A DNA stretch of 64,000 nt from Candidatus Saccharimonadota bacterium (GTDB lineage Bacteria; Patescibacteriota; Saccharimonadia; Saccharimonadales; UBA4665). Positions 1 through 64,000 of the stretch are shown one piece after another (the first letter of the stretch is position 1; each line of letters begins with the position of its first letter). A program made the position numbers and the translations under genes. The notes beneath the pieces are model-generated. The model saw only the letters and a program-made list of their open reading frames with translations, was not told the DNA's origin and did no database searches. Location: positions 248,001 through 312,000 of the forward strand of contig JARIHC010000004.1 in assembly GCA_029288485.1 (NCBI GenBank), read 5' to 3'.

Positions 1-224
1 TTTTGCTTGATTTAATGCTGCCTAATTTGACTGGGGTAGAGATCTTACGAAAACTGCGTGATCCGGCCCGCCAGCCAGCCATTCGCTCTAAAATTGTTAT
101 CACCACTAATCTCGAGCAACGAGACGACGTCCGCGCCGATATTGAAAAACAAGCTGACGGCTATTTGGTAAAAGCCGAACTCACACCTCACGAACTCGTG
201 GAGTTTTTAAATAAAGTTAAGTAG
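1..224 (+). CDS. Response regulator receiver domain, C-terminal part (truncated by window edge)
   Basis: The open frame enters from the left edge and keeps the second half of a CheY-like receiver. It shows the phospho-acceptor aspartate followed by LMLPNLTG, the beta-4 Thr pair in IVITTN, and the conserved Lys in YLVKAEL near the C-terminus. The protein stops about 25 residues after this Lys, so no DNA-binding output domain follows; it is either a stand-alone receiver or the end of a longer protein. Its last 8 bases overlap the end of the convergent gene. Assignment to the family is firm, but the partner kinase cannot be seen here. Confidence 0.85.
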   Translation, partial: LLDLMLPNLTGVEILRKLRDPARQPAIRSKIVITTNLEQRDDVRADIEKQADGYLVKAELTPHELVEFLNKVK

Positions 225-690
225 TTTGCGCCGCTAGAACGCTTGGCTCGCCAAACGCGGTTTCATCAAAAGGGTTGCCAGTGCGGCCCCACAGATAAGC
301 CCGCCTGCATAGCTCGTCGAGACTCAACTTAAGCGTAGGCGAGGCTTCGTCTGGCACATATAACATATCGTCGCTAACCCACGCAAAATTGGATTCGGCC
401 GCTTTATGCATCATTCTACCCATGAACTCTTCATCTATTTTGAGTGTCCGCAACACTCTTGACTCATAGCCGTATTCCACAAAAGCTCTAACTATATCAA
501 ACGCATGCCGATTGTAGAGTTCCTTTTCGTCATCGGTAATATCTCCTCTGATAACCGCTTCTCGCAATGTATCCACCTGGCTTGACGCGATTAAGCCGGC
601 ATTTTGGCCGTATTCGTCGTAACCCAGCTGGGCCCTAAAAGGGAATTGCTCGGGGTCAACTACCGACGGTCCGCATACTGTTTCAACCAT
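217..690 (-). CDS. Hypothetical protein, 157 aa
   Basis: I do not recognise this protein. The ATG at 690 is preferred over an upstream in-frame ATG because GAGGAG lies just before it, a clear Shine-Dalgarno sequence. The product is acidic and soluble, mostly helical in appearance, with a middle segment rich in Arg/Glu (DELCRRAYLWGR near the C-terminus) and no membrane segment. A TTGACT element and a TATAAG-like -10 lie upstream, between the start and the tRNA fragment at 758-784. It is one of about a dozen orphan cytosolic hypothetical genes of this style in the window. Confidence 0.75.
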   Translation of the reverse strand: MVETVCGPSVVDPEQFPFRAQLGYDEYGQNAGLIASSQVDTLREAVIRGDITDDEKELYNRHAFDIVRAFVEYGYESRVLRTLKIDEEFMGRMMHKAAESNFAWVSDDMLYVPDEASPTLKLSLDELCRRAYLWGRTGNPFDETAFGEPSVLAAQTT

Positions 691-757
691 TTCTACTCCT
701 CGCCTTATACCTAATAAAATACAACGCAAGTCAACGAAGGGCAAGCATAAACAATAC

Positions 758-784
758 GTGGTGACCTCACGGGGAATCGAACCC
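758..784. repeat. 27-bp duplicate of the tRNA-Glu 3' end (att-like)
   Basis: These 27 bases are identical and in the same orientation to 1661-1687, which is the 3' end (T arm, acceptor, CCA) of the intact tRNA-Glu gene. The identity stops at 785 (t against c). No other part of a tRNA is present here. Together with the intact gene it brackets the EamA transporter gene, the arrangement left by site-specific integration at a tRNA 3' end. No integrase lies in between. Confidence 0.85.
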
Positions 785-802
785 TAAATTTGCCGTGCGT
801 CG

Positions 803-1645
803 CTACAAATAACTAAATAGCACTATAACGAATAGAAGAGCGGCACTGGCGGCCAGCTGTTTAAATAAAACTTTTTCTTTCAAAACCACCGAACTGCATA
901 TATAAATCAGTCCGGGCCCTAACAGTAAGATAAGAATAGTAAAGTTAAGACCCAGCCGCTGTATAGAGTAGAGGCTAGCCAAGCCACTTATTGCATACAA
1001 AAATCCTGAGCCTATGCCCCAAGTAACCTGCCGCTTGTCTAGGCTGGCCACATTGGGGCGCATGAGCAATCGGGTGAGCATTAATACGCCTGCTGTGCGA
1101 ATCAGCAGCAAATAGACTGGCGAAACTTTTTCGGCAAGTCCAAGCTTATAAGTACTATACGAGATGGCTGAGCACACAACTCCTAGAAAGAGATAAACTG
1201 TTCCTTTGTCGAGCTGCAGTCTTAACTTCTTGTCGGCATTACCCCAATACAGAATGACAACACCAATGACGATAGCAACTACATATTTGATTTGTCTTTC
1301 CGAGGGAAAAAGCACGTAAGCCAAAAAGCTGGCCAAGATAGGCTCAAGATTGTTGATCGGCTCCCTAAGTGAAAGATTCTTGGAGCTCAAGCCAACGTAA
1401 TCAAAGAAATTCTGACCGAAGGATACAACAATCATCACAACCATCAAGCAACCAAACCAAATGGTTAAACGAGGCAAGAATGGATGCGCAAAGAGTGCTA
1501 ATAACAGTAAGCTGCCAATCATGGTGCTAAACAGCAAAGTAACTAACTCGCCAGGCTTGATCTTGTTCTGGTTGTAGTTAAGTTTATCGACTGTCTTGCC
1601 GGCAACTTCGCCTATTACCGAGAGTAATGGGTAGATAAAATCCAT
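803..1645 (-). CDS. EamA/DMT-family transporter, 280 aa
   Basis: The protein has about ten hydrophobic segments arranged as two related halves of about 140 residues, the layout of EamA (drug/metabolite transporter) permeases. A typical element is the conserved region with SLREPINNLEPILASFLAYVLF at the end of the first half, where this family carries its Glu/Pro signature helix. The substrate cannot be deduced. The start lies 16 bp downstream of the mature 3' end of tRNA-Glu on the same strand, so it is probably read from the tRNA promoter. It sits between the intact tRNA and the 27-bp duplicate at 758-784, suggesting it arrived as an insertion at the tRNA. Confidence 0.85.
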   Translation of the reverse strand: MDFIYPLLSVIGEVAGKTVDKLNYNQNKIKPGELVTLLFSTMIGSLLLLALFAHPFLPRLTIWFGCLMVVMIVVSFGQNFFDYVGLSSKNLSLREPINNLEPILASFLAYVLFPSERQIKYVVAIVIGVVILYWGNADKKLRLQLDKGTVYLFLGVVCSAISYSTYKLGLAEKVSPVYLLLIRTAGVLMLTRLLMRPNVASLDKRQVTWGIGSGFLYAISGLASLYSIQRLGLNFTILILLLGPGLIYICSSVVLKEKVLFKQLAASAALLFVIVLFSYL

Positions 1646-1661
1646 GTTAATTAAGAGGGTG

Positions 1662-1736
1662 TGGTGACCTCACGGGGAATCGAACCCCGATTGCCAGGAT
1701 GAGAACCTGGTGTCCTAGCCGTTAGACGATGAGGCC
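1662..1736 (-). tRNA. tRNA-Glu (anticodon CTC)
   Basis: Read on the minus strand it folds as a complete cloverleaf: acceptor GGCCTCA/TGAGGTC, anticodon stem CCAGG/CCTGG around loop TTCTCAT, so the anticodon is CTC (reads GAG), and a T arm CGGGG-TTCGATT-CCCCG. The discriminator is A and the CCA is encoded (1662-1664). Its 3' 27 bases recur at 758-784. Confidence 0.95.
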
Positions 1737-1852
1737 GAATCAGCCAATCCGAAGCTCGCCGTATCTTATCATATCTGTTAGAGGCCGTCCAGGGGTGGAC
1801 AAACGTAAGGGGATTACAGATAATAACACCATGACAATAAAGTGGTGGGCTG

Positions 1853-3124
1853 ATGTTCGGCTTCAAAAAAACATCCCAAAATAACTCTAAAACACCAGCT
1901 GGCAAATTGGCGGCCAGTCTACGCGACGAGCAAAAGCGCTTTGAGATTATTGTTAACAGTATCGATGACGGCGTCATTTTGATAGACAACCAGCAGGTAA
2001 TTCAACTGATTAATCCGGGTGCTGCGACGCTCTGTGGCTGGCCAGAGAGTGAAGCCACCGGTATCAATATTAATAACGTCATGAAGATGGTGGACAGCAA
2101 AGGCCAAGACCTGCCAGAAACGGAGAATCCGTTCGGCCAGATCTTTGAGCAGGACCAACCGCTACACAAAGACAATGCTTATTTAAAAAGTCGCTCCAAT
2201 AAATTTTTGTCGATCGCCCTTAGCCTGTCGCCGCTGCTAGACGCCAACAAACAGGTTTACGGCGCGGTTGCTGTTTTCCGCGATGTCACCAAAGCCCGAG
2301 CCGAAGAAAAACAACGGGCCGATTTTATTAGTACCGCCAGTCACGAAATGCGCACACCGGTAGCCGCAATTGAAGGTTATTTGGCACTAGCGCTCAATGA
2401 CAAGGTTGCAACCATCGACAACCGCGCGCGCGGTTTTTTGGAAAAAGCCCACGCTTCAACGCAGCATCTAGGTAAGCTGTTTCAAGATTTGCTTACCAGC
2501 GCCCGTGCTGAAGACGGCCGCTTAACCAGTCACCCGGCTGTCATAGAAATGGGTGGGTTTTTGGAGCAGCTGACCAACGACCTGCGCTTTTCGGCCGAAA
2601 AGAAGGGCTTGTTTATGGAGTTCGCTATCGGCTCCAGCGATACGATCAATGCCAGCGCGCCAAAATCCGGCGGCGAACGCACCATCAAGCCGCTGTACTA
2701 CGTTTACGCCGACAGCGACCGGCTGCGCGAAGTCATTACCAACCTCTTTGATAATGCTGTGAAATACACCGAGGAAGGCAAAGTAGTAGTCGGCCTAACC
2801 GGCAATGACCAGGTGGTTCAGTGCTACGTCAAAGACACCGGCACCGGCATCCCTAACGAAGACGTGCCGCATTTGTTTCAAAAGTTTTACCGAGTAGATA
2901 ACTCGGCTACACGGACAGTTGGTGGCACCGGCCTAGGCTTATTTATTGCGCGCAAAATTATTGAGCTCTACAATGGCCGCATCTGGGTAGAGAGCGAGCT
3001 GGGCAAGGGCAGCACCTTTTACATCAATCTGCCGCGCCTGAGTGGCGAAAAAGCCCTTAAGCTCCAGGCCGGTAGCGATCAATCAGCGGCCTCAAAAACC
3101 ATTAACTCCGGCGGGGCAGCATGA
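1853..3124 (+). CDS. Soluble PAS-domain sensor histidine kinase, 423 aa
   Basis: Order of domains: a PAS domain (about residues 30-145, starting FEIIVNSIDDGVILID), a HisKA dimerisation domain with the phospho-acceptor His164 in SHEMRTPVAAIEGY, and an HATPase domain with N box (NLFDNAVKY), G1 (DTGTGIP), F box and G2 (GGTGLGLFIA). No transmembrane segment is present, so it senses a cytoplasmic signal. It ends in TGA and is followed 36 nt later by a response regulator, its likely partner. A PAS ligand cannot be predicted. Start chosen at the ATG behind GGTGGG. Confidence 0.93.
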   Translation: MFGFKKTSQNNSKTPAGKLAASLRDEQKRFEIIVNSIDDGVILIDNQQVIQLINPGAATLCGWPESEATGININNVMKMVDSKGQDLPETENPFGQIFEQDQPLHKDNAYLKSRSNKFLSIALSLSPLLDANKQVYGAVAVFRDVTKARAEEKQRADFISTASHEMRTPVAAIEGYLALALNDKVATIDNRARGFLEKAHASTQHLGKLFQDLLTSARAEDGRLTSHPAVIEMGGFLEQLTNDLRFSAEKKGLFMEFAIGSSDTINASAPKSGGERTIKPLYYVYADSDRLREVITNLFDNAVKYTEEGKVVVGLTGNDQVVQCYVKDTGTGIPNEDVPHLFQKFYRVDNSATRTVGGTGLGLFIARKIIELYNGRIWVESELGKGSTFYINLPRLSGEKALKLQAGSDQSAASKTINSGGAA

Positions 3125-3160
3125 TACAATGAAAGCAAGCATAAGCATAAGCAAGACCAT

Positions 3161-4714
3161 ATGGCCAAGATATTACTAGTAGAAGACGACAATAATCTGC
3201 GTGAGATTTATGAGGCTCGCTTGCAGGCAGAAGGATATACTATCATTTCAGCCCGCGACGGCGAAGAGGCGCTGGTAGTCGCCAAAGCAGAGAAGCCGGA
3301 ATTGATTATCTCGGATATCATGATGCCCAAGATAAGCGGCTTTGAAATGCTGGACATTTTGCGTAATACCGAAGGACTGAAAGAAGTTAAGATCATCATG
3401 CTAACCGCGCTCGGCCAGAGCGATGACCAGCAGCGGGCAGACAAACTGGGCGCTGACCGATACTTAGTCAAATCTCAGGTTACGCTCGAGGATATAGTGA
3501 AGGCTGCTCACGAACTTTTGGCAGATGACCAGGCCGCGCCAACTCCGCCCGTAGCTGGCGCTACATCAGAACCAACACCGCCAGCATCAGCTCCAACGCC
3601 TGAACCTCCCGTAGCTGTGGCGCCTGAGCCTAAACCCGCGCCGCCACTACCCACACCTCCTTCAGCACCAAAGCCTGTTACGCCGCCTCCCGCAGCAACC
3701 ACGCCCGCAGCTGCGCCGCCACCTGTTCCTGCACCGGCAACAACACCTACAGCAGTGCCGGCTCCTACTCCAGCACCTGCGCCAACTCCAGCAGAGCCCC
3801 CAGCATCTCCTTCTGTAGTATCGCCACCCGCGCCGCCACTACCCACACCTCCTTCAGCACCAAAGCCTGTTACGCCGCCTCCCGCAGCAACCACGCCCAC
3901 AGCTGCGCCGCCACCTGTTCCTGCACCCGAGGCTAAGGCAGTAGAGCCGCCACAACCAGCCGCTTCTGACAACGCCGACAGCACAACTAAGGCTGACGAT
4001 GAGATTATGGATGATGCTGTTAATGCCCTTATTGCTAGCACCGAGAAAAAACCTAAACCAGCAGACAAAGCCAAGCCGCCCGAAGATAAACCAAAGGAAA
4101 CTAAGCAGGCAGACAAGTCTTCGGCCCAAACTAAATCCACAAAACCTCCAGCTATCAAGCGGGATAACATGGTCGCCGCATCAACTGCCAAGCCAGACGA
4201 TTCAGACAAATCCAAAAACCCTGATATAGACTCGCCCAAAGAACCTGAATCAGAAACCAGCAGCCATGTTCCAATTGCCCACAAAAAAATCATAAAGCCT
4301 ATAGATAGCGCACCTAAGAAAGACATCAACACCTTGCTAGCCGAAGAAGAGGCCAAAGAGGCGGCAGAGAACAACCCAGCTTCAGACATCAGCGACGAGC
4401 TGCCGCTTAAAGCCGAATCAGCCGCCGCCGAAGAGGCCGAAGTCGACGCCAAGATCGAAGACTTTGTAGCAGGCGCCACCAGCGAGCCCACACCGCCCTC
4501 AACACCTAAACCAGCAGCCGCGGCAGAAGAAGAGACCCCAACTCCAGCAGCCGAAACGCCGCCTGCGCCTAAAGTTGCTGAACCAGCGCCGGCATCAAAG
4601 CCAGCGGAACCGCCAGTATCTCCCACGCCCACGCCAGCCGCGCCCACACCGCCGCCCGTCCAATCATCTGCAACAGATCAAAAACCTTCAGACCCAAACG
4701 TCATCGCTCTCTAA
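3161..4714 (+). CDS. Response regulator receiver with a long Pro/Ala-rich tail, 517 aa
   Basis: Residues 1-122 are an intact receiver: acidic pair in VEDDNN, phospho-acceptor Asp52 (ISDIMMP), Thr in MLTA and Lys in YLVKSQ. The remaining roughly 390 residues are low-complexity: a Pro/Ala/Thr block, an acidic and Lys-rich middle, then a second Pro-rich block. There is no DNA-binding domain. The motif VAGATSEPTPP occurs once in each Pro-rich block, and a 102-bp unit is duplicated in frame. It lies directly behind the histidine kinase, so the pair probably forms a two-component system whose output is protein-protein contact through the disordered tail. A very similar receiver without the tail is at 47213-47641. 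Confidence 0.9.
   Translation: MAKILLVEDDNNLREIYEARLQAEGYTIISARDGEEALVVAKAEKPELIISDIMMPKISGFEMLDILRNTEGLKEVKIIMLTALGQSDDQQRADKLGADRYLVKSQVTLEDIVKAAHELLADDQAAPTPPVAGATSEPTPPASAPTPEPPVAVAPEPKPAPPLPTPPSAPKPVTPPPAATTPAAAPPPVPAPATTPTAVPAPTPAPAPTPAEPPASPSVVSPPAPPLPTPPSAPKPVTPPPAATTPTAAPPPVPAPEAKAVEPPQPAASDNADSTTKADDEIMDDAVNALIASTEKKPKPADKAKPPEDKPKETKQADKSSAQTKSTKPPAIKRDNMVAASTAKPDDSDKSKNPDIDSPKEPESETSSHVPIAHKKIIKPIDSAPKKDINTLLAEEEAKEAAENNPASDISDELPLKAESAAAEEAEVDAKIEDFVAGATSEPTPPSTPKPAAAAEEETPTPAAETPPAPKVAEPAPASKPAEPPVSPTPTPAAPTPPPVQSSATDQKPSDPNVIAL
3634..3927 (+). repeat. 102-bp in-frame direct repeat inside the Pro-rich tail
   Basis: Bases 3634-3735 recur at 3826-3927 with a single mismatch (g3707 against a3899). 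The offset is 192 bases, exactly 64 codons, so reading frame is kept. Near-identity at synonymous positions points to a recent duplication or to gene conversion rather than to selection on the protein alone. Confidence 0.95.
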
Positions 4715-4737
4715 ACTAATCAAGTTATACTGATAAA

Positions 4738-5388
4738 GTGAGAATAAACGCATACTTGGCGCGCGCTACCGGCATAAGCCGCCGCGCTGCTGACCAAGCC
4801 ATATCCGACCAGCGCGTACAAGTTAATGGCCAGCCAGCTGTATTGGGGCAGGAAGTTAGCTTGGATGACTCCATAAGCCTGGACGGCGGTGTTATTCGCC
4901 TCGTATCCGAGACCACAACCATCATGTTAAATAAACCGGCCGGCTATGTATGCTCGCGGCAAGGCCAGGGCAGCAAAACTGTTTATGATCTGTTGCCAGC
5001 AAAATACCACAACCTCAAACCAGCTGGCCGTCTAGATAAAGATTCTTCTGGTTTACTACTGCTAACCAACGACGGCGCGCTAGCCAATCGGCTCACTCAT
5101 CCAAGTTTTGGCAAACAAAAAGAGTATCAGGTAGAACTTGATAAGCCGCTGTCTGCCACCGACGCAGCGCAGCTTGCCACAGGCATAAATCTGGCCGATG
5201 GACCAAGCAAATTACAGATCAAAAACTTGCAGGAGCATAATTGCACAGTTTCTATAAGCGAGGGCCGCAACCGCCAAATCCGCCGCAGCTTCATGGCCTT
5301 AGGATACAACGTGACAAATCTGCACCGCACCCGCTTTGGCGGCTACGAACTGGGCAGCCTGCCGCCAGGTAAAACTCAAATAATTTAG
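4738..5388 (+). CDS. RsuA/RluB-family pseudouridine synthase, 216 aa
   Basis: An N-terminal S4 RNA-binding domain (MRINAYLARATGISRRAAD, residues 1-45) is followed by the synthase domain with the catalytic Asp in GRLDKDSSGLLLLTNDG and the downstream family motif EGRNRQIRR. It isomerises uridine in ribosomal RNA, either the small (RsuA) or the large subunit (RluB/E/F); the exact site cannot be told from sequence. It starts with GTG 23 bases after the stop of the response regulator. Its stop codon is next to the 3' strand of the convergent hammerhead ribozyme B. Confidence 0.92.
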   Translation: MRINAYLARATGISRRAADQAISDQRVQVNGQPAVLGQEVSLDDSISLDGGVIRLVSETTTIMLNKPAGYVCSRQGQGSKTVYDLLPAKYHNLKPAGRLDKDSSGLLLLTNDGALANRLTHPSFGKQKEYQVELDKPLSATDAAQLATGINLADGPSKLQIKNLQEHNCTVSISEGRNRQIRRSFMALGYNVTNLHRTRFGGYELGSLPPGKTQII

Positions 5389-5389
5389 A

Positions 5390-5445
5390 TCCCACTTTCG
5401 TCCTTCCAGGACTCATCAGCGTGAATACGCATTCACGGAGTAGGA
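5390..5445 (-). ncRNA. Hammerhead ribozyme B (type III)
   Basis: Read on the minus strand all parts of a hammerhead are present: helix III 5' strand CCTAC, cleavage triplet CUC, stem I CGTGAAT-GCGT-ATTCACG (7 bp), core CTGATGA (5413-5419), stem II GTCC-TGGAA-GGAC, core GAAA (5396-5399) and helix III 3' strand GTGGG with one G-U pair. Stems I and II are closed by loops and helix III is open, so it is type III. Predicted cleavage is between 5438 and 5437. It lies in the 3' untranslated region of the gene at 5572-6111. Confidence 0.95.
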
Positions 5446-5494
5446 AAATAACAAGCAGACAGGTAGACGGTAGAAAACAAAAAAGGCACGCTTG

Positions 5495-5530
5495 GTGGCG
5501 TGGCAACCTGTGCTAGCGTTGCCACGCCAC
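5495..5530 (-). other. 12-bp perfect stem-loop downstream of gene B
   Basis: GTGGCGTGGCAA at 5495-5506 pairs perfectly with 5519-5530 around a 12-base loop. It begins 42 bases after the stop of the gene at 5572-6111 and lies between that gene and hammerhead B. On the minus strand six T follow after about 10 bases, so an imperfect intrinsic terminator is possible, but the position matches the strong hairpin found in the other cassettes, which suggests an end-protecting element. Confidence 0.75.
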
Positions 5531-5571
5531 TCTTGCATTTGCGCGCTACCAGCCGACCGTTTAGGTTCGAG

Positions 5572-6111
5572 CTAGTTCATTCTCTCCGGGCCGGATGGCA
5601 TGCTGGTCAGCATCTCGGCAAGAGCGTCGTCGACCGGCGGGAAATCCAGCAAGCCTCCGAAAACCGAAGCATCGGCGTCCGAGGACAAGGGGAACAGGAT
5701 GGGGGAACTGAGGTCCACGTCGACACCCTCGTCATGAAGATGTTCAGCGATACGGGCAGCCGCCACGGCGATGATTTCCGGCAGAACGATAGACGTCATG
5801 ATGACGTCCAGCAGCCGTTCTTCACGGTCTTCCAGCTGAAGCCCCAGGTCGAGTTTGATGTCAAGAGTGAGGAAGTGACCCAAAAGGTCGCCTTTCACGG
5901 TCTTGCGATACTCGGTACTGCCAGACTTGATGCTCAGCATGCGAACGCCTTTGTTCAGCATAGGGACCAGGAATCGGCTGATCCGCTTGGAGACCACGCC
6001 GTTGACCTCGTCGATGGCTCTGGACAGCTTGTCGCAGTGCTCGCCTTCGATAGTCGTGAGGCACTCAGCGGTTCCGTGGGTGAAGCCGAAACTGAAAGTA
6101 CGGTCGATCAT
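5572..6111 (-). CDS. Cassette B protein, unknown function, 179 aa
   Basis: I do not recognise this protein. It starts at an ATG behind GGAGGAAGAG, a strong Shine-Dalgarno sequence. It is soluble, with a central alternating hydrophobic region (GHFLTLDIKLDLGLQLEDREERLLDVI), a helical stretch IVLPEIIAVAAARIAEHLHD, and a Pro/Asp-rich end. The codons are rich in third-position G and C (for example GACGAGGTC, CTGTCC), unlike the neighbouring genes, which suggests it was acquired. Its mRNA has a folded leader (6145-6240) and a 3' region with a stem-loop and hammerhead B. A long antisense open frame over it is a shadow produced by this composition. Confidence 0.8.
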   Translation of the reverse strand: MIDRTFSFGFTHGTAECLTTIEGEHCDKLSRAIDEVNGVVSKRISRFLVPMLNKGVRMLSIKSGSTEYRKTVKGDLLGHFLTLDIKLDLGLQLEDREERLLDVIMTSIVLPEIIAVAAARIAEHLHDEGVDVDLSSPILFPLSSDADASVFGGLLDFPPVDDALAEMLTSMPSGPERMN

Positions 6112-6144
6112 TTTCTCTTCCTCCTCGTGCCCGGCTGGTATGCC

Positions 6145-6240
6145 TCTAGCGTTAAGCTAGCGTGTGTTTTCTGTCTAACACACAAGGTGAGGGGTAAAGC
6201 CACCACCCCTGTAGATAACCTTACTGCTCACCTTGTGCAG
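6145..6240 (-). promoter_or_regulatory. Structured 5' leader of cassette B with competing hairpins
   Basis: On the minus strand a perfect 11-bp stem (6227-6237 with 6181-6191) encloses a 35-base loop. Immediately downstream, AACACAC (6177-6183) pairs with GTGTGTT (6162-6168), and a third hairpin CTAGC-gttaa-GCTAG occupies 6146-6160. The first two stems share bases 6181-6183, so they cannot both be complete, as in a two-state switch. A promoter-like region with TTGACT and TATAGT lies further upstream (about 6285-6330). It does not match a riboswitch class I know. Confidence 0.55.
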
Positions 6241-6374
6241 TCTGCTTGTCAAGGTGCTTCGGAGATCTTAATAGCCTCGACGAAACTATACTACACTAAC
6301 ACAAAAATGTATTTTAGTCAACTTAGCTTATCTATCCCACACCATTACCGGCGGTACGCTTCTCAAGATGCAAA

Positions 6375-6929
6375 TTAGGGAATTAAAAATGGCTCGGGCC
6401 CCATGCGAAAGAGCATTCGCCGCAGCCATCCAGCTTCAAATTCTTGTCTAATACCTCTTTGTACGCTTTTTTCCATACCCCGAGAGGTTAACATATAAGC
6501 TCTGTCGAACTCGTCGGCATGGATTGAGAGGCCAGGGGTTCTAAATCCGTCTTTTACCAGGCCTCTGTCTACCATCTCATCAAGTACATCAGTGTCCAAC
6601 GACTTGCCCATAACGCGCTTTAGAGAACGCAAGTCGCGCGGACAGCTATCGCCAAAATCATGGGTTAGGGCAGCCATAATTGCAACCTCTCCAGGGTGCT
6701 TGCAGCGCCAGCGTTCAACCTCAGCCGAAGGCTCATATTCCAGCCTTTCAACAATATCTACCTCTGGGTCACCAAAAGGAATCGGTGTTTGGCCTTTGGG
6801 CCCCACCACGCCATTATGCTGCCTAAACCATGTTCCGGCAGTGGTCTCAAACATAATTAGCGTATTAGGCTCCACCTCGCTCAAGGGCCTAACTTCTAAA
6901 CCGATATTAATCCTATCTCCCGAACTCAT
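6375..6929 (-). CDS. Hypothetical protein, 184 aa
   Basis: I do not recognise this protein. It is soluble and mixed in charge. The C-terminal half has an arrangement typical of a winged-helix fold: a helix around RSLKRVMGKSLDTDVLDEMVDRGLV followed by a strand and a helix AYMLTSRGMEKSVQRGIRQEFE. That is suggestive of a MarR-like or PadR-like DNA-binding fold but weak. It has its own strong promoter (6959-6987) and GAGG before the ATG. It lies between cassettes B and C on the same strand as both. Confidence 0.75.
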   Translation of the reverse strand: MSSGDRINIGLEVRPLSEVEPNTLIMFETTAGTWFRQHNGVVGPKGQTPIPFGDPEVDIVERLEYEPSAEVERWRCKHPGEVAIMAALTHDFGDSCPRDLRSLKRVMGKSLDTDVLDEMVDRGLVKDGFRTPGLSIHADEFDRAYMLTSRGMEKSVQRGIRQEFEAGWLRRMLFRMGPEPFLIP

Positions 6930-6958
6930 AAAAATTCCTCAAATCTTAGATTTAGAAC

Positions 6959-6987
6959 ATTATACAATTTATATTCAATATTTGCAA
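6959..6987 (-). promoter_or_regulatory. Promoter of the 184-aa gene
   Basis: TTGCAA (6982-6987) and TATAAT (6959-6964) on the minus strand, separated by 17 bp. It begins directly after hammerhead C, so the downstream gene does not depend on read-through from cassette C. Confidence 0.8.
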
Positions 6988-7003
6988 CATTTGCTTTTGA
7001 TCG

Positions 7004-7063
7004 TTTCCCACTTTCGTCCTTCCAGGACTCATCAGCATGAATACGCATTCATGGAGTAGGAAA
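7004..7063 (-). ncRNA. Hammerhead ribozyme C (type III)
   Basis: On the minus strand: helix III 5' strand TTTCCTAC, cleavage triplet CUC, stem I CATGAAT-GCGT-ATTCATG, core CTGATGA (7029-7035), stem II GTCC-TGGAA-GGAC, GAAA (7012-7015), helix III 3' strand GTGGGAAA. The second pair of stem I is A-U here but G-C in copies A and B, a compensatory change that supports the fold. Predicted cleavage is between 7054 and 7053. It ends the 3' region of the gene at 7265-7477. Confidence 0.95.
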
Positions 7064-7154
7064 AGATTTGTGAAAGAGTATAAAGATCAAATAAGGGATG
7101 GGAATGAGTTGTTATAACTCAACGTCATATTATTTTTTCTACTCTTCACAAACT
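7064..7154 (-). ncRNA. Folded spacer between hairpin and hammerhead C
   Basis: The two ends of this stretch pair on the minus strand: AAAGTTTGTGAAGAGTA near 7154 pairs, with small bulges, with the stretch TACTCTTTCACAAATCTTT near 7065. An inner hairpin GAGTT/AACTC lies in the middle. Cassette A has the same arrangement at 13120-13225 with different bases in the paired arms, so the fold rather than the sequence is kept. Confidence 0.6.
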
Positions 7155-7218
7155 TTCTTCCCCTCAGGGCTCCATACCGATTGGTATGAACTTCTTATTC
7201 CCTGAGGGGGTGTTCGTA
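7155..7218 (-). ncRNA. Conserved 64-nt stem-loop, cassette C copy
   Basis: This 64-base block is identical to 13060-13123 in inverse orientation. On the minus strand CCCCTCAGGG pairs with CCCTGAGGGG (10 bp), an asymmetric internal loop follows (11 bases against GAG), then the inner stem CATACC-AATC-GGTATG. It starts 46 bases after the stop of the gene at 7265-7477 and precedes hammerhead C. Identity extends through loops and unpaired bases. Confidence 0.9.
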
Positions 7219-7264
7219 TGAGGTTAATGCTTTAGTGGGCAAGGCGTTTTGGCTTGGTGACTAT

Positions 7265-7477
7265 CTAGTCTCCACGAAAGAACCAAATCGCGCCTACCAC
7301 GAAAACCGCAGCGCCAAAGCCGGCCCCAAACAACGACCCCACATGCTGGTACACGTAGTGGTGACCCAGGGCAGCTTCGTGAGCAGCAATCGCAGCCTGC
7401 TGTTGCGTGGCCCACAACTGGATGGTTTGATTGATAGCAAGCGCACCGCCGGCCACCATGGCAATAAATCCTAGCAC
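7265..7477 (-). CDS. Cassette C small membrane protein, 70 aa
   Basis: I chose the GTG at 7477 because AGGGGG lies 9 bases before it; an in-frame ATG further upstream (7540) overlaps the promoter -10 (TATAAA near 7510). The product has two transmembrane segments (FIAMVAGGALAINQTI and the C-terminal stretch FGAGFGAAVFVVGAIWFF) joined by a short His/Gln/Ala-rich loop. Small two-helix membrane proteins of this size can be holins, toxins or accessory subunits; nothing decides between them. Its 3' region carries the 64-nt stem-loop and hammerhead C, like the gene at 12184-13038. The promoter region is shared with the divergent der gene. Confidence 0.7.
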   Translation of the reverse strand: MLGFIAMVAGGALAINQTIQLWATQQQAAIAAHEAALGHHYVYQHVGSLFGAGFGAAVFVVGAIWFFRGD

Positions 7478-7586
7478 TATGTTAAACCCCCTCGTTGAGT
7501 CCTTTGCCAAGTGACTTCTCGAACTTTTATACATTGGCATAGTTATGTGCTTTAGTCAATGTCTCTTATCTGTTATACTGAGTGAA

Positions 7587-8951
7587 ATGAGCAAGAAATT
7601 ACCGATTGTCGCCATCGTAGGGCGGGCTAACGTGGGCAAGTCCAGCCTGTTTAATGCTGTACTTGAGCGGCGTGAGGCAATAGTGGCCCGCGAGGCTGGC
7701 ACAACCCGCGATAGCATCATGGCCAAAGCCGAGCACGGCGGGCGGCAGTTTTGGCTGGTAGACACCGCCGGCATTAAAGATCCGGAAGATGAGTTTGAGT
7801 TTACTATCCAAGAACAGATCACCCAGGCCGCTGACAGCGCTGACGTAATCTGGGTCGTTGTTGAGGCCAACGTACCGATCACCGAAGAGGATCGCCGGGT
7901 GGCTAAGATGGCGCTAAGAAGTAAAAAACCAGTGTTTCTTCTTATCAACAAGACAGATAGGGCCAGAGGGCAGGATCTGGACCGCTTTGAACGACTAGGG
8001 ATCAAGCCGATTTTGCGGACTTCCGTCACTCAAAACAGAGGCGTCGAGCAAGTACTAGATGAACTGGTTAAAGTCATCCCCAGAGCCACCAAACAAGAAG
8101 ACGACGGGCGCCTGCGCATAGCGCTCATTGGGCGGCCAAATGTCGGCAAATCACATCTGTTTAACTCCTTAGCCAAAAAACAGCAGGCGATTGTCGCCGA
8201 CCGGGCAGGAACCACCCGCGACATCAACCGCAGTGGCGTGCGCTACCAGGGGCGAGAAATTGAGCTGCTCGACACCGCTGGCATTCGCCGCAGCGGCAAG
8301 ATAGAGCGGGGAATCGAACGCTTTAGCGTTATCCGCGCCTTGAGCGCTATCGAAGAGGCTGACGTCTGCTTTCTGCTTATGGACGTCAACGAATTAAATG
8401 TCCAATTGGACCAAAAGATTGCCGGCATGGTCAAAGACGCTGGGAAGGGGTTAGTACTAGTGGTCAGCAAGTGGGATTCAGTTAAAGAGAAGGATGCTTT
8501 CACGCGCGACGAGCTAGCACCGCGCATAGCCAGAACTTATGATTTCGTGCCCTGGGCGCCGCTAATCTTTACTAGCTCTGTTAGCGGCCAAAACGTAACT
8601 AAGCTGTTTGATCTGGCGCTACAGATAGATACCGAGCGCGGCAAGCGCATCAAAACGGCCGAGCTAAACGTCTGGCTACGCCAGGCAGTTGATGCTCATC
8701 CGCCCGCCGGTCTCAAGAACCGCTCGCCGAAGTTAAACTACATGGTGCAAGAGACCGATAACCCCACGCCAGCCTTTAAGATCTTCGCCAGCCACGCCCG
8801 CTTTGTGCACTGGAGCTACCGCCGCTATCTGGAACGCCGCCTGCGCGAAGCATACGGCTTCGACGGTACTCCGGTTCAGTTATGGTTTATCGAGAAACAT
8901 ATGGACCGCAAGTCGCCAGCGCAGCGTAAGAGAGAACCGCAGAATACCTAG
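7587..8951 (+). CDS. der: Ribosome biogenesis GTPase Der (EngA), 454 aa
   Basis: Two tandem GTPase domains followed by a KH-like domain. Domain 1 shows GRANVGKSS, DTAG and NKTD; domain 2 shows GRPNVGKSH, DTAG and SKWD. The second G4 motif has Ser in place of the usual Asn. Der acts in assembly of the large ribosomal subunit. The ATG at 7587 is preferred over an upstream frame extension because a -10 element TTATACT ends 6-7 bases before it, so the mRNA is probably leaderless. Confidence 0.97.
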   Translation: MSKKLPIVAIVGRANVGKSSLFNAVLERREAIVAREAGTTRDSIMAKAEHGGRQFWLVDTAGIKDPEDEFEFTIQEQITQAADSADVIWVVVEANVPITEEDRRVAKMALRSKKPVFLLINKTDRARGQDLDRFERLGIKPILRTSVTQNRGVEQVLDELVKVIPRATKQEDDGRLRIALIGRPNVGKSHLFNSLAKKQQAIVADRAGTTRDINRSGVRYQGREIELLDTAGIRRSGKIERGIERFSVIRALSAIEEADVCFLLMDVNELNVQLDQKIAGMVKDAGKGLVLVVSKWDSVKEKDAFTRDELAPRIARTYDFVPWAPLIFTSSVSGQNVTKLFDLALQIDTERGKRIKTAELNVWLRQAVDAHPPAGLKNRSPKLNYMVQETDNPTPAFKIFASHARFVHWSYRRYLERRLREAYGFDGTPVQLWFIEKHMDRKSPAQRKREPQNT

Positions 8952-8983
8952 TTGCCACGGCTTAGGTTTTTCGCCTAAACGTT

Positions 8984-9652
8984 TTATATAAGAAGTTGCG
9001 GTTCGGGCAGATCGGATTCGCCGGGCTTCATCTGGGATCTGACAGCCACAGCGTGCAATCCCTCCGCCAAGCCTTCGGCGCTCTCGTAAGTAGGGAGCGA
9101 GCCCGCGGAAATATCAGCATTGACCATACAGTAAATATGGTCAAACTCTATATCCAAAGGATGAGGCTCAATAGGGGAATGGCTGTTAAACTCTAGACCC
9201 ACGTAAGTTGACGAGCCCAAGTCTTTTTCGAGCGCTACTTTTCCCATTAACAGGGGTATGAAAGGGCGTTTTGCGTATCTATCCGACCTAATTTCTACTA
9301 GGCGTGCAAAACTCCCTGAGCCCATTAATTCGGAGTGAATAACATTATGTCCATGATTAGGGTGATAACCTAGGCTATAAGTGCGCGTATGATGCTGAAC
9401 TGTCTTTGTCGCCTCTAAGCCGCCTATTAGATCGCCTGTCTTTTTCTTACTTTTTACCGATCTGGTCACTTTAGGCAATTCCTCCCAAAGTCCTGTGGTG
9501 GCTTCGATCAATTCTAGCTGTATATCTATTTGGTTTTCTATTGCGTCTCTAGCTAGAGACCGGGTGCGACCGCGCACACTTTCCAATCTTTCTCTCATGT
9601 CGCCTATCCATTCAGGGGAGGACAGCTTTTCCGCCATGCTTACATCTGTCAT
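8984..9652 (-). CDS. Hypothetical protein, 222 aa
   Basis: I do not recognise this protein. The N-terminal 60 residues look like a helical hairpin (RERLESVRGRTRSLARDAIENQIDIQLELIE is strongly charged and amphipathic); the rest looks like a mixed alpha/beta domain ending in an acidic tail. No membrane segment. It is transcribed from a near-consensus promoter (9679-9706) with a leader of about 20 nt and AAGGAG as Shine-Dalgarno. Confidence 0.75.
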   Translation of the reverse strand: MTDVSMAEKLSSPEWIGDMRERLESVRGRTRSLARDAIENQIDIQLELIEATTGLWEELPKVTRSVKSKKKTGDLIGGLEATKTVQHHTRTYSLGYHPNHGHNVIHSELMGSGSFARLVEIRSDRYAKRPFIPLLMGKVALEKDLGSSTYVGLEFNSHSPIEPHPLDIEFDHIYCMVNADISAGSLPTYESAEGLAEGLHAVAVRSQMKPGESDLPEPQLLI

Positions 9653-9678
9653 ATAGCCTAGCTCCTTATTAAAAACAA

Positions 9679-9706
9679 ATTATAGTACTCTGGGTGTATT
9701 TGTCAA
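9679..9706 (-). promoter_or_regulatory. Promoter of the 222-aa gene
   Basis: TTGACA (9701-9706) and TATAAT (9679-9684), both perfect consensus hexamers, 16 bp apart on the minus strand. Confidence 0.85.
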
Positions 9707-9820
9707 CTGACAACACTTTTGATCCTTGATTATCACTTCGTAATTCATAATACTTATTTCATGGCACTCTTTCAGCGGCGACCGCAGGCTAGCGATCCCA
9801 AAACGTTTTATACTATAGGC

Positions 9821-10402
9821 ATGAATAAGCGGATTTTGATTGCCGGGCTCGGCAATCCCGGCAAAGAATACGAATTAACCCGCCACAATGCCGGCTTTAT
9901 TTGCCTGGACGATTTTGTTAATAAAACAGATGAAATGGGCGGCTGGATCGAGAAGAGCGACTGGCGGTGTCACGCGAGCACCGGCACCGTTAACGGCATA
10001 GGTGTAACCGCTATTAAACCCATGACCATGATGAACGACAGCGGCCAAGCTATAGGCGCGGTAGCAAACTTTTATAAGGTGCACGCTGATCATATTTTAG
10101 TTGTCCACGATGAGCTGGACATTGATTTCGGCAAGCTTCGCTTGAGGCAGGGCGGCAGTGACGCCGGCCACAAGGGTATCCGATCTGTCACCGAAGTTAT
10201 CGGCGAAGATTACGGCCGCATTAGAGTAGGCGTAGGGCCAAAAAACCCGCCCAGAATAGATAGTATCGACTTTGTGCTCAAGAATTTTTCGTCCACCGAA
10301 CAACAGCAGCTACCCCTGATGACACGAGAAGTCACATCTATAATTCACCAGTACTTAGCGGACGGAGAATTGCCGCACGAAACGCGGTCGTTTATCGTCT
10401 AG
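9821..10402 (+). CDS. pth: Peptidyl-tRNA hydrolase, 193 aa
   Basis: It shows the Pth hallmarks: GLGNPGKEYELTRHNAGF with the catalytic His, the PMTMMNDSG segment, VVHDELDIDFGKLRLRQGGSDAGHKG with the conserved Asp and Gly-rich loop. The enzyme releases tRNA from prematurely dropped peptidyl-tRNA. I place the start at 9821, where TATACT (9809-9814) ends 6 bases upstream of the ATG (leaderless); the longer frame contains no plausible ribosome site. The 3' end overlaps the convergent gene by 11 bases. Confidence 0.96.
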   Translation: MNKRILIAGLGNPGKEYELTRHNAGFICLDDFVNKTDEMGGWIEKSDWRCHASTGTVNGIGVTAIKPMTMMNDSGQAIGAVANFYKVHADHILVVHDELDIDFGKLRLRQGGSDAGHKGIRSVTEVIGEDYGRIRVGVGPKNPPRIDSIDFVLKNFSSTEQQQLPLMTREVTSIIHQYLADGELPHETRSFIV

Positions 10403-10730
10403 CGGTTTCCGCAACAGTTGCTATTAACAGATCCATATTGTTTTCAAGCTCGTCAACCATAGCCGGAGCGGCGACTCTGGCAAGTTTGAGAGATAGCCTA
10501 TCTATTTTGGCTAATCGCTCGGGGTACAGATGCATTTCGCGCACCATGCTATCGCTCAATAACTCAACATCGCACATAAGTAAATCATAAAAGCGGCTAA
10601 AACAGTGGTCACGAGCACACCGGCTGATAGAGAGAGCTACGTTTGCGGCGGGCAAAGGCATTTTCGGAGGCAGCCCTGTAACGTATCGTTCTTCGTAGTT
10701 AAAGATAATGTTTTGGCGGTTGAAATCCAT
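10392..10730 (-). CDS. Hypothetical protein, 112 aa
   Basis: I do not recognise this protein. It is soluble and mostly helical, with three Cys residues in the middle (SRCARDHCFSRFYDLLMC) and a C-terminal helix DELENNMDLLIATVAETARR. The start has TAGAAT ending 5 bases upstream, so it is probably leaderless. The spaced Cys could bind metal, but no known motif is complete. Confidence 0.7.
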   Translation of the reverse strand: MDFNRQNIIFNYEERYVTGLPPKMPLPAANVALSISRCARDHCFSRFYDLLMCDVELLSDSMVREMHLYPERLAKIDRLSLKLARVAAPAMVDELENNMDLLIATVAETARR

Positions 10731-10744
10731 AATTAATTCTACCA

Positions 10745-11151
10745 GAACCTAAAGAGCCTCCGGAGGGGGTGGGCACCGCCGGAAGCTCATTACACCCTTC
10801 AACCCACCCCGGCAAAACATCGATGTCTCTCAGTGAGGATGACTCGTGTCTCCACCCGCCGAAACGGACGGAACCATTTAGGCTTGCATTGATTCGGGGA
10901 GTTCCGGTGATCGAAATCGCCGGAACATCTAGTTAAAGGGGTTAGTATGTTTTAGAGCGTTCTAATCTTTATGACCAGAAAGCCAAGAGAAAAAGTGGAG
11001 GGTAACAACTTGTTCTTAGGGCGCGCTCTAAAACAATCTAACAAGTACTTTAGCCACTTAATGAAAAGTTAATGAAATTAGCTTTTCATCTGAGCTAAAG
11101 ACGTTAGAATTGGGGGTAAAAGGTGCGAGAGTTCCATATAAGAACTCACAG
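10745..11151 (-). ncRNA. Candidate structured non-coding RNA, about 400 nt
   Basis: A good minus-strand promoter (11158-11186) reads into a gene-free stretch of about 400 bases full of inverted repeats. From the 5' side: GAGTTC/GAACTC (11129-11147); nested stems 11037-11042/11103-11108, 11048-11054/11094-11100 and 11061-11068/11082-11089; a perfect 12-bp stem 10948-10959/11024-11035; GTTCCGG/CCGGAAC (10901-10926); and a GC-rich hairpin 10754-10788 followed by TTT at the end. Longer pairings (CCCACCCC with GGGGTGGG; CCTAAA with TTTAGG) may close the 3' domain. No open frame of note. It shows none of the motifs of RNase P, tmRNA, SRP or 6S RNA that I can recall. Confidence 0.6.
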
Positions 11152-11157
11152 ATTGCT

Positions 11158-11186
11158 ATTTTAGCAAATGTGTGTCTTTATGTCAA
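11158..11186 (-). promoter_or_regulatory. Promoter of the candidate ncRNA
   Basis: TTGACA (11181-11186) and TAAAAT (11158-11163), 17 bp apart on the minus strand. It is divergent from dprA, whose own -10 (TAAAAT, 11192-11197) lies next to it. Confidence 0.75.
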
Positions 11187-11205
11187 TACTTTAAAATATT
11201 TTTGT

Positions 11206-12069
11206 ATGTTAATCAAGAAGCTAACGCTTATCGGTGATGACTTACCAGAGGCGCTAAGGAATATACCCAGCCCGCCCAAGCAGATCTTTTGTCGCGGCGC
11301 ACCCCTGAAGGAGCTGCTAAGACGACCTAGGGTAGCAATTGTTGGTAGCCGTAGCCCAAGCACTTACGGCAAACAGATCACCACCCGCTTAGCCGGCGAA
11401 CTGGCGGAGCAGGGCATCGTTATTATCAGCGGCCTAGCACGAGGAATAGATGCTTTAGCACACCAGGCAGCCCTAGAAGCAGGCGGCCTAGGTATAGCCG
11501 TATTGCCTGGACCGGTCGATAAGGTATATCCGCGAAGTAACCGCCGGCTCGGAGAAGCCATAATCAAGGAGGACGGTGCCCTGGTTAGCGAATATGAAGA
11601 GGGCGAGATCTCTTACAAACAGAATTTCATCGCCCGTAACCGGCTGGTTGCCGGTCTGGCCCAAGCAGTGCTAATTAGCGAAGCCGCCGAGAAAAGCGGC
11701 AGCTTGCACACGGCTAGATTTGCCCGCGACCAGAACAAAACGGTTATGGTTGTACCGGGCAATATTACCTCAAACCTATCTGTCGGTACTAACAACCTCT
11801 TAAAATCTAACGCCGAGCCAGTGACTTGTTATCAAGATGTTCTGCATGTTTTAGGATTACGTGTGCGCGAGACACCAGGCCATCAGATACGCGGCCAAAA
11901 TGCGAGCGAGCAAAAGATTATTGATCTGATGCTATCTGGCCTGAGCGAAGGTGATATGCTGCTCCAGAGAAGTAAATTATCGACAAGCGAATTCAATCAA
12001 GTAATAATAATGCTCGAGATAGCCGGCAAAATCCGGCCGCTGGGCGCTAACCACTGGTCATTACGTTAG
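11206..12069 (+). CDS. dprA: DNA processing protein DprA (Smf), 287 aa
   Basis: The Rossmann-like DprA core is complete: VGSRSPSTYGKQ, SGLARGIDALAHQAALEAGG, VLPGPVDKVYPRSNRRL and the later FIARNRLVAGLA and NKTVMVVPGN. A short C-terminal winged-helix-like segment follows. DprA loads RecA on incoming single-stranded DNA during natural transformation. The start at 11206 has TAAAAT ending 8 bases upstream. dprA often precedes topA; here hammerhead cassette A and two small genes lie between them. Confidence 0.95.
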   Translation: MLIKKLTLIGDDLPEALRNIPSPPKQIFCRGAPLKELLRRPRVAIVGSRSPSTYGKQITTRLAGELAEQGIVIISGLARGIDALAHQAALEAGGLGIAVLPGPVDKVYPRSNRRLGEAIIKEDGALVSEYEEGEISYKQNFIARNRLVAGLAQAVLISEAAEKSGSLHTARFARDQNKTVMVVPGNITSNLSVGTNNLLKSNAEPVTCYQDVLHVLGLRVRETPGHQIRGQNASEQKIIDLMLSGLSEGDMLLQRSKLSTSEFNQVIIMLEIAGKIRPLGANHWSLR

Positions 12070-12076
12070 TGCTTTA

Positions 12077-12108
12077 TTGACTTTTTAGCTAACTTGTGTT
12101 AGTATAAT
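12077..12108 (+). promoter_or_regulatory. Promoter of cassette A
   Basis: TTGACT (12077-12082) and a perfect TATAAT (12103-12108), separated by 20 bp, which is longer than usual. It begins 8 bases after the dprA stop codon and gives a leader of about 70 nt with AGGAGG before the start codon. Confidence 0.7.
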
Positions 12109-12183
12109 ACAGTTCGTAGTTTAGAACACTAGTGTTGTAAGCATCGAAAGGTCCTTTAATCTCCAACCTAGGAGGCAATAACA

Positions 12184-13038
12184 GTGAGACCGTGGAAGGC
12201 CCTTGTGGCATTGGCTGCGCTCGTCGTAGCTTTTTTCACCGGCAGAGCAGCAGTCGAACAGTTCGAATCCTTTCAGGAATTCGGACACACGTACATCACG
12301 TCGTTCCATGGGTTCAACATCGTTGTACTTGTGCTCGCAACGGTAGCGCTCATCGAGCTCGCAATCCTGGCGATCTGCACCGATGAGAGTGAAGAAATAC
12401 CGATACCTTTCAGTGACTTCGTGGGATCAGTGCTTTTTGGCACTGCGGGCGTTGTCGCAATCGGAATCGGCTGGTACGAGAGCAAGGTCATGGAAGGCAA
12501 TGCACCCCCTCTGCACAGAGGAACCGGGTACAACAAAGGCGACGTTTTTGCAGTTTTGGTAGTGGGGATAATCCTCCTCGCCATTGCTGTGTACTACCTG
12601 ATCCGTGACATAGACGGATATGAAAACGACTACGAGGAGCCTGAAGACAGACTGTGCGGCTGCAGTGCTTGTGCGGCGTTTAGGCGGCTAAATGCTCCTA
12701 TCGCAGCGCATCCGCCTTTCGGCTATGGCTCGTTCGGCTACCCGCAGTACTACCCGTACCCAGTCGGAGTGCCTTACGGCTACTTCTTTGGCGGCGTACC
12801 CGTTGATCGACCCGACATCACGGTCATTTTTTTCCGTCCGGAAGTGCTCGAGTCAGACAATGAGGATGATGAGGATCTGGTGCATGCCGGATATCTCATT
12901 CTTGTCGATGGCGAGGTGGTGGACTATGAGTTCATCGTCGGACGCCCGGAGGAATTCGAGCCTGAGAAGGTCGATGATCCCGACGCGCCGAAAGCCGATG
13001 AGTCGTCCGCAAGTGACGAGTCAGAGCAGCAGGACTAA
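12184..13038 (+). CDS. Cassette A membrane protein, unknown function, 284 aa
   Basis: I do not recognise this protein. A GTG start lies 7-8 bases after AGGAGG. Four hydrophobic segments occupy roughly residues 5-20, 38-62, 78-96 and 116-136; then comes a Cys-rich turn (CGCSACAAF), a Pro/Tyr/Gly-rich stretch, a beta-type domain and a strongly acidic C-terminus. Codon choice (many CTC, GTC, ATC, GAG) differs from the surrounding genes, suggesting transfer. It is inserted between dprA and topA. Downstream follow a 12-base 16S-complementary sequence, the 64-nt stem-loop and hammerhead A. Confidence 0.8.
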   Translation: MRPWKALVALAALVVAFFTGRAAVEQFESFQEFGHTYITSFHGFNIVVLVLATVALIELAILAICTDESEEIPIPFSDFVGSVLFGTAGVVAIGIGWYESKVMEGNAPPLHRGTGYNKGDVFAVLVVGIILLAIAVYYLIRDIDGYENDYEEPEDRLCGCSACAAFRRLNAPIAAHPPFGYGSFGYPQYYPYPVGVPYGYFFGGVPVDRPDITVIFFRPEVLESDNEDDEDLVHAGYLILVDGEVVDYEFIVGRPEEFEPEKVDDPDAPKADESSASDESEQQD

Positions 13039-13046
13039 AACCAACT

Positions 13047-13058
13047 AGGAGGTGATCC
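13047..13058 (+). promoter_or_regulatory. 12-base anti-Shine-Dalgarno complement after a stop codon
   Basis: AGGAGGTGATCC matches, over its full length, the complement of the widely conserved 3' end of 16S rRNA. It begins 8 bases after the stop of the cassette A gene. No ATG, GTG or TTG start follows at proper spacing; an ACG 8 bases later would open a 17-codon frame running through the 64-nt stem-loop to TGA at 13113-13115. Confidence 0.6.
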
Positions 13059-13059
13059 T

Positions 13060-13123
13060 TACGAACACCCCCTCAGGGAATAAGAAGTTCATACCAATCG
13101 GTATGGAGCCCTGAGGGGAAGAA
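13060..13123 (+). ncRNA. Conserved 64-nt stem-loop, cassette A copy
   Basis: Identical to 7155-7218 (other strand). CCCCTCAGGG (13069-13078) pairs with 13109-13118; inner stem CATACC (13090-13095) with GGTATG (13100-13105) and tetraloop AATC. It is followed by a long imperfect stem (about 13120-13225) and hammerhead A. Confidence 0.9.
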
Positions 13124-13224
13124 GGTATGTGAAAAGTAAGAAAAACGGTAGTAATGGAAGTTTGTTTGAGCTATTTCTAGCTCCTCCCATTACTTACTGA
13201 ACCACCTTACTTCATCACACTACC
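13124..13224 (+). ncRNA. Folded spacer between hairpin and hammerhead A
   Basis: The ends pair: GGTATGTG and GTAAG on the left with CTTAC and CACACTACC on the right. Inside, GTAGTAATGG pairs with CCATTACTTAC and GAGCTA-TTTC-TAGCTC forms a hairpin. Cassette C has the same arrangement with different bases in the arms. Confidence 0.6.
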
Positions 13225-13284
13225 TTTACCACTCCGTGAATGCGTATTCACGCTGATGAGTCCTGAAAGGACGAAAGTGGGAAA
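13225..13284 (+). ncRNA. Hammerhead ribozyme A (type III)
   Basis: Helix III 5' strand ACCAC, cleavage triplet CUC with cut after 13234, stem I CGTGAAT-GCGT-ATTCACG (13235-13252), core CTGATGA (13253-13259), stem II GTCC-TGAAA-GGAC (13260-13272), GAAA (13273-13276), helix III 3' strand GTGGGAAA with one G-A mismatch. All invariant core bases are present. Confidence 0.96.
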
Positions 13285-13303
13285 CGATAGAGCGCTACGT
13301 TCT

Positions 13304-13333
13304 ACATATATAGAAAATATGTGTCTATTTTTG
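13304..13333 (+). terminator. Possible weak terminator after cassette A
   Basis: ACATAT (13304-13309) pairs with ATATGT (13317-13322), followed by a run of T (13328-13332). The stem is AU-only, so this is tentative. Confidence 0.3.
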
Positions 13334-13367
13334 GATAGGCATAAGATAATACGTTAAAATTTAATAC

Positions 13368-13541
13368 ATGAGGGCATTGATCTTTGCCGGCATCTTAGCT
13401 GGCAGCACTGTTGGCGGCTGGCTAGGCGCGGCCATGGACCACGGCAACTGGTTTGGCGGCTGGAGCATACTATTTAGCGCCTTAGGCGCTTTAGCTGGCA
13501 TTTGGGCCGGCTACAAAATTGCCAACAATTTAGACCTGTAA
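13368..13541 (+). CDS. Small Gly-rich membrane protein, AtpZ-like, 57 aa
   Basis: A 58-codon frame with two hydrophobic segments full of small residues (FAGILAGSTVGGWLGAAMD and the region of FSALGALAGIWAGYKIAN). The layout, a Gly-zipper helix ending in WLGAAMD, a short loop, then a second Gly-rich helix, resembles the AtpZ/AtpI-like family found near ATP synthase genes, but no atp genes are near, so function is open. TAAAAT (13355-13360) ends 7 bases before the ATG, typical of leaderless genes here. The stop abuts the convergent gene. Confidence 0.65.
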   Translation: MRALIFAGILAGSTVGGWLGAAMDHGNWFGGWSILFSALGALAGIWAGYKIANNLDL

Positions 13542-13542
13542 T

Positions 13543-13806
13543 TTACTTGGGTAACGACCTTACAAACTCGCGCAAAGTCTGACAATCATTTTGCAGTTCA
13601 GAACCGCCAGCAGGCCCTATACGATGGTCCATTGAATCATAAGCGTCAGCCATTTCTATGAGCTGGATCAAAAATTCTTGACGTAGAGCAGCCGAATCAG
13701 ACAGAGCGCCTTTTTCGTCGGCAGCTATCAAGGCCGCTTTTCCTACGGCAGTAAAAGTACACTCGTCTATTAAAGGGTTGTGATCCGGTTTAAGTGTTTC
13801 TACCAT
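13543..13806 (-). CDS. Hypothetical protein, 87 aa
   Basis: I do not recognise this protein. It is acidic, soluble and helical, and begins MVETLKPDHNP. GGAGG lies about 10 bases before the ATG, so translation uses a Shine-Dalgarno. It is divergent from topA and convergent with the small membrane protein. Confidence 0.65.
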   Translation of the reverse strand: MVETLKPDHNPLIDECTFTAVGKAALIAADEKGALSDSAALRQEFLIQLIEMADAYDSMDHRIGPAGGSELQNDCQTLREFVRSLPK

Positions 13807-13922
13807 ATAGATTCCGCCTCCAAGAATCCACCCTTATTATTTACAAATAGTATACCGTATTTGAGCGTATTCTATATTAATAGGTTGCAATCTAAGCACA
13901 AGTACGCTTAATATAAAGGCTC

Positions 13923-16220
13923 ATGGCTAAAAACTTAGTAATCGTAGAAAGTCCCGCCAAAGCTAAAACTATCGAACAGTTTCTTGGTAAAGATTATGAG
14001 GTCAAGAGTAGCTTCGGGCATATTCGTGATTTGCCTAGCAAGGGCATGAATATTGATATTGAGCATAATTTCGCGCCTAAATACGAAATTGCGCCAGATA
14101 AGAAAAAGGTGATCAGCGAGCTCAAAAAAGCAGCTGATGGCCGCGACGTCTGGCTAGCTAGTGATGAAGACCGCGAAGGCGAAGCCATAGCTTGGCATCT
14201 CACCCAAGCACTCAAGCTGGACCCGGCTAAAACCAGACGTATAGTCTTTCATGAGATCACTAAGCCGGCCATAGAAAACGCCATAGAAAACCCGCGCACA
14301 GTCGATTTGCATCTGGTAGATGCCTACCAAGCCCGCCGCGTGTTGGATAGGCTAGTCGGTTATGAACTATCGCCAGTGTTATGGAAAAAAGTTCGCACCG
14401 GCCTCTCCGCTGGCCGCGTGCAATCTGTAGCCGTGCGATTGATAGTTGAGCGCGAGCGCGAAATAAAAGACCACGAGGCCGAGAGCTCATTTAAAGTTAC
14501 CGCTGTATTTTTGGCAGGCAAAGAGGAAGTTCCAGCTGAGCTACAGGCCAAGCTGCCTGACACCAAAACTGCCCAGAGCTGGTTGGAAAAGGCAGCTGGC
14601 GCAGATTTTACCGTTGAGAGCATAGAGCAAAAACCCGGCAGCAGAAACCCTAGCGCGCCGTTTACTACCAGTACCTTGCAACAAGAGGCAAGCCGGCGCC
14701 TAGGCTATAGCGTCCGCCAGACTATGACACTGGCCCAGCGCCTATATGAGGCCGGACAAATCACATATATGCGTACCGACAGTACCGTCATGGCCGGACA
14801 GGCCATCAAAGCTGCCGAGTCTTATATTAAAAAGGAATACGGCGACCAATATCACCAGACTAGACAGTATAAAACAAAAAACGCCAGCGCTCAGGAAGCT
14901 CATGAAGCTATCCGGCCGACTGATTTTCACAGATTAAAGGCCGGTGGAGATGATCAGCAAAAGAAGCTTTATCAGCTGATTTGGCAGCGCGCGCTGGCCA
15001 GTCAAATGAGCCCCGCTAAGCTGGAGCGCACCGAAGTTAACATCAAAGTTAGCAATCAGTCTGAGGTATTCCTGGCAAAAGGCGAGGTGCTGCAGTTCGA
15101 CGGCTTTATGAAGGTCTACGGCGGCACGAAAGACGACGTGCTATTGCCGCCTCTTAAGAATGGCCAGACGCTCGACCTGCAACAGATGACGGCTACCGAG
15201 ACATTCACTAAACCAGCAGCGCGCTACTCTGAAGCCACGCTAGTGCGCAAGCTAGAAGAACTGGGTATTGGCCGTCCGAGCACCTACGCGCCGACCATTC
15301 ACACCATCCAGGTCCGCGGCTACGTCGAAAAGGCAGACCTAGAGGGCAAAGAGCGAGAGATTACAGAGATCAAACTGGTTGCAGGCAAGGTCAGCCAGGC
15401 CAAGTCCAAAGTGATAACGGGTGCCGACCGCGCTAAGCTGGTACCAACGCCAATTGCCGAAGTTACGACTGATTTTTTGATCAAATATTTCCCATCGATC
15501 GTCGACTACGACTTTACCGTCAAAGCTGAGGAGAGCCTGGATAAAGTCGCCGAGGGCCAAGAGAAGTGGCAACAAATGATCGCCGACTTCTATAAACACT
15601 TTCACCCCCTCATTGAAAAATCCGAAGATATTTCCCGCCAAGAGGTATCGCAGGCTAGGGAGCTCGGACCAGACCCGAAGAGCGGCGAGCCGATTTTTGC
15701 CCGGTTTGGCCGCTACGGACCGATGTTACAGAAGGGCGACGCTGAAGATAAAGACAAAAAACCAGCCTTTGCGCCGATGCCCGCCGGGGCCGCTATAGAT
15801 ACGGTCACCCTAGAACAAGCACTAGAAATGTTTAAGCTGCCTCGCATTGTAGGCAAAACCAAAGACGGAGAAGAGATCAAAGCCAATATAGGCCGTTTTG
15901 GTCCGTATGTGCAGGTAGGCAAGACTTTTGTGTCTATCAAGCCTCTGGACCCCCTAACCATTACCGAGGCTGAAGCGCTTAAGCTCTACGAAGAGAAGCT
16001 AGCTAAAGACGCCGCAAAGCACATCAAGGAGTTTGATAGCGGTATCAAGATACTAAACGGCCCTTACGGCCCTTATGTAACAGATGGTAAAAAGAACGGC
16101 CGTATCGCCAAGGACACCGATCCGGCTAAGTTAACAGAAGCAGAAGCTAAAAAAATACTTGATGAAGCGCCAGCCAAGAAAGGCCGCCGCGGTCGCCGCC
16201 GAAATATTAAATCGAGTTAA
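13923..16220 (+). CDS. topA: DNA topoisomerase I, 765 aa
   Basis: Toprim domain at the N-terminus (LVIVESPAKAKTIEQFLG; DEDREGEAIAWH), then the type IA core with catalytic Tyr282 in ITYMRTDST, and the RPSTYAPTIHTIQ motif. In place of the C-terminal Cys4 zinc ribbons of E. coli TopA it has at least three Toprim_C-type repeats (FGRYGPMLQKGD, IGRFGPYVQVGK, NGPYGPYVTDGK) and a basic tail KKGRRGRRRN. It relaxes negative supercoils. TATAAA ends 5 bases before the ATG, so it is likely leaderless. Confidence 0.97.
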   Translation: MAKNLVIVESPAKAKTIEQFLGKDYEVKSSFGHIRDLPSKGMNIDIEHNFAPKYEIAPDKKKVISELKKAADGRDVWLASDEDREGEAIAWHLTQALKLDPAKTRRIVFHEITKPAIENAIENPRTVDLHLVDAYQARRVLDRLVGYELSPVLWKKVRTGLSAGRVQSVAVRLIVEREREIKDHEAESSFKVTAVFLAGKEEVPAELQAKLPDTKTAQSWLEKAAGADFTVESIEQKPGSRNPSAPFTTSTLQQEASRRLGYSVRQTMTLAQRLYEAGQITYMRTDSTVMAGQAIKAAESYIKKEYGDQYHQTRQYKTKNASAQEAHEAIRPTDFHRLKAGGDDQQKKLYQLIWQRALASQMSPAKLERTEVNIKVSNQSEVFLAKGEVLQFDGFMKVYGGTKDDVLLPPLKNGQTLDLQQMTATETFTKPAARYSEATLVRKLEELGIGRPSTYAPTIHTIQVRGYVEKADLEGKEREITEIKLVAGKVSQAKSKVITGADRAKLVPTPIAEVTTDFLIKYFPSIVDYDFTVKAEESLDKVAEGQEKWQQMIADFYKHFHPLIEKSEDISRQEVSQARELGPDPKSGEPIFARFGRYGPMLQKGDAEDKDKKPAFAPMPAGAAIDTVTLEQALEMFKLPRIVGKTKDGEEIKANIGRFGPYVQVGKTFVSIKPLDPLTITEAEALKLYEEKLAKDAAKHIKEFDSGIKILNGPYGPYVTDGKKNGRIAKDTDPAKLTEAEAKKILDEAPAKKGRRGRRRNIKSS

Positions 16221-16253
16221 TAAACGGCTTTTGCACCTCTGTAAACCCTGTGG

Positions 16254-16262
16254 TGTGGATAA
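16254..16262 (-). promoter_or_regulatory. Single perfect DnaA-box sequence
   Basis: TGTGGATAA is the complement of the consensus DnaA box TTATCCACA. It lies between topA and the sigma-like gene. A lone box is not evidence of an origin; it could mark DnaA-linked regulation of the downstream gene or be chance. Confidence 0.4.
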
Positions 16263-16352
16263 CATTTTTACAACATAGATTGCGCAATACTGTCAGGAAT
16301 GTGCTAGAATAACCTATAACACAACACAAAAGTGACAATGTGTGAAAAAGTG

Positions 16353-16381
16353 TTGACTTTTAAAACCGATAGTTTTATAAT
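16353..16381 (+). promoter_or_regulatory. Promoter of the sigma-HARE gene
   Basis: TTGACT (16353-16358) and TATAAT (16376-16381) with a 17-bp spacer. The ATG follows 11 bases after the -10, so the leader is only a few bases. Confidence 0.85.
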
Positions 16382-16392
16382 AGGATATAGTT

Positions 16393-17412
16393 ATGCAGAC
16401 TGATAAGTTAGTAACAGATGTACTCGCCACAATTGACCGCGAGCGAGAGCGGGAAATAATTGCCCGCCGGTTCGGTCTTTTCGATCGCAAAGAGACTTTG
16501 GAGCAGATTGGCGAAATGCTCGGTATTACCCGTGAGCGCGTTCGTCAGCTTGAGAAGTCCGTTGTCGTTAAGCTCAAAACCACTGCAGAGCAGGGCAAAG
16601 TACCGCATGTAGCCGATTTTGAGACTAAGGTGTTAGAACTTCTTTCAGCCGACGGTGAAGTGGCTCGGGTTAGTAAACTAGCTGGTCAATTAAGCGAAAA
16701 GCCTGACCGCGAAGAGCAGGCCAGGGTAGCATTTCTAGCTCAGTTATGTCCCAAGTTGGCTGTAGTTAGCGAAGACGATAACTTTTACGCTAGCGTCAGC
16801 AACCAATCTGTTTATGACGAAAAATCCCTAAAGGCTAAGGTAGGTGAGCTAATTGAAACGGTTAAGAAACTTGGCGAGCCTAAGGCCATTAATGACATTG
16901 CCAAAGCCGACGGAGTAGAAGACCCTAAACAAGCCGAGGCTCTCGCAAGCACCTCTAAGAAACTGGCCACCCTGAACAGCCGTTGGGGCTTGATTAAGTG
17001 GCCAATGGTTAACCCAAAAAACATCCGCGATAAAATCTACGTTATTCTTAAGGAAAAAGGCAAGCAGATGCACTTTAATGAGATTTCCGTCGCTATCAAA
17101 GACAGCGATTTTAAACGCAAAGATGTTACCACCCAAGCTATCCATAACGAGCTGATCAAAGACAAGCGTTTCGTTTTAATTGGCCGTGGCATTTATGCTC
17201 TCAAAGAGTGGGGCTACGAGCGGGGTACTGTTGCTGATGTAATCGCTCAGGTTCTTGAGGAAGCCGGCGAGCCACTGCACCGCGACGAAATCGTCAAGCG
17301 CGTACTCAAAAGCCGCTTTGTGAAAGAAACTACTATTCTTTTGAATCTGCAAGGTAAGCCGCAATTTAAGCGCGTTGCCAAGGCTACCTACACGCTCGCA
17401 GACGCCGAATAA
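16393..17412 (+). CDS. Sigma-70 region 4 protein with C-terminal HARE-HTH domains, 339 aa
   Basis: Residues 10-65 match sigma-70 region 4 (LEQIGEMLGITRERVRQLEKS, the -35-recognition helix-turn-helix). The C-terminal half has two HARE-HTH-type domains: about 195-262 (DKIYVILKEKGKQMHFNEIS ... RFVLIGRGIYALKEW) and 270-338 (VIAQVLEEAGEPLHRDEIVKRV ... YTLADAE). HARE-HTH is the fold of the RNA polymerase delta subunit. Regions 1-3 of sigma are absent, so it cannot melt promoters as a sigma factor; it probably docks on RNA polymerase and -35 DNA. It is followed after 14 bases by a hypothetical gene. Confidence 0.85.
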   Translation: MQTDKLVTDVLATIDREREREIIARRFGLFDRKETLEQIGEMLGITRERVRQLEKSVVVKLKTTAEQGKVPHVADFETKVLELLSADGEVARVSKLAGQLSEKPDREEQARVAFLAQLCPKLAVVSEDDNFYASVSNQSVYDEKSLKAKVGELIETVKKLGEPKAINDIAKADGVEDPKQAEALASTSKKLATLNSRWGLIKWPMVNPKNIRDKIYVILKEKGKQMHFNEISVAIKDSDFKRKDVTTQAIHNELIKDKRFVLIGRGIYALKEWGYERGTVADVIAQVLEEAGEPLHRDEIVKRVLKSRFVKETTILLNLQGKPQFKRVAKATYTLADAE

Positions 17413-17426
17413 AGGAGACTTGCAGT

Positions 17427-18050
17427 ATGTTGCTGGCACCAAAATATTCGGGTATTGAGCTGCCGGTATACAACGAGGAGACAAAGCCCTGGGTGTCCAC
17501 CCAAGAGCTTTATAATCAGCATTACTCCGACGCAACAAGTACCGATAGTAAGGTAGTCAGACTAGCTCAGCTAAAACTTAAGGATGTTGAATTTTCGCCT
17601 TTAGCAGACTGCTCATTAATTGAAATTCTACAGAAAACCGATGAGGAGCTAGAGAGGTTCGCGAAACTATGTGGAGCTTCAGTAGTAGAGCATGAATGGG
17701 GTTTGTATAACGATGGGGCCTTTTGCGAGAATACCCGTGCCAATAATCAGCCAGAGCCATCGAAGCTGCGGGCGCTAGTACCTGAAGGCTACATGTTAGT
17801 GGCAGAGGTTGCAGTGATTCGAGACATCGGCGTCCGGGCGGACGATTACGGAGATAACGAGGTGTTTCCGTCAGTGATGAAAAGCGCTATTGAAGAAGGA
17901 GTCAAAGAATATAATAAAGACAGGCAAGTCTATCGCTTAGACGATATGCTTCATCTCGGCCAATTTGCAGTAGGAATGCCAATTGGTGCTTCCACCGGCA
18001 ACCGCCAGGCATGGCTAGTTGATATCGAACCCCGCTGGGGATACGAGTAG
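17427..18050 (+). CDS. Hypothetical protein, 207 aa
   Basis: I do not recognise this protein. It is soluble and acidic, with a hydrophobic strand YMLVAEVAVIRDIGV near residue 130 and a C-terminal segment GNRQAWLVDIEPRWGYE. GGAG lies 9-10 bases before the ATG. It is 14 bases behind the sigma-HARE gene and is probably co-transcribed. Confidence 0.75.
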   Translation: MLLAPKYSGIELPVYNEETKPWVSTQELYNQHYSDATSTDSKVVRLAQLKLKDVEFSPLADCSLIEILQKTDEELERFAKLCGASVVEHEWGLYNDGAFCENTRANNQPEPSKLRALVPEGYMLVAEVAVIRDIGVRADDYGDNEVFPSVMKSAIEEGVKEYNKDRQVYRLDDMLHLGQFAVGMPIGASTGNRQAWLVDIEPRWGYE

Positions 18051-18698
18051 TAATAGTAGCGCTACCTCAGTTATTTTTAATTTATCATTCATAGTGTACA
18101 AAATACGAACATAATTAGTTATGAGTTGGTGGACGGCAATGCATTATAGTCTTGCACGTCTAGTAAGTGCGAGTGGTGGTGGCAGTGGGGCAGAATAAAA
18201 AATTTAAAACCGTACGCACGGGCAGTAGCAACAAAAAATAGGGCGGCAAACATATTAGCAGAGCACCCAATCGCGTGATAGATTGAACGTCGCACAATGT
18301 ATATTTTGCGACCTACATATATAATTACAAGATGGGTTGCAATACCCTTGCTGCAGGGGAGTTATTTTGGATAATGGCTCGTGTTTACGTTTTTGTTGAG
18401 CACGCTGCACCGCAGCTACACCCCAGCGATACATAACCCCGAGCATACATCGTCAGCCTTAATAGCCCTAGCGTCCGGTTGTGATTTATGACACTATTTG
18501 ACTTTTCCACAATTGTGTCGTGAAATGTTGACTTTTTTGACATTACGTGTGATTTATTTTACTCCCCTGCCTTTCCACCTATATAAACAAAATATTTGAC
18601 TTTTACTACACTCGGTATTATTGTATAGTTTTTTATGAACTTACTCTAGTGTTGCATATTGAACAAAACACGAACACGAGCAGGGCCGTAAAAGGGGT
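18051..18698. other. 648-bp gene-free region
   Basis: No convincing gene. A 25-codon frame (18121-18198) is too short and unsupported. The right half is AT-rich and holds three copies of TTGACTTTT-like sequence on the plus strand (near 18508, 18530 and 18594); the last is followed by TATAGT about 22 bases later, so a small plus-strand RNA running against ftsQ is conceivable. No stable hairpin or ribozyme core found. Confidence 0.5.
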
Positions 18699-19607
18699 CT
18701 ACTGATAATATGCCCGGCCATCTACCCGTACGTCTATGTAGTGCGCCGGTGTTACATGCCCGCGCCCTAGTTGAGCTATCGTAGCCAGGTAGGTCCCTGC
18801 TTGCTGCCGAGCATTATTATTCTCTAGGTTAAACTTCACGAAGTAAGGCTGGCCGGCAATATAGACATCCAGCTCGCGCGAGGCCGGCGGCAAGACCATA
18901 GACGAGACTCCTATGTGCTTGGCAGCGAGCTCAGCCAACACAATTTGCACAAATGTTACATCACTAGGGGCGAGAACCTGATGGCCGGTACGAACAGCTA
19001 AACCGCTCTGATCTACTACTTGGGGTAGTTTTTGAGCCGTTGGTAAGTTCGCGCTAGGCATCAGAGCGCGCCCATTTTGATCAACTACAAAAGCGCCGCT
19101 ATTAGCAGCCACCACTAAAGACGCTTCAGCTGGCTGCACATAAATCGTTGGCCGGTGGCCAATCAGCGGTATTGTCACGCTAGCACTGGTTAATTCTGGG
19201 AACTTGTCTGTCATCTGGCGGCTAATATGGCCCGCGTTGATAGTTATTTTATTACGATTTAAGATTGAGCTGGCCAACAGCTTGTCGGCCGCAGCCTGGT
19301 ATTCAGCCCGGCTTCTCAACAGCGCGGTACTGGTTTTAGATGAAGTTAGGGTCTGGATCTTTGCGTTCGGCGCAACCGACAGCACACTTATAACGGATAC
19401 AATGATAGCTATTGTTAGAACCAGCGCCCCAAAGCGGCGGGCAACTTGTGACCATACCGTAGCTTTACTTGCGGCCTCTGCCTGGCCGGGCCGCGAACGA
19501 CCAGTGTTTTCTGGTGCCCGGTAAACCGGGGGCGAAGTACGTTCTTCGGTCTGCACAGAGGTTGCTACGCGCCGGCGAGCCCTTCTAGATGGGTTTCTAC
19601 CAAACAT
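18699..19607 (-). CDS. ftsQ: Cell division protein FtsQ/DivIB-like, 302 aa
   Basis: A basic, Pro/Arg-rich cytoplasmic N-terminus (about 58 residues) is followed by one transmembrane helix (FGALVLTIAIIVSVISVLSV) and an extracytoplasmic region with a POTRA-like part and an FtsQ beta domain (KFPELTSASVTIPLIGHRPTIYVQPAEASLVV). FtsQ links the divisome parts FtsL/FtsB with FtsW/FtsI. Its place at the end of the dcw operon, 6 bases after murG, supports the call more than the sequence, which is diverged. Confidence 0.8.
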   Translation of the reverse strand: MFGRNPSRRARRRVATSVQTEERTSPPVYRAPENTGRSRPGQAEAASKATVWSQVARRFGALVLTIAIIVSVISVLSVAPNAKIQTLTSSKTSTALLRSRAEYQAAADKLLASSILNRNKITINAGHISRQMTDKFPELTSASVTIPLIGHRPTIYVQPAEASLVVAANSGAFVVDQNGRALMPSANLPTAQKLPQVVDQSGLAVRTGHQVLAPSDVTFVQIVLAELAAKHIGVSSMVLPPASRELDVYIAGQPYFVKFNLENNNARQQAGTYLATIAQLGRGHVTPAHYIDVRVDGRAYYQ

Positions 19608-19613
19608 AAACTT

Positions 19614-20777
19614 TTAGGCGGCCTGTTTAAAAATTAAGTTCGCGATTTCGCGAGTTGCATGAGGCTTCGCAAAATCTGCTAAGTGAGCGGCAAGCTGCCT
19701 CTGTCGGGCAGAATCGCTAAGTAGTCTGCTGAGCTGTTTTGCCAACCTGTTAGAGTCGGCTGCTAGCTCTGATTCGTCTTGTACAATAGCAGCACCCTTC
19801 TTAGCCATATACTCAGCATTTTTTATTTGGTGGCCGCCAGTTAAGAAAGTACCCGGCACAACTACACATGCTTTCCCCTGCAGCGCAAACTCCGCCAGAT
19901 TAGTAGCCCCAGCCCGGCAAACGATAATATCAGCAGCACCGCTATAGCGGTAGACATCATCTATAAATCCAAGTAGTTTAACCCTCCCCTGCTCTGCCTC
20001 GCTCAGATGTTCTTCGTAGAGAGTAGTCATTTCGCCTAAGTTGGCTTCGCCGGCCACTTGCACAACATACAGCTTGGGAAACTCGCCTAACAGATTAGGC
20101 AAGATATCGGCGATGGCTTGGTTGATTAGCCGCGACCCCTGGCCACCCCCAATTATAAATAGCATTTGGGCTGATTCGGACAGCTTGATAGCTCGGCGGT
20201 ATTTCTTCTTAAGATCAGGGGTAACAGGCACGAACTTATCTGATACCGGCACACCGGTAGTAACAGTTTTATTGGCTGGATAAGGATAGATATCTTTTGG
20301 CAGAGCTACAGCATGCTTGACTGCCCAGTGGGCAATGATTCGATTGGCTAGGCTGGGAACTGGGTCCGAATCGTGGGTGATGTAGCGTACGCCGGCCAGG
20401 CGGCCGCCCAAGCAGACCGGCACGCTCACAAAACCGCCTCGGCTAAAAATAATATCCGGTTTTAGTTCTCGCATCAGCCGCCTGGCCTGCCAGATGCCTA
20501 TCGACACGTAAAAAGCGTCGCGGGTATTTTTAAAGATCGTGGGCAGGTCCAAGAGCTGCTTCCAGCCCTCGCCGTGATAGCGGCGAAATTTGCCAGCCCG
20601 CACCGTATAGAAATGATCAATCATCGGATCTTTAGCTACCACAGAGCTAAACGGATCACCTGTTTGACCTATGTAGGCTATTTGCGTGTCAGGACGCTGC
20701 CGTTTGAGCTCTCTGGCCACTGCTAAAACAGGGGTAATATGTCCGCCTGAGCCGCCGCCGGTCAAGACAACTTTCAT
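19614..20777 (-). CDS. murG: UDP-GlcNAc:undecaprenyl-PP-MurNAc-pentapeptide transferase MurG, 387 aa
   Basis: A GT-B glycosyltransferase with the N-terminal GGGSGGHITPVLAVA loop, the mid-protein GGGQGSRLINQ and the UDP-GlcNAc-binding region CRAGATNLAEFALQGKACVVVP. It makes lipid II on the inner face of the membrane. The start overlaps the ftsW stop by 4 bases (ATGA), indicating coupled translation. Confidence 0.97.
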   Translation of the reverse strand: MKVVLTGGGSGGHITPVLAVARELKRQRPDTQIAYIGQTGDPFSSVVAKDPMIDHFYTVRAGKFRRYHGEGWKQLLDLPTIFKNTRDAFYVSIGIWQARRLMRELKPDIIFSRGGFVSVPVCLGGRLAGVRYITHDSDPVPSLANRIIAHWAVKHAVALPKDIYPYPANKTVTTGVPVSDKFVPVTPDLKKKYRRAIKLSESAQMLFIIGGGQGSRLINQAIADILPNLLGEFPKLYVVQVAGEANLGEMTTLYEEHLSEAEQGRVKLLGFIDDVYRYSGAADIIVCRAGATNLAEFALQGKACVVVPGTFLTGGHQIKNAEYMAKKGAAIVQDESELAADSNRLAKQLSRLLSDSARQRQLAAHLADFAKPHATREIANLIFKQAA

Positions 20778-22024
20778 GAATAATCAAGTCTCCTGACAGC
20801 ACCGGTGGGCCGCCGCCTCTGGCCTGCCCCTGGTGCTGGCTGATCAGGCGCATTGGATGCCCGCGGCACTTGAAAAGACGTATACTGCGAAGCCTGGAAC
20901 ACTAGGCCGACGGCGGCGGCCGTAAAGACCACGCTGGTGCCGCCATAACTTATAAACGGCAAAGTGATTCCCTTGAGCGGCAACAAGCCGATCATGGCGC
21001 CCACATTAACCAGCGTTTGCACACTCAACCATGCCAGCACGCCAATCACTAATAATCGGGTAAAATCATCGTCCGAGCGCTCAGCTATAGACTTAAGACG
21101 CGCAAAAAAGGCTACAAAGACCGCTAACAGCGCCACGCTGCCTATAAAACCGAACTTTTCGGCATAAATCGCGAAGATAGAGTCATTTGCAGCCTCTGGC
21201 AGATAACCATAAGCCTGTACGCTGCTACCCAAGCCAAGCCCGATTACACCGCCAGAACCAACCGCTATTAACGCCTGGCAAGCCTGGTAGCCGCTGCTTT
21301 TACAGTTTGCTTCCGGATGCAGATAGGTTTCCAGGCGGTCGCGGCGGTAAGGAGATATTGAGACAGCCAAGATAAGTCCTATTAGTATGATCCCGCCAAT
21401 CTGAAAAACGCGCTTTAGTGGTAAGCCGGCTACGAAAGCCATCGTGCCCATCATTGCCACTACCACGCCAGTAGAACCCAGGTCGCTTTGTACGCCGGCC
21501 ACAACTACTCCTATAGCTAACAATGCGTAAAGCAGCGGCTTGAGTGTTTTACTAACATCAGTTATGGAGTTATCCCTAATGCGGCCCGCCAAGAAACCAG
21601 CAAGCCATACCAAAACTGCAAATTTAAGTAACTCGACTGATTGAAAAGATAGACTGCCCAGCCGCACCCAGCGGTGCGCCGGATAGGCCGGATTAACTGG
21701 TAGCGCCAAGGCTAGCAAAGTAGCGCCCATTGCCGCAATAAGTAGCGGCTTATAGGCTCGGCGCCACCAATTGAGGGGCACCTGAGCAGTTACTATGAAA
21801 GCGATGATACTTAGCCCTATCGCAAGCAGCTGTTTGCTCACGTAATAGCCGCCTTTAACGTGTTGTGCGGCAGTAAGCGCCGGGCTAATCGCATAAACCA
21901 CAATTAATCCAATCGACAGCAGTACAGCACACAAAATCAGCAGCCAATAATCAGGCCGGTGCTTGCGGCCAAGGTTGAGAGCCGTAGTGAACTGCGGCCG
22001 CCTGGACACCTGCCGCGGGCGCAT
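20774..22024 (-). CDS. ftsW: Lipid II polymerase FtsW (SEDS family), 416 aa
   Basis: Ten hydrophobic segments with the SEDS signature near the C-terminus (LPFISYGGTSVVFTAAAVGL). It polymerises glycan strands together with the transpeptidase encoded by ftsI in the same operon. A Pro/Arg-rich tail (QPAPGAGQRRRPTGAVRR) extends into the cytoplasm. It abuts mraY, sharing one base of stop and start. Confidence 0.96.
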   Translation of the reverse strand: MRPRQVSRRPQFTTALNLGRKHRPDYWLLILCAVLLSIGLIVVYAISPALTAAQHVKGGYYVSKQLLAIGLSIIAFIVTAQVPLNWWRRAYKPLLIAAMGATLLALALPVNPAYPAHRWVRLGSLSFQSVELLKFAVLVWLAGFLAGRIRDNSITDVSKTLKPLLYALLAIGVVVAGVQSDLGSTGVVVAMMGTMAFVAGLPLKRVFQIGGIILIGLILAVSISPYRRDRLETYLHPEANCKSSGYQACQALIAVGSGGVIGLGLGSSVQAYGYLPEAANDSIFAIYAEKFGFIGSVALLAVFVAFFARLKSIAERSDDDFTRLLVIGVLAWLSVQTLVNVGAMIGLLPLKGITLPFISYGGTSVVFTAAAVGLVFQASQYTSFQVPRASNAPDQPAPGAGQRRRPTGAVRRLDYS

Positions 22025-23064
22025 CAGTACCTTCCTAACAAGAAGATTATTATCCCGGCAACAGCTGCTATCTGTCCGAGAATCCAGAACCGCATGGTGA
22101 CTTTAGTTTCCGGCCAACCGATAGCTTCGAAGTGATGATGGATCGGCGAAGACAGGAAGACCTTTTTACCATGGCGCAGTTTACGCGACATACGGTTAGT
22201 GATAACTGACCCTGTTTCTACTACAAAAACAATGCCAATTATAGGCAGAACATAAACAGCGTCAGTCTGCATAGCCACTATACCCAGTGCCGTTCCTAGC
22301 GCGAACGAGCCAACATCACCCATTAAAAATCTGGCTGGATAGATATTAAACCAAGTATAGCTAAGTAAAGCACCGATAACTGTTACACAGAAGCCTGCCA
22401 GCGCTACCTTATGTTCGGCGGCGGCAATAATACCGTAAGCCGCAAAGGACGATGTTAACAACCCGCCTGCCAAGCCGTCTAGGCCATCAGTTATATTAAC
22501 GGAGTTAGCAGTCGCCATGACCACAAACCAGAACAGCAAAATTACAAAAATACCGATATGCCACTGGTGCACCCACGGTAAATAAATCGAAGTAACATCC
22601 AGCTTAGAGAAAAACCACCAGCCACCAATTAAGACTACGAGGCTGTGCAGCATAAACTTAGCGCGGGCGCTCATGCCGGCTACACCGCCGCCGTTGCTGC
22701 GAATATTCATAATGTCATCAAACAGACCAATTGCCCCGGCGCCAAGCATGCCGGCCAGTGGCAACCACGTCTCTGCCCTGTGTAAATTACCGACCAAAGT
22801 AACCAGCGCAATTGCAATTACAAATATTAATCCGGCCATGGTCGGGATGTTGCGCTTGTGTTTAGCGGCGTGAAGCTTAGCGTAAACGGTGGCTTTGCCG
22901 CCAGCCCATGCATCAGTCCGCTGCCGCTTCCACCACTCATAGCGGTAAGCGACCGTGGTATAGATTGGAGTTATCAGCATGCTAAGAGCAAAACCAGCAA
23001 ATCCCAGCGAAAAGATACGGATCAAGTTATGGGTTGTGATGGCAATGTGCAGTGTATTCATCAT
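22024..23064 (-). CDS. mraY: Phospho-MurNAc-pentapeptide transferase MraY, 346 aa
   Basis: A ten-helix membrane enzyme with the catalytic motifs NSVNITDGLDGLAGG, FLMGDVGSFALG and SSPIHHHFEAIGWPE. It transfers phospho-MurNAc-pentapeptide to undecaprenyl phosphate, giving lipid I. The order ftsI-mraY-ftsW-murG is that of a dcw cluster lacking the Mur ligases. Confidence 0.97.
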   Translation of the reverse strand: MMNTLHIAITTHNLIRIFSLGFAGFALSMLITPIYTTVAYRYEWWKRQRTDAWAGGKATVYAKLHAAKHKRNIPTMAGLIFVIAIALVTLVGNLHRAETWLPLAGMLGAGAIGLFDDIMNIRSNGGGVAGMSARAKFMLHSLVVLIGGWWFFSKLDVTSIYLPWVHQWHIGIFVILLFWFVVMATANSVNITDGLDGLAGGLLTSSFAAYGIIAAAEHKVALAGFCVTVIGALLSYTWFNIYPARFLMGDVGSFALGTALGIVAMQTDAVYVLPIIGIVFVVETGSVITNRMSRKLRHGKKVFLSSPIHHHFEAIGWPETKVTMRFWILGQIAAVAGIIIFLLGRY

Positions 23065-23106
23065 ATGTATTTTTGTTTTATTATATCATTTAGTTTATAT
23101 TTCAAT

Positions 23107-24888
23107 TCAATGGGTTTTAGGTGCCACAAATGAGTTATCTATCAGCATGTGAGCAATATCCGAGAAGACTGGCTGGCCGCCGTATGAACCCGCGTACCCT
23201 GCTACACCTGGCTTAATGTTATAAACAACTACCACATACTGCGGTTGATCGCCGCCGACAAAACCAACGTAAGTCCCATTAAACTGCGTATCAGAATATC
23301 CGCCTCCGGGTTTGGCCACCTGCGCCGTACCGGTTTTGCCGCCGACGATATAGTCAGGGCTGAAATTTAAATAAGAGAAGCCTTCCTGACGGTGCTGCTG
23401 CACCACATATTCCATCAATGGAACCATTTCTTGGCTTACTTTAGGCGAGACAACATTCTTCTTCAAAACTTTTGGTTTAACGTATGTGGTTTGGCCAGCG
23501 GAGCTAGTAACACTATCTACCAAACGCGGTTGATAATAAGTGCCGCCATTTAACATAGCCGAGTCAGCCGCTGCCATCTGTAAAGCGGTTATTTGCACTG
23601 CCTGCCCGAAAGAGGTTTCAGCGTAAGTTAAATTAATAGCCGCACCATCGTCGTCCGGCGGCGGTATAAGTCCGGTAGCTTCGTAGTTCCGACTGCCCTG
23701 TTCGACACCAGTCGGCTTACCTAAGCGATAACGGTTAACCATATAATCATGCCAAGCATCGCGAGCTTTTTGATTGATTTGACCGCCGCCCATCTGCATT
23801 AGCTCCCAAGTAGCGCCAGTATTGAGCGACAGGTTCAAAAGGCTGGCAATGTTTTGAGTGCGCGCGCCGCCATCTTCTTCGATATCCGTAATATTAAAAC
23901 CGTCAATTACCCAGTGCGCCGGATCGTAGAACGTCGTGTTGGGTTTTATCACTCCCATATCCAATGCGGCAGCAGTAGTTAGCACCTTCATAGAGGAACC
24001 CGGCTCGATAGCATTGGTCACGCTAGCGTTTTGGAACAACTTAGGACTGCTGACATCCTGGTAGTTATTAGGATCATAGGTAGGATAATTGGCCATGGCC
24101 TTTATAGCGCCGTTAGTCGGATCCATAATAATGGCGCTCAGCTCCTGGGATTTAGTTTTTTGATATTCAGATGCTAAGATTTTCTCCATTTGGGCCTGCA
24201 TCGATAAGTTCAAAGTCGTAGTTATATCACTGCCATCCTTTGCCGAACGCTCAACATTTCCCTTGCTTGCTGCCAGGGGAATGCCATTAACGTCAGTGAC
24301 GGCCTTTACTTCGCCGGGCCGGCCAGCTAGCTGCTTATTAAGCGCTTGCTCGACACCATACTCGCCGTTGCCGTCGTTATCTACAAAGCCAAGCACCTGC
24401 GCAGCTAGCTGGCCTTGCGGATAGATCCGATAATTCTGCGCCTGAGTACCTATACCGGGAAGCTTGAGCGCTAGCAAGCTCTTGCTCTGAGCCTCGTTAA
24501 GTTTCTTGGCTAAAATCACATATCGAGTATTTTTTGTACTCATAAGACTGGTATAGGTGTTGGGATTGCCACCGATGGCAGAAGCAATTTTAGCCGCCGA
24601 TTTAGTCTTATTTTTTACATAAACCGGGTCGGCATAAAGCGTGTAAAGTTGTTGGTTAAGTACAATCGGCACTGTCCGATCGCCATCGTGCGCCGATATT
24701 GAACCCCGCATAGCTGGTATTTGATACTGTTTGAGCTGATCGCTCAACGCGGCGTTCTTATAATGGCCATACCTGATCACCTGCATATAAAATAAACGAA
24801 CACCAAAGACAGCGATCACCAACACCAATAAGCCGTACCACAGACGGATACGGCCAACAATTTTGGTTGTGTCTTGAGGCGCCATCAT
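23107..24888 (-). CDS. ftsI: Division transpeptidase FtsI (PBP2/3 class), 593 aa
   Basis: One N-terminal membrane anchor (LVLVIAVFGVRLFYMQVI), a PBP dimer domain and the penicillin-binding transpeptidase domain with SSMK (active Ser, in AIEPGSSMKV), SLN and KTGTAQ in proper order. It crosslinks septal peptidoglycan. Missing beta-lactam-resistance PASTA repeats. It follows the FtsL-like gene with a 34-bp gap. Confidence 0.95.
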   Translation of the reverse strand: MMAPQDTTKIVGRIRLWYGLLVLVIAVFGVRLFYMQVIRYGHYKNAALSDQLKQYQIPAMRGSISAHDGDRTVPIVLNQQLYTLYADPVYVKNKTKSAAKIASAIGGNPNTYTSLMSTKNTRYVILAKKLNEAQSKSLLALKLPGIGTQAQNYRIYPQGQLAAQVLGFVDNDGNGEYGVEQALNKQLAGRPGEVKAVTDVNGIPLAASKGNVERSAKDGSDITTTLNLSMQAQMEKILASEYQKTKSQELSAIIMDPTNGAIKAMANYPTYDPNNYQDVSSPKLFQNASVTNAIEPGSSMKVLTTAAALDMGVIKPNTTFYDPAHWVIDGFNITDIEEDGGARTQNIASLLNLSLNTGATWELMQMGGGQINQKARDAWHDYMVNRYRLGKPTGVEQGSRNYEATGLIPPPDDDGAAINLTYAETSFGQAVQITALQMAAADSAMLNGGTYYQPRLVDSVTSSAGQTTYVKPKVLKKNVVSPKVSQEMVPLMEYVVQQHRQEGFSYLNFSPDYIVGGKTGTAQVAKPGGGYSDTQFNGTYVGFVGGDQPQYVVVVYNIKPGVAGYAGSYGGQPVFSDIAHMLIDNSFVAPKTH

Positions 24889-24922
24889 AAAAGACCGGTT
24901 CGCTTTAAGTTTTTAACTTAAG

Positions 24923-25273
24923 TTAATTCTTGGCGGTAGCACTTGGAGCTACTGATACCATATTTTTTGCCGCGTCGCTGTTTTGTACTCGGTCAAGCGA
25001 TTGAAGGCGGGCTGAATCAACTTCCAAGCTATCATTTTGGCTTTTAAGTTTGGCCTGTTGTTCCTGCAAGCTATTTATTTGGTAGCCGTAAGCGTTGGTC
25101 TTAGTAACTTGGGTCAGGTATAGCAAACCCAACAAACAAGCTAACACAATCAGAATGATGGTGTTGCTAACCGGCCCCAGTGTGCGAGCGCGCACCTGGA
25201 AGCTGACCGAGTTTTGGTTGCGGCCCGAAAATCGATGTGAACGATTCATGGCTAAGCTGCTTGAGTACGTCAT
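24923..25273 (-). CDS. ftsL: FtsL-like septum protein, 116 aa
   Basis: A short basic N-terminus, one transmembrane helix (IILIVLACLLGLLYLTQV) and an extracytoplasmic coiled coil (INSLQEQQAKLKSQNDSLEVDSARLQSL), the layout of FtsL/DivIC. Sequence conservation in this family is low; the position between rsmH and ftsI decides the name. GAAAGAGAAG precedes the chosen ATG. Confidence 0.8.
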   Translation of the reverse strand: MTYSSSLAMNRSHRFSGRNQNSVSFQVRARTLGPVSNTIILIVLACLLGLLYLTQVTKTNAYGYQINSLQEQQAKLKSQNDSLEVDSARLQSLDRVQNSDAAKNMVSVAPSATAKN

Positions 25274-25419
25274 GCTTCTCTTTCTTTTTTATTTTTGTTT
25301 CCCTGGTCCAGCCCTTCCGAAGAAAGGCTGGAGCCTAGCAGCTTACTTAAACCACGCGAACGCGGATCTTGTAAGCCCGGGAGCTACTTTTTACCTGAAT
25401 TGGCATAAGAGTTCCCTTT

Positions 25420-26316
25420 CTATTTGTTTATTTTCACTGCGGCTCTTAGCTTAGCGCTTCGAGCACGCGGATTATGGGCAATTTCTGTGGTGGTAGCAGT
25501 TACGGGTCGTTTAGTGAGCAACTTTAGCTCGGCATCATAGCGGCCAGCGCTAACTTCGGCAAATGCTTGCTTGACGAGCTTGTCTTCCAGGCTATGGAAA
25601 CTGATAACAGCTATCCGGCCCCCTGGTTCGAGCAAGTCCAGCCATAGCGGCAGGCTTGCTGCCAGTTGACCAAGTTCGTCATTAACAGCGATCCGAAGCG
25701 CTTGGAAAGTCCGCGTTGCCGGGTGAATCCGGCTGCGGCCAGGCCAGGCCCGAGCAATCGCCGCGGCCAACTCGTCGGTGGCGGCGAATGGCCGTCCTCG
25801 AACGATTAGCTCGGCAATTTTACGCGCCTTAGGCTCCTCGCCGTAATCGCGAACCAGCTCTGTGAGGCTGTCCTCGTCATAATGATTGACGATATAAGCG
25901 GCGGTTAGCTCTTGGCGCTGGTCCATTCGCATATCGAGTGGTCCCGGGTTGCTAATGGCAAAGCCCCGTTCTGCTTGGTTAAGGTGCGGTGACGATACGC
26001 CCACATCGGCCAAAATAAGATCGAACTTCCGGCCTGCGGCGTTCAGTTCCCGGCTGGCCGTCAAGTAATCTTGATGGCGCAGTTCTATCTGTTCGCCGAA
26101 CCGTGCTCGCAGATGCTGAGTAGCCGCCTGATCGCGGTCTACCAGCACACAATCAGCCCGGTTGCCGGTTCGCTCCAAGACTGCGGCAGCGTGCCCGCCA
26201 TAGCCAGCCGTCAGGTCCAGGTAACTATCCCCTGCCTTCGGATCCAGCAAAGCGAGTACTTCGCTTAACAGTACCGGAACATGTTCTAACTCGTTTTGGT
26301 TTTTGTTTTGGTGCAT
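25420..26316 (-). CDS. rsmH: 16S rRNA m4C1402 methyltransferase RsmH (MraW), 298 aa
   Basis: SAM motif I LDLTAGYGGHAAAVLE, the GVSSPHLNQAERGFA segment and the C-terminal VISFHSLEDKLVKQAF, all typical of MraW. It methylates the N4 of C1402 in 16S rRNA. It is the second gene of the dcw operon, separated from mraZ by a 313-bp gap. Confidence 0.97.
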   Translation of the reverse strand: MHQNKNQNELEHVPVLLSEVLALLDPKAGDSYLDLTAGYGGHAAAVLERTGNRADCVLVDRDQAATQHLRARFGEQIELRHQDYLTASRELNAAGRKFDLILADVGVSSPHLNQAERGFAISNPGPLDMRMDQRQELTAAYIVNHYDEDSLTELVRDYGEEPKARKIAELIVRGRPFAATDELAAAIARAWPGRSRIHPATRTFQALRIAVNDELGQLAASLPLWLDLLEPGGRIAVISFHSLEDKLVKQAFAEVSAGRYDAELKLLTKRPVTATTTEIAHNPRARSAKLRAAVKINK

Positions 26317-26629
26317 CTTTGCTTGTTTTTGTTTTTGTTGTACAAGGTCACCTAGCCAGTAGCCAACTGTTTGTTTTTTGGTGGTTTTTGTTTTTGGGTT
26401 GATGTCAGCAATACGTAAAATTACATGCCGCCAACATCAGAGTTTGAGAGACTTATGTGTGAGGTGGAGTTTTGGGAGGTGTTTTTGAGTAAGGTACGAG
26501 ATTTTTGTAGTGGTTTTCTCTTGGGTCCACTTGTTGACTACCAGCTAGCTGACCTTGAACGTATCATTTAAGACGCCCTTAATCATTGCTATCTTTTTGT
26601 TTTGTTAAGGAGCTACCTGGCAGTTGATG
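26317..26629 (-). other. 313-bp leader between mraZ and rsmH
   Basis: This gap inside an operon is unusually long. On the minus strand it is A/C-rich with few G before rsmH (many AACAAAAAC runs) and holds only very short frames. No clear promoter, terminator or known riboswitch was found; an unstructured A-rich leader that favours translation initiation is possible. Confidence 0.4.
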
Positions 26630-26989
26630 CTATTTGGCCATCAAGCGCCAGTATTTGCCGACCCTTACGGCGCTGACATCACGTTTGATGCCGGCGTAGT
26701 CCAGTAAGTGCTGCTCAAGGCTGATTCTTCCTTGCTTGGCGTCGATAACGCCTTCAGCCTTGCCCATCCTGAATTGCACATTCAGATCAGCAATCCTCTC
26801 GTCCAGGATATCCCCGGCGAGCTTCGGTTCAACGGCCTCATCCCACACTGATTTTGGATAGAGATGAAGGTACTGCTGGAATCCCCTGGTCACTACTACT
26901 CCGCTGGCGAACTCATCTCTAAGCTCGGCCGGTATGGTAAGCCGGCGCTTATCGTCGAGCTTCCTTTCAAAGTAGTCTACCGTGGCCAT
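26630..26989 (-). CDS. mraZ: Transcriptional regulator MraZ, 119 aa
   Basis: Two tandem AbrB-like swapped-hairpin domains: residues 1-45 (FERKLDDKRRLTIPAELRDEF) and 70-115 (EGVIDAKQGRISLEQHLLDYAG). MraZ forms a ring-shaped oligomer that binds repeated GTGGG boxes upstream of its own gene and usually represses the dcw operon. It is a little shorter than the usual about 140 residues. Four such boxes lie at 27055-27101. Confidence 0.95.
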   Translation of the reverse strand: MATVDYFERKLDDKRRLTIPAELRDEFASGVVVTRGFQQYLHLYPKSVWDEAVEPKLAGDILDERIADLNVQFRMGKAEGVIDAKQGRISLEQHLLDYAGIKRDVSAVRVGKYWRLMAK

Positions 26990-27054
26990 CCCTTTGTCCC
27001 GTTGATTGATATTTTAATAGTGGTTTTTATTTAATGGTGGGGGTTTGTGCACTA

Positions 27055-27101
27055 ACCCACGATTACCCACTAACATGAGTGTACAACCCACTCACACCCA
27101 C
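27055..27101 (-). promoter_or_regulatory. MraZ operator: four GTGGGT boxes
   Basis: On the minus strand GTGGGT occurs at 27096-27101, 27086-27091, 27065-27070 and 27055-27060. Start-to-start spacing is 10, 21 and 10 bp, so two pairs lie about two helical turns apart on one face of the DNA. This is the known MraZ box sequence and spacing, here as 2+2 rather than the commoner run of three or four even repeats. Confidence 0.9.
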
Positions 27102-27181
27102 TTGCAAGCATAAAACACCTAAAAATGACGTTTCGCACGTCACTTTTCCACAGTTTTTCCAAAATTGTGTTCTAATGCGCT

Positions 27182-27652
27182 TTATGTGGTGTTTTGGTCT
27201 GGAGAGCAGACACTAGGATGTGTATTGGGTTTTTGCCCCGCAACTGGCAAAACCGGCACATCCAGCCGATCGCCTAGCTGCAAACCGCTGCGTCCAGCAG
27301 CCTTTTGAAGCTCCCGTTTCAGATAATCGCTCTCCTCTGCGGCCGCGCCGCTACTAAAAAGATCATCGAAGTCCGGGTTGGCGCACAGCACCAAATCATA
27401 AAAACCAGCACCGCGGCCCGCTGTTACCGGCTTTTGCGCCATGCCTTTAAAGTCTTTATCGCTATATCCTTTAGATTCAGCCCGATCATCAGAGTGGCTT
27501 AGCTCAGCTTGAGCGCCGTCAACTACAGCACGGGCGTATTGCTCGACGTCCGGTGCGTACTTAGCACTTAACATGGCCAGTACAATTGCGCCTAGAGCAG
27601 CAAAACCGTAAACCTGTCCCGGATTGGATAACTTGTTCTTACCGGCTCTCAT
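27182..27652 (-). CDS. Hypothetical secreted or membrane-anchored protein, 156 aa
   Basis: One N-terminal hydrophobic segment (VYGFAALGAIVLAMLSA, no obvious cleavage site) is followed by a helical acidic region (YARAVVDGAQAELSHSDDRAE). The C-terminal LQLGDRLDVPVLP resembles the second half of a LysM repeat but is too short to call. Two Cys residues occur. It is probably co-transcribed with the gene at 27674-27976 (21-bp gap). Confidence 0.7.
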   Translation of the reverse strand: MRAGKNKLSNPGQVYGFAALGAIVLAMLSAKYAPDVEQYARAVVDGAQAELSHSDDRAESKGYSDKDFKGMAQKPVTAGRGAGFYDLVLCANPDFDDLFSSGAAAEESDYLKRELQKAAGRSGLQLGDRLDVPVLPVAGQKPNTHPSVCSPDQNTT

Positions 27653-27673
27653 AAGTTGCTACCTGGTGATTAG

Positions 27674-27976
27674 TTACTTTGGATTATGTCCGCCATCTTT
27701 CATAGCAGCCGGAGCTTGCGGGGCGTGACTTTCCTCGCTGGCGGCAGCAAAAGTGGACTCATAAAGTATAGCGGCGGCAAGCAGCACAAGCGCTCCGTAG
27801 CCTAAGTTGCGCATAACTCTGTTGCCTTTATCGCCGCGGTTTTGGTCGGCCGCAATGTCAGCACCCTGGCGCCGATGGCGGGCAGCAAGATCAGAATCGT
27901 GGTCTGAAACAAACCTATCGAGGTGCTGCGGGCTTAAGCCTACGGACGCTGCGGGTGCTGTGCGATGACTTTTCAT
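27674..27976 (-). CDS. Hypothetical single-pass membrane protein, 100 aa
   Basis: A basic, Arg/His/Asp-rich cytoplasmic N-terminus of about 55 residues, one transmembrane segment (YGALVLLAAAILYESTFAAA) and a short outer tail. TAAGAT ends 6 bases before the ATG, so it is likely leaderless. Not recognised. Confidence 0.65.
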   Translation of the reverse strand: MKSHRTAPAASVGLSPQHLDRFVSDHDSDLAARHRRQGADIAADQNRGDKGNRVMRNLGYGALVLLAAAILYESTFAAASEESHAPQAPAAMKDGGHNPK

Positions 27977-28013
27977 GCTGTTATCTTATCATAAAAGGTT
28001 AAAATGGTCAAGC

Positions 28014-28289
28014 TTATCCTCTGCCCGAACGGCTAGGTGTCCGCTGAACTTCACTGTAGCTAATAAAGTGGGGTGCGACCTCTTCCCTCTCGCGGCGTAT
28101 CTGGTTACTGCCGCTGTTTTCGCCTACTGCGACTAATACCGGCTGATTCGGCAATACTACTCGTTTGGCTTCGTCTGAAAGATCCATAATACTGAGCACC
28201 ATAGCAGCGCCCATAGTTACCAGGCCGACCCTCTGGGCAGTTTCGGTTAGTAGACGGCCAGTGCTTTTGTGATTTTTTATTTTTGACAT
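28014..28289 (-). CDS. Hypothetical small membrane protein, 91 aa
   Basis: The ATG at 28289 is chosen because TACAAT (28300-28305) ends 10 bases upstream; the frame stays open further. One weak hydrophobic segment (VGLVTMGAAMVLSIMDLS) and a charged C-terminus. Three small membrane genes in a row (27182-28289) follow each other on this strand. Not recognised. Confidence 0.6.
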   Translation of the reverse strand: MSKIKNHKSTGRLLTETAQRVGLVTMGAAMVLSIMDLSDEAKRVVLPNQPVLVAVGENSGSNQIRREREEVAPHFISYSEVQRTPSRSGRG

Positions 28290-28339
28290 TACAGAAGTAA
28301 TTGTAGCAAATATTACCCTTTTTGTCAATTCTATGGTGT

Positions 28340-28972
28340 TTAGATAGAAATGTCGACAGGCACACCGGTTTTCAGCTTGTGGAATACGATGTCTTGCTCG
28401 CCCAGCACCCGCTCAAATTGGCTATAGCTGCTTTCCCGGGCTTCGTCGCGCCAGTGCCAGTCGTGTATTGGCAAAATATGTTTCGGCTTGAGCGTCAGTC
28501 CCAGATTCATGGCGCGAATGGCGCTGCCCCATGGCGCTGTCACCGGCAAAGCCAAGATTGCTTTGGTTTCGTTAAAGCTATGGCTGTCGCCCGGGTGGCT
28601 CAAAATATCCAAATAATGCACTCCTATCTCTTCCGGCGGCTGGCCGAAGAGCGGCGCAACATCTTCGTGCGGCGAATCAAAGAAAACTGCGTCTTCGGGC
28701 GGTTGGTTGCTGGCGGTGATTCCCTCGCCGCCGAGTATCTTAACTACCGAAGAGGTGCTGGTAATACGAACGTCAGGAAACTTTTGGACCAATTGCTTTA
28801 TCAGGCGAATGCTCATGTGATCCCCGTGTTCATGGGTGATAAAAATGTCATCTAGGCGCTCAATCCGGCTAGCATCGAGTGCGCTTTCGCTCATGCTGCC
28901 AGGATCAAATAAAGCTGCTCTTTCTGGAGTTTCTACCAGTAAACACGAATGGATAAACTTGGTCACCTTCAT
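28340..28972 (-). CDS. MBL-fold metal-dependent hydrolase (UlaG/YtkL-like), 210 aa
   Basis: The metallo-beta-lactamase core is present: strand with HSCLLVE, the metal motif HEHGDH, and later His residues (SHPGDSHSF, PIHDWHW). Similar proteins include L-ascorbate-6-phosphate lactonase-like hydrolases; the substrate is unknown. I place the start at 28972, where a -10 TACAAT (28980-28985) ends 7 bases upstream. This -10 overlaps that of the divergent pheA. Confidence 0.85.
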   Translation of the reverse strand: MKVTKFIHSCLLVETPERAALFDPGSMSESALDASRIERLDDIFITHEHGDHMSIRLIKQLVQKFPDVRITSTSSVVKILGGEGITASNQPPEDAVFFDSPHEDVAPLFGQPPEEIGVHYLDILSHPGDSHSFNETKAILALPVTAPWGSAIRAMNLGLTLKPKHILPIHDWHWRDEARESSYSQFERVLGEQDIVFHKLKTGVPVDISI

Positions 28973-28979
28973 ACTATTT

Positions 28980-28989
28980 ATTGTACACT
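28980..28989. promoter_or_regulatory. Overlapping divergent -10 elements
   Basis: TACAAT for the minus-strand hydrolase occupies 28980-28985 and TACACT for the plus-strand pheA occupies 28984-28989; two bases are shared. The start codons are 24 bp apart and each is 7 bases from its -10. RNA polymerase cannot occupy both at the same time. Confidence 0.7.
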
Positions 28990-28996
28990 GGTAATC

Positions 28997-29824
28997 ATGC
29001 GAATTGCCATTCAAGGAGAGATCGGCTCCTTTCACCACTTGGCTGCCCAGCACTGGGGCGGCGATAACACAGAATATGTGATTTGCGTGAGTTTTGCTAA
29101 AGTCTTTGATGCTTTGGCCGCCGGCAAAGCCGACCAAGGTCTAGTGGCAATCGAGAATTCTTTATATGGATCGATTAATAGCACTTATGACTTAATAGAT
29201 AAGTACAGCTATCCGGTTATTGGCGAAATAAGCGAGCGCATCCACCAGCATCTTGTAACTTTGGATGGCACAACTCTAGCTGACATTAAAACCGTAGTTT
29301 CCCACCCGGTCGCACTCGGCCAGTGTTCGGATTTTTTAGATAGCAAGCTGCCCAGTGCTGAGCGGATTGAGTACCGCGATACGGCCGCAGCCGCCCAGTA
29401 TATTAAGAAAACTAACGATCCTCAAGTGGCGGCAATTGCCAGCAGCACTGCGGCGGAGCTAGCCGGTCTGTCGGTGCTGCAATCAAATATAGAAAACGAT
29501 CCCAGGAACTACACTCGTTTTATGGTAGTTCAGCCCGGCGGTCAAAAGCCCGAAGGTGCTAATAAAGCATCTCTCATGCTCAGGACTTCGCACAATCCAG
29601 GCGCTCTGTACACTGCGCTAGGCGTGTTCGCCGAAGCCGGCATTAACCTAACTAAGTTACAGTCGCGCCCTATTCCGGGCAAAGTCTGGCATTATCGGTT
29701 TTATATTGACGCTGATGCCGCGGGCGCTGGCTTGCATGCCGTGATTGGCAAACTAAAAAATCAAGGTTGCGACGTTACTCTGCTCGGCGAATACATAGCT
29801 GCTACTACGGAGTACGAAGACTAA
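28997..29824 (+). CDS. pheA: Prephenate dehydratase with ACT domain, 275 aa
   Basis: Residues 1-175 are the dehydratase: GEIGSFHHLAA, VAIENSLYGSI and the catalytic TRF in NDPRNYTRFMVV. An ACT domain follows (SLMLRTSHNPGALYTALGVF). The phenylalanine-binding motif, ESRP in most family members, reads QSRP here, so feedback control may differ. It converts prephenate to phenylpyruvate. No other aromatic biosynthesis gene is in the window. Likely leaderless. Confidence 0.93.
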   Translation: MRIAIQGEIGSFHHLAAQHWGGDNTEYVICVSFAKVFDALAAGKADQGLVAIENSLYGSINSTYDLIDKYSYPVIGEISERIHQHLVTLDGTTLADIKTVVSHPVALGQCSDFLDSKLPSAERIEYRDTAAAAQYIKKTNDPQVAAIASSTAAELAGLSVLQSNIENDPRNYTRFMVVQPGGQKPEGANKASLMLRTSHNPGALYTALGVFAEAGINLTKLQSRPIPGKVWHYRFYIDADAAGAGLHAVIGKLKNQGCDVTLLGEYIAATTEYED

Positions 29825-30663
29825 ACCCTGATTTCCAGGTCTTCGCTAACAATACGTAGCATATCAGTAAGCTGGCTAGGTGTATCACTGGTTCCTGCCG
29901 GCTGCTCCTCAAGTACAGTCATTGCCGCAGACACTGCTTCGTGGCCCACCGCAGTGAAGTGCTGAGTCAAATTCTGGTTATCTCCGTTATAGACGGCTTT
30001 CCAAGGCTCAGGAATATCCCGCACTACTTTTAAGCAACGACTAGCCTCTTCTTGAGCGAAGTCGCCTCCATCAATAATGTGCGGCATAGGAGGCAAATTT
30101 AAAGGAACCCGCCAAGTAGAAAAATAGTAATCATTAAATGAAATATCGGAATCTGGATAGTCAACAATGTGTGGTTCTTCGCCCGGTTTAAAGACAGCTG
30201 AACGATCAGGGCGCCATTGCTGCCACCAGCCAGTCGTTAAAGAGCCTTGGGGTTTGCCTTCTTCGTCATATTCATGGGGGAAGAAAGTTACTGATCCCTG
30301 AGTTTTTCTATCCATTGGCAGAGCTAGGCCGTATTTGACTTTACGGCCGAATTCGCCATGCAAATCGATATCAGCCATTGATCGCAACCCCTCGCCAGCT
30401 AAAGTTCTTCCATAGCTGATAAATACACGAGGCAAATCAGTTCCCCGCACTGTGCTTAGGTTCACTCCAATAGCTGGTGCCGGCACATCAGACTGTTCTA
30501 AGTCGTGATTTAAATTTGCTAAATAATCAAAGGATTCTATGAGTCTTTTAGCTGCTATGGTGGCAGCGCTTCTCTCGCCTAAGTTTAAACTCATACCTCG
30601 TCCGCTGCCATGCACTTCAAGCATATCAGCTTCTTGACCACCAACGTTTTCCGCTGTGAGCAT
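29821..30663 (-). CDS. Hypothetical protein, 280 aa
   Basis: I do not recognise this protein. It is soluble and has a Trp/Pro-rich middle (GWWQQWRPDRS; STWRVPLNLPPMPHIIDGG) and an acidic C-terminus. TATAAT and GGGAGA precede the ATG, giving a short leader with a Shine-Dalgarno. It overlaps the pheA stop by 4 bases in convergent orientation. Confidence 0.75.
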   Translation of the reverse strand: MLTAENVGGQEADMLEVHGSGRGMSLNLGERSAATIAAKRLIESFDYLANLNHDLEQSDVPAPAIGVNLSTVRGTDLPRVFISYGRTLAGEGLRSMADIDLHGEFGRKVKYGLALPMDRKTQGSVTFFPHEYDEEGKPQGSLTTGWWQQWRPDRSAVFKPGEEPHIVDYPDSDISFNDYYFSTWRVPLNLPPMPHIIDGGDFAQEEASRCLKVVRDIPEPWKAVYNGDNQNLTQHFTAVGHEAVSAAMTVLEEQPAGTSDTPSQLTDMLRIVSEDLEIRV

Positions 30664-30730
30664 ATAACTATTCTCCCTAGCTTATTATAACTAACTATAC
30701 CATTAGATGTTGAATAAATAAACTGTGTGT

Positions 30731-31462
30731 CTAGCGGTATTCGGGGTTTTCAAAGTCGAATCGGCTGCCGTCGTCCCACTTGGAGCGCTGATTGCCTTCG
30801 GCCGGAATACCGCCATTATTTTTCAGCATTTTAGCTAGGTGCATTAGATTCCAAGTCATGAATGTAGTGTTACGATTCGTAAAATCATTGTCAAAACCAG
30901 CTTTGCCGCCTTTGCCATCATCATCGCCATAGCTGGCGCCGGGTCCGGCCTCGCCGATCCAGCCGGCATCCGCCTGCGGCGGAATCACGCAGCCCAGGTG
31001 CTGCAAACTATACAAAACATCCATGGCACAGTGCTTGATGCCGTCTTCGTTGCCAGTAATTAAACAGCCGCCAACTTTCCCATAAAAAGCGTACTGGCCG
31101 GCGTCGTTGAGTAAGCTGCTGCAAGAATACAAACGCTCGATGATTTTTTTAGTCATAGAGCTGTTATCGCCCAGCCAGATTGGCCCAGCTAGAACCAAAA
31201 TATCAGCTGCCTCGACCTTCTTATATAAAGCCGGCCACTCATCCCCCGGCCAACCATGTTCGCTCATATCCGGCCAAACTCCGGTAGCGATTTTTGGACG
31301 ATCAACAGTACGGATAACTTCGGTTTTTACACCGTGTTTTTCCATGATTTCAGTACTAATTTTAATTAACCGACCAGTGTGGCTTGGCTGTGGTGACTTG
31401 GTTAGAGTGCCGTTAAAAAATATGGCACTGAGTCCAGAGAAATCGGTTTTGTCGTCAGCCAT
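30731..31462 (-). CDS. Flavodoxin-fold NAD(P)H-dependent FMN reductase, 243 aa
   Basis: A flavodoxin-like fold: phosphate-binding loop region FFNGTLTKSPQPSHTGRLI, then VLAGPIWLGDNSSMTKKIIERL and GKVGGCLITGNEDG. It resembles WrbA/FMN-reductase proteins and may reduce quinones or flavin for redox stress. It lies 3 bases behind the VOC-family gene, an operon typical of electrophile or oxidant defence. Confidence 0.85.
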   Translation of the reverse strand: MADDKTDFSGLSAIFFNGTLTKSPQPSHTGRLIKISTEIMEKHGVKTEVIRTVDRPKIATGVWPDMSEHGWPGDEWPALYKKVEAADILVLAGPIWLGDNSSMTKKIIERLYSCSSLLNDAGQYAFYGKVGGCLITGNEDGIKHCAMDVLYSLQHLGCVIPPQADAGWIGEAGPGASYGDDDGKGGKAGFDNDFTNRNTTFMTWNLMHLAKMLKNNGGIPAEGNQRSKWDDGSRFDFENPEYR

Positions 31463-31465
31463 TAG

Positions 31466-31840
31466 CTACATTCCGCTCACTATATTTAAAATATTGCCGT
31501 CTGGGTCGGTAAACCAGGCTGATTTTACTGGCCCCATAATATGGATATCGCCTTCTCTTTCGCCCGGTAGATTATCGTACTGTTCAAACTTAACGCCTTT
31601 GTCTTTGAGCGTTTTAACCTCGGCCTCGACATCGTCAACCGACCAGGCTGCATAGGTTGCTTTATTAGTTCCAGCACTAGCCGACTGATATATAAAGACA
31701 CCGCTGTTACCAGATTTATAAAATATGCCTCCGCCGCCATCTTTTTCGGCTTGAAGCCCTAACGTTCCGCCATAAAATTTTTCTGCCGCGTCCAGATCGC
31801 TGACAGCGATTGTGGCGCAAACATCTTTATCACTTAACAT
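31466..31840 (-). CDS. VOC-family (glyoxalase-like) protein, 124 aa
   Basis: One pair of beta-alpha-beta-beta-beta modules: CATIAVSDLDAAEKFYGGTLGL at the start and AWFTDPDGNILNIV at the end, a usual single-module-pair VOC protein that works as a dimer. The C-terminal Asn/Leu pattern replaces the metal-binding Glu of true glyoxalase I, so it could be a bleomycin-resistance-like binder. AAGGAGG precedes the ATG by about 9 bases; TATACT lies upstream. Confidence 0.9.
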   Translation of the reverse strand: MLSDKDVCATIAVSDLDAAEKFYGGTLGLQAEKDGGGGIFYKSGNSGVFIYQSASAGTNKATYAAWSVDDVEAEVKTLKDKGVKFEQYDNLPGEREGDIHIMGPVKSAWFTDPDGNILNIVSGM

Positions 31841-31899
31841 ACACCCTTGCCCTCCTTAATGCTTTTAGTATACGCCTAAAAGGCCTGGTAGGATAAGTT

Positions 31900-32241
31900 T
31901 TATTCCGTAACTGGTTCGTGAGACGACAATAAATCATTTAAGGACTTAAAGTCGGCACAAATCGTTACATAGGTTCTACAAGCCCGAAGCACCATATGGC
32001 CAGCAGCCCGTGCTGCTCGTTTGGTGTTATGGGCAGCTATTATTCGTAGTGAACGAGCATCCATTTCGGTGTCCAGGTCAACATAACCAGCTAGCACTTC
32101 GTCGGCACGAACTGCTCTCGCTAATATATCTTCCGTCGCCGCATGGACGTCTAGCTTGCCGCGGCCCGGATATAATAATGGAATTTCTTGATGCTCTTTG
32201 GCTTGTGACCGAGCATACTCTTCCGATGTACCAAAACTCAT
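31900..32241 (-). CDS. Hypothetical protein, 113 aa
   Basis: Start set at the ATG at 32241, 9 bases after TATAAT (32251-32256). A small soluble helical protein with an Ala/Arg-rich region (NTKRAARAAGHMVLRACRTY). Not recognised. Confidence 0.7.
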   Translation of the reverse strand: MSFGTSEEYARSQAKEHQEIPLLYPGRGKLDVHAATEDILARAVRADEVLAGYVDLDTEMDARSLRIIAAHNTKRAARAAGHMVLRACRTYVTICADFKSLNDLLSSHEPVTE

Positions 32242-32282
32242 ATTATGTATATTATACAACTACAAGTTAAATAACACAAATG

Positions 32283-32831
32283 CTAGTCTTTGTCTTTGCG
32301 ATTTTTATCTTTGCGGTCATGATAAGCCAGCTGACGGCGTTTCTGATCTAAGCGGACAATCTTTTTTTCAAATGGTTTCAGCAGACTAGAGTACTGCCAA
32401 TTGGGGGCTAAAATGTAAGCCAGTTTGCCCTGCCCTTCCAGGTGCTCGGCCAGGCTAAAAAAGTCGCCGTCGCCCGAAACGATAATTGCACGCTCGTAGT
32501 TAGGCAATTCTTTCATGGCATAAAGAACCAGCTCGGTGTCAACATTGCCTTTGACGGCGGCTTTATCTCTGTCATCATCTTTATCGGACGATTTGCTAGT
32601 GATGTCTAACGTAGGCTTTAAGACGACCAAGAACCCAAGTTCATGCATGTACTCGTAAAGCGACTCGTTTTCGTGCATGTAGCCAATAAACATATAAGCT
32701 TTAGTGACACCGTATTTGTCGCGCAAGAACTTGCGAAACTTACGCCAGTCCATCTTCCAGCCAGTACGCTGAGTGCCGAGGTTCAAGTTTTGGCTGTCAA
32801 TAAAAGCATAGGTATTTGGCTGTTTGCTCAT
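32283..32831 (-). CDS. NYN-domain (LabA/DUF88-like) RNase, 182 aa
   Basis: A PIN-like NYN fold: the first metal Asp in AFIDSQNLN, KGNVDTELVLYAM, and IVSGDGDFFSLAEHL with two further Asp. A Lys/Arg/Asp-rich tail may bind RNA. NYN proteins are single-strand RNases. TAGACT ends 6 bases before the ATG, so it is probably leaderless. Confidence 0.9.
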   Translation of the reverse strand: MSKQPNTYAFIDSQNLNLGTQRTGWKMDWRKFRKFLRDKYGVTKAYMFIGYMHENESLYEYMHELGFLVVLKPTLDITSKSSDKDDDRDKAAVKGNVDTELVLYAMKELPNYERAIIVSGDGDFFSLAEHLEGQGKLAYILAPNWQYSSLLKPFEKKIVRLDQKRRQLAYHDRKDKNRKDKD

Positions 32832-32866
32832 GCCTATAGTCTACACTATGGGCCGTGTCAAACGGC

Positions 32867-33463
32867 TTAATTGGTGTTGCTGGCTGCGGTACCGGTAAAG
32901 ACGAAGTCTAGATTGGATAGCGCTGCGGCGGAGCCGTTAACCGCGTCGGCATCCATGGCGATTTGAATATCGAACTCTTCGATAGCGCCTGGGCTGAGAC
33001 CGCCAGGATAGTTAACGGCTCCGCTGCCATCAGGCGATATTAAGGACTGAAGAGAAAAGCTTTGCGGTGTCTGGGGTGTGTGGCTCGACATGTCGTATGG
33101 CGACAAAATTACTTTTACTTTACTCAAATCAACCCCATCTGGGTTATCAGGTGCGGTCGGCACGCCAACTTTTAAAGCCAGCGGCGCAACACTCATATTT
33201 CTAAGAAAAATGTGCTCGGTCTGCGAGGCTTGCACCCCAGGTATAATGTGCGCAAACTTATAACCAGTTGCAGCATTAGAGTACGTAATATCATTTGGGC
33301 TAATAACTAGCGAAGCGCTATCGGTTTCAATTGAGTTGCCATTGAGTTTGGCCTGGCTTTGAAGCAGCGCGAAAGCTACACCGCCTGCAATTAACAAAAA
33401 AGTAACAGCGGCTAAGCCAATCTGTTGGCGTTTTCGCAGGTTAATAATTTTAGGTATGTTCAT
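32867..33463 (-). CDS. Secreted or anchored beta-rich protein, 198 aa
   Basis: An N-terminal membrane segment (QIGLAAVTFLLIAGGVAFALL) after a basic stretch looks like a signal anchor. The exported part is beta-rich (FAHIIPGVQASQTEHIFLRNMSVAPLALKV; LSPGAIEEFDIQIAMD), recalling TasA/camelysin-like fibre proteins, in which the Pro-Gly-containing strand and the Asn-rich strand recur. That similarity is weak. AAGGAGG precedes the ATG, so it is translated by Shine-Dalgarno. Confidence 0.75.
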   Translation of the reverse strand: MNIPKIINLRKRQQIGLAAVTFLLIAGGVAFALLQSQAKLNGNSIETDSASLVISPNDITYSNAATGYKFAHIIPGVQASQTEHIFLRNMSVAPLALKVGVPTAPDNPDGVDLSKVKVILSPYDMSSHTPQTPQSFSLQSLISPDGSGAVNYPGGLSPGAIEEFDIQIAMDADAVNGSAAALSNLDFVFTGTAASNTN

Positions 33464-33601
33464 AGCGCCTCCTTTTTAATTGGTAGCAGCCATAATGGCA
33501 CTCAAGTCTACTATGCGCCAAATCTTTCCTAGCTCTTTTAATTAAGACTTAATGACTCTTTATTTGCGTGGGATTAAGTATCATCTTATAATATCTTGAT
33601 C

Positions 33602-34012
33602 GTGTTAAAGAATATGGAACACCCAAACCTAGATTTAAACGGCGTATGGGACGGCACAAACTGCAAATTCACCGTCCTATTCCCTATCGTTGAACTCAGC
33701 TCTGGCGAAGATATAGCTGACAGCGAATCAGAGCGCACGCGAGAATTACGTCAAAAGGTCGGCCGATACATAACTGACCCCTCCGTAAAACTTGAGCATT
33801 TCAGAGGACTAACAGCCGATCGCGAACACTCACTGCAAATTTTAGAGGAAGAGTTAACAAACCCTTCAGGCGGTATAGTGATTATCGAAGGTAAATATCT
33901 TCGACCGCCAAAACTCCGCGCCGACGAGCTCAAAGAATGTCTCGACATCGTTGCGGGCATATATTCGGACGTAATGTTTGAGCGCGCCCATCCTGACACA
34001 AGCCACACTTAA
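33602..34012 (+). CDS. Hypothetical protein, about 136 aa
   Basis: TATAAT (33587-33592) ends 9 bases before the GTG at 33602, which I take as a leaderless start; ATG 33614 is the alternative. A soluble protein with two segments rich in Glu/Arg. Not recognised. It ends 2 bases from the end of the convergent Nudix gene. Confidence 0.65.
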   Translation: MLKNMEHPNLDLNGVWDGTNCKFTVLFPIVELSSGEDIADSESERTRELRQKVGRYITDPSVKLEHFRGLTADREHSLQILEEELTNPSGGIVIIEGKYLRPPKLRADELKECLDIVAGIYSDVMFERAHPDTSHT

Positions 34013-34014
34013 AC

Positions 34015-34479
34015 TTATTGCGATAGAACTTTCTCAGTTAGGAATCCATCGATATCCGGATGCAGATTATCCGGAAGCCGAGTAAACCAATCCAGCTTGG
34101 CAGCTTCATGGTTAGGCTTGATTTCGCCTTCGTATTCTGCCAGAAAAGCAATGCTTACAGGCGAGTGCCAGCCATTTTTAATGTGGGTTGGATATTCGAT
34201 ATAACCGATTGATTCAGCACTGGTTATTTTTACGCCCAATTCCCTTTCACCAACCCGCCGAACCGCCTCTAATAAACTTTCGCCGTAAAAAACTGTCCCG
34301 CCGGGTAGATGCCACAAGCCTTTGCACGGCTCAATATCGCGCAGACTGAGCAGCACACCTTTATCTGACTTTATAACTAGGTCCACGCAAAGCCGCGGCA
34401 CCTTGCTATAGATGCTGTCGAACTCTTCTTTGGTTAATGGGTAGTCCTTGCTGAATTTTGTCATCTTGGCTTTCATCAT
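34015..34479 (-). CDS. Nudix hydrolase, GDP-mannose hydrolase-like, 154 aa
   Basis: The Nudix region reads LPGGTVFYGESLLEAVRRV followed by GERELGV. The first Glu of the classic REUXEE core is Val and the usual second Glu is Arg, the kind of divergence seen in GDP-mannose mannosyl hydrolases (Gmm/WcaH), whose N-terminal pattern (LTKEEFDSIYSKVPRLCVDLVI) it also matches. It may hydrolyse a nucleotide sugar. The start is uncertain among several close ATG/GTG codons (34464-34491). Confidence 0.8.
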   Translation of the reverse strand: MMKAKMTKFSKDYPLTKEEFDSIYSKVPRLCVDLVIKSDKGVLLSLRDIEPCKGLWHLPGGTVFYGESLLEAVRRVGERELGVKITSAESIGYIEYPTHIKNGWHSPVSIAFLAEYEGEIKPNHEAAKLDWFTRLPDNLHPDIDGFLTEKVLSQ

Positions 34480-34504
34480 AACATCGCACACCTATATAAG
34501 TAGC

Positions 34505-34561
34505 TATATTCTTTCGACTTGAACTTCCCAAGTCTCATCAGACGCTAAGCGTAAGAATATA
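34505..34561 (-). ncRNA. Hammerhead ribozyme D (type III)
   Basis: On the minus strand: helix III TATATTC with GAATATA plus the U-A core pair, cleavage triplet CUU, short stem I ACGC-TTA-GCGT, core CTGATGA (34535-34541), stem II GACTTG with CAAGTC, GAAA (34512-34515). The core is fully conserved while all three stems differ in sequence from copies A-C, so this is an independent example and not a recent copy. Predicted cleavage is between 34553 and 34552. It lies downstream of the gene at 34689-35357. Confidence 0.9.
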
Positions 34562-34604
34562 TTAGCAAGTCTCGAGCTACTGATGTAGTAGCGAGGCTTG
34601 CTAA
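34562..34604 (-). other. Strong stem-loop next to hammerhead D
   Basis: TTAGCAAG (34562-34569) pairs with CTTGCTAA (34597-34604); inside, CTCG pairs with CGAG and CTACT with AGTAG, giving about 17 bp around a 5-base loop. It stacks directly on helix III of hammerhead D. Further pairings (TCTGC/GCAGA) lie between it and the stop codon at 34689. Confidence 0.75.
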
Positions 34605-34688
34605 GCTAACCCGCTTCACGTTTTTGCCATAAGGCTCACGCTGGTCTCTGCCAAAATAAGCAGAACGGGGTAAAGCGACCATGCCCAC

Positions 34689-35357
34689 CTAAATTGCTTC
34701 TTGCTCTTCAGTCTCTGATAGATCAGTGAAGTGTTTTACCACTACTCCGATCAATATAACCGAGACGATGATCAAGTTGTAGGTGGTGTGGTACAAGGTT
34801 GACTCAGACACTCCTCCTTCAAAATAGAAGTGAGTAAAAGCTAGTCCAGCAAAGGAAATTGCTATTCCAGCCGCTATGGGTACTCCAGCCAGCAGACTGT
34901 GAACCAAGCCAAAAGCCAGGCTTCGCAGAGTGCCATCCCACCAATCACCAGTGCCTTCACGGAAGATTTTCTCCTCGATGCTGGCAAGGTAAGGCAGATT
35001 CAGCAAAAACAACAGCCCAAAAGCCACCCCGAAGTACTTGATTTGGAATGGGACAACGTTAATATTTGGGCTTTCGCCTGGGTTGTCTTTCCCCTTTCCT
35101 ACGAGGTTCCACCACGACCATCGAAACAAACCGCCAGCCTTCCATAGAAATGCAGCCACAAGCAGAACCACTGCAAGGACCCCAAATGCCTGGAGAAGCA
35201 CAAGCGGCCTAATATCTGCATATATATGCAGATTAGCAGCAACCTGCCCTTCCGTGATGTTTAGCACCAGGCTGAGGGTCAGGAACAAGCACCAGACGAA
35301 GTAAAGAACCGACTTCATAGGGTTCTCGCCGAGATCATCCTCGGTACGGTCAGGCAT
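34689..35357 (-). CDS. Cassette D membrane protein, unknown function, 222 aa
   Basis: The ATG at 35357 is preferred because GGAGAG lies just before it. Five hydrophobic segments (for example SVLYFVWCLFLTLSLVLNI, LLQAFGVLAVVLLVAAFLW, VAFGLLFLLNLPYLA, VPIAAGIAISFAGLAFTHFYF, LIIVSVILIGVVVKHF) and an acidic C-terminus. No family recognised. Codon choice again departs from the neighbours (CTT, GTC, GGG). Its transcript has a structured leader of about 90 nt and a 3' part with stem-loops and hammerhead D, the same plan as cassettes A-C. Confidence 0.8.
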   Translation of the reverse strand: MPDRTEDDLGENPMKSVLYFVWCLFLTLSLVLNITEGQVAANLHIYADIRPLVLLQAFGVLAVVLLVAAFLWKAGGLFRWSWWNLVGKGKDNPGESPNINVVPFQIKYFGVAFGLLFLLNLPYLASIEEKIFREGTGDWWDGTLRSLAFGLVHSLLAGVPIAAGIAISFAGLAFTHFYFEGGVSESTLYHTTYNLIIVSVILIGVVVKHFTDLSETEEQEAI

Positions 35358-35414
35358 AACTCTCCAGTCACTAGAAATTGACAATTAGTAGCAACCTAAG
35401 TATCACAACTTAAA

Positions 35415-35484
35415 GAACGAAACTGCTGCGAAATCTTCGCGTCGTTCACATATACAATTATACCATAAACGGAATATTAGGCAA
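35415..35484 (-). promoter_or_regulatory. Promoter and leader hairpin of cassette D
   Basis: TTGCCT (35479-35484) and TATAAT (35457-35462), 16 bp apart. The transcript then forms a hairpin (outer stem GAACGA 35442-35447 with TCGTTC 35415-35420; inner GCGAA with TTCGC). The leader is about 90 nt long. Confidence 0.7.
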
Positions 35485-35506
35485 TATAGGTGCGTTTGGA
35501 TTGTTG

Positions 35507-36040
35507 TTAGGAGTTAGTTATTACCAAATCCACGGCTTTGGACAGGTTATCAGCCTGGAAGTCTTCTTCCGGAGCATCGTCCTGGGTGCCGGTAGCTGTG
35601 CGTACAAGAATAGTCCTCGCGCCGGCGCTCTTCCCGGCTAAAATGTCGGAACGATGGTCTCCAATCATGAATGTATTCGCTAAATTCAGGTCAAAGTCTT
35701 TTGCCGCATCCAGCAGCAGCTTGGGTTTGGGCTTATGACACTCGCAATTACCATGCGGACCGTGCGGACAAAAATAGGTCTTGAGCACTTTTATACCGCT
35801 CGGCGCCAACCTTCTGATAACCTCGGAATTTATTCGTTCAAAATCTTCAGTGCTGATCTTGCCTTCAGCAATGCCGGCCTGATTGGTTACTATGATCACG
35901 GAAAATCCTTTGTCGGCCAACTTCTTGAGAGCGGAAATTGAATCCGGGAAAAGCTCAATTTTATCTTCGCTAGTTACTCGAAAGTCAGGCGGATCTACAA
36001 TTACCGTCCCATCTCTGTCTATTAGTACAACTTTGTTCAC
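35507..36040 (-). CDS. HAD-IIIA phosphatase, GmhB-like, 177 aa
   Basis: DxD nucleophile motif (LIDRDGTV, Asp8 and Asp10), motif II Thr in IIVTNQAG, motif III Lys and MIGDHRSDI. A His/Cys cluster (CPHGPHGNCECHKP) matches the zinc site of D-glycero-D-manno-heptose-1,7-bisphosphate phosphatase (GmhB). A heptose pathway is not otherwise visible, so it may act on another sugar phosphate. It overlaps the cupin gene by 4 bases. Confidence 0.88.
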   Translation of the reverse strand: MNKVVLIDRDGTVIVDPPDFRVTSEDKIELFPDSISALKKLADKGFSVIIVTNQAGIAEGKISTEDFERINSEVIRRLAPSGIKVLKTYFCPHGPHGNCECHKPKPKLLLDAAKDFDLNLANTFMIGDHRSDILAGKSAGARTILVRTATGTQDDAPEEDFQADNLSKAVDLVITNS

Positions 36041-36339
36041 GACGATTCTATTCTCTGCTCTATAAACGTCATGTCTTCTTGGACGGTGAGCTTGTGGTAG
36101 ACGTTTGATGCGACGTAAATTTCCGTCATTGGTGTTAGTTCAAATGTTTCGTCGCCGACCTGGAATTTGCCGCGACCAGAAAGCACCCAGATAGTTTCGG
36201 CTTTTTCGTGCGTGTGGTCGCCCATCACCGCACCAGCCGGCGCGACTAAATAGTAAAAGTCTGATCCAAGGTCATAAACATCCCACTCTTTATCAGCGTC
36301 TATGTCAGATGGTTTAAATGATTTCGGCTGACTGCTCAT
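36037..36339 (-). CDS. Cupin-domain protein, 100 aa
   Basis: A single cupin barrel: motif 1 GDHTHEKAETIWVLSGRGKF and motif 2 around MTEIYVASNVYHKL. It could be a sugar-nucleotide isomerase-like or sensor protein. TATAAT ends 9 bases before the ATG (leaderless), and the stop overlaps the start of the downstream HAD phosphatase gene, so the two are co-expressed. Confidence 0.88.
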   Translation of the reverse strand: MSSQPKSFKPSDIDADKEWDVYDLGSDFYYLVAPAGAVMGDHTHEKAETIWVLSGRGKFQVGDETFELTPMTEIYVASNVYHKLTVQEDMTFIEQRIESS

Positions 36340-36354
36340 AATAACTCAATTATA

Positions 36355-37443
36355 TTACTCTTCTTGTTTTTTGGTTTCTTGCTGTAAGAGTTTTTGGCTG
36401 TGCTCTACCTGGTTTTGAAGTTTGCGGTTTTCTATTAACTCTTCTTTCCAGTTTTCAGAATTGGTTTCTTGTAATTGGCCAGGCTGTAAGTAAATATTAA
36501 CGTTACCACCTTGAATTATTAAGTTTTCTAGTGATTTAATCGACTCCTCTATCCCTTTTTCCACCTCATTCACTGCGCCATCCAGATCTTTACCGTATGT
36601 TTCTACCACCGCCTGCGCAATGCGTTTGTTGTCTGAAGCACTCGAGTCTTCTAGAGATTGAAGTTCTTTTAAAATCTTGTCTTTGGAGGCCTTTGTGTGT
36701 TCCGTTTCAGCCTGCAACTTTTCAGTTTGAGCTCGGATATTACGCACTTCTTCTACTTCCCGCCATCTTTTTAGCACAGTTTTAGTAATGAAGTTTAGCG
36801 GAATGGCGAGCTTTAGCCCTACAGCTACTAAAATTGTCTCTGGTGAGGATTGGGAAATAGCCATAACCTCAAAAATATACGCATCTGTTGATTTACTTAG
36901 TTTTCCTATATTAGTCAGTATCTTTTGTATATTCTCTATATCATTCGCGCTAGCACCCAAACCAGCACTTTGCTTGGCGGGATGCGTGAAGCGCGTAACG
37001 ACCTGGTCTTCTCTAACTTGATAAAAATTAGTCGCCTCCTGATGGATAGGCAACTTTTTCAGTGACTCTTTAAGCGAGTCTGTGATTTGCTGGGCAACCT
37101 GTAATTTGTTTTGTGAAACACCAAGAATTTTTTCTGCTTCTGCTGGATTACTATCAAAAAGCTCTAACAGGTTAGCTATAGCTCCCTCTCCTACGTATGG
37201 ACTAATTCCTAGGAGTTCTACGTAGGGGTTGCCGTCAAGAGGAAAACCATTTTGACTTTCGTAACTTATACACCTTTGCTGCAATTGGTTAAAAGCAGCG
37301 ATAGCCTGACTATAATTAGGACTTACGCTCCCGTATGCACTATTGAATGAGTTGACTGCTCTAGCTGTTTCAGCAATGTATGAAGTTCGTGCAAAAAATT
37401 CACTTAAATGATGCACGGACGCAGTGAGTTCTTTGACAACCAT
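36355..37443 (-). CDS. Coiled-coil protein of unknown function, 362 aa
   Basis: Mostly helical, with a hydrophobic segment in the middle (TILVAVGLKLAIPLNFITK) that could touch a membrane, then a long charged coiled coil (EVRNIRAQTEKLQAETEHTKASKDKI) and a Gln/Glu-rich end. Not recognised. It follows glyS by 2 bases and is co-transcribed with it. AT-richer than its neighbours. Confidence 0.75.
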   Translation of the reverse strand: MVVKELTASVHHLSEFFARTSYIAETARAVNSFNSAYGSVSPNYSQAIAAFNQLQQRCISYESQNGFPLDGNPYVELLGISPYVGEGAIANLLELFDSNPAEAEKILGVSQNKLQVAQQITDSLKESLKKLPIHQEATNFYQVREDQVVTRFTHPAKQSAGLGASANDIENIQKILTNIGKLSKSTDAYIFEVMAISQSSPETILVAVGLKLAIPLNFITKTVLKRWREVEEVRNIRAQTEKLQAETEHTKASKDKILKELQSLEDSSASDNKRIAQAVVETYGKDLDGAVNEVEKGIEESIKSLENLIIQGGNVNIYLQPGQLQETNSENWKEELIENRKLQNQVEHSQKLLQQETKKQEE

Positions 37444-37445
37444 TT

Positions 37446-38750
37446 TTATTCTTCCAAATTCTGAATTAAGCTGGTGGTGGCAACTCTAGCCTGTTCCGCT
37501 GTATCCCTATCGCGGATAGTGATGGTGTCGTCTTCTAGGCTTTGGAAGTCTATAGTTACACAATGTGGAGTGCCGATTTCGTCTTGGCGGCGGTAGCGTT
37601 TGCCGATGTTGCCATTGTCGTCATACATTACATTGCCAAATTCTTTTTTAAGCGTCTTATAGACCTCTTGAGCCTTGGCGGCCAGCTCCGGCTTGTTCTT
37701 AAGCAGCGGAGAAACGGCCACTTTTACGGGAGCCAGGTCTTTTGGCAGCTTCAAAACTGAACGTTTTTCGCCGCCAATTTCATCTTCTGTATAAGCGGCA
37801 GTCAGCACCGCCATAACTAAGCGCTCAACCCCAAAACTGGGTTCGATAACATGCGGCACAAACGGCTTAGCGCTCGGATCCTTCGGCTTGTACTCCATAC
37901 TCTTGCCGCTGGCCTTCTGGATATTCATAAGGTCGAAATCCGTGCGGTATGCTAATCCAAGCAGTTCGTCTCGGCCGTGTGGATAATCAAATTCGAAGTC
38001 GATAGTGCGCTTACTATAGTGGGCTCGGTCGTTCTGTGGTACTTCCAGTTCATGAATTTTGTCTGCAGGTAGCCCAAGATCATCTAGGAATTTTTTAATG
38101 TCGGTGCGCCACTGTTCAAATGCCTTTTCCCACTCGCTTTCTTGAACAAAATATTCAGTTTCCATCTGCTCAAACTCGCGGCTGCGAAACACAAAGTCAC
38201 GCGGGCTGATTTCGTTGCGAAAGGCTTTGCCCATCTGCGCGATACCAAACGGAACGTCCGGATAGAAGCTGTCGATGATATTCTTATAATTCGTAAAAAT
38301 GCCCTGGGCTGTTTCAGGCCGAAGATACGTGAGCGAGTTTTCATCTTCAGTCGGGCCAGCGTTAGTCTTAAACATCATGTTAAACTGGCGCGGCTCGCTA
38401 AACTTGCCGACGGCGCCACAAACCGGGCACTTATCCTCTTTGATATGATCCTGGCGCAGCCGGGCATTGCATTGCTGGCATTCCACCATAGGATCATTAA
38501 AACCGGTGGCATGGCCGCTGGCTTCCCAGACTTTCTTGTTCATCAAAATTGCAGCATCGACACCGTACATATCTACGCGATTCTCGACAAAAGTCTGCCA
38601 CCAAAGATTCATGACATTGCGCTTTAGCTGCACTCCCAGTGGACCATAATCCCAGGTGCCAGCTAACCCGCCATAAACTTCACTGCCCTGATAAATAAAG
38701 CCGCGGCGCTTGCACAGGCTAACTAAGGTTTCGAGTGATACATCGCTCAT
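37446..38750 (-). CDS. glyS: Glycyl-tRNA synthetase (class II, alpha2 type), 434 aa
   Basis: Starts with SLCKRRGFIYQGSEVYGGLAGTWDYGPLG, has a Cys4 zinc insertion (CQQCNA and CPVCG), motif 2 (FRNEISPRDFVFRSREFEQMETEYF), motif 3 (PSFGVERLVMAVL) and the C-terminal anticodon-binding domain. It is the eukaryote/archaea-like dimeric form also called GlyQS. A TATAAT lies 11 bases before the ATG. Confidence 0.97.
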   Translation of the reverse strand: MSDVSLETLVSLCKRRGFIYQGSEVYGGLAGTWDYGPLGVQLKRNVMNLWWQTFVENRVDMYGVDAAILMNKKVWEASGHATGFNDPMVECQQCNARLRQDHIKEDKCPVCGAVGKFSEPRQFNMMFKTNAGPTEDENSLTYLRPETAQGIFTNYKNIIDSFYPDVPFGIAQMGKAFRNEISPRDFVFRSREFEQMETEYFVQESEWEKAFEQWRTDIKKFLDDLGLPADKIHELEVPQNDRAHYSKRTIDFEFDYPHGRDELLGLAYRTDFDLMNIQKASGKSMEYKPKDPSAKPFVPHVIEPSFGVERLVMAVLTAAYTEDEIGGEKRSVLKLPKDLAPVKVAVSPLLKNKPELAAKAQEVYKTLKKEFGNVMYDDNGNIGKRYRRQDEIGTPHCVTIDFQSLEDDTITIRDRDTAEQARVATTSLIQNLEE

Positions 38751-38897
38751 ACTTACCTAAAATTATACCTATTTTACCGAAGTTTGCTACTGTTTATGGA
38801 ATAAGCGGTTAGGCGTAAAGGTGCATTATGGCGCCAAAGGGTTAAGCTATGTGTCTTTTCTAACCTGGAAATACTTCTACCAAGCGCAAGCCAGCAC

Positions 38898-39680
38898 CTA
38901 CGCGGCTGCATTTTCTAAAGCAACATCCACCGCTTCGACCACTCCAAATAGATTTGCCAGACGGTTGATGTTATGCAAAACGTTGAAATCTCTCATTTCT
39001 ATATCAGATATTCCATGTGTGAAATCAACTCCAGGCTCAGCGAGTAGCCCAACCGCGTGCATAGGCTCGCGAATTCCAACAATCATGGAACCTCTCGAGT
39101 CAGCTTGGACTGAGTACAGTCCTTTTTGCGGCAAATAATCACGGCGAAGTTGCAGCTCGCTTGTCGGAGGTTGTAAGTTGCGTTCTAGCGACTCCATAAG
39201 CTGTTCTGCTTTTTTTCGCCGCATAGATATGCCGAATGGTCCAGTCCGCGGTATCTTAGCCTCGTCGGTGCTTCGTTCGACTGCTTGGCCTGCTATCCTC
39301 AGCAATAACTGGGTAGAACGTTTACTTTCTTTTTGGCCAATTACAAAGCATGGCAGCGTTTCTTTAGTCCAGTCTCCCACCTTGCCGTACCACACAACAG
39401 AAGATTTGATTTTAGCTAACACTTCCGCGTCTACGCACTCTATATGTGTGCGTTCGACTTCTTTAGTCTTGTCCTCGGGCTCTTCAAGCGATCCCGGAAA
39501 AGTATTTACTAGGTCATTAATAAGATCAACATTTTCTCTCGACGCTTCAACCCCTTCAGCGGTAGCTAGGCTGCCAAGTTCGCCCCTAAGCGCACGGGAA
39601 ATATCTGCATAACTAGAGCCTTCTTCGCGCGTAAAAGCTCTTAAACCGGCTCGAGATAGCTCTATGGTTTCCCTATCCAT
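38898..39680 (-). CDS. Hypothetical protein, 260 aa
   Basis: I do not recognise this protein. It is soluble; the N-terminal 100 residues are helical and acidic, the C-terminal 130 look alpha/beta (GSMIVGIREPMHAVGLLAEPGVDF). CATAAT ends 8 bases before the ATG (leaderless). Confidence 0.75.
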   Translation of the reverse strand: MDRETIELSRAGLRAFTREEGSSYADISRALRGELGSLATAEGVEASRENVDLINDLVNTFPGSLEEPEDKTKEVERTHIECVDAEVLAKIKSSVVWYGKVGDWTKETLPCFVIGQKESKRSTQLLLRIAGQAVERSTDEAKIPRTGPFGISMRRKKAEQLMESLERNLQPPTSELQLRRDYLPQKGLYSVQADSRGSMIVGIREPMHAVGLLAEPGVDFTHGISDIEMRDFNVLHNINRLANLFGVVEAVDVALENAAA

Positions 39681-39746
39681 AATGCATTATTATGCCACTC
39701 TCTTTTATTACACACAAACACATTTTTATACTAGTTACGCTTTTAG

Positions 39747-40439
39747 CTATGATCGAATATGCGAGGTCAGCATAGAGCGGATTAGCGGAGAGAGTGTTAC
39801 GACCAGTGTTTCCAGCCCTTGAACCTTGGCAATCTCGTCTGGTTCATGATCAGAAAATAATAATCGGAGCGTTTTTATATGGTTTGCTTCGTATTTACCA
39901 GCGGCAGAGGACGCAAAAGCCATAGCTTCGAAGTCAAAATTATACTTTTTGGCAGAGGATAACTGATCTCCCGCAGAATCAATTTGTATATTCGGCGTAT
40001 GGCCGGCTAGTTTTAGAAGCTGAGCTTCAAACCAGGCGCGGATTAGAGTCGGATCTATTTTATGATCATCGAGCGACGCGAAGGCTTGTTCTAATAGTTC
40101 GTAATATTCTGCCTCGGGATGGTCTTCCGTAGAACGGTTCAGCAGCTTGATTAGATCATAACCTAGCTGCACACGGTCTAGAGCGCTGACGATACGGCCG
40201 TAATGCTTTATAAGGCGCGTGCTAATCAGCGTACCCAGCTCGCCCTTGCCTTCTATAAAAGTAATATTACTGGTGCTAAAAAGTTCTATGCCGCCGGCTA
40301 GTTTACTTTTTACTTTGCGGACACCGCGGGCTACCAGGCGCAGCTTGCCGTAGTCCGGGGTTAAAATAGTCAGAATACGATCAGCTTCGCCGTAGTTAGT
40401 ACGGCTTAAAATAATGCCAGTAGTTGTAAGGTGTTTCAC
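39747..40439 (-). CDS. recO: DNA repair protein RecO, 230 aa
   Basis: An N-terminal OB fold (TTGIILSRTNYGEADRILTILTPDYGKLRLVARGVRKVKSKLAG) and a helical C-terminal domain. The zinc-binding Cys of many RecO proteins are absent. RecO helps load RecA on gapped DNA. Its ATG overlaps the stop of the receiver-like gene upstream (4 bases), so the repair gene is translationally coupled to a signalling-type gene pair. Confidence 0.88.
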   Translation of the reverse strand: MKHLTTTGIILSRTNYGEADRILTILTPDYGKLRLVARGVRKVKSKLAGGIELFSTSNITFIEGKGELGTLISTRLIKHYGRIVSALDRVQLGYDLIKLLNRSTEDHPEAEYYELLEQAFASLDDHKIDPTLIRAWFEAQLLKLAGHTPNIQIDSAGDQLSSAKKYNFDFEAMAFASSAAGKYEANHIKTLRLLFSDHEPDEIAKVQGLETLVVTLSPLIRSMLTSHIRS

Positions 40440-40822
40440 GCTGCTACAAGTAAGTTTTCCTGTACCTTAGACTTTAGTTCCGACAAGCTGGTATCCGGCT
40501 TGTATAAATACGTTTTAACGCCTAGTTGGCCGCGCAGCAGATGGCGGTTGAGCGTAAATTCGCTCGCTGGCACCATAGTGTGAACGATCACTGGAATATC
40601 CTGCCAGTCTGGATAAGAGCGCAGCTCGTACAAAAATTCTATTCCAGAATGCTCAATAAGTTGAAGCTCCAAAACAATAATATCCGGTTTGTATTGATCG
40701 GCCGAAATAATGCCAGCTTGAGCACTGGCACAGCAAACAACTTGGTGGCCACCGGCCAGCAGTGCTTGACGGTAAGTTTCGGCAAGCACGCGGTCTGGCT
40801 CAATTAGCAGTATCTGGCTCAT
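40436..40822 (-). CDS. Receiver-like protein with phospho-Asp replaced by Glu, 128 aa
   Basis: A CheY fold (ILLIEPDRVLAETYRQALLAGGHQVV ... VIVHTMV ... LYKP) in which the phospho-acceptor position reads IIVLELQL: Glu52 stands where Asp is expected. The Thr and Lys switch residues are kept. Glu can mimic the phosphorylated state, so the protein may be locked active. It overlaps the genes on both sides by 4 bases (pseudo-kinase before, recO after). Confidence 0.85.
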   Translation of the reverse strand: MSQILLIEPDRVLAETYRQALLAGGHQVVCCASAQAGIISADQYKPDIIVLELQLIEHSGIEFLYELRSYPDWQDIPVIVHTMVPASEFTLNRHLLRGQLGVKTYLYKPDTSLSELKSKVQENLLVAA

Positions 40823-41502
40823 ATTAAAGCGATTTGTTTATTTGGCTGCATGACAGTGCCCAGCCCATACAAACGGTGGTGGCGGCTGGCGCTGAGCCGC
40901 AGATGCATAGCTTGCAAAATTGTATCGGCCACAAAAATGCCGGCACCAGTGGTGTGGCTGATAGTAGTAAGCGGCTGGCGGCTGGCACGCTGGCGCTGCA
41001 GCCGGCGGCCGCGCCTGAGAGCAGTATTAGTGAGCTGCGGCGTATCCGTGTATAAACCAGCCACGATGCCGTAGCGGCTGCGATGGCTAGCTAGGCGTAG
41101 TTTTAACTGCGGACTTTCCAGTGCTGGCAAAGCTTCGATCAGCGATGCCCCGAGACTGGTCAGCGCCGACTGCAAACCCTGTCGATTAGCCATCACTGTA
41201 CCATAGCGCCCTGTCACGTTCAGCTCCAGCTCTACGCCGTAGTTTCTAGCGATAGCATCCAGCTGCTGGCCTGTATCATACAAAACAGATGAGACCGAAA
41301 CCGGTTCCAGCTCAAGATTGGCCGGCCGCTCTTGAAGACGCAAACTTAACGCGTAATTATCCAGCAGCCTGAGAGCCGCTTCGGCAGTGCCGCGTATACT
41401 GGCTGTATCGGCTCCGCCTTGTTCCGCCTGGCGGGCTATTTGCATCAGCGGTAGCTTAAGTTCCTCGGCCACACTGAGTAATAGTTCACTACCCTCGCTC
41501 AT
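40819..41502 (-). CDS. Degenerate histidine-kinase-like protein, 227 aa
   Basis: The layout is HisKA plus HATPase, but the key residues are lost. The dimerisation helix reads VAEELKLPLMQI where SHELRTPL is expected, so the phospho-acceptor His is Glu13. The N box reads LTSLGASLIEAL with both Asn replaced by Ser, and no DxGxG is seen; only a G2-like TGAGIFVADTIL remains. It should therefore neither bind ATP normally nor transfer phosphate. No membrane segment. TATAAT ends 8 bases before the ATG. Confidence 0.8.
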   Translation of the reverse strand: MSEGSELLLSVAEELKLPLMQIARQAEQGGADTASIRGTAEAALRLLDNYALSLRLQERPANLELEPVSVSSVLYDTGQQLDAIARNYGVELELNVTGRYGTVMANRQGLQSALTSLGASLIEALPALESPQLKLRLASHRSRYGIVAGLYTDTPQLTNTALRRGRRLQRQRASRQPLTTISHTTGAGIFVADTILQAMHLRLSASRHHRLYGLGTVMQPNKQIALI

Positions 41503-41528
41503 TACTACTAATTATAGCACCGGTGTCT

Positions 41529-42206
41529 TTAGGGCGAGAACGAGAAGTTGGGCAGGATGTAAGTATTAAAGTCTGGCAGAAACTGATCTCCCTCTGTCCA
41601 TATGGCCAGAGTTTCCGAGCGAAGCGGCAATATGACAGTGGTGCCAGTTTTAGTGGAAGTATTGGCCAGCGGACCGGTAAACTTTATGCCAACTACATTA
41701 GGGACTTTAGGCAGCGCATACGGTACAGTAACACGCGGTTTGCTTGGCTGCTGGTTGCTAGCTAGATTACTAAGAGTTTGAGCATAGGACTGATTGAGAA
41801 CTTGCACTCGCAGCGCAAAAACCGAACCTTGATCAGTAGCTGACGGCACTACACCAGGGTTAAAGTAACCGTCGACAAGCGTATTGCCGCTACCCGAGCT
41901 GTTTGTAATCACATAACCGCTCCAGGTCTTAGGATATTGCAATACTACGCTGCCATAAGCCTGCGGCCCGCTATAGGTTTTTAACGGATTTTTAGATTCT
42001 TCAGCAAATTGCTTGTCTTTAGTGGCAGTATTCTTGGCTACAGCCACCTTGGACGCAGCGGCAGCTTTGGCGTCGCTGTGGTTTTTATAGTCCTGGCGGC
42101 CCATGAAAGCCCAAACTCCAAAAATCACAGCACCTAAAAGTAGCACTCCAGTCAGTATTAGCGAAACGACTACGCCGCTTATGCCATCCTGATTATGCTT
42201 AATCAT
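41529..42206 (-). CDS. Membrane-anchored extracytoplasmic protein, 225 aa
   Basis: Start at 42206, 6 bases after TACAGT. A short cytoplasmic N-terminus, one membrane helix (GVVVSLILTGVLLLGAVIFGVWAF), an Ala/Lys linker and an exported domain of about 150 residues (beta-rich, ending FNTYILPNFSFSP). The domain recalls lipoprotein-like or PsbP-like folds but no motif is decisive. Confidence 0.75.
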   Translation of the reverse strand: MIKHNQDGISGVVVSLILTGVLLLGAVIFGVWAFMGRQDYKNHSDAKAAAASKVAVAKNTATKDKQFAEESKNPLKTYSGPQAYGSVVLQYPKTWSGYVITNSSGSGNTLVDGYFNPGVVPSATDQGSVFALRVQVLNQSYAQTLSNLASNQQPSKPRVTVPYALPKVPNVVGIKFTGPLANTSTKTGTTVILPLRSETLAIWTEGDQFLPDFNTYILPNFSFSP

Positions 42207-42226
42207 GAAATTACTGTAGCACAACC

Positions 42227-42715
42227 TCACCGGTAGGTATAGAGGTAGACACCATTTTTTTGTTTGGCGGGCCGCTGGCCGGGGATTTTAAAGGCTACGC
42301 TGACTAATTTAACCGGCTTGTGCTCGTAGCGTATGCATTTTTTGTTCAGCTTGGCCATGTAACGCGGCAGCAAAAACGTAAATATGGCGTCGGCAGCTGG
42401 CCAGTCGGCCCGCCAAAAATCACCCCACACCACCCTGACCTGTTGTCTGTAGCGACGCGTCCTAAGCCAAGCTATCAATGCTAAGAGCGGATTGAGCTCA
42501 TACCCTACGACTTTATAGCCGTGTTTGGCCGCGGATATTAGCACCCTGCCGTCGCCGCAGCCAAGTTCGATCAGTGTGTCGCCGGGACTAAGGCCGCTGA
42601 GCTGGAGGGCCGTTTTAACTTGCGGGCTTAGCGTCGGCAGGTACGGAGCGCCAGCCAGCAGCACTCCGGCGAAACAAATCATAAAAAATAGAGCGACTAT
42701 TATTAGCCATGTCAT
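42227..42715 (-). CDS. Membrane-anchored SAM methyltransferase, 162 aa
   Basis: An N-terminal transmembrane segment (WLIIVALFFMICFAGVLLAG) is followed by a small Rossmann methyltransferase with motif I LIELGCGDGRVLISAA and acidic loop GYELNP. The catalytic region reads FTFLLPRYM; substrate unknown. It overlaps xseB by 4 bases (ATGA). Confidence 0.82.
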   Translation of the reverse strand: MTWLIIVALFFMICFAGVLLAGAPYLPTLSPQVKTALQLSGLSPGDTLIELGCGDGRVLISAAKHGYKVVGYELNPLLALIAWLRTRRYRQQVRVVWGDFWRADWPAADAIFTFLLPRYMAKLNKKCIRYEHKPVKLVSVAFKIPGQRPAKQKNGVYLYTYR

Positions 42716-42903
42716 GAAGACAATTCGCGCACCTTATTTTCGGCGTTTTTTAAATAATCCTCTAGTTGGCGCACTAATTCCAGGCCGCGCTCATAATGTT
42801 TTAGCGCCTGGTCGACATCTAAATCTTCACGCTGCAGTTCGGATAGAATTGTCTCCAATTCTTCCTGTAGCTTTTCATAGTTGGGCTGCTTGGGTTTTAC
42901 CAT
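42712..42903 (-). CDS. xseB: Exodeoxyribonuclease VII small subunit, 63 aa
   Basis: A short helical-hairpin protein with the XseB pattern YEKLQEELETILSELQREDLDVDQALKHYERGLELV. It lies 7 bases behind xseA, its partner, and overlaps the next gene. Shorter than many XseB but complete. Confidence 0.92.
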   Translation of the reverse strand: MVKPKQPNYEKLQEELETILSELQREDLDVDQALKHYERGLELVRQLEDYLKNAENKVRELSS

Positions 42904-42910
42904 CTATTAC

Positions 42911-44038
42911 CTACTCACTGGTCTCTGTCACGTTAGCTCTAAAACGTCCTTCGGCTAACTGTACGTCTACTATAGCACCGCCAGCCAGACGCTTAGTACT
43001 TCTTAGGGTCTGCCTCCCCGACCGGACAATCGCATAGCCGCGTTTTAGGATGGCTTCGGGATTAAGCGCTTGCAGCAACTGTCGACGGCTTTTTATTTCA
43101 GTCCTTGCGCGGTTGATTAGTTGTTCTAACTGGTCACTCAAAATCACCGTTTGTTGTTCCAGTCGAGCTCGCGCAGTCTGCACTTGCGCGTTAGTTTGGT
43201 GCCTTAACTCACGAGCGTTATCTTTCAACTCTACCAATACATACGCCCGATCGGGCACCAGCAATTCGGCAGCGTTGCTAGGCGTACTAGCGCGCTTGTC
43301 AGCAGCTAGTTCAGCCAGTGACAAATCAATCTCATGGCCAATAGCCACCAATGTTGGCACTCGGCTAGCTGCCACTGCCCTGGTCAGTGCTTCGGAGCTA
43401 AAAGCAGCCAGGTCTTCGGCGCTGCCGCCGCCCCGAATCATTACGATTGCATCTGGCGGTTCTACCAAGGCGTTGAGCTTCGATAAAGCCGCTACCATTT
43501 GTTCTGGCGCTGCCTCGCCTTGCACTTGTACATCCACTAAGTCAATTTCCACACCTTGCCACCGCGCACCCAAAACTTTAATGAAGTCAGCGTATGCCGC
43601 CGACTGTTTTGACGTCACCAGCCCAATCCGAGTTGGCGGATACGGCAGCGGCCGCTTGCGCGCCTCGTCAAACAAGCCTTCTTTAGTCAACTTAGCCTGC
43701 AGGAGCTGGGCAGCACGCTTAATTGTGCCTTCGCCCGCCGGTTGAATGCTGATAATATTCACGCTAAATCCGTATTGGTGATGAAGCCGCGGCGTGCCGC
43801 GGACTTTCAAAATCATACCGTCTTCCAAAGGCCCGGGCAGCTGACGCACAGTGCCAAAAAACTTTACTGTTGATACTTCATCTTTCAGGTCAAAATATAA
43901 CCAGCGCCCTTTGCTAACGCGCAAGTTAGCCAACTCGCCCATAATAACTACTTCAGAATATGCGTATTCCAATGTCTGGTTCAGCACTGCCACAAAGTCG
44001 CTAACACCCAGCACCACATCTTCACTTTTAACTGCCAC
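42911..44038 (-). CDS. xseA: Exodeoxyribonuclease VII large subunit, 375 aa
   Basis: N-terminal OB-fold (YSEVVIMGELANLRVSKGRWLYFDLKDE), then the catalytic domain (RIGLVTSKQSAAYADFI; IMIRGGGSAEDLAAFSSEAL; ATLVAIGHEIDLSLAELAADKRASTPSNAAELL-type segment) and a coiled coil. It degrades single-stranded DNA to oligonucleotides. The start overlaps the end of the upstream membrane gene by 11 bases. Confidence 0.96.
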   Translation of the reverse strand: MAVKSEDVVLGVSDFVAVLNQTLEYAYSEVVIMGELANLRVSKGRWLYFDLKDEVSTVKFFGTVRQLPGPLEDGMILKVRGTPRLHHQYGFSVNIISIQPAGEGTIKRAAQLLQAKLTKEGLFDEARKRPLPYPPTRIGLVTSKQSAAYADFIKVLGARWQGVEIDLVDVQVQGEAAPEQMVAALSKLNALVEPPDAIVMIRGGGSAEDLAAFSSEALTRAVAASRVPTLVAIGHEIDLSLAELAADKRASTPSNAAELLVPDRAYVLVELKDNARELRHQTNAQVQTARARLEQQTVILSDQLEQLINRARTEIKSRRQLLQALNPEAILKRGYAIVRSGRQTLRSTKRLAGGAIVDVQLAEGRFRANVTETSE

Positions 44039-45098
44039 GAACCGCCCCTGACGATAATTCTCCCCGCTTAATTGCCCGGTGATATAAGTAGTATCCCGGC
44101 GGAACCTGGATAAGCGTGTTCAATATACGGTACATAACAGTTACCGGCAGACTCAAGGACGGCGGCACGCCGGTAGCCGCCAGCACAGTCGTCATAAGCG
44201 CCTCATAAATACCTACTCCGCCAGGTAGTACCGACACCAGACCGGCAAAATTCGCTATACCATACGCCAAAATTACGGCCCCAATATTAACCCAGTACCC
44301 AAAGGCAATATAGACTACATAAACAGCTCCTATTTCTGTAGCATCAGCCAAGAGAGCGTACAGAAACGGCATCTTAAGTTCGCGGTAGTTACTGCGTATT
44401 GCGAGGTAGCTGCTATGAAAATCATCAAAGGTTTTTTTGGCTTTAGATATGTTGATAGTTTCCGGTTGGCGCGGACGCACTACCTTAATTAATCGGTTTA
44501 GAGCGCGGGTCAACGCCGTGAAAAAACTGTTGATTCTCTGCTTGCTGCTAATTATGTACATGAAGCCGAGCGTGCCGATTACCATTAGCGTAGACAATGA
44601 ACCGGCCGTCAGAATAACTATATTATTAACACGCCCCATGAGCGCCAATGCGAACACGCCGAACAATAAGATGATTTCGAACGCTATAAAATAAAGTGCG
44701 ATCTTCATTACATGTATAAACGTGGCTTTGCCGCCACTCAGCTCCTTACCCTGCCGCATTCGGAGCGTAAAATATGATAGTCCGGTGACGCCGCCGCTAG
44801 GAAAGACGTGATTTACAAAATTTAACTCTACGGAAGCTAAGAAGAGGAATCTGTATGTGAGTTTGTTGCCGACTATAGCAAACAGCCGCTGATACATACG
44901 AGCCTGGGCATGGTAGTTCAAAAACTCAACCGGTAACAGTAAAAACAGCGCCCAGCCGTGAACATGAGCCAGATTCTCGAAAGTAGTTCCAATATCTTTT
45001 CGAACAGCGTAAACAAGCACCGCCAAAGCGATCAACGTAATAATATTGACCACCAGCTTCCAGCGGCGCGCCCAGAACGACTTTTGGGTACCACTCAT
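44028..45098 (-). CDS. LPG-synthase/flippase-like membrane protein (UPF0104), 356 aa
   Basis: Seven to eight transmembrane helices with the family regions FLNYHAQARMYQRLF, NHVFPSGGVTGLSYFTLRM and VLPGGVGIYEALMTTVLAATGVPP. Proteins of this family flip or transfer lipid-linked groups (lysyl-phosphatidylglycerol synthase TM region, AglD). No synthase domain is attached, so lipid transport is more likely than aminoacylation. TATAAT ends 8 bases before the ATG at 45098. Confidence 0.85.
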   Translation of the reverse strand: MSGTQKSFWARRWKLVVNIITLIALAVLVYAVRKDIGTTFENLAHVHGWALFLLLPVEFLNYHAQARMYQRLFAIVGNKLTYRFLFLASVELNFVNHVFPSGGVTGLSYFTLRMRQGKELSGGKATFIHVMKIALYFIAFEIILLFGVFALALMGRVNNIVILTAGSLSTLMVIGTLGFMYIISSKQRINSFFTALTRALNRLIKVVRPRQPETINISKAKKTFDDFHSSYLAIRSNYRELKMPFLYALLADATEIGAVYVVYIAFGYWVNIGAVILAYGIANFAGLVSVLPGGVGIYEALMTTVLAATGVPPSLSLPVTVMYRILNTLIQVPPGYYLYHRAIKRGELSSGAVRGS

Positions 45099-45177
45099 AA
45101 GCAAACATTATACCGGAACCAAGAACTCCCCCTTAGTATTAAAAATACTTAAGGCAAGGTTCATGTACACTTATTAC

Positions 45178-46416
45178 ATGCAGAGTTTATTAATCTTGGG
45201 GCGCCAACCAGCTCTTGGCATGGCCGAGCTGGAGAGTTTATATGGAGCGGACAAACTCCGCCCAGTGGGCGAAAAAGCCGTTATCGTTGATGTTGATCCT
45301 TGCTTGCTGGCTTTTGACCGGCTTGGCGGCAGCGTTAAATTCTGCAAGGTTCTAACCGAACTTGATACGGTAGAACTTAAAAAAATTGAGAAATTTTTAT
45401 TGAAGGTCTCGCCTGGCCATTCGGAGCGCATGCCCGAAGGAAAAATGAATCTAGGCTTGAGCGCTATTGGCCTCAAAACTGATGTCAAACAGCTATCCGC
45501 GACCGCCCTAACGCTCAAGAAAGCCATTAAAAAAACCGGACGAAATGTCCGCGTTATTCCTAACAAATCTTTAGAGCTCAACACAGCTCAGGTGTTGCAC
45601 AACGGACTCACCAAAGAAACTGGCTGGGAGTTAGTATTTATTCGCGATGACGCTAAAACCATCATTGCCCAGACCGTCAAAGTGCAGGATATCGAGTCGT
45701 ACACTCGCCGCGACCAAGGGCGCCCTAAGCGCGACGCTAAAGTCGGCATGCTGCCACCCAAACTCGCCCAAATAATTATTAATTTGGCGACCGGCAAGTT
45801 GCCCGAGGACAAGCTCCAAAACATCTGCGATACTCCAGCCGACCAAGAAATTCCCCTCACTTTGCTGAACCAGAGTGTGCTTGATCCCTTTTGCGGCACG
45901 GGAGTCATTCTGCAAGAAGCAGCACTTATGGGCTACTATCCGTATGGCACCGATCTAGAACAGCGAATGATTGACTTCTCTGAAGAAAATCTAACTTGGC
46001 TGATAAGCGGCAACTCGCGGCTAGACTCTATTGATTTTAGGCTTTCCCAGGGGGATGCCACGACCGTCGCATGGAAAGAGGTTGACTTCGTGGCCAGCGA
46101 AACTTATCTTGGCACGCCCTTCACTTCTCTTCCCAGCTCCGAAAACCTTGAGCGAAGCGTCGCTACATGCAACCAGATCGTTAAAAAATTCTTACAAAAT
46201 ATTCATGACCAGTTGCAGCCCGGCACTCGTCTTTGTCTAGCCGTGCCGGCATGGCAAATCAAGTCGAACCAATTTAAACATTTACCTCTTATTGACCAGA
46301 TAAGCGATTTGGGCTATAATCGGATAAGTTTTGAGCATGTCCGGGATGGCGCGTTGATTTATTGTCGGCCCGACCAAATAGTCGCCCGTGAACTGCTCGT
46401 AATCACAAGGAAATAA
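45178..46416 (+). CDS. Trm11-like RNA methyltransferase, 412 aa
   Basis: The N-terminal half looks like the ferredoxin-like/THUMP region of tRNA guanine-N2 methyltransferases, and the C-terminal half has motif I LDPFCGTGVILQEAALMGYYPYGTDLEQ. The catalytic DPPY motif is replaced by SETYLGTP, so the active site is atypical. Start set at 45178 because TACACT ends 6 bases upstream; a longer frame overlaps the promoter of the divergent membrane gene. Confidence 0.82.
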   Translation: MQSLLILGRQPALGMAELESLYGADKLRPVGEKAVIVDVDPCLLAFDRLGGSVKFCKVLTELDTVELKKIEKFLLKVSPGHSERMPEGKMNLGLSAIGLKTDVKQLSATALTLKKAIKKTGRNVRVIPNKSLELNTAQVLHNGLTKETGWELVFIRDDAKTIIAQTVKVQDIESYTRRDQGRPKRDAKVGMLPPKLAQIIINLATGKLPEDKLQNICDTPADQEIPLTLLNQSVLDPFCGTGVILQEAALMGYYPYGTDLEQRMIDFSEENLTWLISGNSRLDSIDFRLSQGDATTVAWKEVDFVASETYLGTPFTSLPSSENLERSVATCNQIVKKFLQNIHDQLQPGTRLCLAVPAWQIKSNQFKHLPLIDQISDLGYNRISFEHVRDGALIYCRPDQIVARELLVITRK

Positions 46417-46422
46417 CTACAT

Positions 46423-46695
46423 ATGTCACATGTCAAAGCCGGCGGTACCGCCAAAAATATCCACGACAGCCCGGGCCAACGCCTAGGTGTTAAGCTGTAC
46501 GGCGGAGCCAAAGTAAAGACTGGTCAAGTTATTGTTCGACAGGTCGGCATGACTAAGCGCCCTGGAGCCGGCACAAAAATGAGCCGCAACTACACTATTC
46601 ACGCCGCCCGCGATGGCGTCGTACAGTATAAGAAACGTAAAGTTCGCTTATTCAGCGGTAAATCTGTAGCCCGCACCGAAGTCAGCGTCATATAA
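46423..46695 (+). CDS. rpmA: 50S ribosomal protein bL27, 90 aa
   Basis: The bL27 signature GQRLGVKLYGGAKVKTGQVIVRQ and the C-terminal DGVVQYKKRKVRLFSG. The N-terminus begins SHVKAGGTAKN; the Lys/Gly-rich tail that reaches the peptidyl-transferase centre is present without a cleavable extension. It follows the methyltransferase by 6 bases. rplU, the usual partner, is not here. Confidence 0.95.
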   Translation: MSHVKAGGTAKNIHDSPGQRLGVKLYGGAKVKTGQVIVRQVGMTKRPGAGTKMSRNYTIHAARDGVVQYKKRKVRLFSGKSVARTEVSVI

Positions 46696-46760
46696 ACGCG
46701 CACTTGTTATAAACTAGTAGTGATTTGTAAATGCCGTATTATTCGGTTATAATATAAAGA

Positions 46761-47216
46761 ATGAGCGAGCTGGACTGGCAATTCGAACTACCTCCTGAAC
46801 TGAGGTCTGATCAATATGATTATCCTCCAGTTTTATTCCGGGACTGGAAGCAAGTAGAAGGCCACGAAAAAATAATGCGTTTTGACGGCAGCGACGAGAT
46901 TCCTATGAACATTGTTACCAACAGTGAGAGAGTCGTATTAATGGCTAAATACGCTGTTGCTAAATCCCTGCGCTTGACCTGCGCCGAAGATCGGTTAATC
47001 AGGATTGTGCGCAACGAAGAAGGCTCCAGCTCTAGCTTTATGCAAGGCGTCCGCAAAGTTCGCCACAGCGAAGTTATGGGAGCGTTAGAGCGCGGCGACA
47101 TAGAATTAAAAGCCGACGAGCTAGGCGTTTACGAAGTTATTTGGCCACTTGATCCAGAAAAAATGCGTGCGGCTCAAGAATCTGAAGAAGAGTTAGCCGA
47201 CGCAATAGCAGCCTAG
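46761..47216 (+). CDS. Hypothetical protein, 151 aa
   Basis: Acidic soluble protein beginning SELDWQFELPPELRSDQYDYPP. TATAAT ends about 7 bases before the ATG (leaderless). Not recognised. Stop overlaps the convergent receiver gene by 4 bases. Confidence 0.7.
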   Translation: MSELDWQFELPPELRSDQYDYPPVLFRDWKQVEGHEKIMRFDGSDEIPMNIVTNSERVVLMAKYAVAKSLRLTCAEDRLIRIVRNEEGSSSSFMQGVRKVRHSEVMGALERGDIELKADELGVYEVIWPLDPEKMRAAQESEEELADAIAA

Positions 47217-47641
47217 GCAGTAGTTTCACCCAGATGGAAGCGAATACGGTCTATGACATCAGCAATAACCACTTGGGATTTGATAAGATAGTCGTCTACA
47301 CCAAGCGACTGCGCACGTTGCTTTTCGCTATCTTGGCTAAGCGCCGTTAGCATAATTATCTTCAAATTGGCCGTTTCCGGAGTGTTGCGCAGAATATCCA
47401 GTACGTCAAAACCACTAACTTTAGGCATCATGACGTCTAGCACTACAAGGTCGGGTTTGTAGCTAAGCGCGGCCGCCAAAGCATCCTCGCCATTGTTAAC
47501 ACGGCGCGCATCAAAGCCCTCGGACTGCAAGCGCGTCATATACACATTAGCTAACGCATCATCGTCCTCGACCATTAAAATGCGCTTTGGACCGCTCGGC
47601 TTGGGCGGCGGTGTTTGTGTTGGACTGTCCATATTGCTCAT
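47213..47641 (-). CDS. Single-domain response regulator, 142 aa
   Basis: A short Pro-rich N-terminus (SPTQTPPPKPSGPKR) and a complete receiver: VEDDDAL, phospho-Asp in VVLDVMMPKVSG, MLTALSQ, YLIKSQ. It resembles the receiver of the 517-aa protein at 3161-4714 closely (FDVLDILRNT, LTAL), so the two probably share a kinase. It follows pyrG by 14 bases. Confidence 0.93.
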   Translation of the reverse strand: MSNMDSPTQTPPPKPSGPKRILMVEDDDALANVYMTRLQSEGFDARRVNNGEDALAAALSYKPDLVVLDVMMPKVSGFDVLDILRNTPETANLKIIMLTALSQDSEKQRAQSLGVDDYLIKSQVVIADVIDRIRFHLGETTA

Positions 47642-47655
47642 GTTAGCACACTAGG

Positions 47656-49266
47656 TTAGCGGTTCGCCAGTAACGCCCTGACGAAGCCCGCAAACATTGG
47701 ATGAGGCCGATTGGGTCGGCTCTTGAACTCTGGATGGTACTGGCTTGCCAAAAAGAACGGATGGTCTACACCTTCTATAACTTCCACTAGGTTATTGTCT
47801 GGGTTCAGACCCGTGGCCTTAATTCCCCAGCTTTCGTATTGGTCGCGGTATTCGTTATTACACTCGCCTCGGTGTCTATGGCGCTCGACTATATTTGTAG
47901 CGCCGTAAACATGCTGCGCCAGGCTGCCCTTCTCTAGCTGGCAATCGTAATTACCTAGCCGCATGGTGCCGCCTGTCATCAGTTTGTCTTGTTGATCAGA
48001 CATAGTGTTGATAACTACGTCCGGACTATTTTCATCAAGCTCAAAAGTAGTGGCTTGCGAAAGTCCGGCGTTCCTAGCAGCCGCAATCACACCCATCTGC
48101 AATCCCAGGCATAGTCCCAGATACGGCTTTTTATCCTTAAGCGCATACTGAGCGGCTTTTATCTTGCCCTCTAGACCGCGCTGGCCAAAGCCGCCAGGCA
48201 CAACTATGCCGTCATAATCCTTTAGCGCCGGAGCTATGTTAACGCCCGGGGAGTCGTAATCAGAAGCATCCACCCAATGGATATCTACATCACAGTCGTT
48301 ATGCCAACCGGCAGCTTTGAGGGCTTCAAAAACCGACATATAAGTATCGGTGTTGTCCATGTACTTAGCTACGAAAGCGATTTTAACCCGATGCGCATGG
48401 TCAGCAGTAGCCCGGTCAACTACCGCTCGCCATTCTTTCAGCTGCGGCTTTTTAGTCTTGAGATTAAGATGATCGGTTAATACATCAGCTATGCCTGTAT
48501 CCTCTAGCTCTAGCGGAACTTGATATATGCTAGGAGCGTTTGGCAAGGAAGCTATGGCTTCTTCCGGTACACCGCTAAACAGGCTTAACTTAGCCTTTAC
48601 GCCATCGTTAACAGGTTGTTCGCTGCGGGCTACCAATACATCCGGGGCTATTCCCAAACCACGCAAATCGCGAACAGAATTTTGGGCCGGTTTAGTCTTG
48701 TTCTCGTTGGAAGCACCCAAATATGGCAAATACACTACATGTACATAAGCGCAGTTTTCTAGCCCAACCCTAACACCCATCTCGCGAATTGCTTCTAAGA
48801 AAGATAGTGATTCGTAGTCGCCAACTGTGCCGCCAATCTCTACTATATGCACATCGTAGTCCTTGCCCGCTTCGGCAATCCACTCTTGAATCGCACCCGT
48901 AAGGTGCGGAATAATCTGCACGTCATCGCCTTCAAACTTACCGGCACGCTCGTCTTGAATTAACTTGAGCAGCACGCGTCCGCTCATGAGGCTGCTTTTA
49001 GTCGTCATTTCAACGTCCACAAAGCGTTCGTAATGACCGAGATCGAGATCTGTTTCGGCGCCGTCTTTAGTTACAAAACATTCACCGTGTTCCCGTGGAT
49101 TTAATAATCCCGCATCTACGTTCAGGTACGGGTCGCATTTCATTAAGTTAACTTTGAGACCGCGAGCTTTTAAGAGGTTACCAATCGAGGCGGCCGTGAT
49201 ACCCTTTCCTAGTCCGGAAAGCACTCCACCTGTCACAAAAACATACTTAGTCGCCTTTTTGGCCAC
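47656..49266 (-). CDS. pyrG: CTP synthase, 536 aa
   Basis: Amidoligase domain with GGVLSGLGKGITAASIGNLL and the GGTVGDYES loop; glutamine amidotransferase domain with the nucleophile Cys in LGLCLGLQMG and the final His/Glu pair in SQYHPEFKS. It makes CTP from UTP. GTG start with GAGGAG 6 bases upstream, one of the few core genes here that uses a Shine-Dalgarno sequence. Confidence 0.98.
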   Translation of the reverse strand: MAKKATKYVFVTGGVLSGLGKGITAASIGNLLKARGLKVNLMKCDPYLNVDAGLLNPREHGECFVTKDGAETDLDLGHYERFVDVEMTTKSSLMSGRVLLKLIQDERAGKFEGDDVQIIPHLTGAIQEWIAEAGKDYDVHIVEIGGTVGDYESLSFLEAIREMGVRVGLENCAYVHVVYLPYLGASNENKTKPAQNSVRDLRGLGIAPDVLVARSEQPVNDGVKAKLSLFSGVPEEAIASLPNAPSIYQVPLELEDTGIADVLTDHLNLKTKKPQLKEWRAVVDRATADHAHRVKIAFVAKYMDNTDTYMSVFEALKAAGWHNDCDVDIHWVDASDYDSPGVNIAPALKDYDGIVVPGGFGQRGLEGKIKAAQYALKDKKPYLGLCLGLQMGVIAAARNAGLSQATTFELDENSPDVVINTMSDQQDKLMTGGTMRLGNYDCQLEKGSLAQHVYGATNIVERHRHRGECNNEYRDQYESWGIKATGLNPDNNLVEVIEGVDHPFFLASQYHPEFKSRPNRPHPMFAGFVRALLANR

Positions 49267-49330
49267 TCTTACTCCTCGCTTTATGGCTCTTATGCTACCC
49301 TATTCGCTCCCTGTTGGCAAGGTTGAATTA

Positions 49331-49549
49331 CTAGTTTAGCTTTTCTCTAGCTATTTCTATGGCCGCCGCGGCCAAGGCTCCTAATAAGAATGAGAGCCGG
49401 AAGTTTACCCCTAGTTCACTGGCTACAACCGAGGCGCCGCCAAACTCGAGAAAAGCGGCATTGCCCCGCTCCTCAAACCAATTACCCTTAGACGCCGGGC
49501 TCGGATGCTGCGCTATATGCTTTTCTCCATGACTGTTCATAGCAATCAT
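49331..49549 (-). CDS. Hypothetical protein, 72 aa
   Basis: TATAGT ends 8 bases before the ATG at 49549. One hydrophobic C-terminal segment (FRLSFLLGALAAAAIEIA). Not recognised. Confidence 0.55.
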   Translation of the reverse strand: MIAMNSHGEKHIAQHPSPASKGNWFEERGNAAFLEFGGASVVASELGVNFRLSFLLGALAAAAIEIAREKLN

Positions 49550-49597
49550 CCTACCCTACTATATTACCCGCTGGCAAGCATAAACTAACCGCGCCCG

Positions 49598-50344
49598 TTA
49601 GCTCTGTAAACTATCGCGAGGGTTGGTAATTCCATTAGCCGCATTAAGCTCGGGAATCGTAACTGGTTTTACTAAACTGCCGTCCTGATTAGTTACCTGC
49701 AGGCCTTTAGCCGTAATGTCGACAATTTTCCACCCAGACTCAACCCTTTCAGGCTGGCCATCGCGGGCGCTGCGCGTAACTGACACTTCGGTGCCGATCC
49801 GATATTGAGGAAAGCTAATTAAGTCTCTAGCAAGCGACGCCAGACGCTGTCTTAAATCAGTCGTTCGACGGCTCAAATCATTAGCATAATCTCGACTTTC
49901 CAGGGAATAACGATCTGCAGCTGCCGAGCCTGGTAAAAAAGGTAGCCGACGTTCTTTAGGCTCCGGATCTAAGTGAGTAAAATCCACTGGCAGCTTGTTT
50001 TCTTCGAGATACGCTTGGCTGTCTCGTGGATTGGGCCAGACATAGCGGCCTCTTTTTTCTTCTCTCTTTACCGCCCTGCCTATTACTATGCCTAAGGCAT
50101 TTTGGAATTTATCCAGCTCTTCGTCATGATGAACAATTTTTTGGCCTTCCGGAGTGGACTCCAAAAAAGGCTGCAGAACTTCACTATGGAATATGCCATA
50201 CTTCTGGTCATAAGTGGGATTTAGTCTAGCTTGACCATCATATTCATCGTATGTGGCGCCGCCTTCTATTAGGGTAGCATCGCTAGCTGCTCGAAGTTCA
50301 AGACTGTTTTGCTGGTCTGCTGTTAGCGTTTCGGCGTGAGGCAT
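49598..50344 (-). CDS. Hypothetical protein, 248 aa
   Basis: I do not recognise this protein. It is soluble, charged and largely helical, with a beta-type end (GTEVSVTRSARDGQPERVESGWKI; similar to a small SH3-like barrel) in the last 60 residues. Likely leaderless: a TAGATT lies 4 bases before the ATG. Confidence 0.72.
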   Translation of the reverse strand: MPHAETLTADQQNSLELRAASDATLIEGGATYDEYDGQARLNPTYDQKYGIFHSEVLQPFLESTPEGQKIVHHDEELDKFQNALGIVIGRAVKREEKRGRYVWPNPRDSQAYLEENKLPVDFTHLDPEPKERRLPFLPGSAAADRYSLESRDYANDLSRRTTDLRQRLASLARDLISFPQYRIGTEVSVTRSARDGQPERVESGWKIVDITAKGLQVTNQDGSLVKPVTIPELNAANGITNPRDSLQS

Positions 50345-50438
50345 ATTAAATCTATGTTAACATATTACTTAAGATTAGTCAATCATGCGGCATGGCAGCA
50401 GTGGTTATGCTGTTGAGTCCCTAGCGGTAAGCGATTCG

Positions 50439-51071
50439 TCAGATAGTCCGCAGCAGAGATATTAGCTCATTGGCTTCGCTCTCTGAAACCACACTTAAAC
50501 TTAATTCGTCTTCTTGCTGTTCGCTAGCTTGCCTCTCTTGAGTCGTTATAAGCGGAGGGTTGTCTTCCGCGGGTATTAGTTGGTCGTCAAGCTTTAAGAA
50601 TATTGGCAGCCCAAAAGGCCGGACCCGCTTATCAATCTCAAGCTGCTGGCCATTATTAACGATAGTGTACGACGTAAAGATTTTTTTGCCGTCTTGCTGG
50701 GATTCGTCGGCTTTTTCAGTTTTAAAGATCGTTGCCTGGACGCCCGTATCGTTATAGAAACCGTCATGGCTATATTGATATCTACCTGTAGTGTCTGCAC
50801 CCATACTACCATCGGCGTCATGGCGCATAGGTCCCTTGCCGTCTCCATAGTAATACAGGTCTATTCCGAGACACTTATCGCCGTGTTGAACATCATTAAT
50901 GGAAACACCGCCTGAGCCTAGCGTCGCTAGAAAGCGCGCCGGACACCTTGAACGAATGCTTTCCAGCAAAAGTGCTAGCGTCTCTTGGGATGCAGGATGC
51001 AATTCCGCCGCACCGGCCACCTCAGGATGCCCGCCGCCATTATTGCTATCGTCAAATCCTTCTCTTGTCAT
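50439..51071 (-). CDS. Hypothetical protein, 210 aa
   Basis: TATAAT ends 7 bases before the ATG (leaderless). The middle is Gly/Asp/Tyr-rich (IDLYYYGDGKGPMRHDADG; GRYQYSHDGFYND) and the end acidic. Not recognised. Confidence 0.72.
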   Translation of the reverse strand: MTREGFDDSNNGGGHPEVAGAAELHPASQETLALLLESIRSRCPARFLATLGSGGVSINDVQHGDKCLGIDLYYYGDGKGPMRHDADGSMGADTTGRYQYSHDGFYNDTGVQATIFKTEKADESQQDGKKIFTSYTIVNNGQQLEIDKRVRPFGLPIFLKLDDQLIPAEDNPPLITTQERQASEQQEDELSLSVVSESEANELISLLRTI

Positions 51072-51111
51072 AACGAGTATTATACAAGAAAATTACTGAT
51101 TTGACTACAGA

Positions 51112-52392
51112 CTACTGGTGTGCGGCGAGGTAGCTTTCGGCAGCCTGCAGCTGGGCATCGTTAGCCGCCCCGGCAGTTACGTTAGCTGGCTCTTTGACAG
51201 TTTGATCAGGCGTGATGCCGCGGTGGTTAATATTTTTACCATCTGGCCGATACCAGCTAGCCACGGTTACTTTTAGCTGGCCAGCGTCGCCATCACACGT
51301 TCCTTCAACGGGTATGGGATGGTTGCAGATGTTAATTAACTGCTGCACAACCCCTTTGCCGTATGACTTTTGGCCGATTACATATGCTGCGCCATTATCA
51401 TGCAAAGCGCCCGAGGTTATTTCGCTGGCGCTGGCGCTGCCGCCGTTTATCAAAACTACTGTTGGGATACCGCCCAGCGTATCGCTGCCGTCAGCGTAGT
51501 AAGCCTGCACCACCGTATTGCCGCGTTTTTCTTGCAGTATTAGTTTGCCCTTAGGCAGCCAGAGACTGGAGACGTGGATAGCAGCATCTAACAGGCCGCC
51601 TGGGTTGTTGCGCATATCTAATACTATGCCCTTCACTTGCTTGTCTTTAAATTGGCTGGCAGCTTTTTGTGCTAGATCTGTTGTGTCATCAGAAAAACTG
51701 GTGATTTGCATGTAGCCGATATTACCCGGCAAAATTTTTGTGTTCACGCTAGGGACTGTGATGTTCTGACGAGTAATTGTTAGCGTAAGCGGCGTTGCAC
51801 TATTTCGCACAACCTGCAGAGTAACCTTCGTGCCAGCTTGGCCGCGGATCTTATGTACCGCCGCATCAATGCTCATGCCGGAAGTTGACTGGCCGTCAAT
51901 GCTGGCTATCAGATCGCCGGCTTGCAGGCCGGCTTTCGCGGCCGGCGTGCCGGCGATCGGCGCTATAACTTGCAGATTCCCGCTGCTATCCCGCCCCAGT
52001 TCAGCGCCAATACCGCTAAACTGATTGTTAAGCTCTTGATTAAACTCCTTGGCCTCTTTAGGTGTAAAATACTCCGTATACGGGTCCCCTGTGGATTCAG
52101 CCAAGCCGTGTTTTAGACCGTCGAGTATTTGAGTTTCAGTCAATTTACCGTCGTAATTTTGTATGAGCGATTTATAGACCTGTGTGACTGAGCTGTAATC
52201 CGGTTTGGACGGCAGATTCCCGGCTACATTATGCTGGTGGCGCAGGCTTATGCTGCCATCGCCAACCCCCACCCCAAACGAGAAAACCGCAATTACAACA
52301 ATCGCTTGTACTAAACGCCGCAGCCAGCGCCGCTTTCTAGATGCCCGAGATGCCGGTGTTAACGGCTTATCGCCTGTTTGTGTTGGTCTCAT
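51112..52392 (-). CDS. ctpA: C-terminal processing serine protease (S41, CtpA), 426 aa
   Basis: One N-terminal membrane anchor (LVQAIVVIAVFSFGVGVGD), a PDZ domain (IAGTPAAKAGLQAGDLIASIDGQST) and the S41 domain with catalytic Ser in GGSASASEI and Lys in GQKSYGKG. It acts outside the membrane, likely trimming the neighbouring cell-wall hydrolase or other envelope proteins. TATAAT ends 8 bases before the ATG. Confidence 0.95.
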   Translation of the reverse strand: MRPTQTGDKPLTPASRASRKRRWLRRLVQAIVVIAVFSFGVGVGDGSISLRHQHNVAGNLPSKPDYSSVTQVYKSLIQNYDGKLTETQILDGLKHGLAESTGDPYTEYFTPKEAKEFNQELNNQFSGIGAELGRDSSGNLQVIAPIAGTPAAKAGLQAGDLIASIDGQSTSGMSIDAAVHKIRGQAGTKVTLQVVRNSATPLTLTITRQNITVPSVNTKILPGNIGYMQITSFSDDTTDLAQKAASQFKDKQVKGIVLDMRNNPGGLLDAAIHVSSLWLPKGKLILQEKRGNTVVQAYYADGSDTLGGIPTVVLINGGSASASEITSGALHDNGAAYVIGQKSYGKGVVQQLINICNHPIPVEGTCDGDAGQLKVTVASWYRPDGKNINHRGITPDQTVKEPANVTAGAANDAQLQAAESYLAAHQ

Positions 52393-52424
52393 CGGGACTA
52401 ATTATAGCAAACCGCTTTTGATTA

Positions 52425-53561
52425 CTAGAAATGAATGAAGTATAGGCCAGATTGACTAACTGTCTTGGTCGAGTACCTGCCATCTAAGGCGGCATTGTAT
52501 TGGCTGACAAATATTGATCCGCCGCTGACGCTCTCCACATACATAGCGTGGCCGAAGGCGCCAGCCGTGCTGATAGCTACGTCGCCTGGCCGTGCACCGC
52601 CGCCAAAGTCCATGGGAATGCCGGCTGCACGGGCGTCACCGGGCCACTGGTTGGCGTTGCCGCGGCCGCCCCAATAAGGCATATAACGGCCAGACTGGGC
52701 GACTTTGAAGGCCGTGTAGCTTACGCACTCGCGGTTATACATACCCCAACTGTCAATGATAGAATCTTGCGGCGCATTACACCAGACAGACGGATAGCCG
52801 CCGCCGCAAGCCGGACCAGTACCAGCCGCAAAGCTGCCGCCACCGGAGATAAATCTTGAGTTAGCCGCCAGCTGCTGAGCCCGCAACTTAGAAATTTGAC
52901 TAGAGTTAGAGCTAATTTGCTGGTTGTAGGCCGCTTGCTGGCCTTCGTTATATGACAGCAGCTGGCTCTGTTGGTTCTGATCACTAGCTAACTGGCTGTT
53001 TTGGGCCTTTTCGGACTCTACTAATTGGTCAATTTGAGTCTTTTTAGTTTCTAGTTGCGCCTGCAAGTTGGCAATTTCCTTAATCTTGGCATTTAGCTGA
53101 TTCTGTACGCTAGTGCGATATTCTTCTCTATCAACATAGTCGCTTAGATTTTTGCTGCTAGCCAGCTCCTCGATAGTTGACATTTGACCGTCGACATACA
53201 TCGTTTTAATGTCTTCGGCTAGGCTAGCTTTCTTAGTTGTGATTTCCTGCTTGTCGGCGTTGATCTGCTGCTCTAGCTGAGCCTGCTGGCTTTGGTTAGC
53301 TGCCAGCTGGCTTTGGATAGCATTAATCTGAGCTTGCAATTGATTAATAACGGCCTGGTAACTGCCTGCCTGAGTTTCAAGCCCATTCAATACGCCGCGA
53401 GAAACAGCATTTTGAGCGTTTAGAGCATTGATCTGCTCATCATATTTATCGGCGTGCGCTTGGTGCCCGCCGCCAACTACTACGGCAACCACTGCCAAGA
53501 CTATCGCCAAGGCGCGCAACACTTCAATACGACTGGTTCCCGATTGGTTTTGTTTTGGCAT
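52425..53561 (-). CDS. PcsB-like peptidoglycan hydrolase: coiled coil plus CHAP, 378 aa
   Basis: A signal peptide (residues 11-35, cut likely after AHA), a long Gln/Ala-rich coiled coil (about 36-240), then a CHAP domain with catalytic Cys in RECVSYTAF and His in FGHAMYVE. This is the layout of PcsB and similar hydrolases that are activated by FtsX. The gene sits directly behind ftsX, so it is very probably the hydrolase switched on by FtsEX. Start at 53561 keeps the signal peptide intact. Confidence 0.92.
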   Translation of the reverse strand: MPKQNQSGTSRIEVLRALAIVLAVVAVVVGGGHQAHADKYDEQINALNAQNAVSRGVLNGLETQAGSYQAVINQLQAQINAIQSQLAANQSQQAQLEQQINADKQEITTKKASLAEDIKTMYVDGQMSTIEELASSKNLSDYVDREEYRTSVQNQLNAKIKEIANLQAQLETKKTQIDQLVESEKAQNSQLASDQNQQSQLLSYNEGQQAAYNQQISSNSSQISKLRAQQLAANSRFISGGGSFAAGTGPACGGGYPSVWCNAPQDSIIDSWGMYNRECVSYTAFKVAQSGRYMPYWGGRGNANQWPGDARAAGIPMDFGGGARPGDVAISTAGAFGHAMYVESVSGGSIFVSQYNAALDGRYSTKTVSQSGLYFIHF

Positions 53562-53686
53562 AATTTTATTTTTGCTTATGCTTGCTCTTAATATATCATC
53601 TTTAGTCAAACTTGTGTACCCCCTATTTAAGCGTGCCTTTAAAATTAGAGTTTCCCTCCTCTCCACTCCTTAACTGATAAGTCTCT

Positions 53687-54640
53687 CTATTTCGTTTTAA
53701 ATTTGAGATAGCGGCGGGTCGCGATGGCTGATGATACCGCTCCAAGTACTATACCAAGCACAAGCTGCATTGCCAACAGCTCCCAGAAATGATTGCCGAA
53801 ATAAGTGCTGGCGTAATTAATATCCAATAGGCCCAAGCTGCTTGCCTGCAGCGCAGTGGACGAAGCTAGGAAAGCTGCGTTTATGATAAGCACCGAAATA
53901 ATCGCCGAAAGGATGCCGTAAATAATTGTTTCGACCACAAAAGGCCCGCGTATGAAACTGGTAGACGCGCCCAGTAAGCGCTGGATCTGAATTTCATCTC
54001 GACGATTAAAGATAGCCATTTGGATGGTATTAAAGATAATTAAAGCGCAGATTACGGCGAAAACCACCACTGTAATAATGCCGATTTCGCGCAGCACGTT
54101 AGTGGCGTGAGTAATCTTATCTATTGCCTCTTTGCGATCGCCGCTATAACTGGGCGCATCGGACTGCAGCTTAGCAACGTCTGGCTTATTTAAGAAATCT
54201 TTAATATCTTGGATGTGATTTAAGTCCACCGGCTTAATCAAAATTGTTGCCGGCAGCGGATTGGAGGTTTCATTAATGGCTGTTAGCAGCTGCTCATTGC
54301 CGGCATTTTGTTGCTGGTATTGGTGCAGCGCCTGTTCTTTGCTGAGGTACTGCAGACTTTTTACATTCGGCAATTTTTTGAGCTGGCCAAGCAGCTGCTT
54401 AGTTTGAGCGTTAGTGTCGCTATCCTTTAAAAAGACCGATATATCGATCTTATTGGTGATTTGGGCGATAGTGTTATTGAAAGTAGCATTAGTAATAACC
54501 GAGAACAGCACTATTGTTAGCGTCACCACCATGACAGCCATGGCAGCCACCGCTAGACTGGCATTACGAATAAAGTTAACTATGCCCGTATGTATAACTC
54601 GGATCATAGTAACCCAACGGGTTTTCCATCTGCCGCTCAT
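53687..54640 (-). CDS. ftsX: Cell division permease-like protein FtsX, 317 aa
   Basis: Four transmembrane helices with a large outside loop between the first two (residues 60-170) and the FtsX/MacB core RRDEIQIQRLLGASTSFIRGPFVVE. It transmits ATP hydrolysis by FtsE to an extracellular hydrolase. It is 2 bases behind ftsE. Confidence 0.95.
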   Translation of the reverse strand: MSGRWKTRWVTMIRVIHTGIVNFIRNASLAVAAMAVMVVTLTIVLFSVITNATFNNTIAQITNKIDISVFLKDSDTNAQTKQLLGQLKKLPNVKSLQYLSKEQALHQYQQQNAGNEQLLTAINETSNPLPATILIKPVDLNHIQDIKDFLNKPDVAKLQSDAPSYSGDRKEAIDKITHATNVLREIGIITVVVFAVICALIIFNTIQMAIFNRRDEIQIQRLLGASTSFIRGPFVVETIIYGILSAIISVLIINAAFLASSTALQASSLGLLDINYASTYFGNHFWELLAMQLVLGIVLGAVSSAIATRRYLKFKTK

Positions 54641-54642
54641 AG

Positions 54643-55329
54643 TTAAATCTTATACCCTGCGTTAGCTTTGTCTGATGCGATTTTGCCGTCCTTGATAGTA
54701 ACCACGCGGCGCTTTAGTTTGTTGACTATTTCAACGTTGTGGGTGGTTAGTAGTACCGTGGTGCCGTAGCGGTTAATTTTTTCTAGAACTTTTATGACAT
54801 CCCAGGCATGTTTAGGATCGAGGTTACCGGTTGGCTCATCGGCTACTAAAATACGCGGCTGGCGCACAATTGCCCGGGCGATTGCCACGCGTTGCTGTTC
54901 GCCGCCAGACAGTTCAAGCGGCATATTTTTTTCTTTGCCTTTCAAGTTAACAATGTTTAGAACTTTTGGTACTGTGTGGCGGATCTCACGGTTACCTACG
55001 CCCACAACTTCCAGAGCATAGGCCACGTTTTCGTAAACATTTTTGTTTGGCAGTAATTTAAAGTCCTGGAATACTGTGCCGATTTTGCGGCGCAGCAGCG
55101 GGATATCCTTGTCTTTTAATTTGTCATAATCTACGCCGCCGACAATAATCTTACCGCTAGTAGGCCTCTCCTCGCGAGTTAATAATCGGAGTAGCGTGGT
55201 TTTGCCGGCGCCGCTCTGCCCTACAACTATCACAAATTCTTTTGGCTCAACGTGCAGGCTAATCCGGCTGAGAGCTGAGCCTTTCTCGCCGCGGCCATAC
55301 GTTTTTGTTACCCTGTCGAGCAGAATCAT
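54643..55329 (-). CDS. ftsE: Cell division ATP-binding protein FtsE, 228 aa
   Basis: ABC ATPase with Walker [11 protein letters not shown] loop ([12 protein letters not shown]), signature [14 protein letters not shown], Walker [13 protein letters not shown] and H-loop His. Start at 55329 with TATAAT ending 7 bases upstream (leaderless). The genes run ftsE-ftsX-CHAP hydrolase-ctpA on one strand. Confidence 0.96.
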
Positions 55330-55438
55330 TAGCTTTATTATAACCCAATATAGCGCTTGTGTCATTAAAGCAGTTGTTTGCTACAATGAATATATTATGG
55401 TTAAGTTAGTACTCTTTAATACGGCGAACTAGAGCGGC

Positions 55439-56377
55439 ATGACACCAAAAACCCAGCTAGCAGAGCTTACAGAAGGTGTGATTAACAGCGATCATCGGCG
55501 TATCGGAAGAGCCATATCGCTATTAGAAAACAGCCAGTCGGACGATGCCCATATGCTTCTCTCGGAACTATGGCCGCACACCGGCCGGGCGACCACACTT
55601 GGCATTACCGGGCCGCCGGGTGCCGGTAAGTCCACTCTTACCTCAGCACTTATTACGCATCTGCGCGAGCAGGACAAAACTGTCGGAGTTATCGCTGTCG
55701 ATCCTTCCAGCCCGGTTAGTAAAGGTGCTTTGCTAGGAGATCGGATCCGGATGGCAGACCACTACACTGATCCCGACGTTTTTATCCGCTCTATGAGCTC
55801 GCGCGGCCATCTTGGCGGCACATCTGAGGCCGCTTTTTTAGGTATGTCAGTGCTGGATGCTGCCGGCAAAGACGTCGTTATCGTAGAAACAGTCGGTGTT
55901 GGACAGTCAGAGGTGGAAGTTAGATCAATGGTTGATACTGTAGCCGTGGTTCTTCAACCCGAATCAGGCGATTCCGTCCAGATGCTTAAAAGCGGAATCA
56001 TGGAAATTCCTGACGTGCTTTGTCTTAACAAATCAGATCGCCTCGAGGCCGAGAAAACCAGACGCGCCCTAAAAATCTTTTTAAATGCGGAGCCCGAGCC
56101 AACTCCGATATACGTTGAAACAAAGTCATTAGACAACCTAGAAATACAGGAATTATGGGCCGCAGTCCAAGAACATCGGCAATCGCTAGGCAAAGAGGGT
56201 TTGCATAAACTTAGACGCTCAAACTTGGCGGAGCAGATGAGTAATATGGTTGCTTCATTTTTACTACCCGCCATAATCGAAACATTTACAGACGGCGACG
56301 AGGAATTAGTCGAGCTGGTAGAAACAAGAAATATAGACCCTTTAACTGTAGTTGACGAGGTTATAAAAGCTCGCTAA
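55439..56377 (+). CDS. MeaB/ArgK-family GTPase, 312 aa
   Basis: G3E-type P-loop GTPase: GITGPPGAGKSTL, VDPSSPVSKGALLGDRIRM, SSRGHLGG, VIVETVGVGQSE and NKSD. Family members chaperone adenosylcobalamin-dependent methylmalonyl-CoA mutase. No mutase or cobalamin gene is in the window, so its target here is unknown. Codon pattern is like the neighbours. Confidence 0.92.
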   Translation: MTPKTQLAELTEGVINSDHRRIGRAISLLENSQSDDAHMLLSELWPHTGRATTLGITGPPGAGKSTLTSALITHLREQDKTVGVIAVDPSSPVSKGALLGDRIRMADHYTDPDVFIRSMSSRGHLGGTSEAAFLGMSVLDAAGKDVVIVETVGVGQSEVEVRSMVDTVAVVLQPESGDSVQMLKSGIMEIPDVLCLNKSDRLEAEKTRRALKIFLNAEPEPTPIYVETKSLDNLEIQELWAAVQEHRQSLGKEGLHKLRRSNLAEQMSNMVASFLLPAIIETFTDGDEELVELVETRNIDPLTVVDEVIKAR

Positions 56378-56385
56378 ATCGAGTC

Positions 56386-57474
56386 TTAACTATTTCCCAA
56401 AGAGTGTTCTAGATAAGCGTCAATTAAAGGCTCTAGACCGCCGTCGAGCACTTTGTCTGGATCGGAGGTTTCGTACTTGGTGCGCAGATCCTTAACTTGC
56501 TTATAGGGGTGTAGCACGTAACTGCGGATTTGATTACCCCACTCTGCTGACTGGTTCGGCCCTTTTAGCTGGTTAAGTTTTTTAGCGTGCTGCTCCATCT
56601 GAAGCTGAGCCAGTCGCGATCGCAGGACAGTTAGCGCTGTTTCCTTATTTTGCAGCTGCGAACGTTCATTTTGGATAGCTACCGTTATGCCTGTTGGGAT
56701 ATGCGTAACGCGGACCGCTGAATCAGTGGTATTTACAGATTGGCCGCCGTGGCCGCCGCTTCGGTAAACATCAATTTTAAGATCTTTTTCGTCAATTTGC
56801 AGCTCGTCCGGCTTAGAGATTTTAGGCATCACTTCTACCTTGGCAAAACTGGTTTGCCGCAGATTATCGGCATTAAACGGACTGAGCCGAACTAGCCTAT
56901 GCACACCGTGTTCTCCTTTTAATTTGCCGTAGGCAAACGAACCGCTGATCTCTAAAGTTACGCTTTTAAGTCCGGCTTCTTCGCCGGTCGACTCCTCTAC
57001 AATCTTTACGTCCCATCTGTTATTTTCGCAGTAACGGCTGTACATTCTGAACAAAATTTGTGTCCAATCTTGGGCATCCGTGCCGCCAGCGCCGGCATGC
57101 AGACTGATAATGGCGTCATGGTCATCAAATGGCCCATTAAACTTTAATTCCTCTTTGAGAGAGGCAAAATCTTTTTCAGCTTTAGCCAGCTGCTCTTTTA
57201 GCTCGCCGCCCAGGCTGTCGTCACCCAGCTTCAATAACTCGCTAACTTCCGCGGTTAACTTCTCTATTGCTAGCCAAGGCTGCACTCGACCTTCCAGCTT
57301 GGCGATTTGTTTCATAGTCTCTTGCGCCGCGCTGGAATCTTCCCAAAAATCAGGTTTCTGGCTAGCAGCTTGCAGCTTTTGCAGCTGTTGCTTTAAATCA
57401 TTAATTTTTAGCTGTTTTAGAGCTTGGGCTACCTCTGTTTGTAGCTTGTCAGCACGGCGTGCTTCGTCTTGCAT
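56386..57474 (-). CDS. prfB: Peptide chain release factor 2, 362 aa
   Basis: GGQ motif (SGGHGGQSVN) and the stop-codon-reading SPF tripeptide (VRLSPFNAD) that is specific for RF2, which reads UGA and UAA. The frame is continuous: the programmed +1 frameshift of many prfB genes is absent. The ATG at 57474 (5 bases after the upstream stop) is preferred over a TTG that would overlap the peptidase gene. Confidence 0.96.
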   Translation of the reverse strand: MQDEARRADKLQTEVAQALKQLKINDLKQQLQKLQAASQKPDFWEDSSAAQETMKQIAKLEGRVQPWLAIEKLTAEVSELLKLGDDSLGGELKEQLAKAEKDFASLKEELKFNGPFDDHDAIISLHAGAGGTDAQDWTQILFRMYSRYCENNRWDVKIVEESTGEEAGLKSVTLEISGSFAYGKLKGEHGVHRLVRLSPFNADNLRQTSFAKVEVMPKISKPDELQIDEKDLKIDVYRSGGHGGQSVNTTDSAVRVTHIPTGITVAIQNERSQLQNKETALTVLRSRLAQLQMEQHAKKLNQLKGPNQSAEWGNQIRSYVLHPYKQVKDLRTKYETSDPDKVLDGGLEPLIDAYLEHSLGNS

Positions 57475-57479
57475 AAATT

Positions 57480-58781
57480 CTACTTGCCTTTTTTGGTTTT
57501 CCAAAGAGGCTCAAGCTGGTGTTGGCGCTCGCCGACAAAGCGCTGGCTGGTATTACCCAGCACGCCAAAGCCCCAGACATTATCGCTAAACATGTCATTC
57601 ACAACATCTATAATCTGGCGTTTACTTACCGATCGGATGCGTTCTGGTATAAGGTAATAGTCGTCAATTATGCCATCAAAGAAATATCGCCCCAAGTAAC
57701 CGCCGGCTGTGCCGCCAACAGTTTGGCCGCTCCGCTGAAAACGGCCCAAAGCATATTGTTTAGTATTTTTGATGTCTTTTTGCGACAGTTTACCGGCCTG
57801 TAACTTCTTTAGCTCCCCGCTAATTATGTCAAACAACGGCGCTATATTCTTATTGGACACCTGGGTACCAAACCACCAGTTTGTAGCGCTAGAAGTATGG
57901 CTGACGCCAGAGTTCATGCTATAGACCAGACCACGCTCGCGGGCGGCGCCCAAAATTTTGGAATGAAGTGTTTCAGTAAGCAAAGTGTTGACTAGGTACA
58001 GCGCATCGCTTTCAGGATCCGCGAGACGCCTGTCGGCAAAAGTATCGATGTAAAAGTATAGGTTTTCTACAGTGTCATTAGGTACGTAAATCGGCTTTTT
58101 TAGCCGGCGCAGGCTTTCTTGCGGCAAGGCAAAGCGTTCGCCGTCGTGCGGCAGCTCAATGTTCTCTAGCATTTTAGTCAGAGCGCGGCGGCGAGACGGT
58201 GTAAGCTTGCCGGTAATAACAAACCGCATATTGGGTGTGTGATGAGTGTGCTTATAGTGCTCGCGTACATCTGTTAATTGAACATTCTTCATAAGCTCTA
58301 AGCGCTCAACGTCAGACTTCGAAATCAATCCTAGAGCCTTCCTCATTTCAAGCCCCAGCCGCCGGAAATGATTGTTGCTATGGGCAGCCATTTCTTCACG
58401 CACGTTGCCAAACTCAGCTTTGAATTCTTCTTCTAAAAACAGCGGTTTGGTGATAGCAGCCAACAACAGCTTAAGTACTCGGCTCCACTCAAAGTCCGCA
58501 CACTCGCCTTCGTAGATAATGTCGTAAACACCTGTTGTAGCATTGCTATAAGCCCCGTTTTTCTCCAGCTCAGCCTGAAAGTCGCGAGCTTTAGGGATCA
58601 GCTCGTTAGCGCCAAGAAGTACGTGCTCCATTAGGTGCGGCACCTCCCACTTTTCCGGTTCTACCAGATACTCGCCCGCCCTAAAGTTAATATGAAAAGT
58701 CATAACCGAAGCGTCAGGCACATTTATAAGCAACCCCTCGGCGCCATTATTTAGCTTAACTTCGTGAACTTTATGCTTCAT
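57480..58781 (-). CDS. M16-family zinc peptidase, 433 aa
   Basis: The inverse zinc motif HLMEH (residues 49-53) with a downstream Glu in EFGNVREEM, followed by the second M16 half (NLYFYIDTFADRR; AARERGLVYSMNSG). A single-chain peptidase of about 430 residues. Substrate unknown. It follows secA by 3 bases and precedes prfB by 5. Confidence 0.92.
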   Translation of the reverse strand: MKHKVHEVKLNNGAEGLLINVPDASVMTFHINFRAGEYLVEPEKWEVPHLMEHVLLGANELIPKARDFQAELEKNGAYSNATTGVYDIIYEGECADFEWSRVLKLLLAAITKPLFLEEEFKAEFGNVREEMAAHSNNHFRRLGLEMRKALGLISKSDVERLELMKNVQLTDVREHYKHTHHTPNMRFVITGKLTPSRRRALTKMLENIELPHDGERFALPQESLRRLKKPIYVPNDTVENLYFYIDTFADRRLADPESDALYLVNTLLTETLHSKILGAARERGLVYSMNSGVSHTSSATNWWFGTQVSNKNIAPLFDIISGELKKLQAGKLSQKDIKNTKQYALGRFQRSGQTVGGTAGGYLGRYFFDGIIDDYYLIPERIRSVSKRQIIDVVNDMFSDNVWGFGVLGNTSQRFVGERQHQLEPLWKTKKGK

Positions 58782-58784
58782 GCT

Positions 58785-61397
58785 TTAATGTTTCTTCCGC
58801 CGCTTAGCGGTTTTCTTGCGCTGTCGTTCTTGTTTGCGTGTTTTCTTGCGGGCGGCAGTTTTCTTTTTGGTCGAGGCTTGTACAGATTGCTTATCGGCAA
58901 AATCGGTGGCCTCGAACTCTGTTTCGGCCGCCGTAATCTGCGAAGCGTTATCAACTGAGCCGCGCGCAGCACGGGTCAACTCTGTTTCAATAGCCCGATC
59001 TAGGTCTTCTTGGGCTATCGGTTGGGCGTGGAACAGATGCACTAAAGTGTCGTGGCGTAAACTCAGCTGCATTTCATCAAACAATAATTGACCGCGGCGG
59101 CGGTACTCTACTAGCGGATCTTGTTGTCCAACACTCATCCAATGGATTCCCTCACGTAAGTGATCCATATTCTCTAAGTGCTGCATCCATAAGTTATCCA
59201 GCACCTGCAAGTAAATATCGCGCTCTACTTTACGCATAACTTCTTTGGTAAAAGCTATTTCTCTGGCCTCGTAAAGTTCCGTGGCTTCGGTGCCTAGCAC
59301 TTTCATAAATTTATCGGCTTCCGAATCAAACAACCTGTCCAGCGTAGCCTCGTCAAATGGAAAGACTTCGCGCAAAACATCTTCGAATTGATCAGTTGTA
59401 ACCAGCGGCGAGTTAGCCAGGGCTTTTACTTCTTCTTCTACCAAAATTTTTATACGTTTACTGATGTCTGTGGAGCGCAAAATTTCGCGGCGCATGGCGT
59501 ACACGGCCTTGCGGTGGCGATTCATAACATCATCGTACTGAACGACAGCTTTACGGTTATCAAAGTGATAGCCCTCGACCTTCTTCTGGGCGCCTTCTAA
59601 GCTGCGGCTAATCATGCGGTTTTCAATCGGTGTTTCATCGTTGACGTTAAGCCGTTCCATAACGTTTTTAATGCGATCGCCGCCGAATATACGCATCAGA
59701 TCATCTTCGGTACTAACGAAAAATTGAGTCACACCGGGATCGCCTTGACGGCCAGATCGTCCACGCAGCTGATTATCGATGCGGCGTGATTCATGGCGTT
59801 CAGAACCTAGCACAAATAGACCGCCCAACTCTTTAACTCCTTTGCCCAAAACAATGTCAGTACCACGTCCGGCGATGTTGGTGGCTAGCGTCACGGAGCC
59901 TTTTTCGCCGGCTTTGGCAACAATAGTTGCCTCGCGCTCATTATTTTTGGCGTTTAGTACTTGATGCGGCACATTAGCCTTAGAAAGCATTTGCCCCAAC
60001 GCTTCGTTCTTTTCGATGGAAACCGTACCTATTAGAACCGGCTGACCTTTGGTATGCAGCGCCTGAATCTCGCGCACTATAGCTTTAAATTTAGCTTTTT
60101 CTGTCCGATAAATACGATCGGATTTATCATCTCGGGCTATCGTTCTGTTGGATGGGACTTCCACGACGTCCAGCTTATAAACTTGATGGAATTCTTCCGC
60201 TTCGGTCATGGCAGTACCGGTCATACCGGCCAGCTTGTCGTACAAGCGGAAGTAATTCTGGAAGGATATGGTAGCCAGTGTCATGCTTTCTTCCTGGACT
60301 TCTACCCCTTCTTTGGCCTCGATAGCTTGATGTAGACCTTCGTTATAGCGGCGGCCAGCCAGGAGGCGGCCGGTGAATTCATCAACAATAACCACTTCAC
60401 CTTCGCGACTCACTACATAGTCTTTATCGCGGTGAAAGAGCGCATGAGCTCGAAGCGCCTGCTGCAGGTGATAAATAGTGCGGATGTTCTCGCTGCCATA
60501 TAGATTGTCTATGCCGAGCGTTTTCTGAACTAATTCCACGCCAGCATCTGTCAAAATAACCTGTTTGCGCTTTTCATCGGTCTCGAAATGCTTGTCTTTT
60601 ACCAGTTGGCGCACCACTTTGGAAAACTGGGCGTAAGCGCTGCCGCTGGTCACACTAGGAGCGCTGATGATTAGTGGCGTACGGGCTTCGTCAATCAAAA
60701 TTGAGTCAACTTCGTCAACGATCGCGTAGTGCAAATCGCGCTGGCGAAGCTGGTCAACCTCTTTAACCATGTTGTCGCGCAAGTAATCAAAACCGAATTC
60801 ATTATTGGTGCCGTAGGTTATGTCGGCGGCATAGGCCTCTTGACGGGTACAAGGTTTAAGGTGTTTGAAGCGCTCGTCTTCATGATCTTTGTTCTCAAAC
60901 TTTTTATCGTAAATATAGGAGTGGTCAGCCAGAATAACACCAGTAGTCATACCCATAAAGTCATAGACCTGCCCCATCCACCCGGCATCACGTTGAGCTA
61001 GGTAATCGTTAACGGTAACTACGTGCACGCCTTTTTCGGTCAGTGCGTTCAAGTAAACTGGCAGCGTGGCTACTAGTGTTTTACCTTCGCCAGTTTTCAT
61101 TTCGGCTACGTTGCCTTCGTGCAGCACCATCCCGCCGATCAGCTGGACATCGAAGTGCCGCATACCGAGCGAACGAGTGGCCGCTTCGCGGACTACTGCG
61201 AAGGCATCTGGCAGCAGCGTGTCGAGGGATTCTTTTTTAAGCCGTTTTTTAAGCGCGTCTGTCTGTTCGCGCAGCTGTTTATTGGTTAGTTTTTCATACT
61301 TTTCAGCTAGCACGTTTATATCGCGAACGCGCTTTTTTAACCGCTTGACCGTTTTGGCCTGCGGGTCGCCTAAAATCTTCTTAAAGACAATGTTCAT
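58785..61397 (-). CDS. secA: Protein translocase ATPase SecA, 870 aa
   Basis: Walker A MKTGEGKTLVA, DEVD box, helicase motif GRAGTDI-type region (NIAGRGTDIVLGKGV), RIDNQLRGRSGRQGDPG, and helical scaffold. The C-terminal Cys3His zinc tail is absent, replaced by a Lys/Arg-rich tail (KKKTAARKKTRKQERQRKK). It drives export through SecYEG. Upstream is hpf. Confidence 0.98.
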   Translation of the reverse strand: MNIVFKKILGDPQAKTVKRLKKRVRDINVLAEKYEKLTNKQLREQTDALKKRLKKESLDTLLPDAFAVVREAATRSLGMRHFDVQLIGGMVLHEGNVAEMKTGEGKTLVATLPVYLNALTEKGVHVVTVNDYLAQRDAGWMGQVYDFMGMTTGVILADHSYIYDKKFENKDHEDERFKHLKPCTRQEAYAADITYGTNNEFGFDYLRDNMVKEVDQLRQRDLHYAIVDEVDSILIDEARTPLIISAPSVTSGSAYAQFSKVVRQLVKDKHFETDEKRKQVILTDAGVELVQKTLGIDNLYGSENIRTIYHLQQALRAHALFHRDKDYVVSREGEVVIVDEFTGRLLAGRRYNEGLHQAIEAKEGVEVQEESMTLATISFQNYFRLYDKLAGMTGTAMTEAEEFHQVYKLDVVEVPSNRTIARDDKSDRIYRTEKAKFKAIVREIQALHTKGQPVLIGTVSIEKNEALGQMLSKANVPHQVLNAKNNEREATIVAKAGEKGSVTLATNIAGRGTDIVLGKGVKELGGLFVLGSERHESRRIDNQLRGRSGRQGDPGVTQFFVSTEDDLMRIFGGDRIKNVMERLNVNDETPIENRMISRSLEGAQKKVEGYHFDNRKAVVQYDDVMNRHRKAVYAMRREILRSTDISKRIKILVEEEVKALANSPLVTTDQFEDVLREVFPFDEATLDRLFDSEADKFMKVLGTEATELYEAREIAFTKEVMRKVERDIYLQVLDNLWMQHLENMDHLREGIHWMSVGQQDPLVEYRRRGQLLFDEMQLSLRHDTLVHLFHAQPIAQEDLDRAIETELTRAARGSVDNASQITAAETEFEATDFADKQSVQASTKKKTAARKKTRKQERQRKKTAKRRKKH

Positions 61398-61483
61398 ACT
61401 CCGGAAATGGTTTCCCCCTGTTTAGATAGACAAAAGTATCTTTGCCATTATAACGATTTCGTCCGGCAAATGCGACTATGAAA

Positions 61484-61846
61484 TCATGCCTGGCGGCGAC
61501 TAAAGCGAGCGAAGACATGCCGGCGCATTTTACCGCCTTCGTGCTTTGCCTTGTATTTTTTAATTTGCTGTTTGAGTTTGGCTTCGACTATATCGACAGC
61601 CGCGAACATGTTCATGGCACTTTCTTTGGCTACCAGCGTCTGGTGCGGCAAGCGCAAAATGGCTTCGCACGAACAATGATCAGTTTTCTTAGATTTGCTC
61701 TCGCGCAAAATTACTTCGCCGTGAGCACTTTGCCGATCATGCTTGGATAAGTAACGATCCAGGCCGCCAATCTTGCGGTTTATGTATTTGTTAAGAGACT
61801 CGTTGATGTCGGCGCGGACTCCCTGAACTTCAAATTTCTGTAGCAT
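61484..61846 (-). CDS. hpf: Ribosome hibernation factor HPF/RaiA-like, 120 aa
   Basis: A beta-alpha-beta-beta-beta-alpha fold with RADINESLNKYINRKIGGLDRYL and VAKESAMNMFAAVDIVEAKLKQQI, then a basic tail. It lacks the C-terminal dimerisation domain of long HPF. AAGGAGG lies about 6 bases before the ATG. Confidence 0.92.
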   Translation of the reverse strand: MLQKFEVQGVRADINESLNKYINRKIGGLDRYLSKHDRQSAHGEVILRESKSKKTDHCSCEAILRLPHQTLVAKESAMNMFAAVDIVEAKLKQQIKKYKAKHEGGKMRRHVFARFSRRQA

Positions 61847-61892
61847 TCGAACCTCCTTTTTTAATTATACGTATTTGCAGTCAACGGGTATG

Positions 61893-63188
61893 TCAAATTT
61901 CCGACTTCCCGCCCATAAACGGCCGCAGAACTTCAGGAACTATCACATTACCGTCTTGGGTTTGGAAGTTTTCGATAATGGCAATCAGCGGACGCTCCGA
62001 GAAAGCCGTGGCATCGTTAGTGTGGGCTAGATCGATAGAGCCATCCACGCGGCGAACCCGCGTTTTCATACTGCGCGTTTGATAGTCAGTGATGTAGTCA
62101 GCCGTGTGGGTTTCACGGTATTTGCCCTGTCCGGGCAGCCAGACCTCTATGTCTACGCCAGCGGCATTCGGAAAGCCGATATCGGCTGTGCACTTGTTGA
62201 CTACTTGATACGGTAAACCAAGCTGCTGCATTAAATATTCCTGGATAGCAATCAAAAACAGGTGCTCATCCAAGGAGTTATCCGGCGAGTTAAAACATTC
62301 CATTTCTAGCTTATTAAATTGATGTAAGCGCAGTATGCCCTCCATGTCTTTGCCGTAGGTGCCAGCCTCGCGCCGAAAAGCCGTAGTGTAGCCAACGTAT
62401 CGCAGCGGCAAGTCTTTTTCGTCGATAATTTCATTTAGATACATGGGTGCCAGCGTGTGCTCAGCACTGGCATTTAGCCAAAGATCGTCGCCTTCCAGCT
62501 TGTAAGTTTGCTCCTCTTTATTGAGCCGTCCGGTCGCCATGTAGACATCGGTCTTTGCTACAGCCGGCGGCAATACCGGCACAAACGACTTAGCGCTTAC
62601 TTGCAAACCCTTGTCGTCAATAATCTTTTGCAGAACTTTTTCGTCGGTTAGCTGGCTAAGCGCGAACTGCCATAGAGCAAATTCTAGCAACACCAGATCA
62701 CCTTTTAAGTAAGCAAACCGAGAGCCAGCTATTTTGGCGGCGCGTTCTTTGTCGATCCAACCCTTGGCGCCAGCCAGCTCAACATGATTTTTAGGATTAA
62801 AATTGAACCGTGGCGGTTCGCCGACAGTTTTTGAAACTTGGTTTTCTGCTTCGCTGGCGCCAACTGGCACACTATCTAACGGCATATTCGGAACTTGTTT
62901 TAATATACTGGTGAACTCTTTTTCGATTGACTCCAATTTGTGGTCAATATCTGCCACCTGATCGCGCAGCTGTCTGCCTCTAGCAATCTGTTCATCGCTG
63001 GGCTTTTGACCTTTAGTCTGAGCCGTTAGCTCGTTGCGCTGGCGCCGTAAATCTTCGGCTTGCTGAGTTAGTTCTCGACGTTCTTTGTCAAACCCCAGTA
63101 GCTGTTGGATATCGACTTCGTAGCCTTTTTGTTTGGACTTCTCTGTCACCAACTCCGGATTGTCGCGAATAAACTGAATATCTAGCAT
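61893..63188 (-). CDS. serS: Seryl-tRNA synthetase, 431 aa
   Basis: Long antiparallel coiled coil (residues 25-105) for tRNA binding, then the class II core with motif 2 FRREAGTYGKDMEGILRLHQFNKLE and motif 3 (NDATAFSERPLIAIIENFQ). Start at 63188, 6 bases after TATACT (leaderless), rather than an upstream ATG that overlaps the -10. Confidence 0.97.
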   Translation of the reverse strand: MLDIQFIRDNPELVTEKSKQKGYEVDIQQLLGFDKERRELTQQAEDLRRQRNELTAQTKGQKPSDEQIARGRQLRDQVADIDHKLESIEKEFTSILKQVPNMPLDSVPVGASEAENQVSKTVGEPPRFNFNPKNHVELAGAKGWIDKERAAKIAGSRFAYLKGDLVLLEFALWQFALSQLTDEKVLQKIIDDKGLQVSAKSFVPVLPPAVAKTDVYMATGRLNKEEQTYKLEGDDLWLNASAEHTLAPMYLNEIIDEKDLPLRYVGYTTAFRREAGTYGKDMEGILRLHQFNKLEMECFNSPDNSLDEHLFLIAIQEYLMQQLGLPYQVVNKCTADIGFPNAAGVDIEVWLPGQGKYRETHTADYITDYQTRSMKTRVRRVDGSIDLAHTNDATAFSERPLIAIIENFQTQDGNVIVPEVLRPFMGGKSEI

Positions 63189-63265
63189 GCTAGTAGTATA
63201 ACTCACGTTGTACCATGAGCCAGGATTGTGGTATGTTACAGATATAACCTCAAAATAGAAATTTC

Positions 63266-63985
63266 ATGAATCCTAACTCTGCTACAACTTCAGGCCAAGA
63301 AACCCCGCCTCCGCCGACTCCTCCGGTGGCCGGGCCGCCGCAACAAGTCCCAGTCCAAGCTCATTCAAAAAGAAACAAAATTACGGCCGTTTTACTAGCA
63401 ATATTCGTAGGCATCTTCGGCTGGATTTACACATACCAAAAAGATAAGAAAAAGTTTTGGGCGAGCCTAGTTCTAGAACTAGCTCTCTTGGTCGCAGCTT
63501 CAGTAACAAATCTTTTTGCGGTATATATCATCTACTATCTAGGCGGGCTAGGTGTCTATATATGGGTAATAGTGGATGCTGTTAGGCGGCCTGAAGCGTT
63601 TTTTACCCAGTACCCTAATTATCAAGCTGCTAACCCTCAGGCCATTCAACCTGCGGCTGCTACAGTTATTCCCGGGGCGCAAGCACAAGTCGCTCCTGCC
63701 CCAGCTCCAACCAACCCCTCCGATGAAGACTCGTATCAGACTTTGATGCCAACTAAGAATAAATTTGCGCTTAAAAGCTACTACTATGGCTGCGCAGGTA
63801 TCATCCCTGTGCTCGGCTTACCATTTACTATCCTTGCGATTACGAACGGCCGACAAGCCATGAAGCTATATAAGACCAGCCCTACACCCGGCGCAAAAGG
63901 CCATGCGATGGTGGGGATTGGCCTTGCAATCTTTGAGCTAATAATACTGGTTGTCTTTTTGATTATAATTGCAGCTGCTTTATGA
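63266..63985 (+). CDS. Multi-pass membrane protein with Pro-rich N-terminus, 239 aa
   Basis: A Pro-rich cytoplasmic N-terminus (about 30 residues), a TM2-like region with two or three helices (ITAVLLAIFVGIFGWIYTY; LVLELALLVAA), a Pro/Ala/Gln linker, then a DUF4190-like pair of helices (AGIIPVLGLPFTILAITNGRQAM; AMVGIGLAIFELIILVVFLIIIA). No enzymatic motif. The start lies about 20 bases after a TACAGATATAAC region, so a short leader exists. Confidence 0.78.
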   Translation: MNPNSATTSGQETPPPPTPPVAGPPQQVPVQAHSKRNKITAVLLAIFVGIFGWIYTYQKDKKKFWASLVLELALLVAASVTNLFAVYIIYYLGGLGVYIWVIVDAVRRPEAFFTQYPNYQAANPQAIQPAAATVIPGAQAQVAPAPAPTNPSDEDSYQTLMPTKNKFALKSYYYGCAGIIPVLGLPFTILAITNGRQAMKLYKTSPTPGAKGHAMVGIGLAIFELIILVVFLIIIAAAL

Positions 63986-64000
63986 CCACTGCCGGCAAAT

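Follow-up and report, generated by a model that had tools for sequence, protein, structure and literature searches.

Is a sequence-divergent hammerhead motif behind a membrane-protein gene a ribozyme, and what would it do there? The question touches an older one. Why bacteria and phages carry hammerheads is called unknown in the literature and has been asked for more than a decade. According to Perreault et al. (2011, PMC3088659), prophage hammerheads adjoin small genes of no constant identity, have been proposed to cut long transcripts into single-gene mRNAs, and cleave both in vitro and in E. coli. Our literature search, of incomplete coverage, found no paper linking hammerheads to Patescibacteria. 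The window analyzed here (the whole stretch of 64,000 nucleotides, from a tiny, Saccharibacteria-type bacterium with a genome of 0.91 Mb in 9 contigs) carries hammerheads A (5390-5445, minus strand), B (7006-7061, minus), and C (13226-13284, plus), which form a related family, and the divergent motif D.

Results

Hammerhead D has a complete core and three paired stems

D occupies positions 34505-34561 on the minus strand and was identified as a type III hammerhead, with stems III, I, and II and a complete core, by descriptor, fold, covariance models, and a base-by-base check. Read along the minus strand, it consists of the 5′ strand of stem III (UAUAUUCU, 34561-34554), H17 (U at 34553, giving the triplet CUU), stem I (ACGC/UUA/GCGU, 34552-34542), the core segment CUGAUGA (34541-34535), stem II (GACUUG/CAAGUC with the loop GGAAGUU, 34534-34516), the core segment GAA (34515-34513), and the 3′ strand of stem III (AGAAUAUA, 34512-34505). 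From this anatomy, cleavage is predicted after H17, between 34553 and 34552 of the minus strand.

Perreault et al. (PMC3088659) define hammerheads by the core positions, the A15.1-U16.1 pair, H17, and the pairs flanking the core, and D has every one of these core features of the type III class. The base-by-base check found C3 U4 G5 A6 U7 G8 A9 and G12 A13 A14, A15.1-U16.1 as A34512-U34554, a residue other than G at H17 (U at 34553), and intact core-adjacent pairs (N10.1-N11.1, G34534-C34516; N1.1-N2.1, A34552-U34542). Helices III, I, and II comprise 8, 4, and 6 bp, all perfectly paired, and stem III is open. Together with the hairpin that precedes D, these stems are exactly those of the minimum free energy and centroid folds (RNAfold), with a fold energy of z = -3.4 that was equalled by 1 of 200 shuffles. 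The core, the three stems, and the CUU cleavage triplet (U34553 as H17) claimed for D in a preliminary description are thereby confirmed.

Like Rfam family RF00008 (Hammerhead_3), D has an open stem III, the core CUGANGA/GAA, the A15.1-U16.1 pair, and a NUH site; it differs in its stems and loops, and the loops show no familiar tertiary contact. Its loops, UUA and GGAAGUU, are unlike those of the family, and inspection revealed no clear pairing between loop I and loop II, the contact associated with fast cleavage. The weak features of D are the CUU triplet, a stem I of just 4 bp with a 3-nt loop, and the lack of a recognizable contact between the loops. Its stem II pattern was not found in viral contigs.

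D is recovered by models built without it

A descriptor of the core and three stems matched A, B, C, and D only in the 64-kb window. In 150 Markov-simulated windows, the same descriptor gave a single match with stem III of at least 3 bp (about 0.007 per window) and none at 4 bp or more, as against the 8 bp of stem III in D.

D was not among the Rfam matches in a 301-nt search, even at E ≤ 10, and it falls short of the RF00008 gathering score of 48.5 bits, which is a curation cut-off and not a mechanistic criterion. Since A-C and the other clade hammerheads tested also stay under this cut-off, Rfam is uninformative as an arbiter of D. Covariance models trained without D did find it. A model built from six hammerheads of the same genome gave D 16.8 bits (E 0.018), the next match in the window after D scoring 12.5 bits. 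With a model from 103 clade matches, D reached 27.4 bits (E 1.4e-5) and was the sole match in the 64-kb window besides A-C. Judged from these sequence comparisons, D belongs to the hammerhead class as a genuine, divergent member and is a predicted ribozyme.

Hairpin and genes flanking D

An imperfect hairpin of about 17 bp (43 nt; 34562-34604, minus) lies 0 nt from the 5′ strand of stem III. It scores 27, and none of 300 shuffles exceeded 26. The hairpin was described earlier as standing in place of the 64-nt hairpin. It is indeed present at D, and flush, whereas the 64-nt hairpin occurs at B and C only and, as corrected here, lies further 5′ without abutting the ribozyme. The two 64-nt copies (about 7150-7210, minus, and 13060-13125, plus) are near-identical and have no counterpart at A; each precedes a second hairpin that touches the ribozyme or comes close to it. 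An ordinary terminator was rejected for the D hairpin, which has no T-run; the scan reported none on the minus strand.

The upstream gene (34689-35384, minus) encodes a multipass membrane protein of 231 aa. The 222-aa gene noted before exists as the ATG form of this reading frame, starting at 35357. Its stop at 34689 is located 127 nt 5′ of D on the same strand, the distance typical of the class being 80-130 nt. Between stop codon and hairpin (34605-34688, minus), nested hairpins seem possible by eye. A promoter-like site, recognized by consensus match only (TTGCCT, 16 nt, TATAAT, with TG before the -10 box), lies at 35457-35484 on the minus strand. Downstream, a NUDIX-domain gene (34015-34491, minus) has an in-frame ATG at 34479, 25 nt past the ribozyme; it has too few homologues for an empty-site comparison. 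The minus-strand scan showed neither a promoter-like nor a terminator-like site between the two genes, and a cut at D would therefore split a two-gene transcript. No prophage was seen around D in the window.

The membrane protein and its homologue

The protein upstream of D contains EEKIFRE, FGLVH, and HTTYN, corresponding to the motifs EExxxR (EExxFR), FxxxH, and HxxxN. By these motifs it resembles the CPBP/Rce1-like glutamic intramembrane proteases, to which its family matches are sub-threshold: the Pfam PF02517 search gave no match for the protein itself and 18.6 bits, under the cut-off of 22.4, for a homologue that keeps all three motifs. No homologue was found in 60 relatives, in a set of genome contigs, or in viral contigs, and 198 genomes of the order yielded this one, at 38% identity. 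The gene is thus held by two genomes only, one of them without the ribozyme. A distant relative of the protein (L064:441-1193, minus) occurs in a hammerhead array of another genome (G001), with no recognized hammerhead behind it.

At the homologue's locus there is no hammerhead. Instead, a strong hairpin followed by TTTTG comes directly after the stop codon and looks like a terminator, a reading made by eye of a hairpin that the scan (loops ≤ 8) did not list. The homologue does without the ribozyme, which is therefore not indispensable to the gene. Stem covariation was to be sought among homologues of the 222-aa gene; the single one found lacks the hammerhead, and covariation was seen among the clade hammerheads instead.

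The layout recurs across relatives, Patescibacteria, and viruses

About 100 hammerheads were found in 27 of 93 genomes of the same family, up to 26 in one genome, and hundreds of unrelated sequences in relatives and phages show the same layout. All three stems covary in the 103-match alignment: 93.2% of cells are paired, compared with 66.7% when shuffled and 29-44% when slid, and double changes in stems number 523 versus 169 in controls. The matches listed from a search with the exact core pattern, which is not a census, fall mostly in Patescibacteria of many lineages, Nanosynbacter-labelled genome bins (L141 and L185) included, and further matches lie in at least 120 viral contigs.

At most family hammerheads, a same-strand open reading frame stops about 80-130 nt 5′. 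Among the matches listed, such a frame lies within 30-300 nt 5′ at 93 of 114 complete hammerheads in named genomes and at 47 of 72 in viral contigs. A helix abutting stem III on its 5′ side exceeds the shuffled 95th percentile, where about 5% would be expected, at 37 of 97 loci in the Saccharibacteria family and, among the matches listed, at 42 of 108 other genome loci and 45 of 67 in viral contigs. The gap between this helix and stem III is most often zero. Therefore, the flush hairpin of D represents a general arrangement. The earlier argument that one architecture built from independent sequences points to selection is borne out by the roughly 100 relatives, the covariation, and the enriched abutting helix.

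In phage-type contigs, for instance at the viral loci L233, L290, L307, and L316, a gene is again followed by a hairpin, AGTGTCTTCAAAGACACT, and a hammerhead, with zero gap between hairpin and stem III. At another locus (L193), one 30-nt imperfect palindrome occurs twice, once close to the start of the gene and once immediately ahead of the hammerhead. In Saccharibacteria RYN_414 (G001), six same-strand hammerheads within 15 kb (L064:1-15201) form a cassette-like array, with a different orphan gene before each.

With 4 homologous pairs among 94, hardly any of the linked proteins are related to one another; few match a family, and most are orphans. That a membrane-protein gene precedes the ribozyme holds for D itself, whereas roughly one in two linked proteins lacks any hydrophobic segment. 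In a search that did not pick genomes for their ribozymes, homologues of another ribozyme-linked protein turned up in 2 of 92 genomes, with a hammerhead in both. Among the matches listed, GC3 of the linked gene is above that of its neighbors in 61 of 69 genome loci (60 versus 43; L115-L229) and in 26 of 29 viral loci (L230-L349). High expression was rejected as the cause, because ribosomal genes do not share the raised value, their GC3 being like that of the rest of the genome. Extra mRNA folding beyond codon usage was likewise set aside: the effect, stronger-looking with 8 shuffles, was modest at best with 20 (p = 0.06). The gene at D has a GC3 of 52.6, which is ordinary and not raised (window mean 50.3, sd 5.1), and no leader/3′-end pairing run scoring 8 or more. 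These two traits and its stem I of 4 bp make D an atypical member of the recurring layout.

Predicted pairing between leader and 3′ end

In dozens of other units, the helix next to stem III is not local: the 3′ end of the mRNA is predicted to pair over a long range with the 5′ leader of the same transcript. The segment adjoining stem III (TGTCTGCTTGTCA in one case) is perfectly complementary to a leader segment of the same gene (TGACAAGCAGACA). The pairing sequences differ among units (TAGCACAGGATGAA, TGACAATCCGTTC, ATTGACAAGAGA, and others) and are always matched within a unit. Pairing scores of at least 12 were reached by 33 of 177 units against 2.8 in mismatched pairs, and scores of at least 14 by 13 of 177 against 0. 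Within the window, the leader of gene A, TTGACAAGCAGAC (6252-6231, minus), complements GTCTGCTTGTTA (5462-5443) next to hammerhead A, a long-range version of the abutting helix.

The match could be an RNA end pairing or a DNA-level repeat. A test of G-U against A-C on the leader and 3′ arms did not separate the two; RNA-level pairing is favored because the arms are placed inside promoter and ribozyme. The matching is consistent with selection that keeps the end of the mRNA closed in a helix.

Leaders of hammerhead-linked genes also share a structured element that resembles RAGATH-10 (RF03147; window 6116-6240, minus; L064:14127-14205; L066:3951-4026). All matches here are under the Rfam cut-off: 33.5 and 29.1 bits in leaders of one relative's hammerhead-linked genes and a weak 20 bits in the leader of gene A. 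D has none.

Discussion

The computation shows directly that the motif is there, that it is not a random match, where it lies, that a hairpin adjoins it without a gap, and that the layout recurs and covaries in relatives. On this basis, the reading we prefer, and regard as fairly probable, is that D is a functional divergent hammerhead in the 3′ UTR, whose co-transcriptional cleavage would give the mRNA a hairpin-capped 3′ end in place of a terminator. RNA polymerase would start at the promoter near 35457 and transcribe the gene, the hairpin, and then the ribozyme, which would cut the transcript after U34553. The upstream mRNA would end in a strong hairpin and a 9-nt tail with a 2′,3′-cyclic phosphate, an end that should withstand 3′ exonucleases. 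The downstream piece would begin with a 5′-OH and carry the NUDIX cistron. Hairpin and hammerhead together would thus take the role of a terminator hairpin, making and protecting the mRNA end and here also separating two cistrons. Cleavage in vivo, protection of the end, and co-transcription with the NUDIX gene are what we infer from this arrangement. As with an intrinsic terminator, a hairpin comes soon after the stop codon, and the homologue has a terminator-like hairpin in that place; in contrast to one, the D hairpin has no T-run, and its end would arise by predicted self-cleavage and carry a cyclic phosphate.

Could D instead mark where a mobile gene cassette ends on its 3′ side, the cassette being made of promoter, leader, orphan gene, hairpin, and hammerhead, whose ribozyme would produce unit-length or circular RNA as in retrozymes? 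We think this unlikely. Unrelated orphan proteins, patchily distributed genes, arrays of up to six same-strand units in 15 kb, and, among the matches listed, a linked-gene GC3 of 60 versus 43 in 61 of 69 loci that high expression does not explain would fit such cassettes. However, no shared end sequence, integrase, reverse transcriptase, or recombinase is tied to the units. Their arms vary in sequence and sit inside promoter and ribozyme, and therefore do not bound a unit. Each gene has a single ribozyme, with no second one for excising a circle, and the gene at D has a genome-like GC3. Retrozymes and viroid-like circular RNAs also use type III hammerheads; in those, either the genome is circular or each end bears a ribozyme, whereas D is one ribozyme 3′ of a gene with its own promoter-like site.

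Ribozymes put into 3′ UTRs reduce expression in other systems. A regulatory ribozyme, lowering expression by destabilizing the upstream mRNA or tuning the NUDIX cistron, would suit the NUDIX start codon, which is only 25 nt from D, so that cleavage would set the 5′ end of that cistron. We nevertheless give this reading a small chance: a hairpin set right against the cut site seems suited to protection and is met with repeatedly, and the gene next downstream of a hammerhead lies on the same strand about as often as it is convergent (49 versus 44), so that the downstream gene is not a constant partner.

It is less probable still that D was once a hammerhead and has since decayed or lost its activity. 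The CUU triplet, the minimal stem I and loops, the distance from its own family, and the missing ribozyme at the only homologue found would agree with decay, which should also have cost D pairs or core bases, as it has some family matches; yet D shows zero substitutions at core positions and three perfectly paired stems. Chance resemblance, with which the absence of D from Rfam at any threshold used would accord, is ruled out with near certainty by descriptor counts (well under 0.01 matches expected per window) and independent covariance models (E 1.4e-5), to which the flush hairpin adds.

Compared with the prophage hammerheads in the accessible text of Perreault et al. (PMC3088659), the flush-helix rule, the matched leader/3′-end pairing, the codon-composition bias, and the reach through Patescibacteria appear to be new, none of them being met with there. 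Tentatively, and with some reserve, we propose that in Patescibacteria and some phages alike, the mRNAs of a distinct class of accessory, GC3-rich orphan genes are built with the help of a ribozyme. A hammerhead would form the 3′ end directly behind a helix, which would be a local hairpin in some units and, in others, a duplex of the 3′ end with the leader, giving a closed-loop (panhandle) mRNA. D would have arrived at the local-hairpin version independently. From the matches between leader and 3′ end, closed-loop mRNAs are to be expected in bacteria. Should D and its relatives produce mRNA 3′ ends next to a flush helix, the model specifies where the cut falls, what chemistry the end has, and which helix partners it, and the question of what hammerheads do in bacteria and phages becomes testable. 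If true, this would be an unrecognized style of gene expression in Patescibacteria, whose transcription and RNA decay have hardly been studied.
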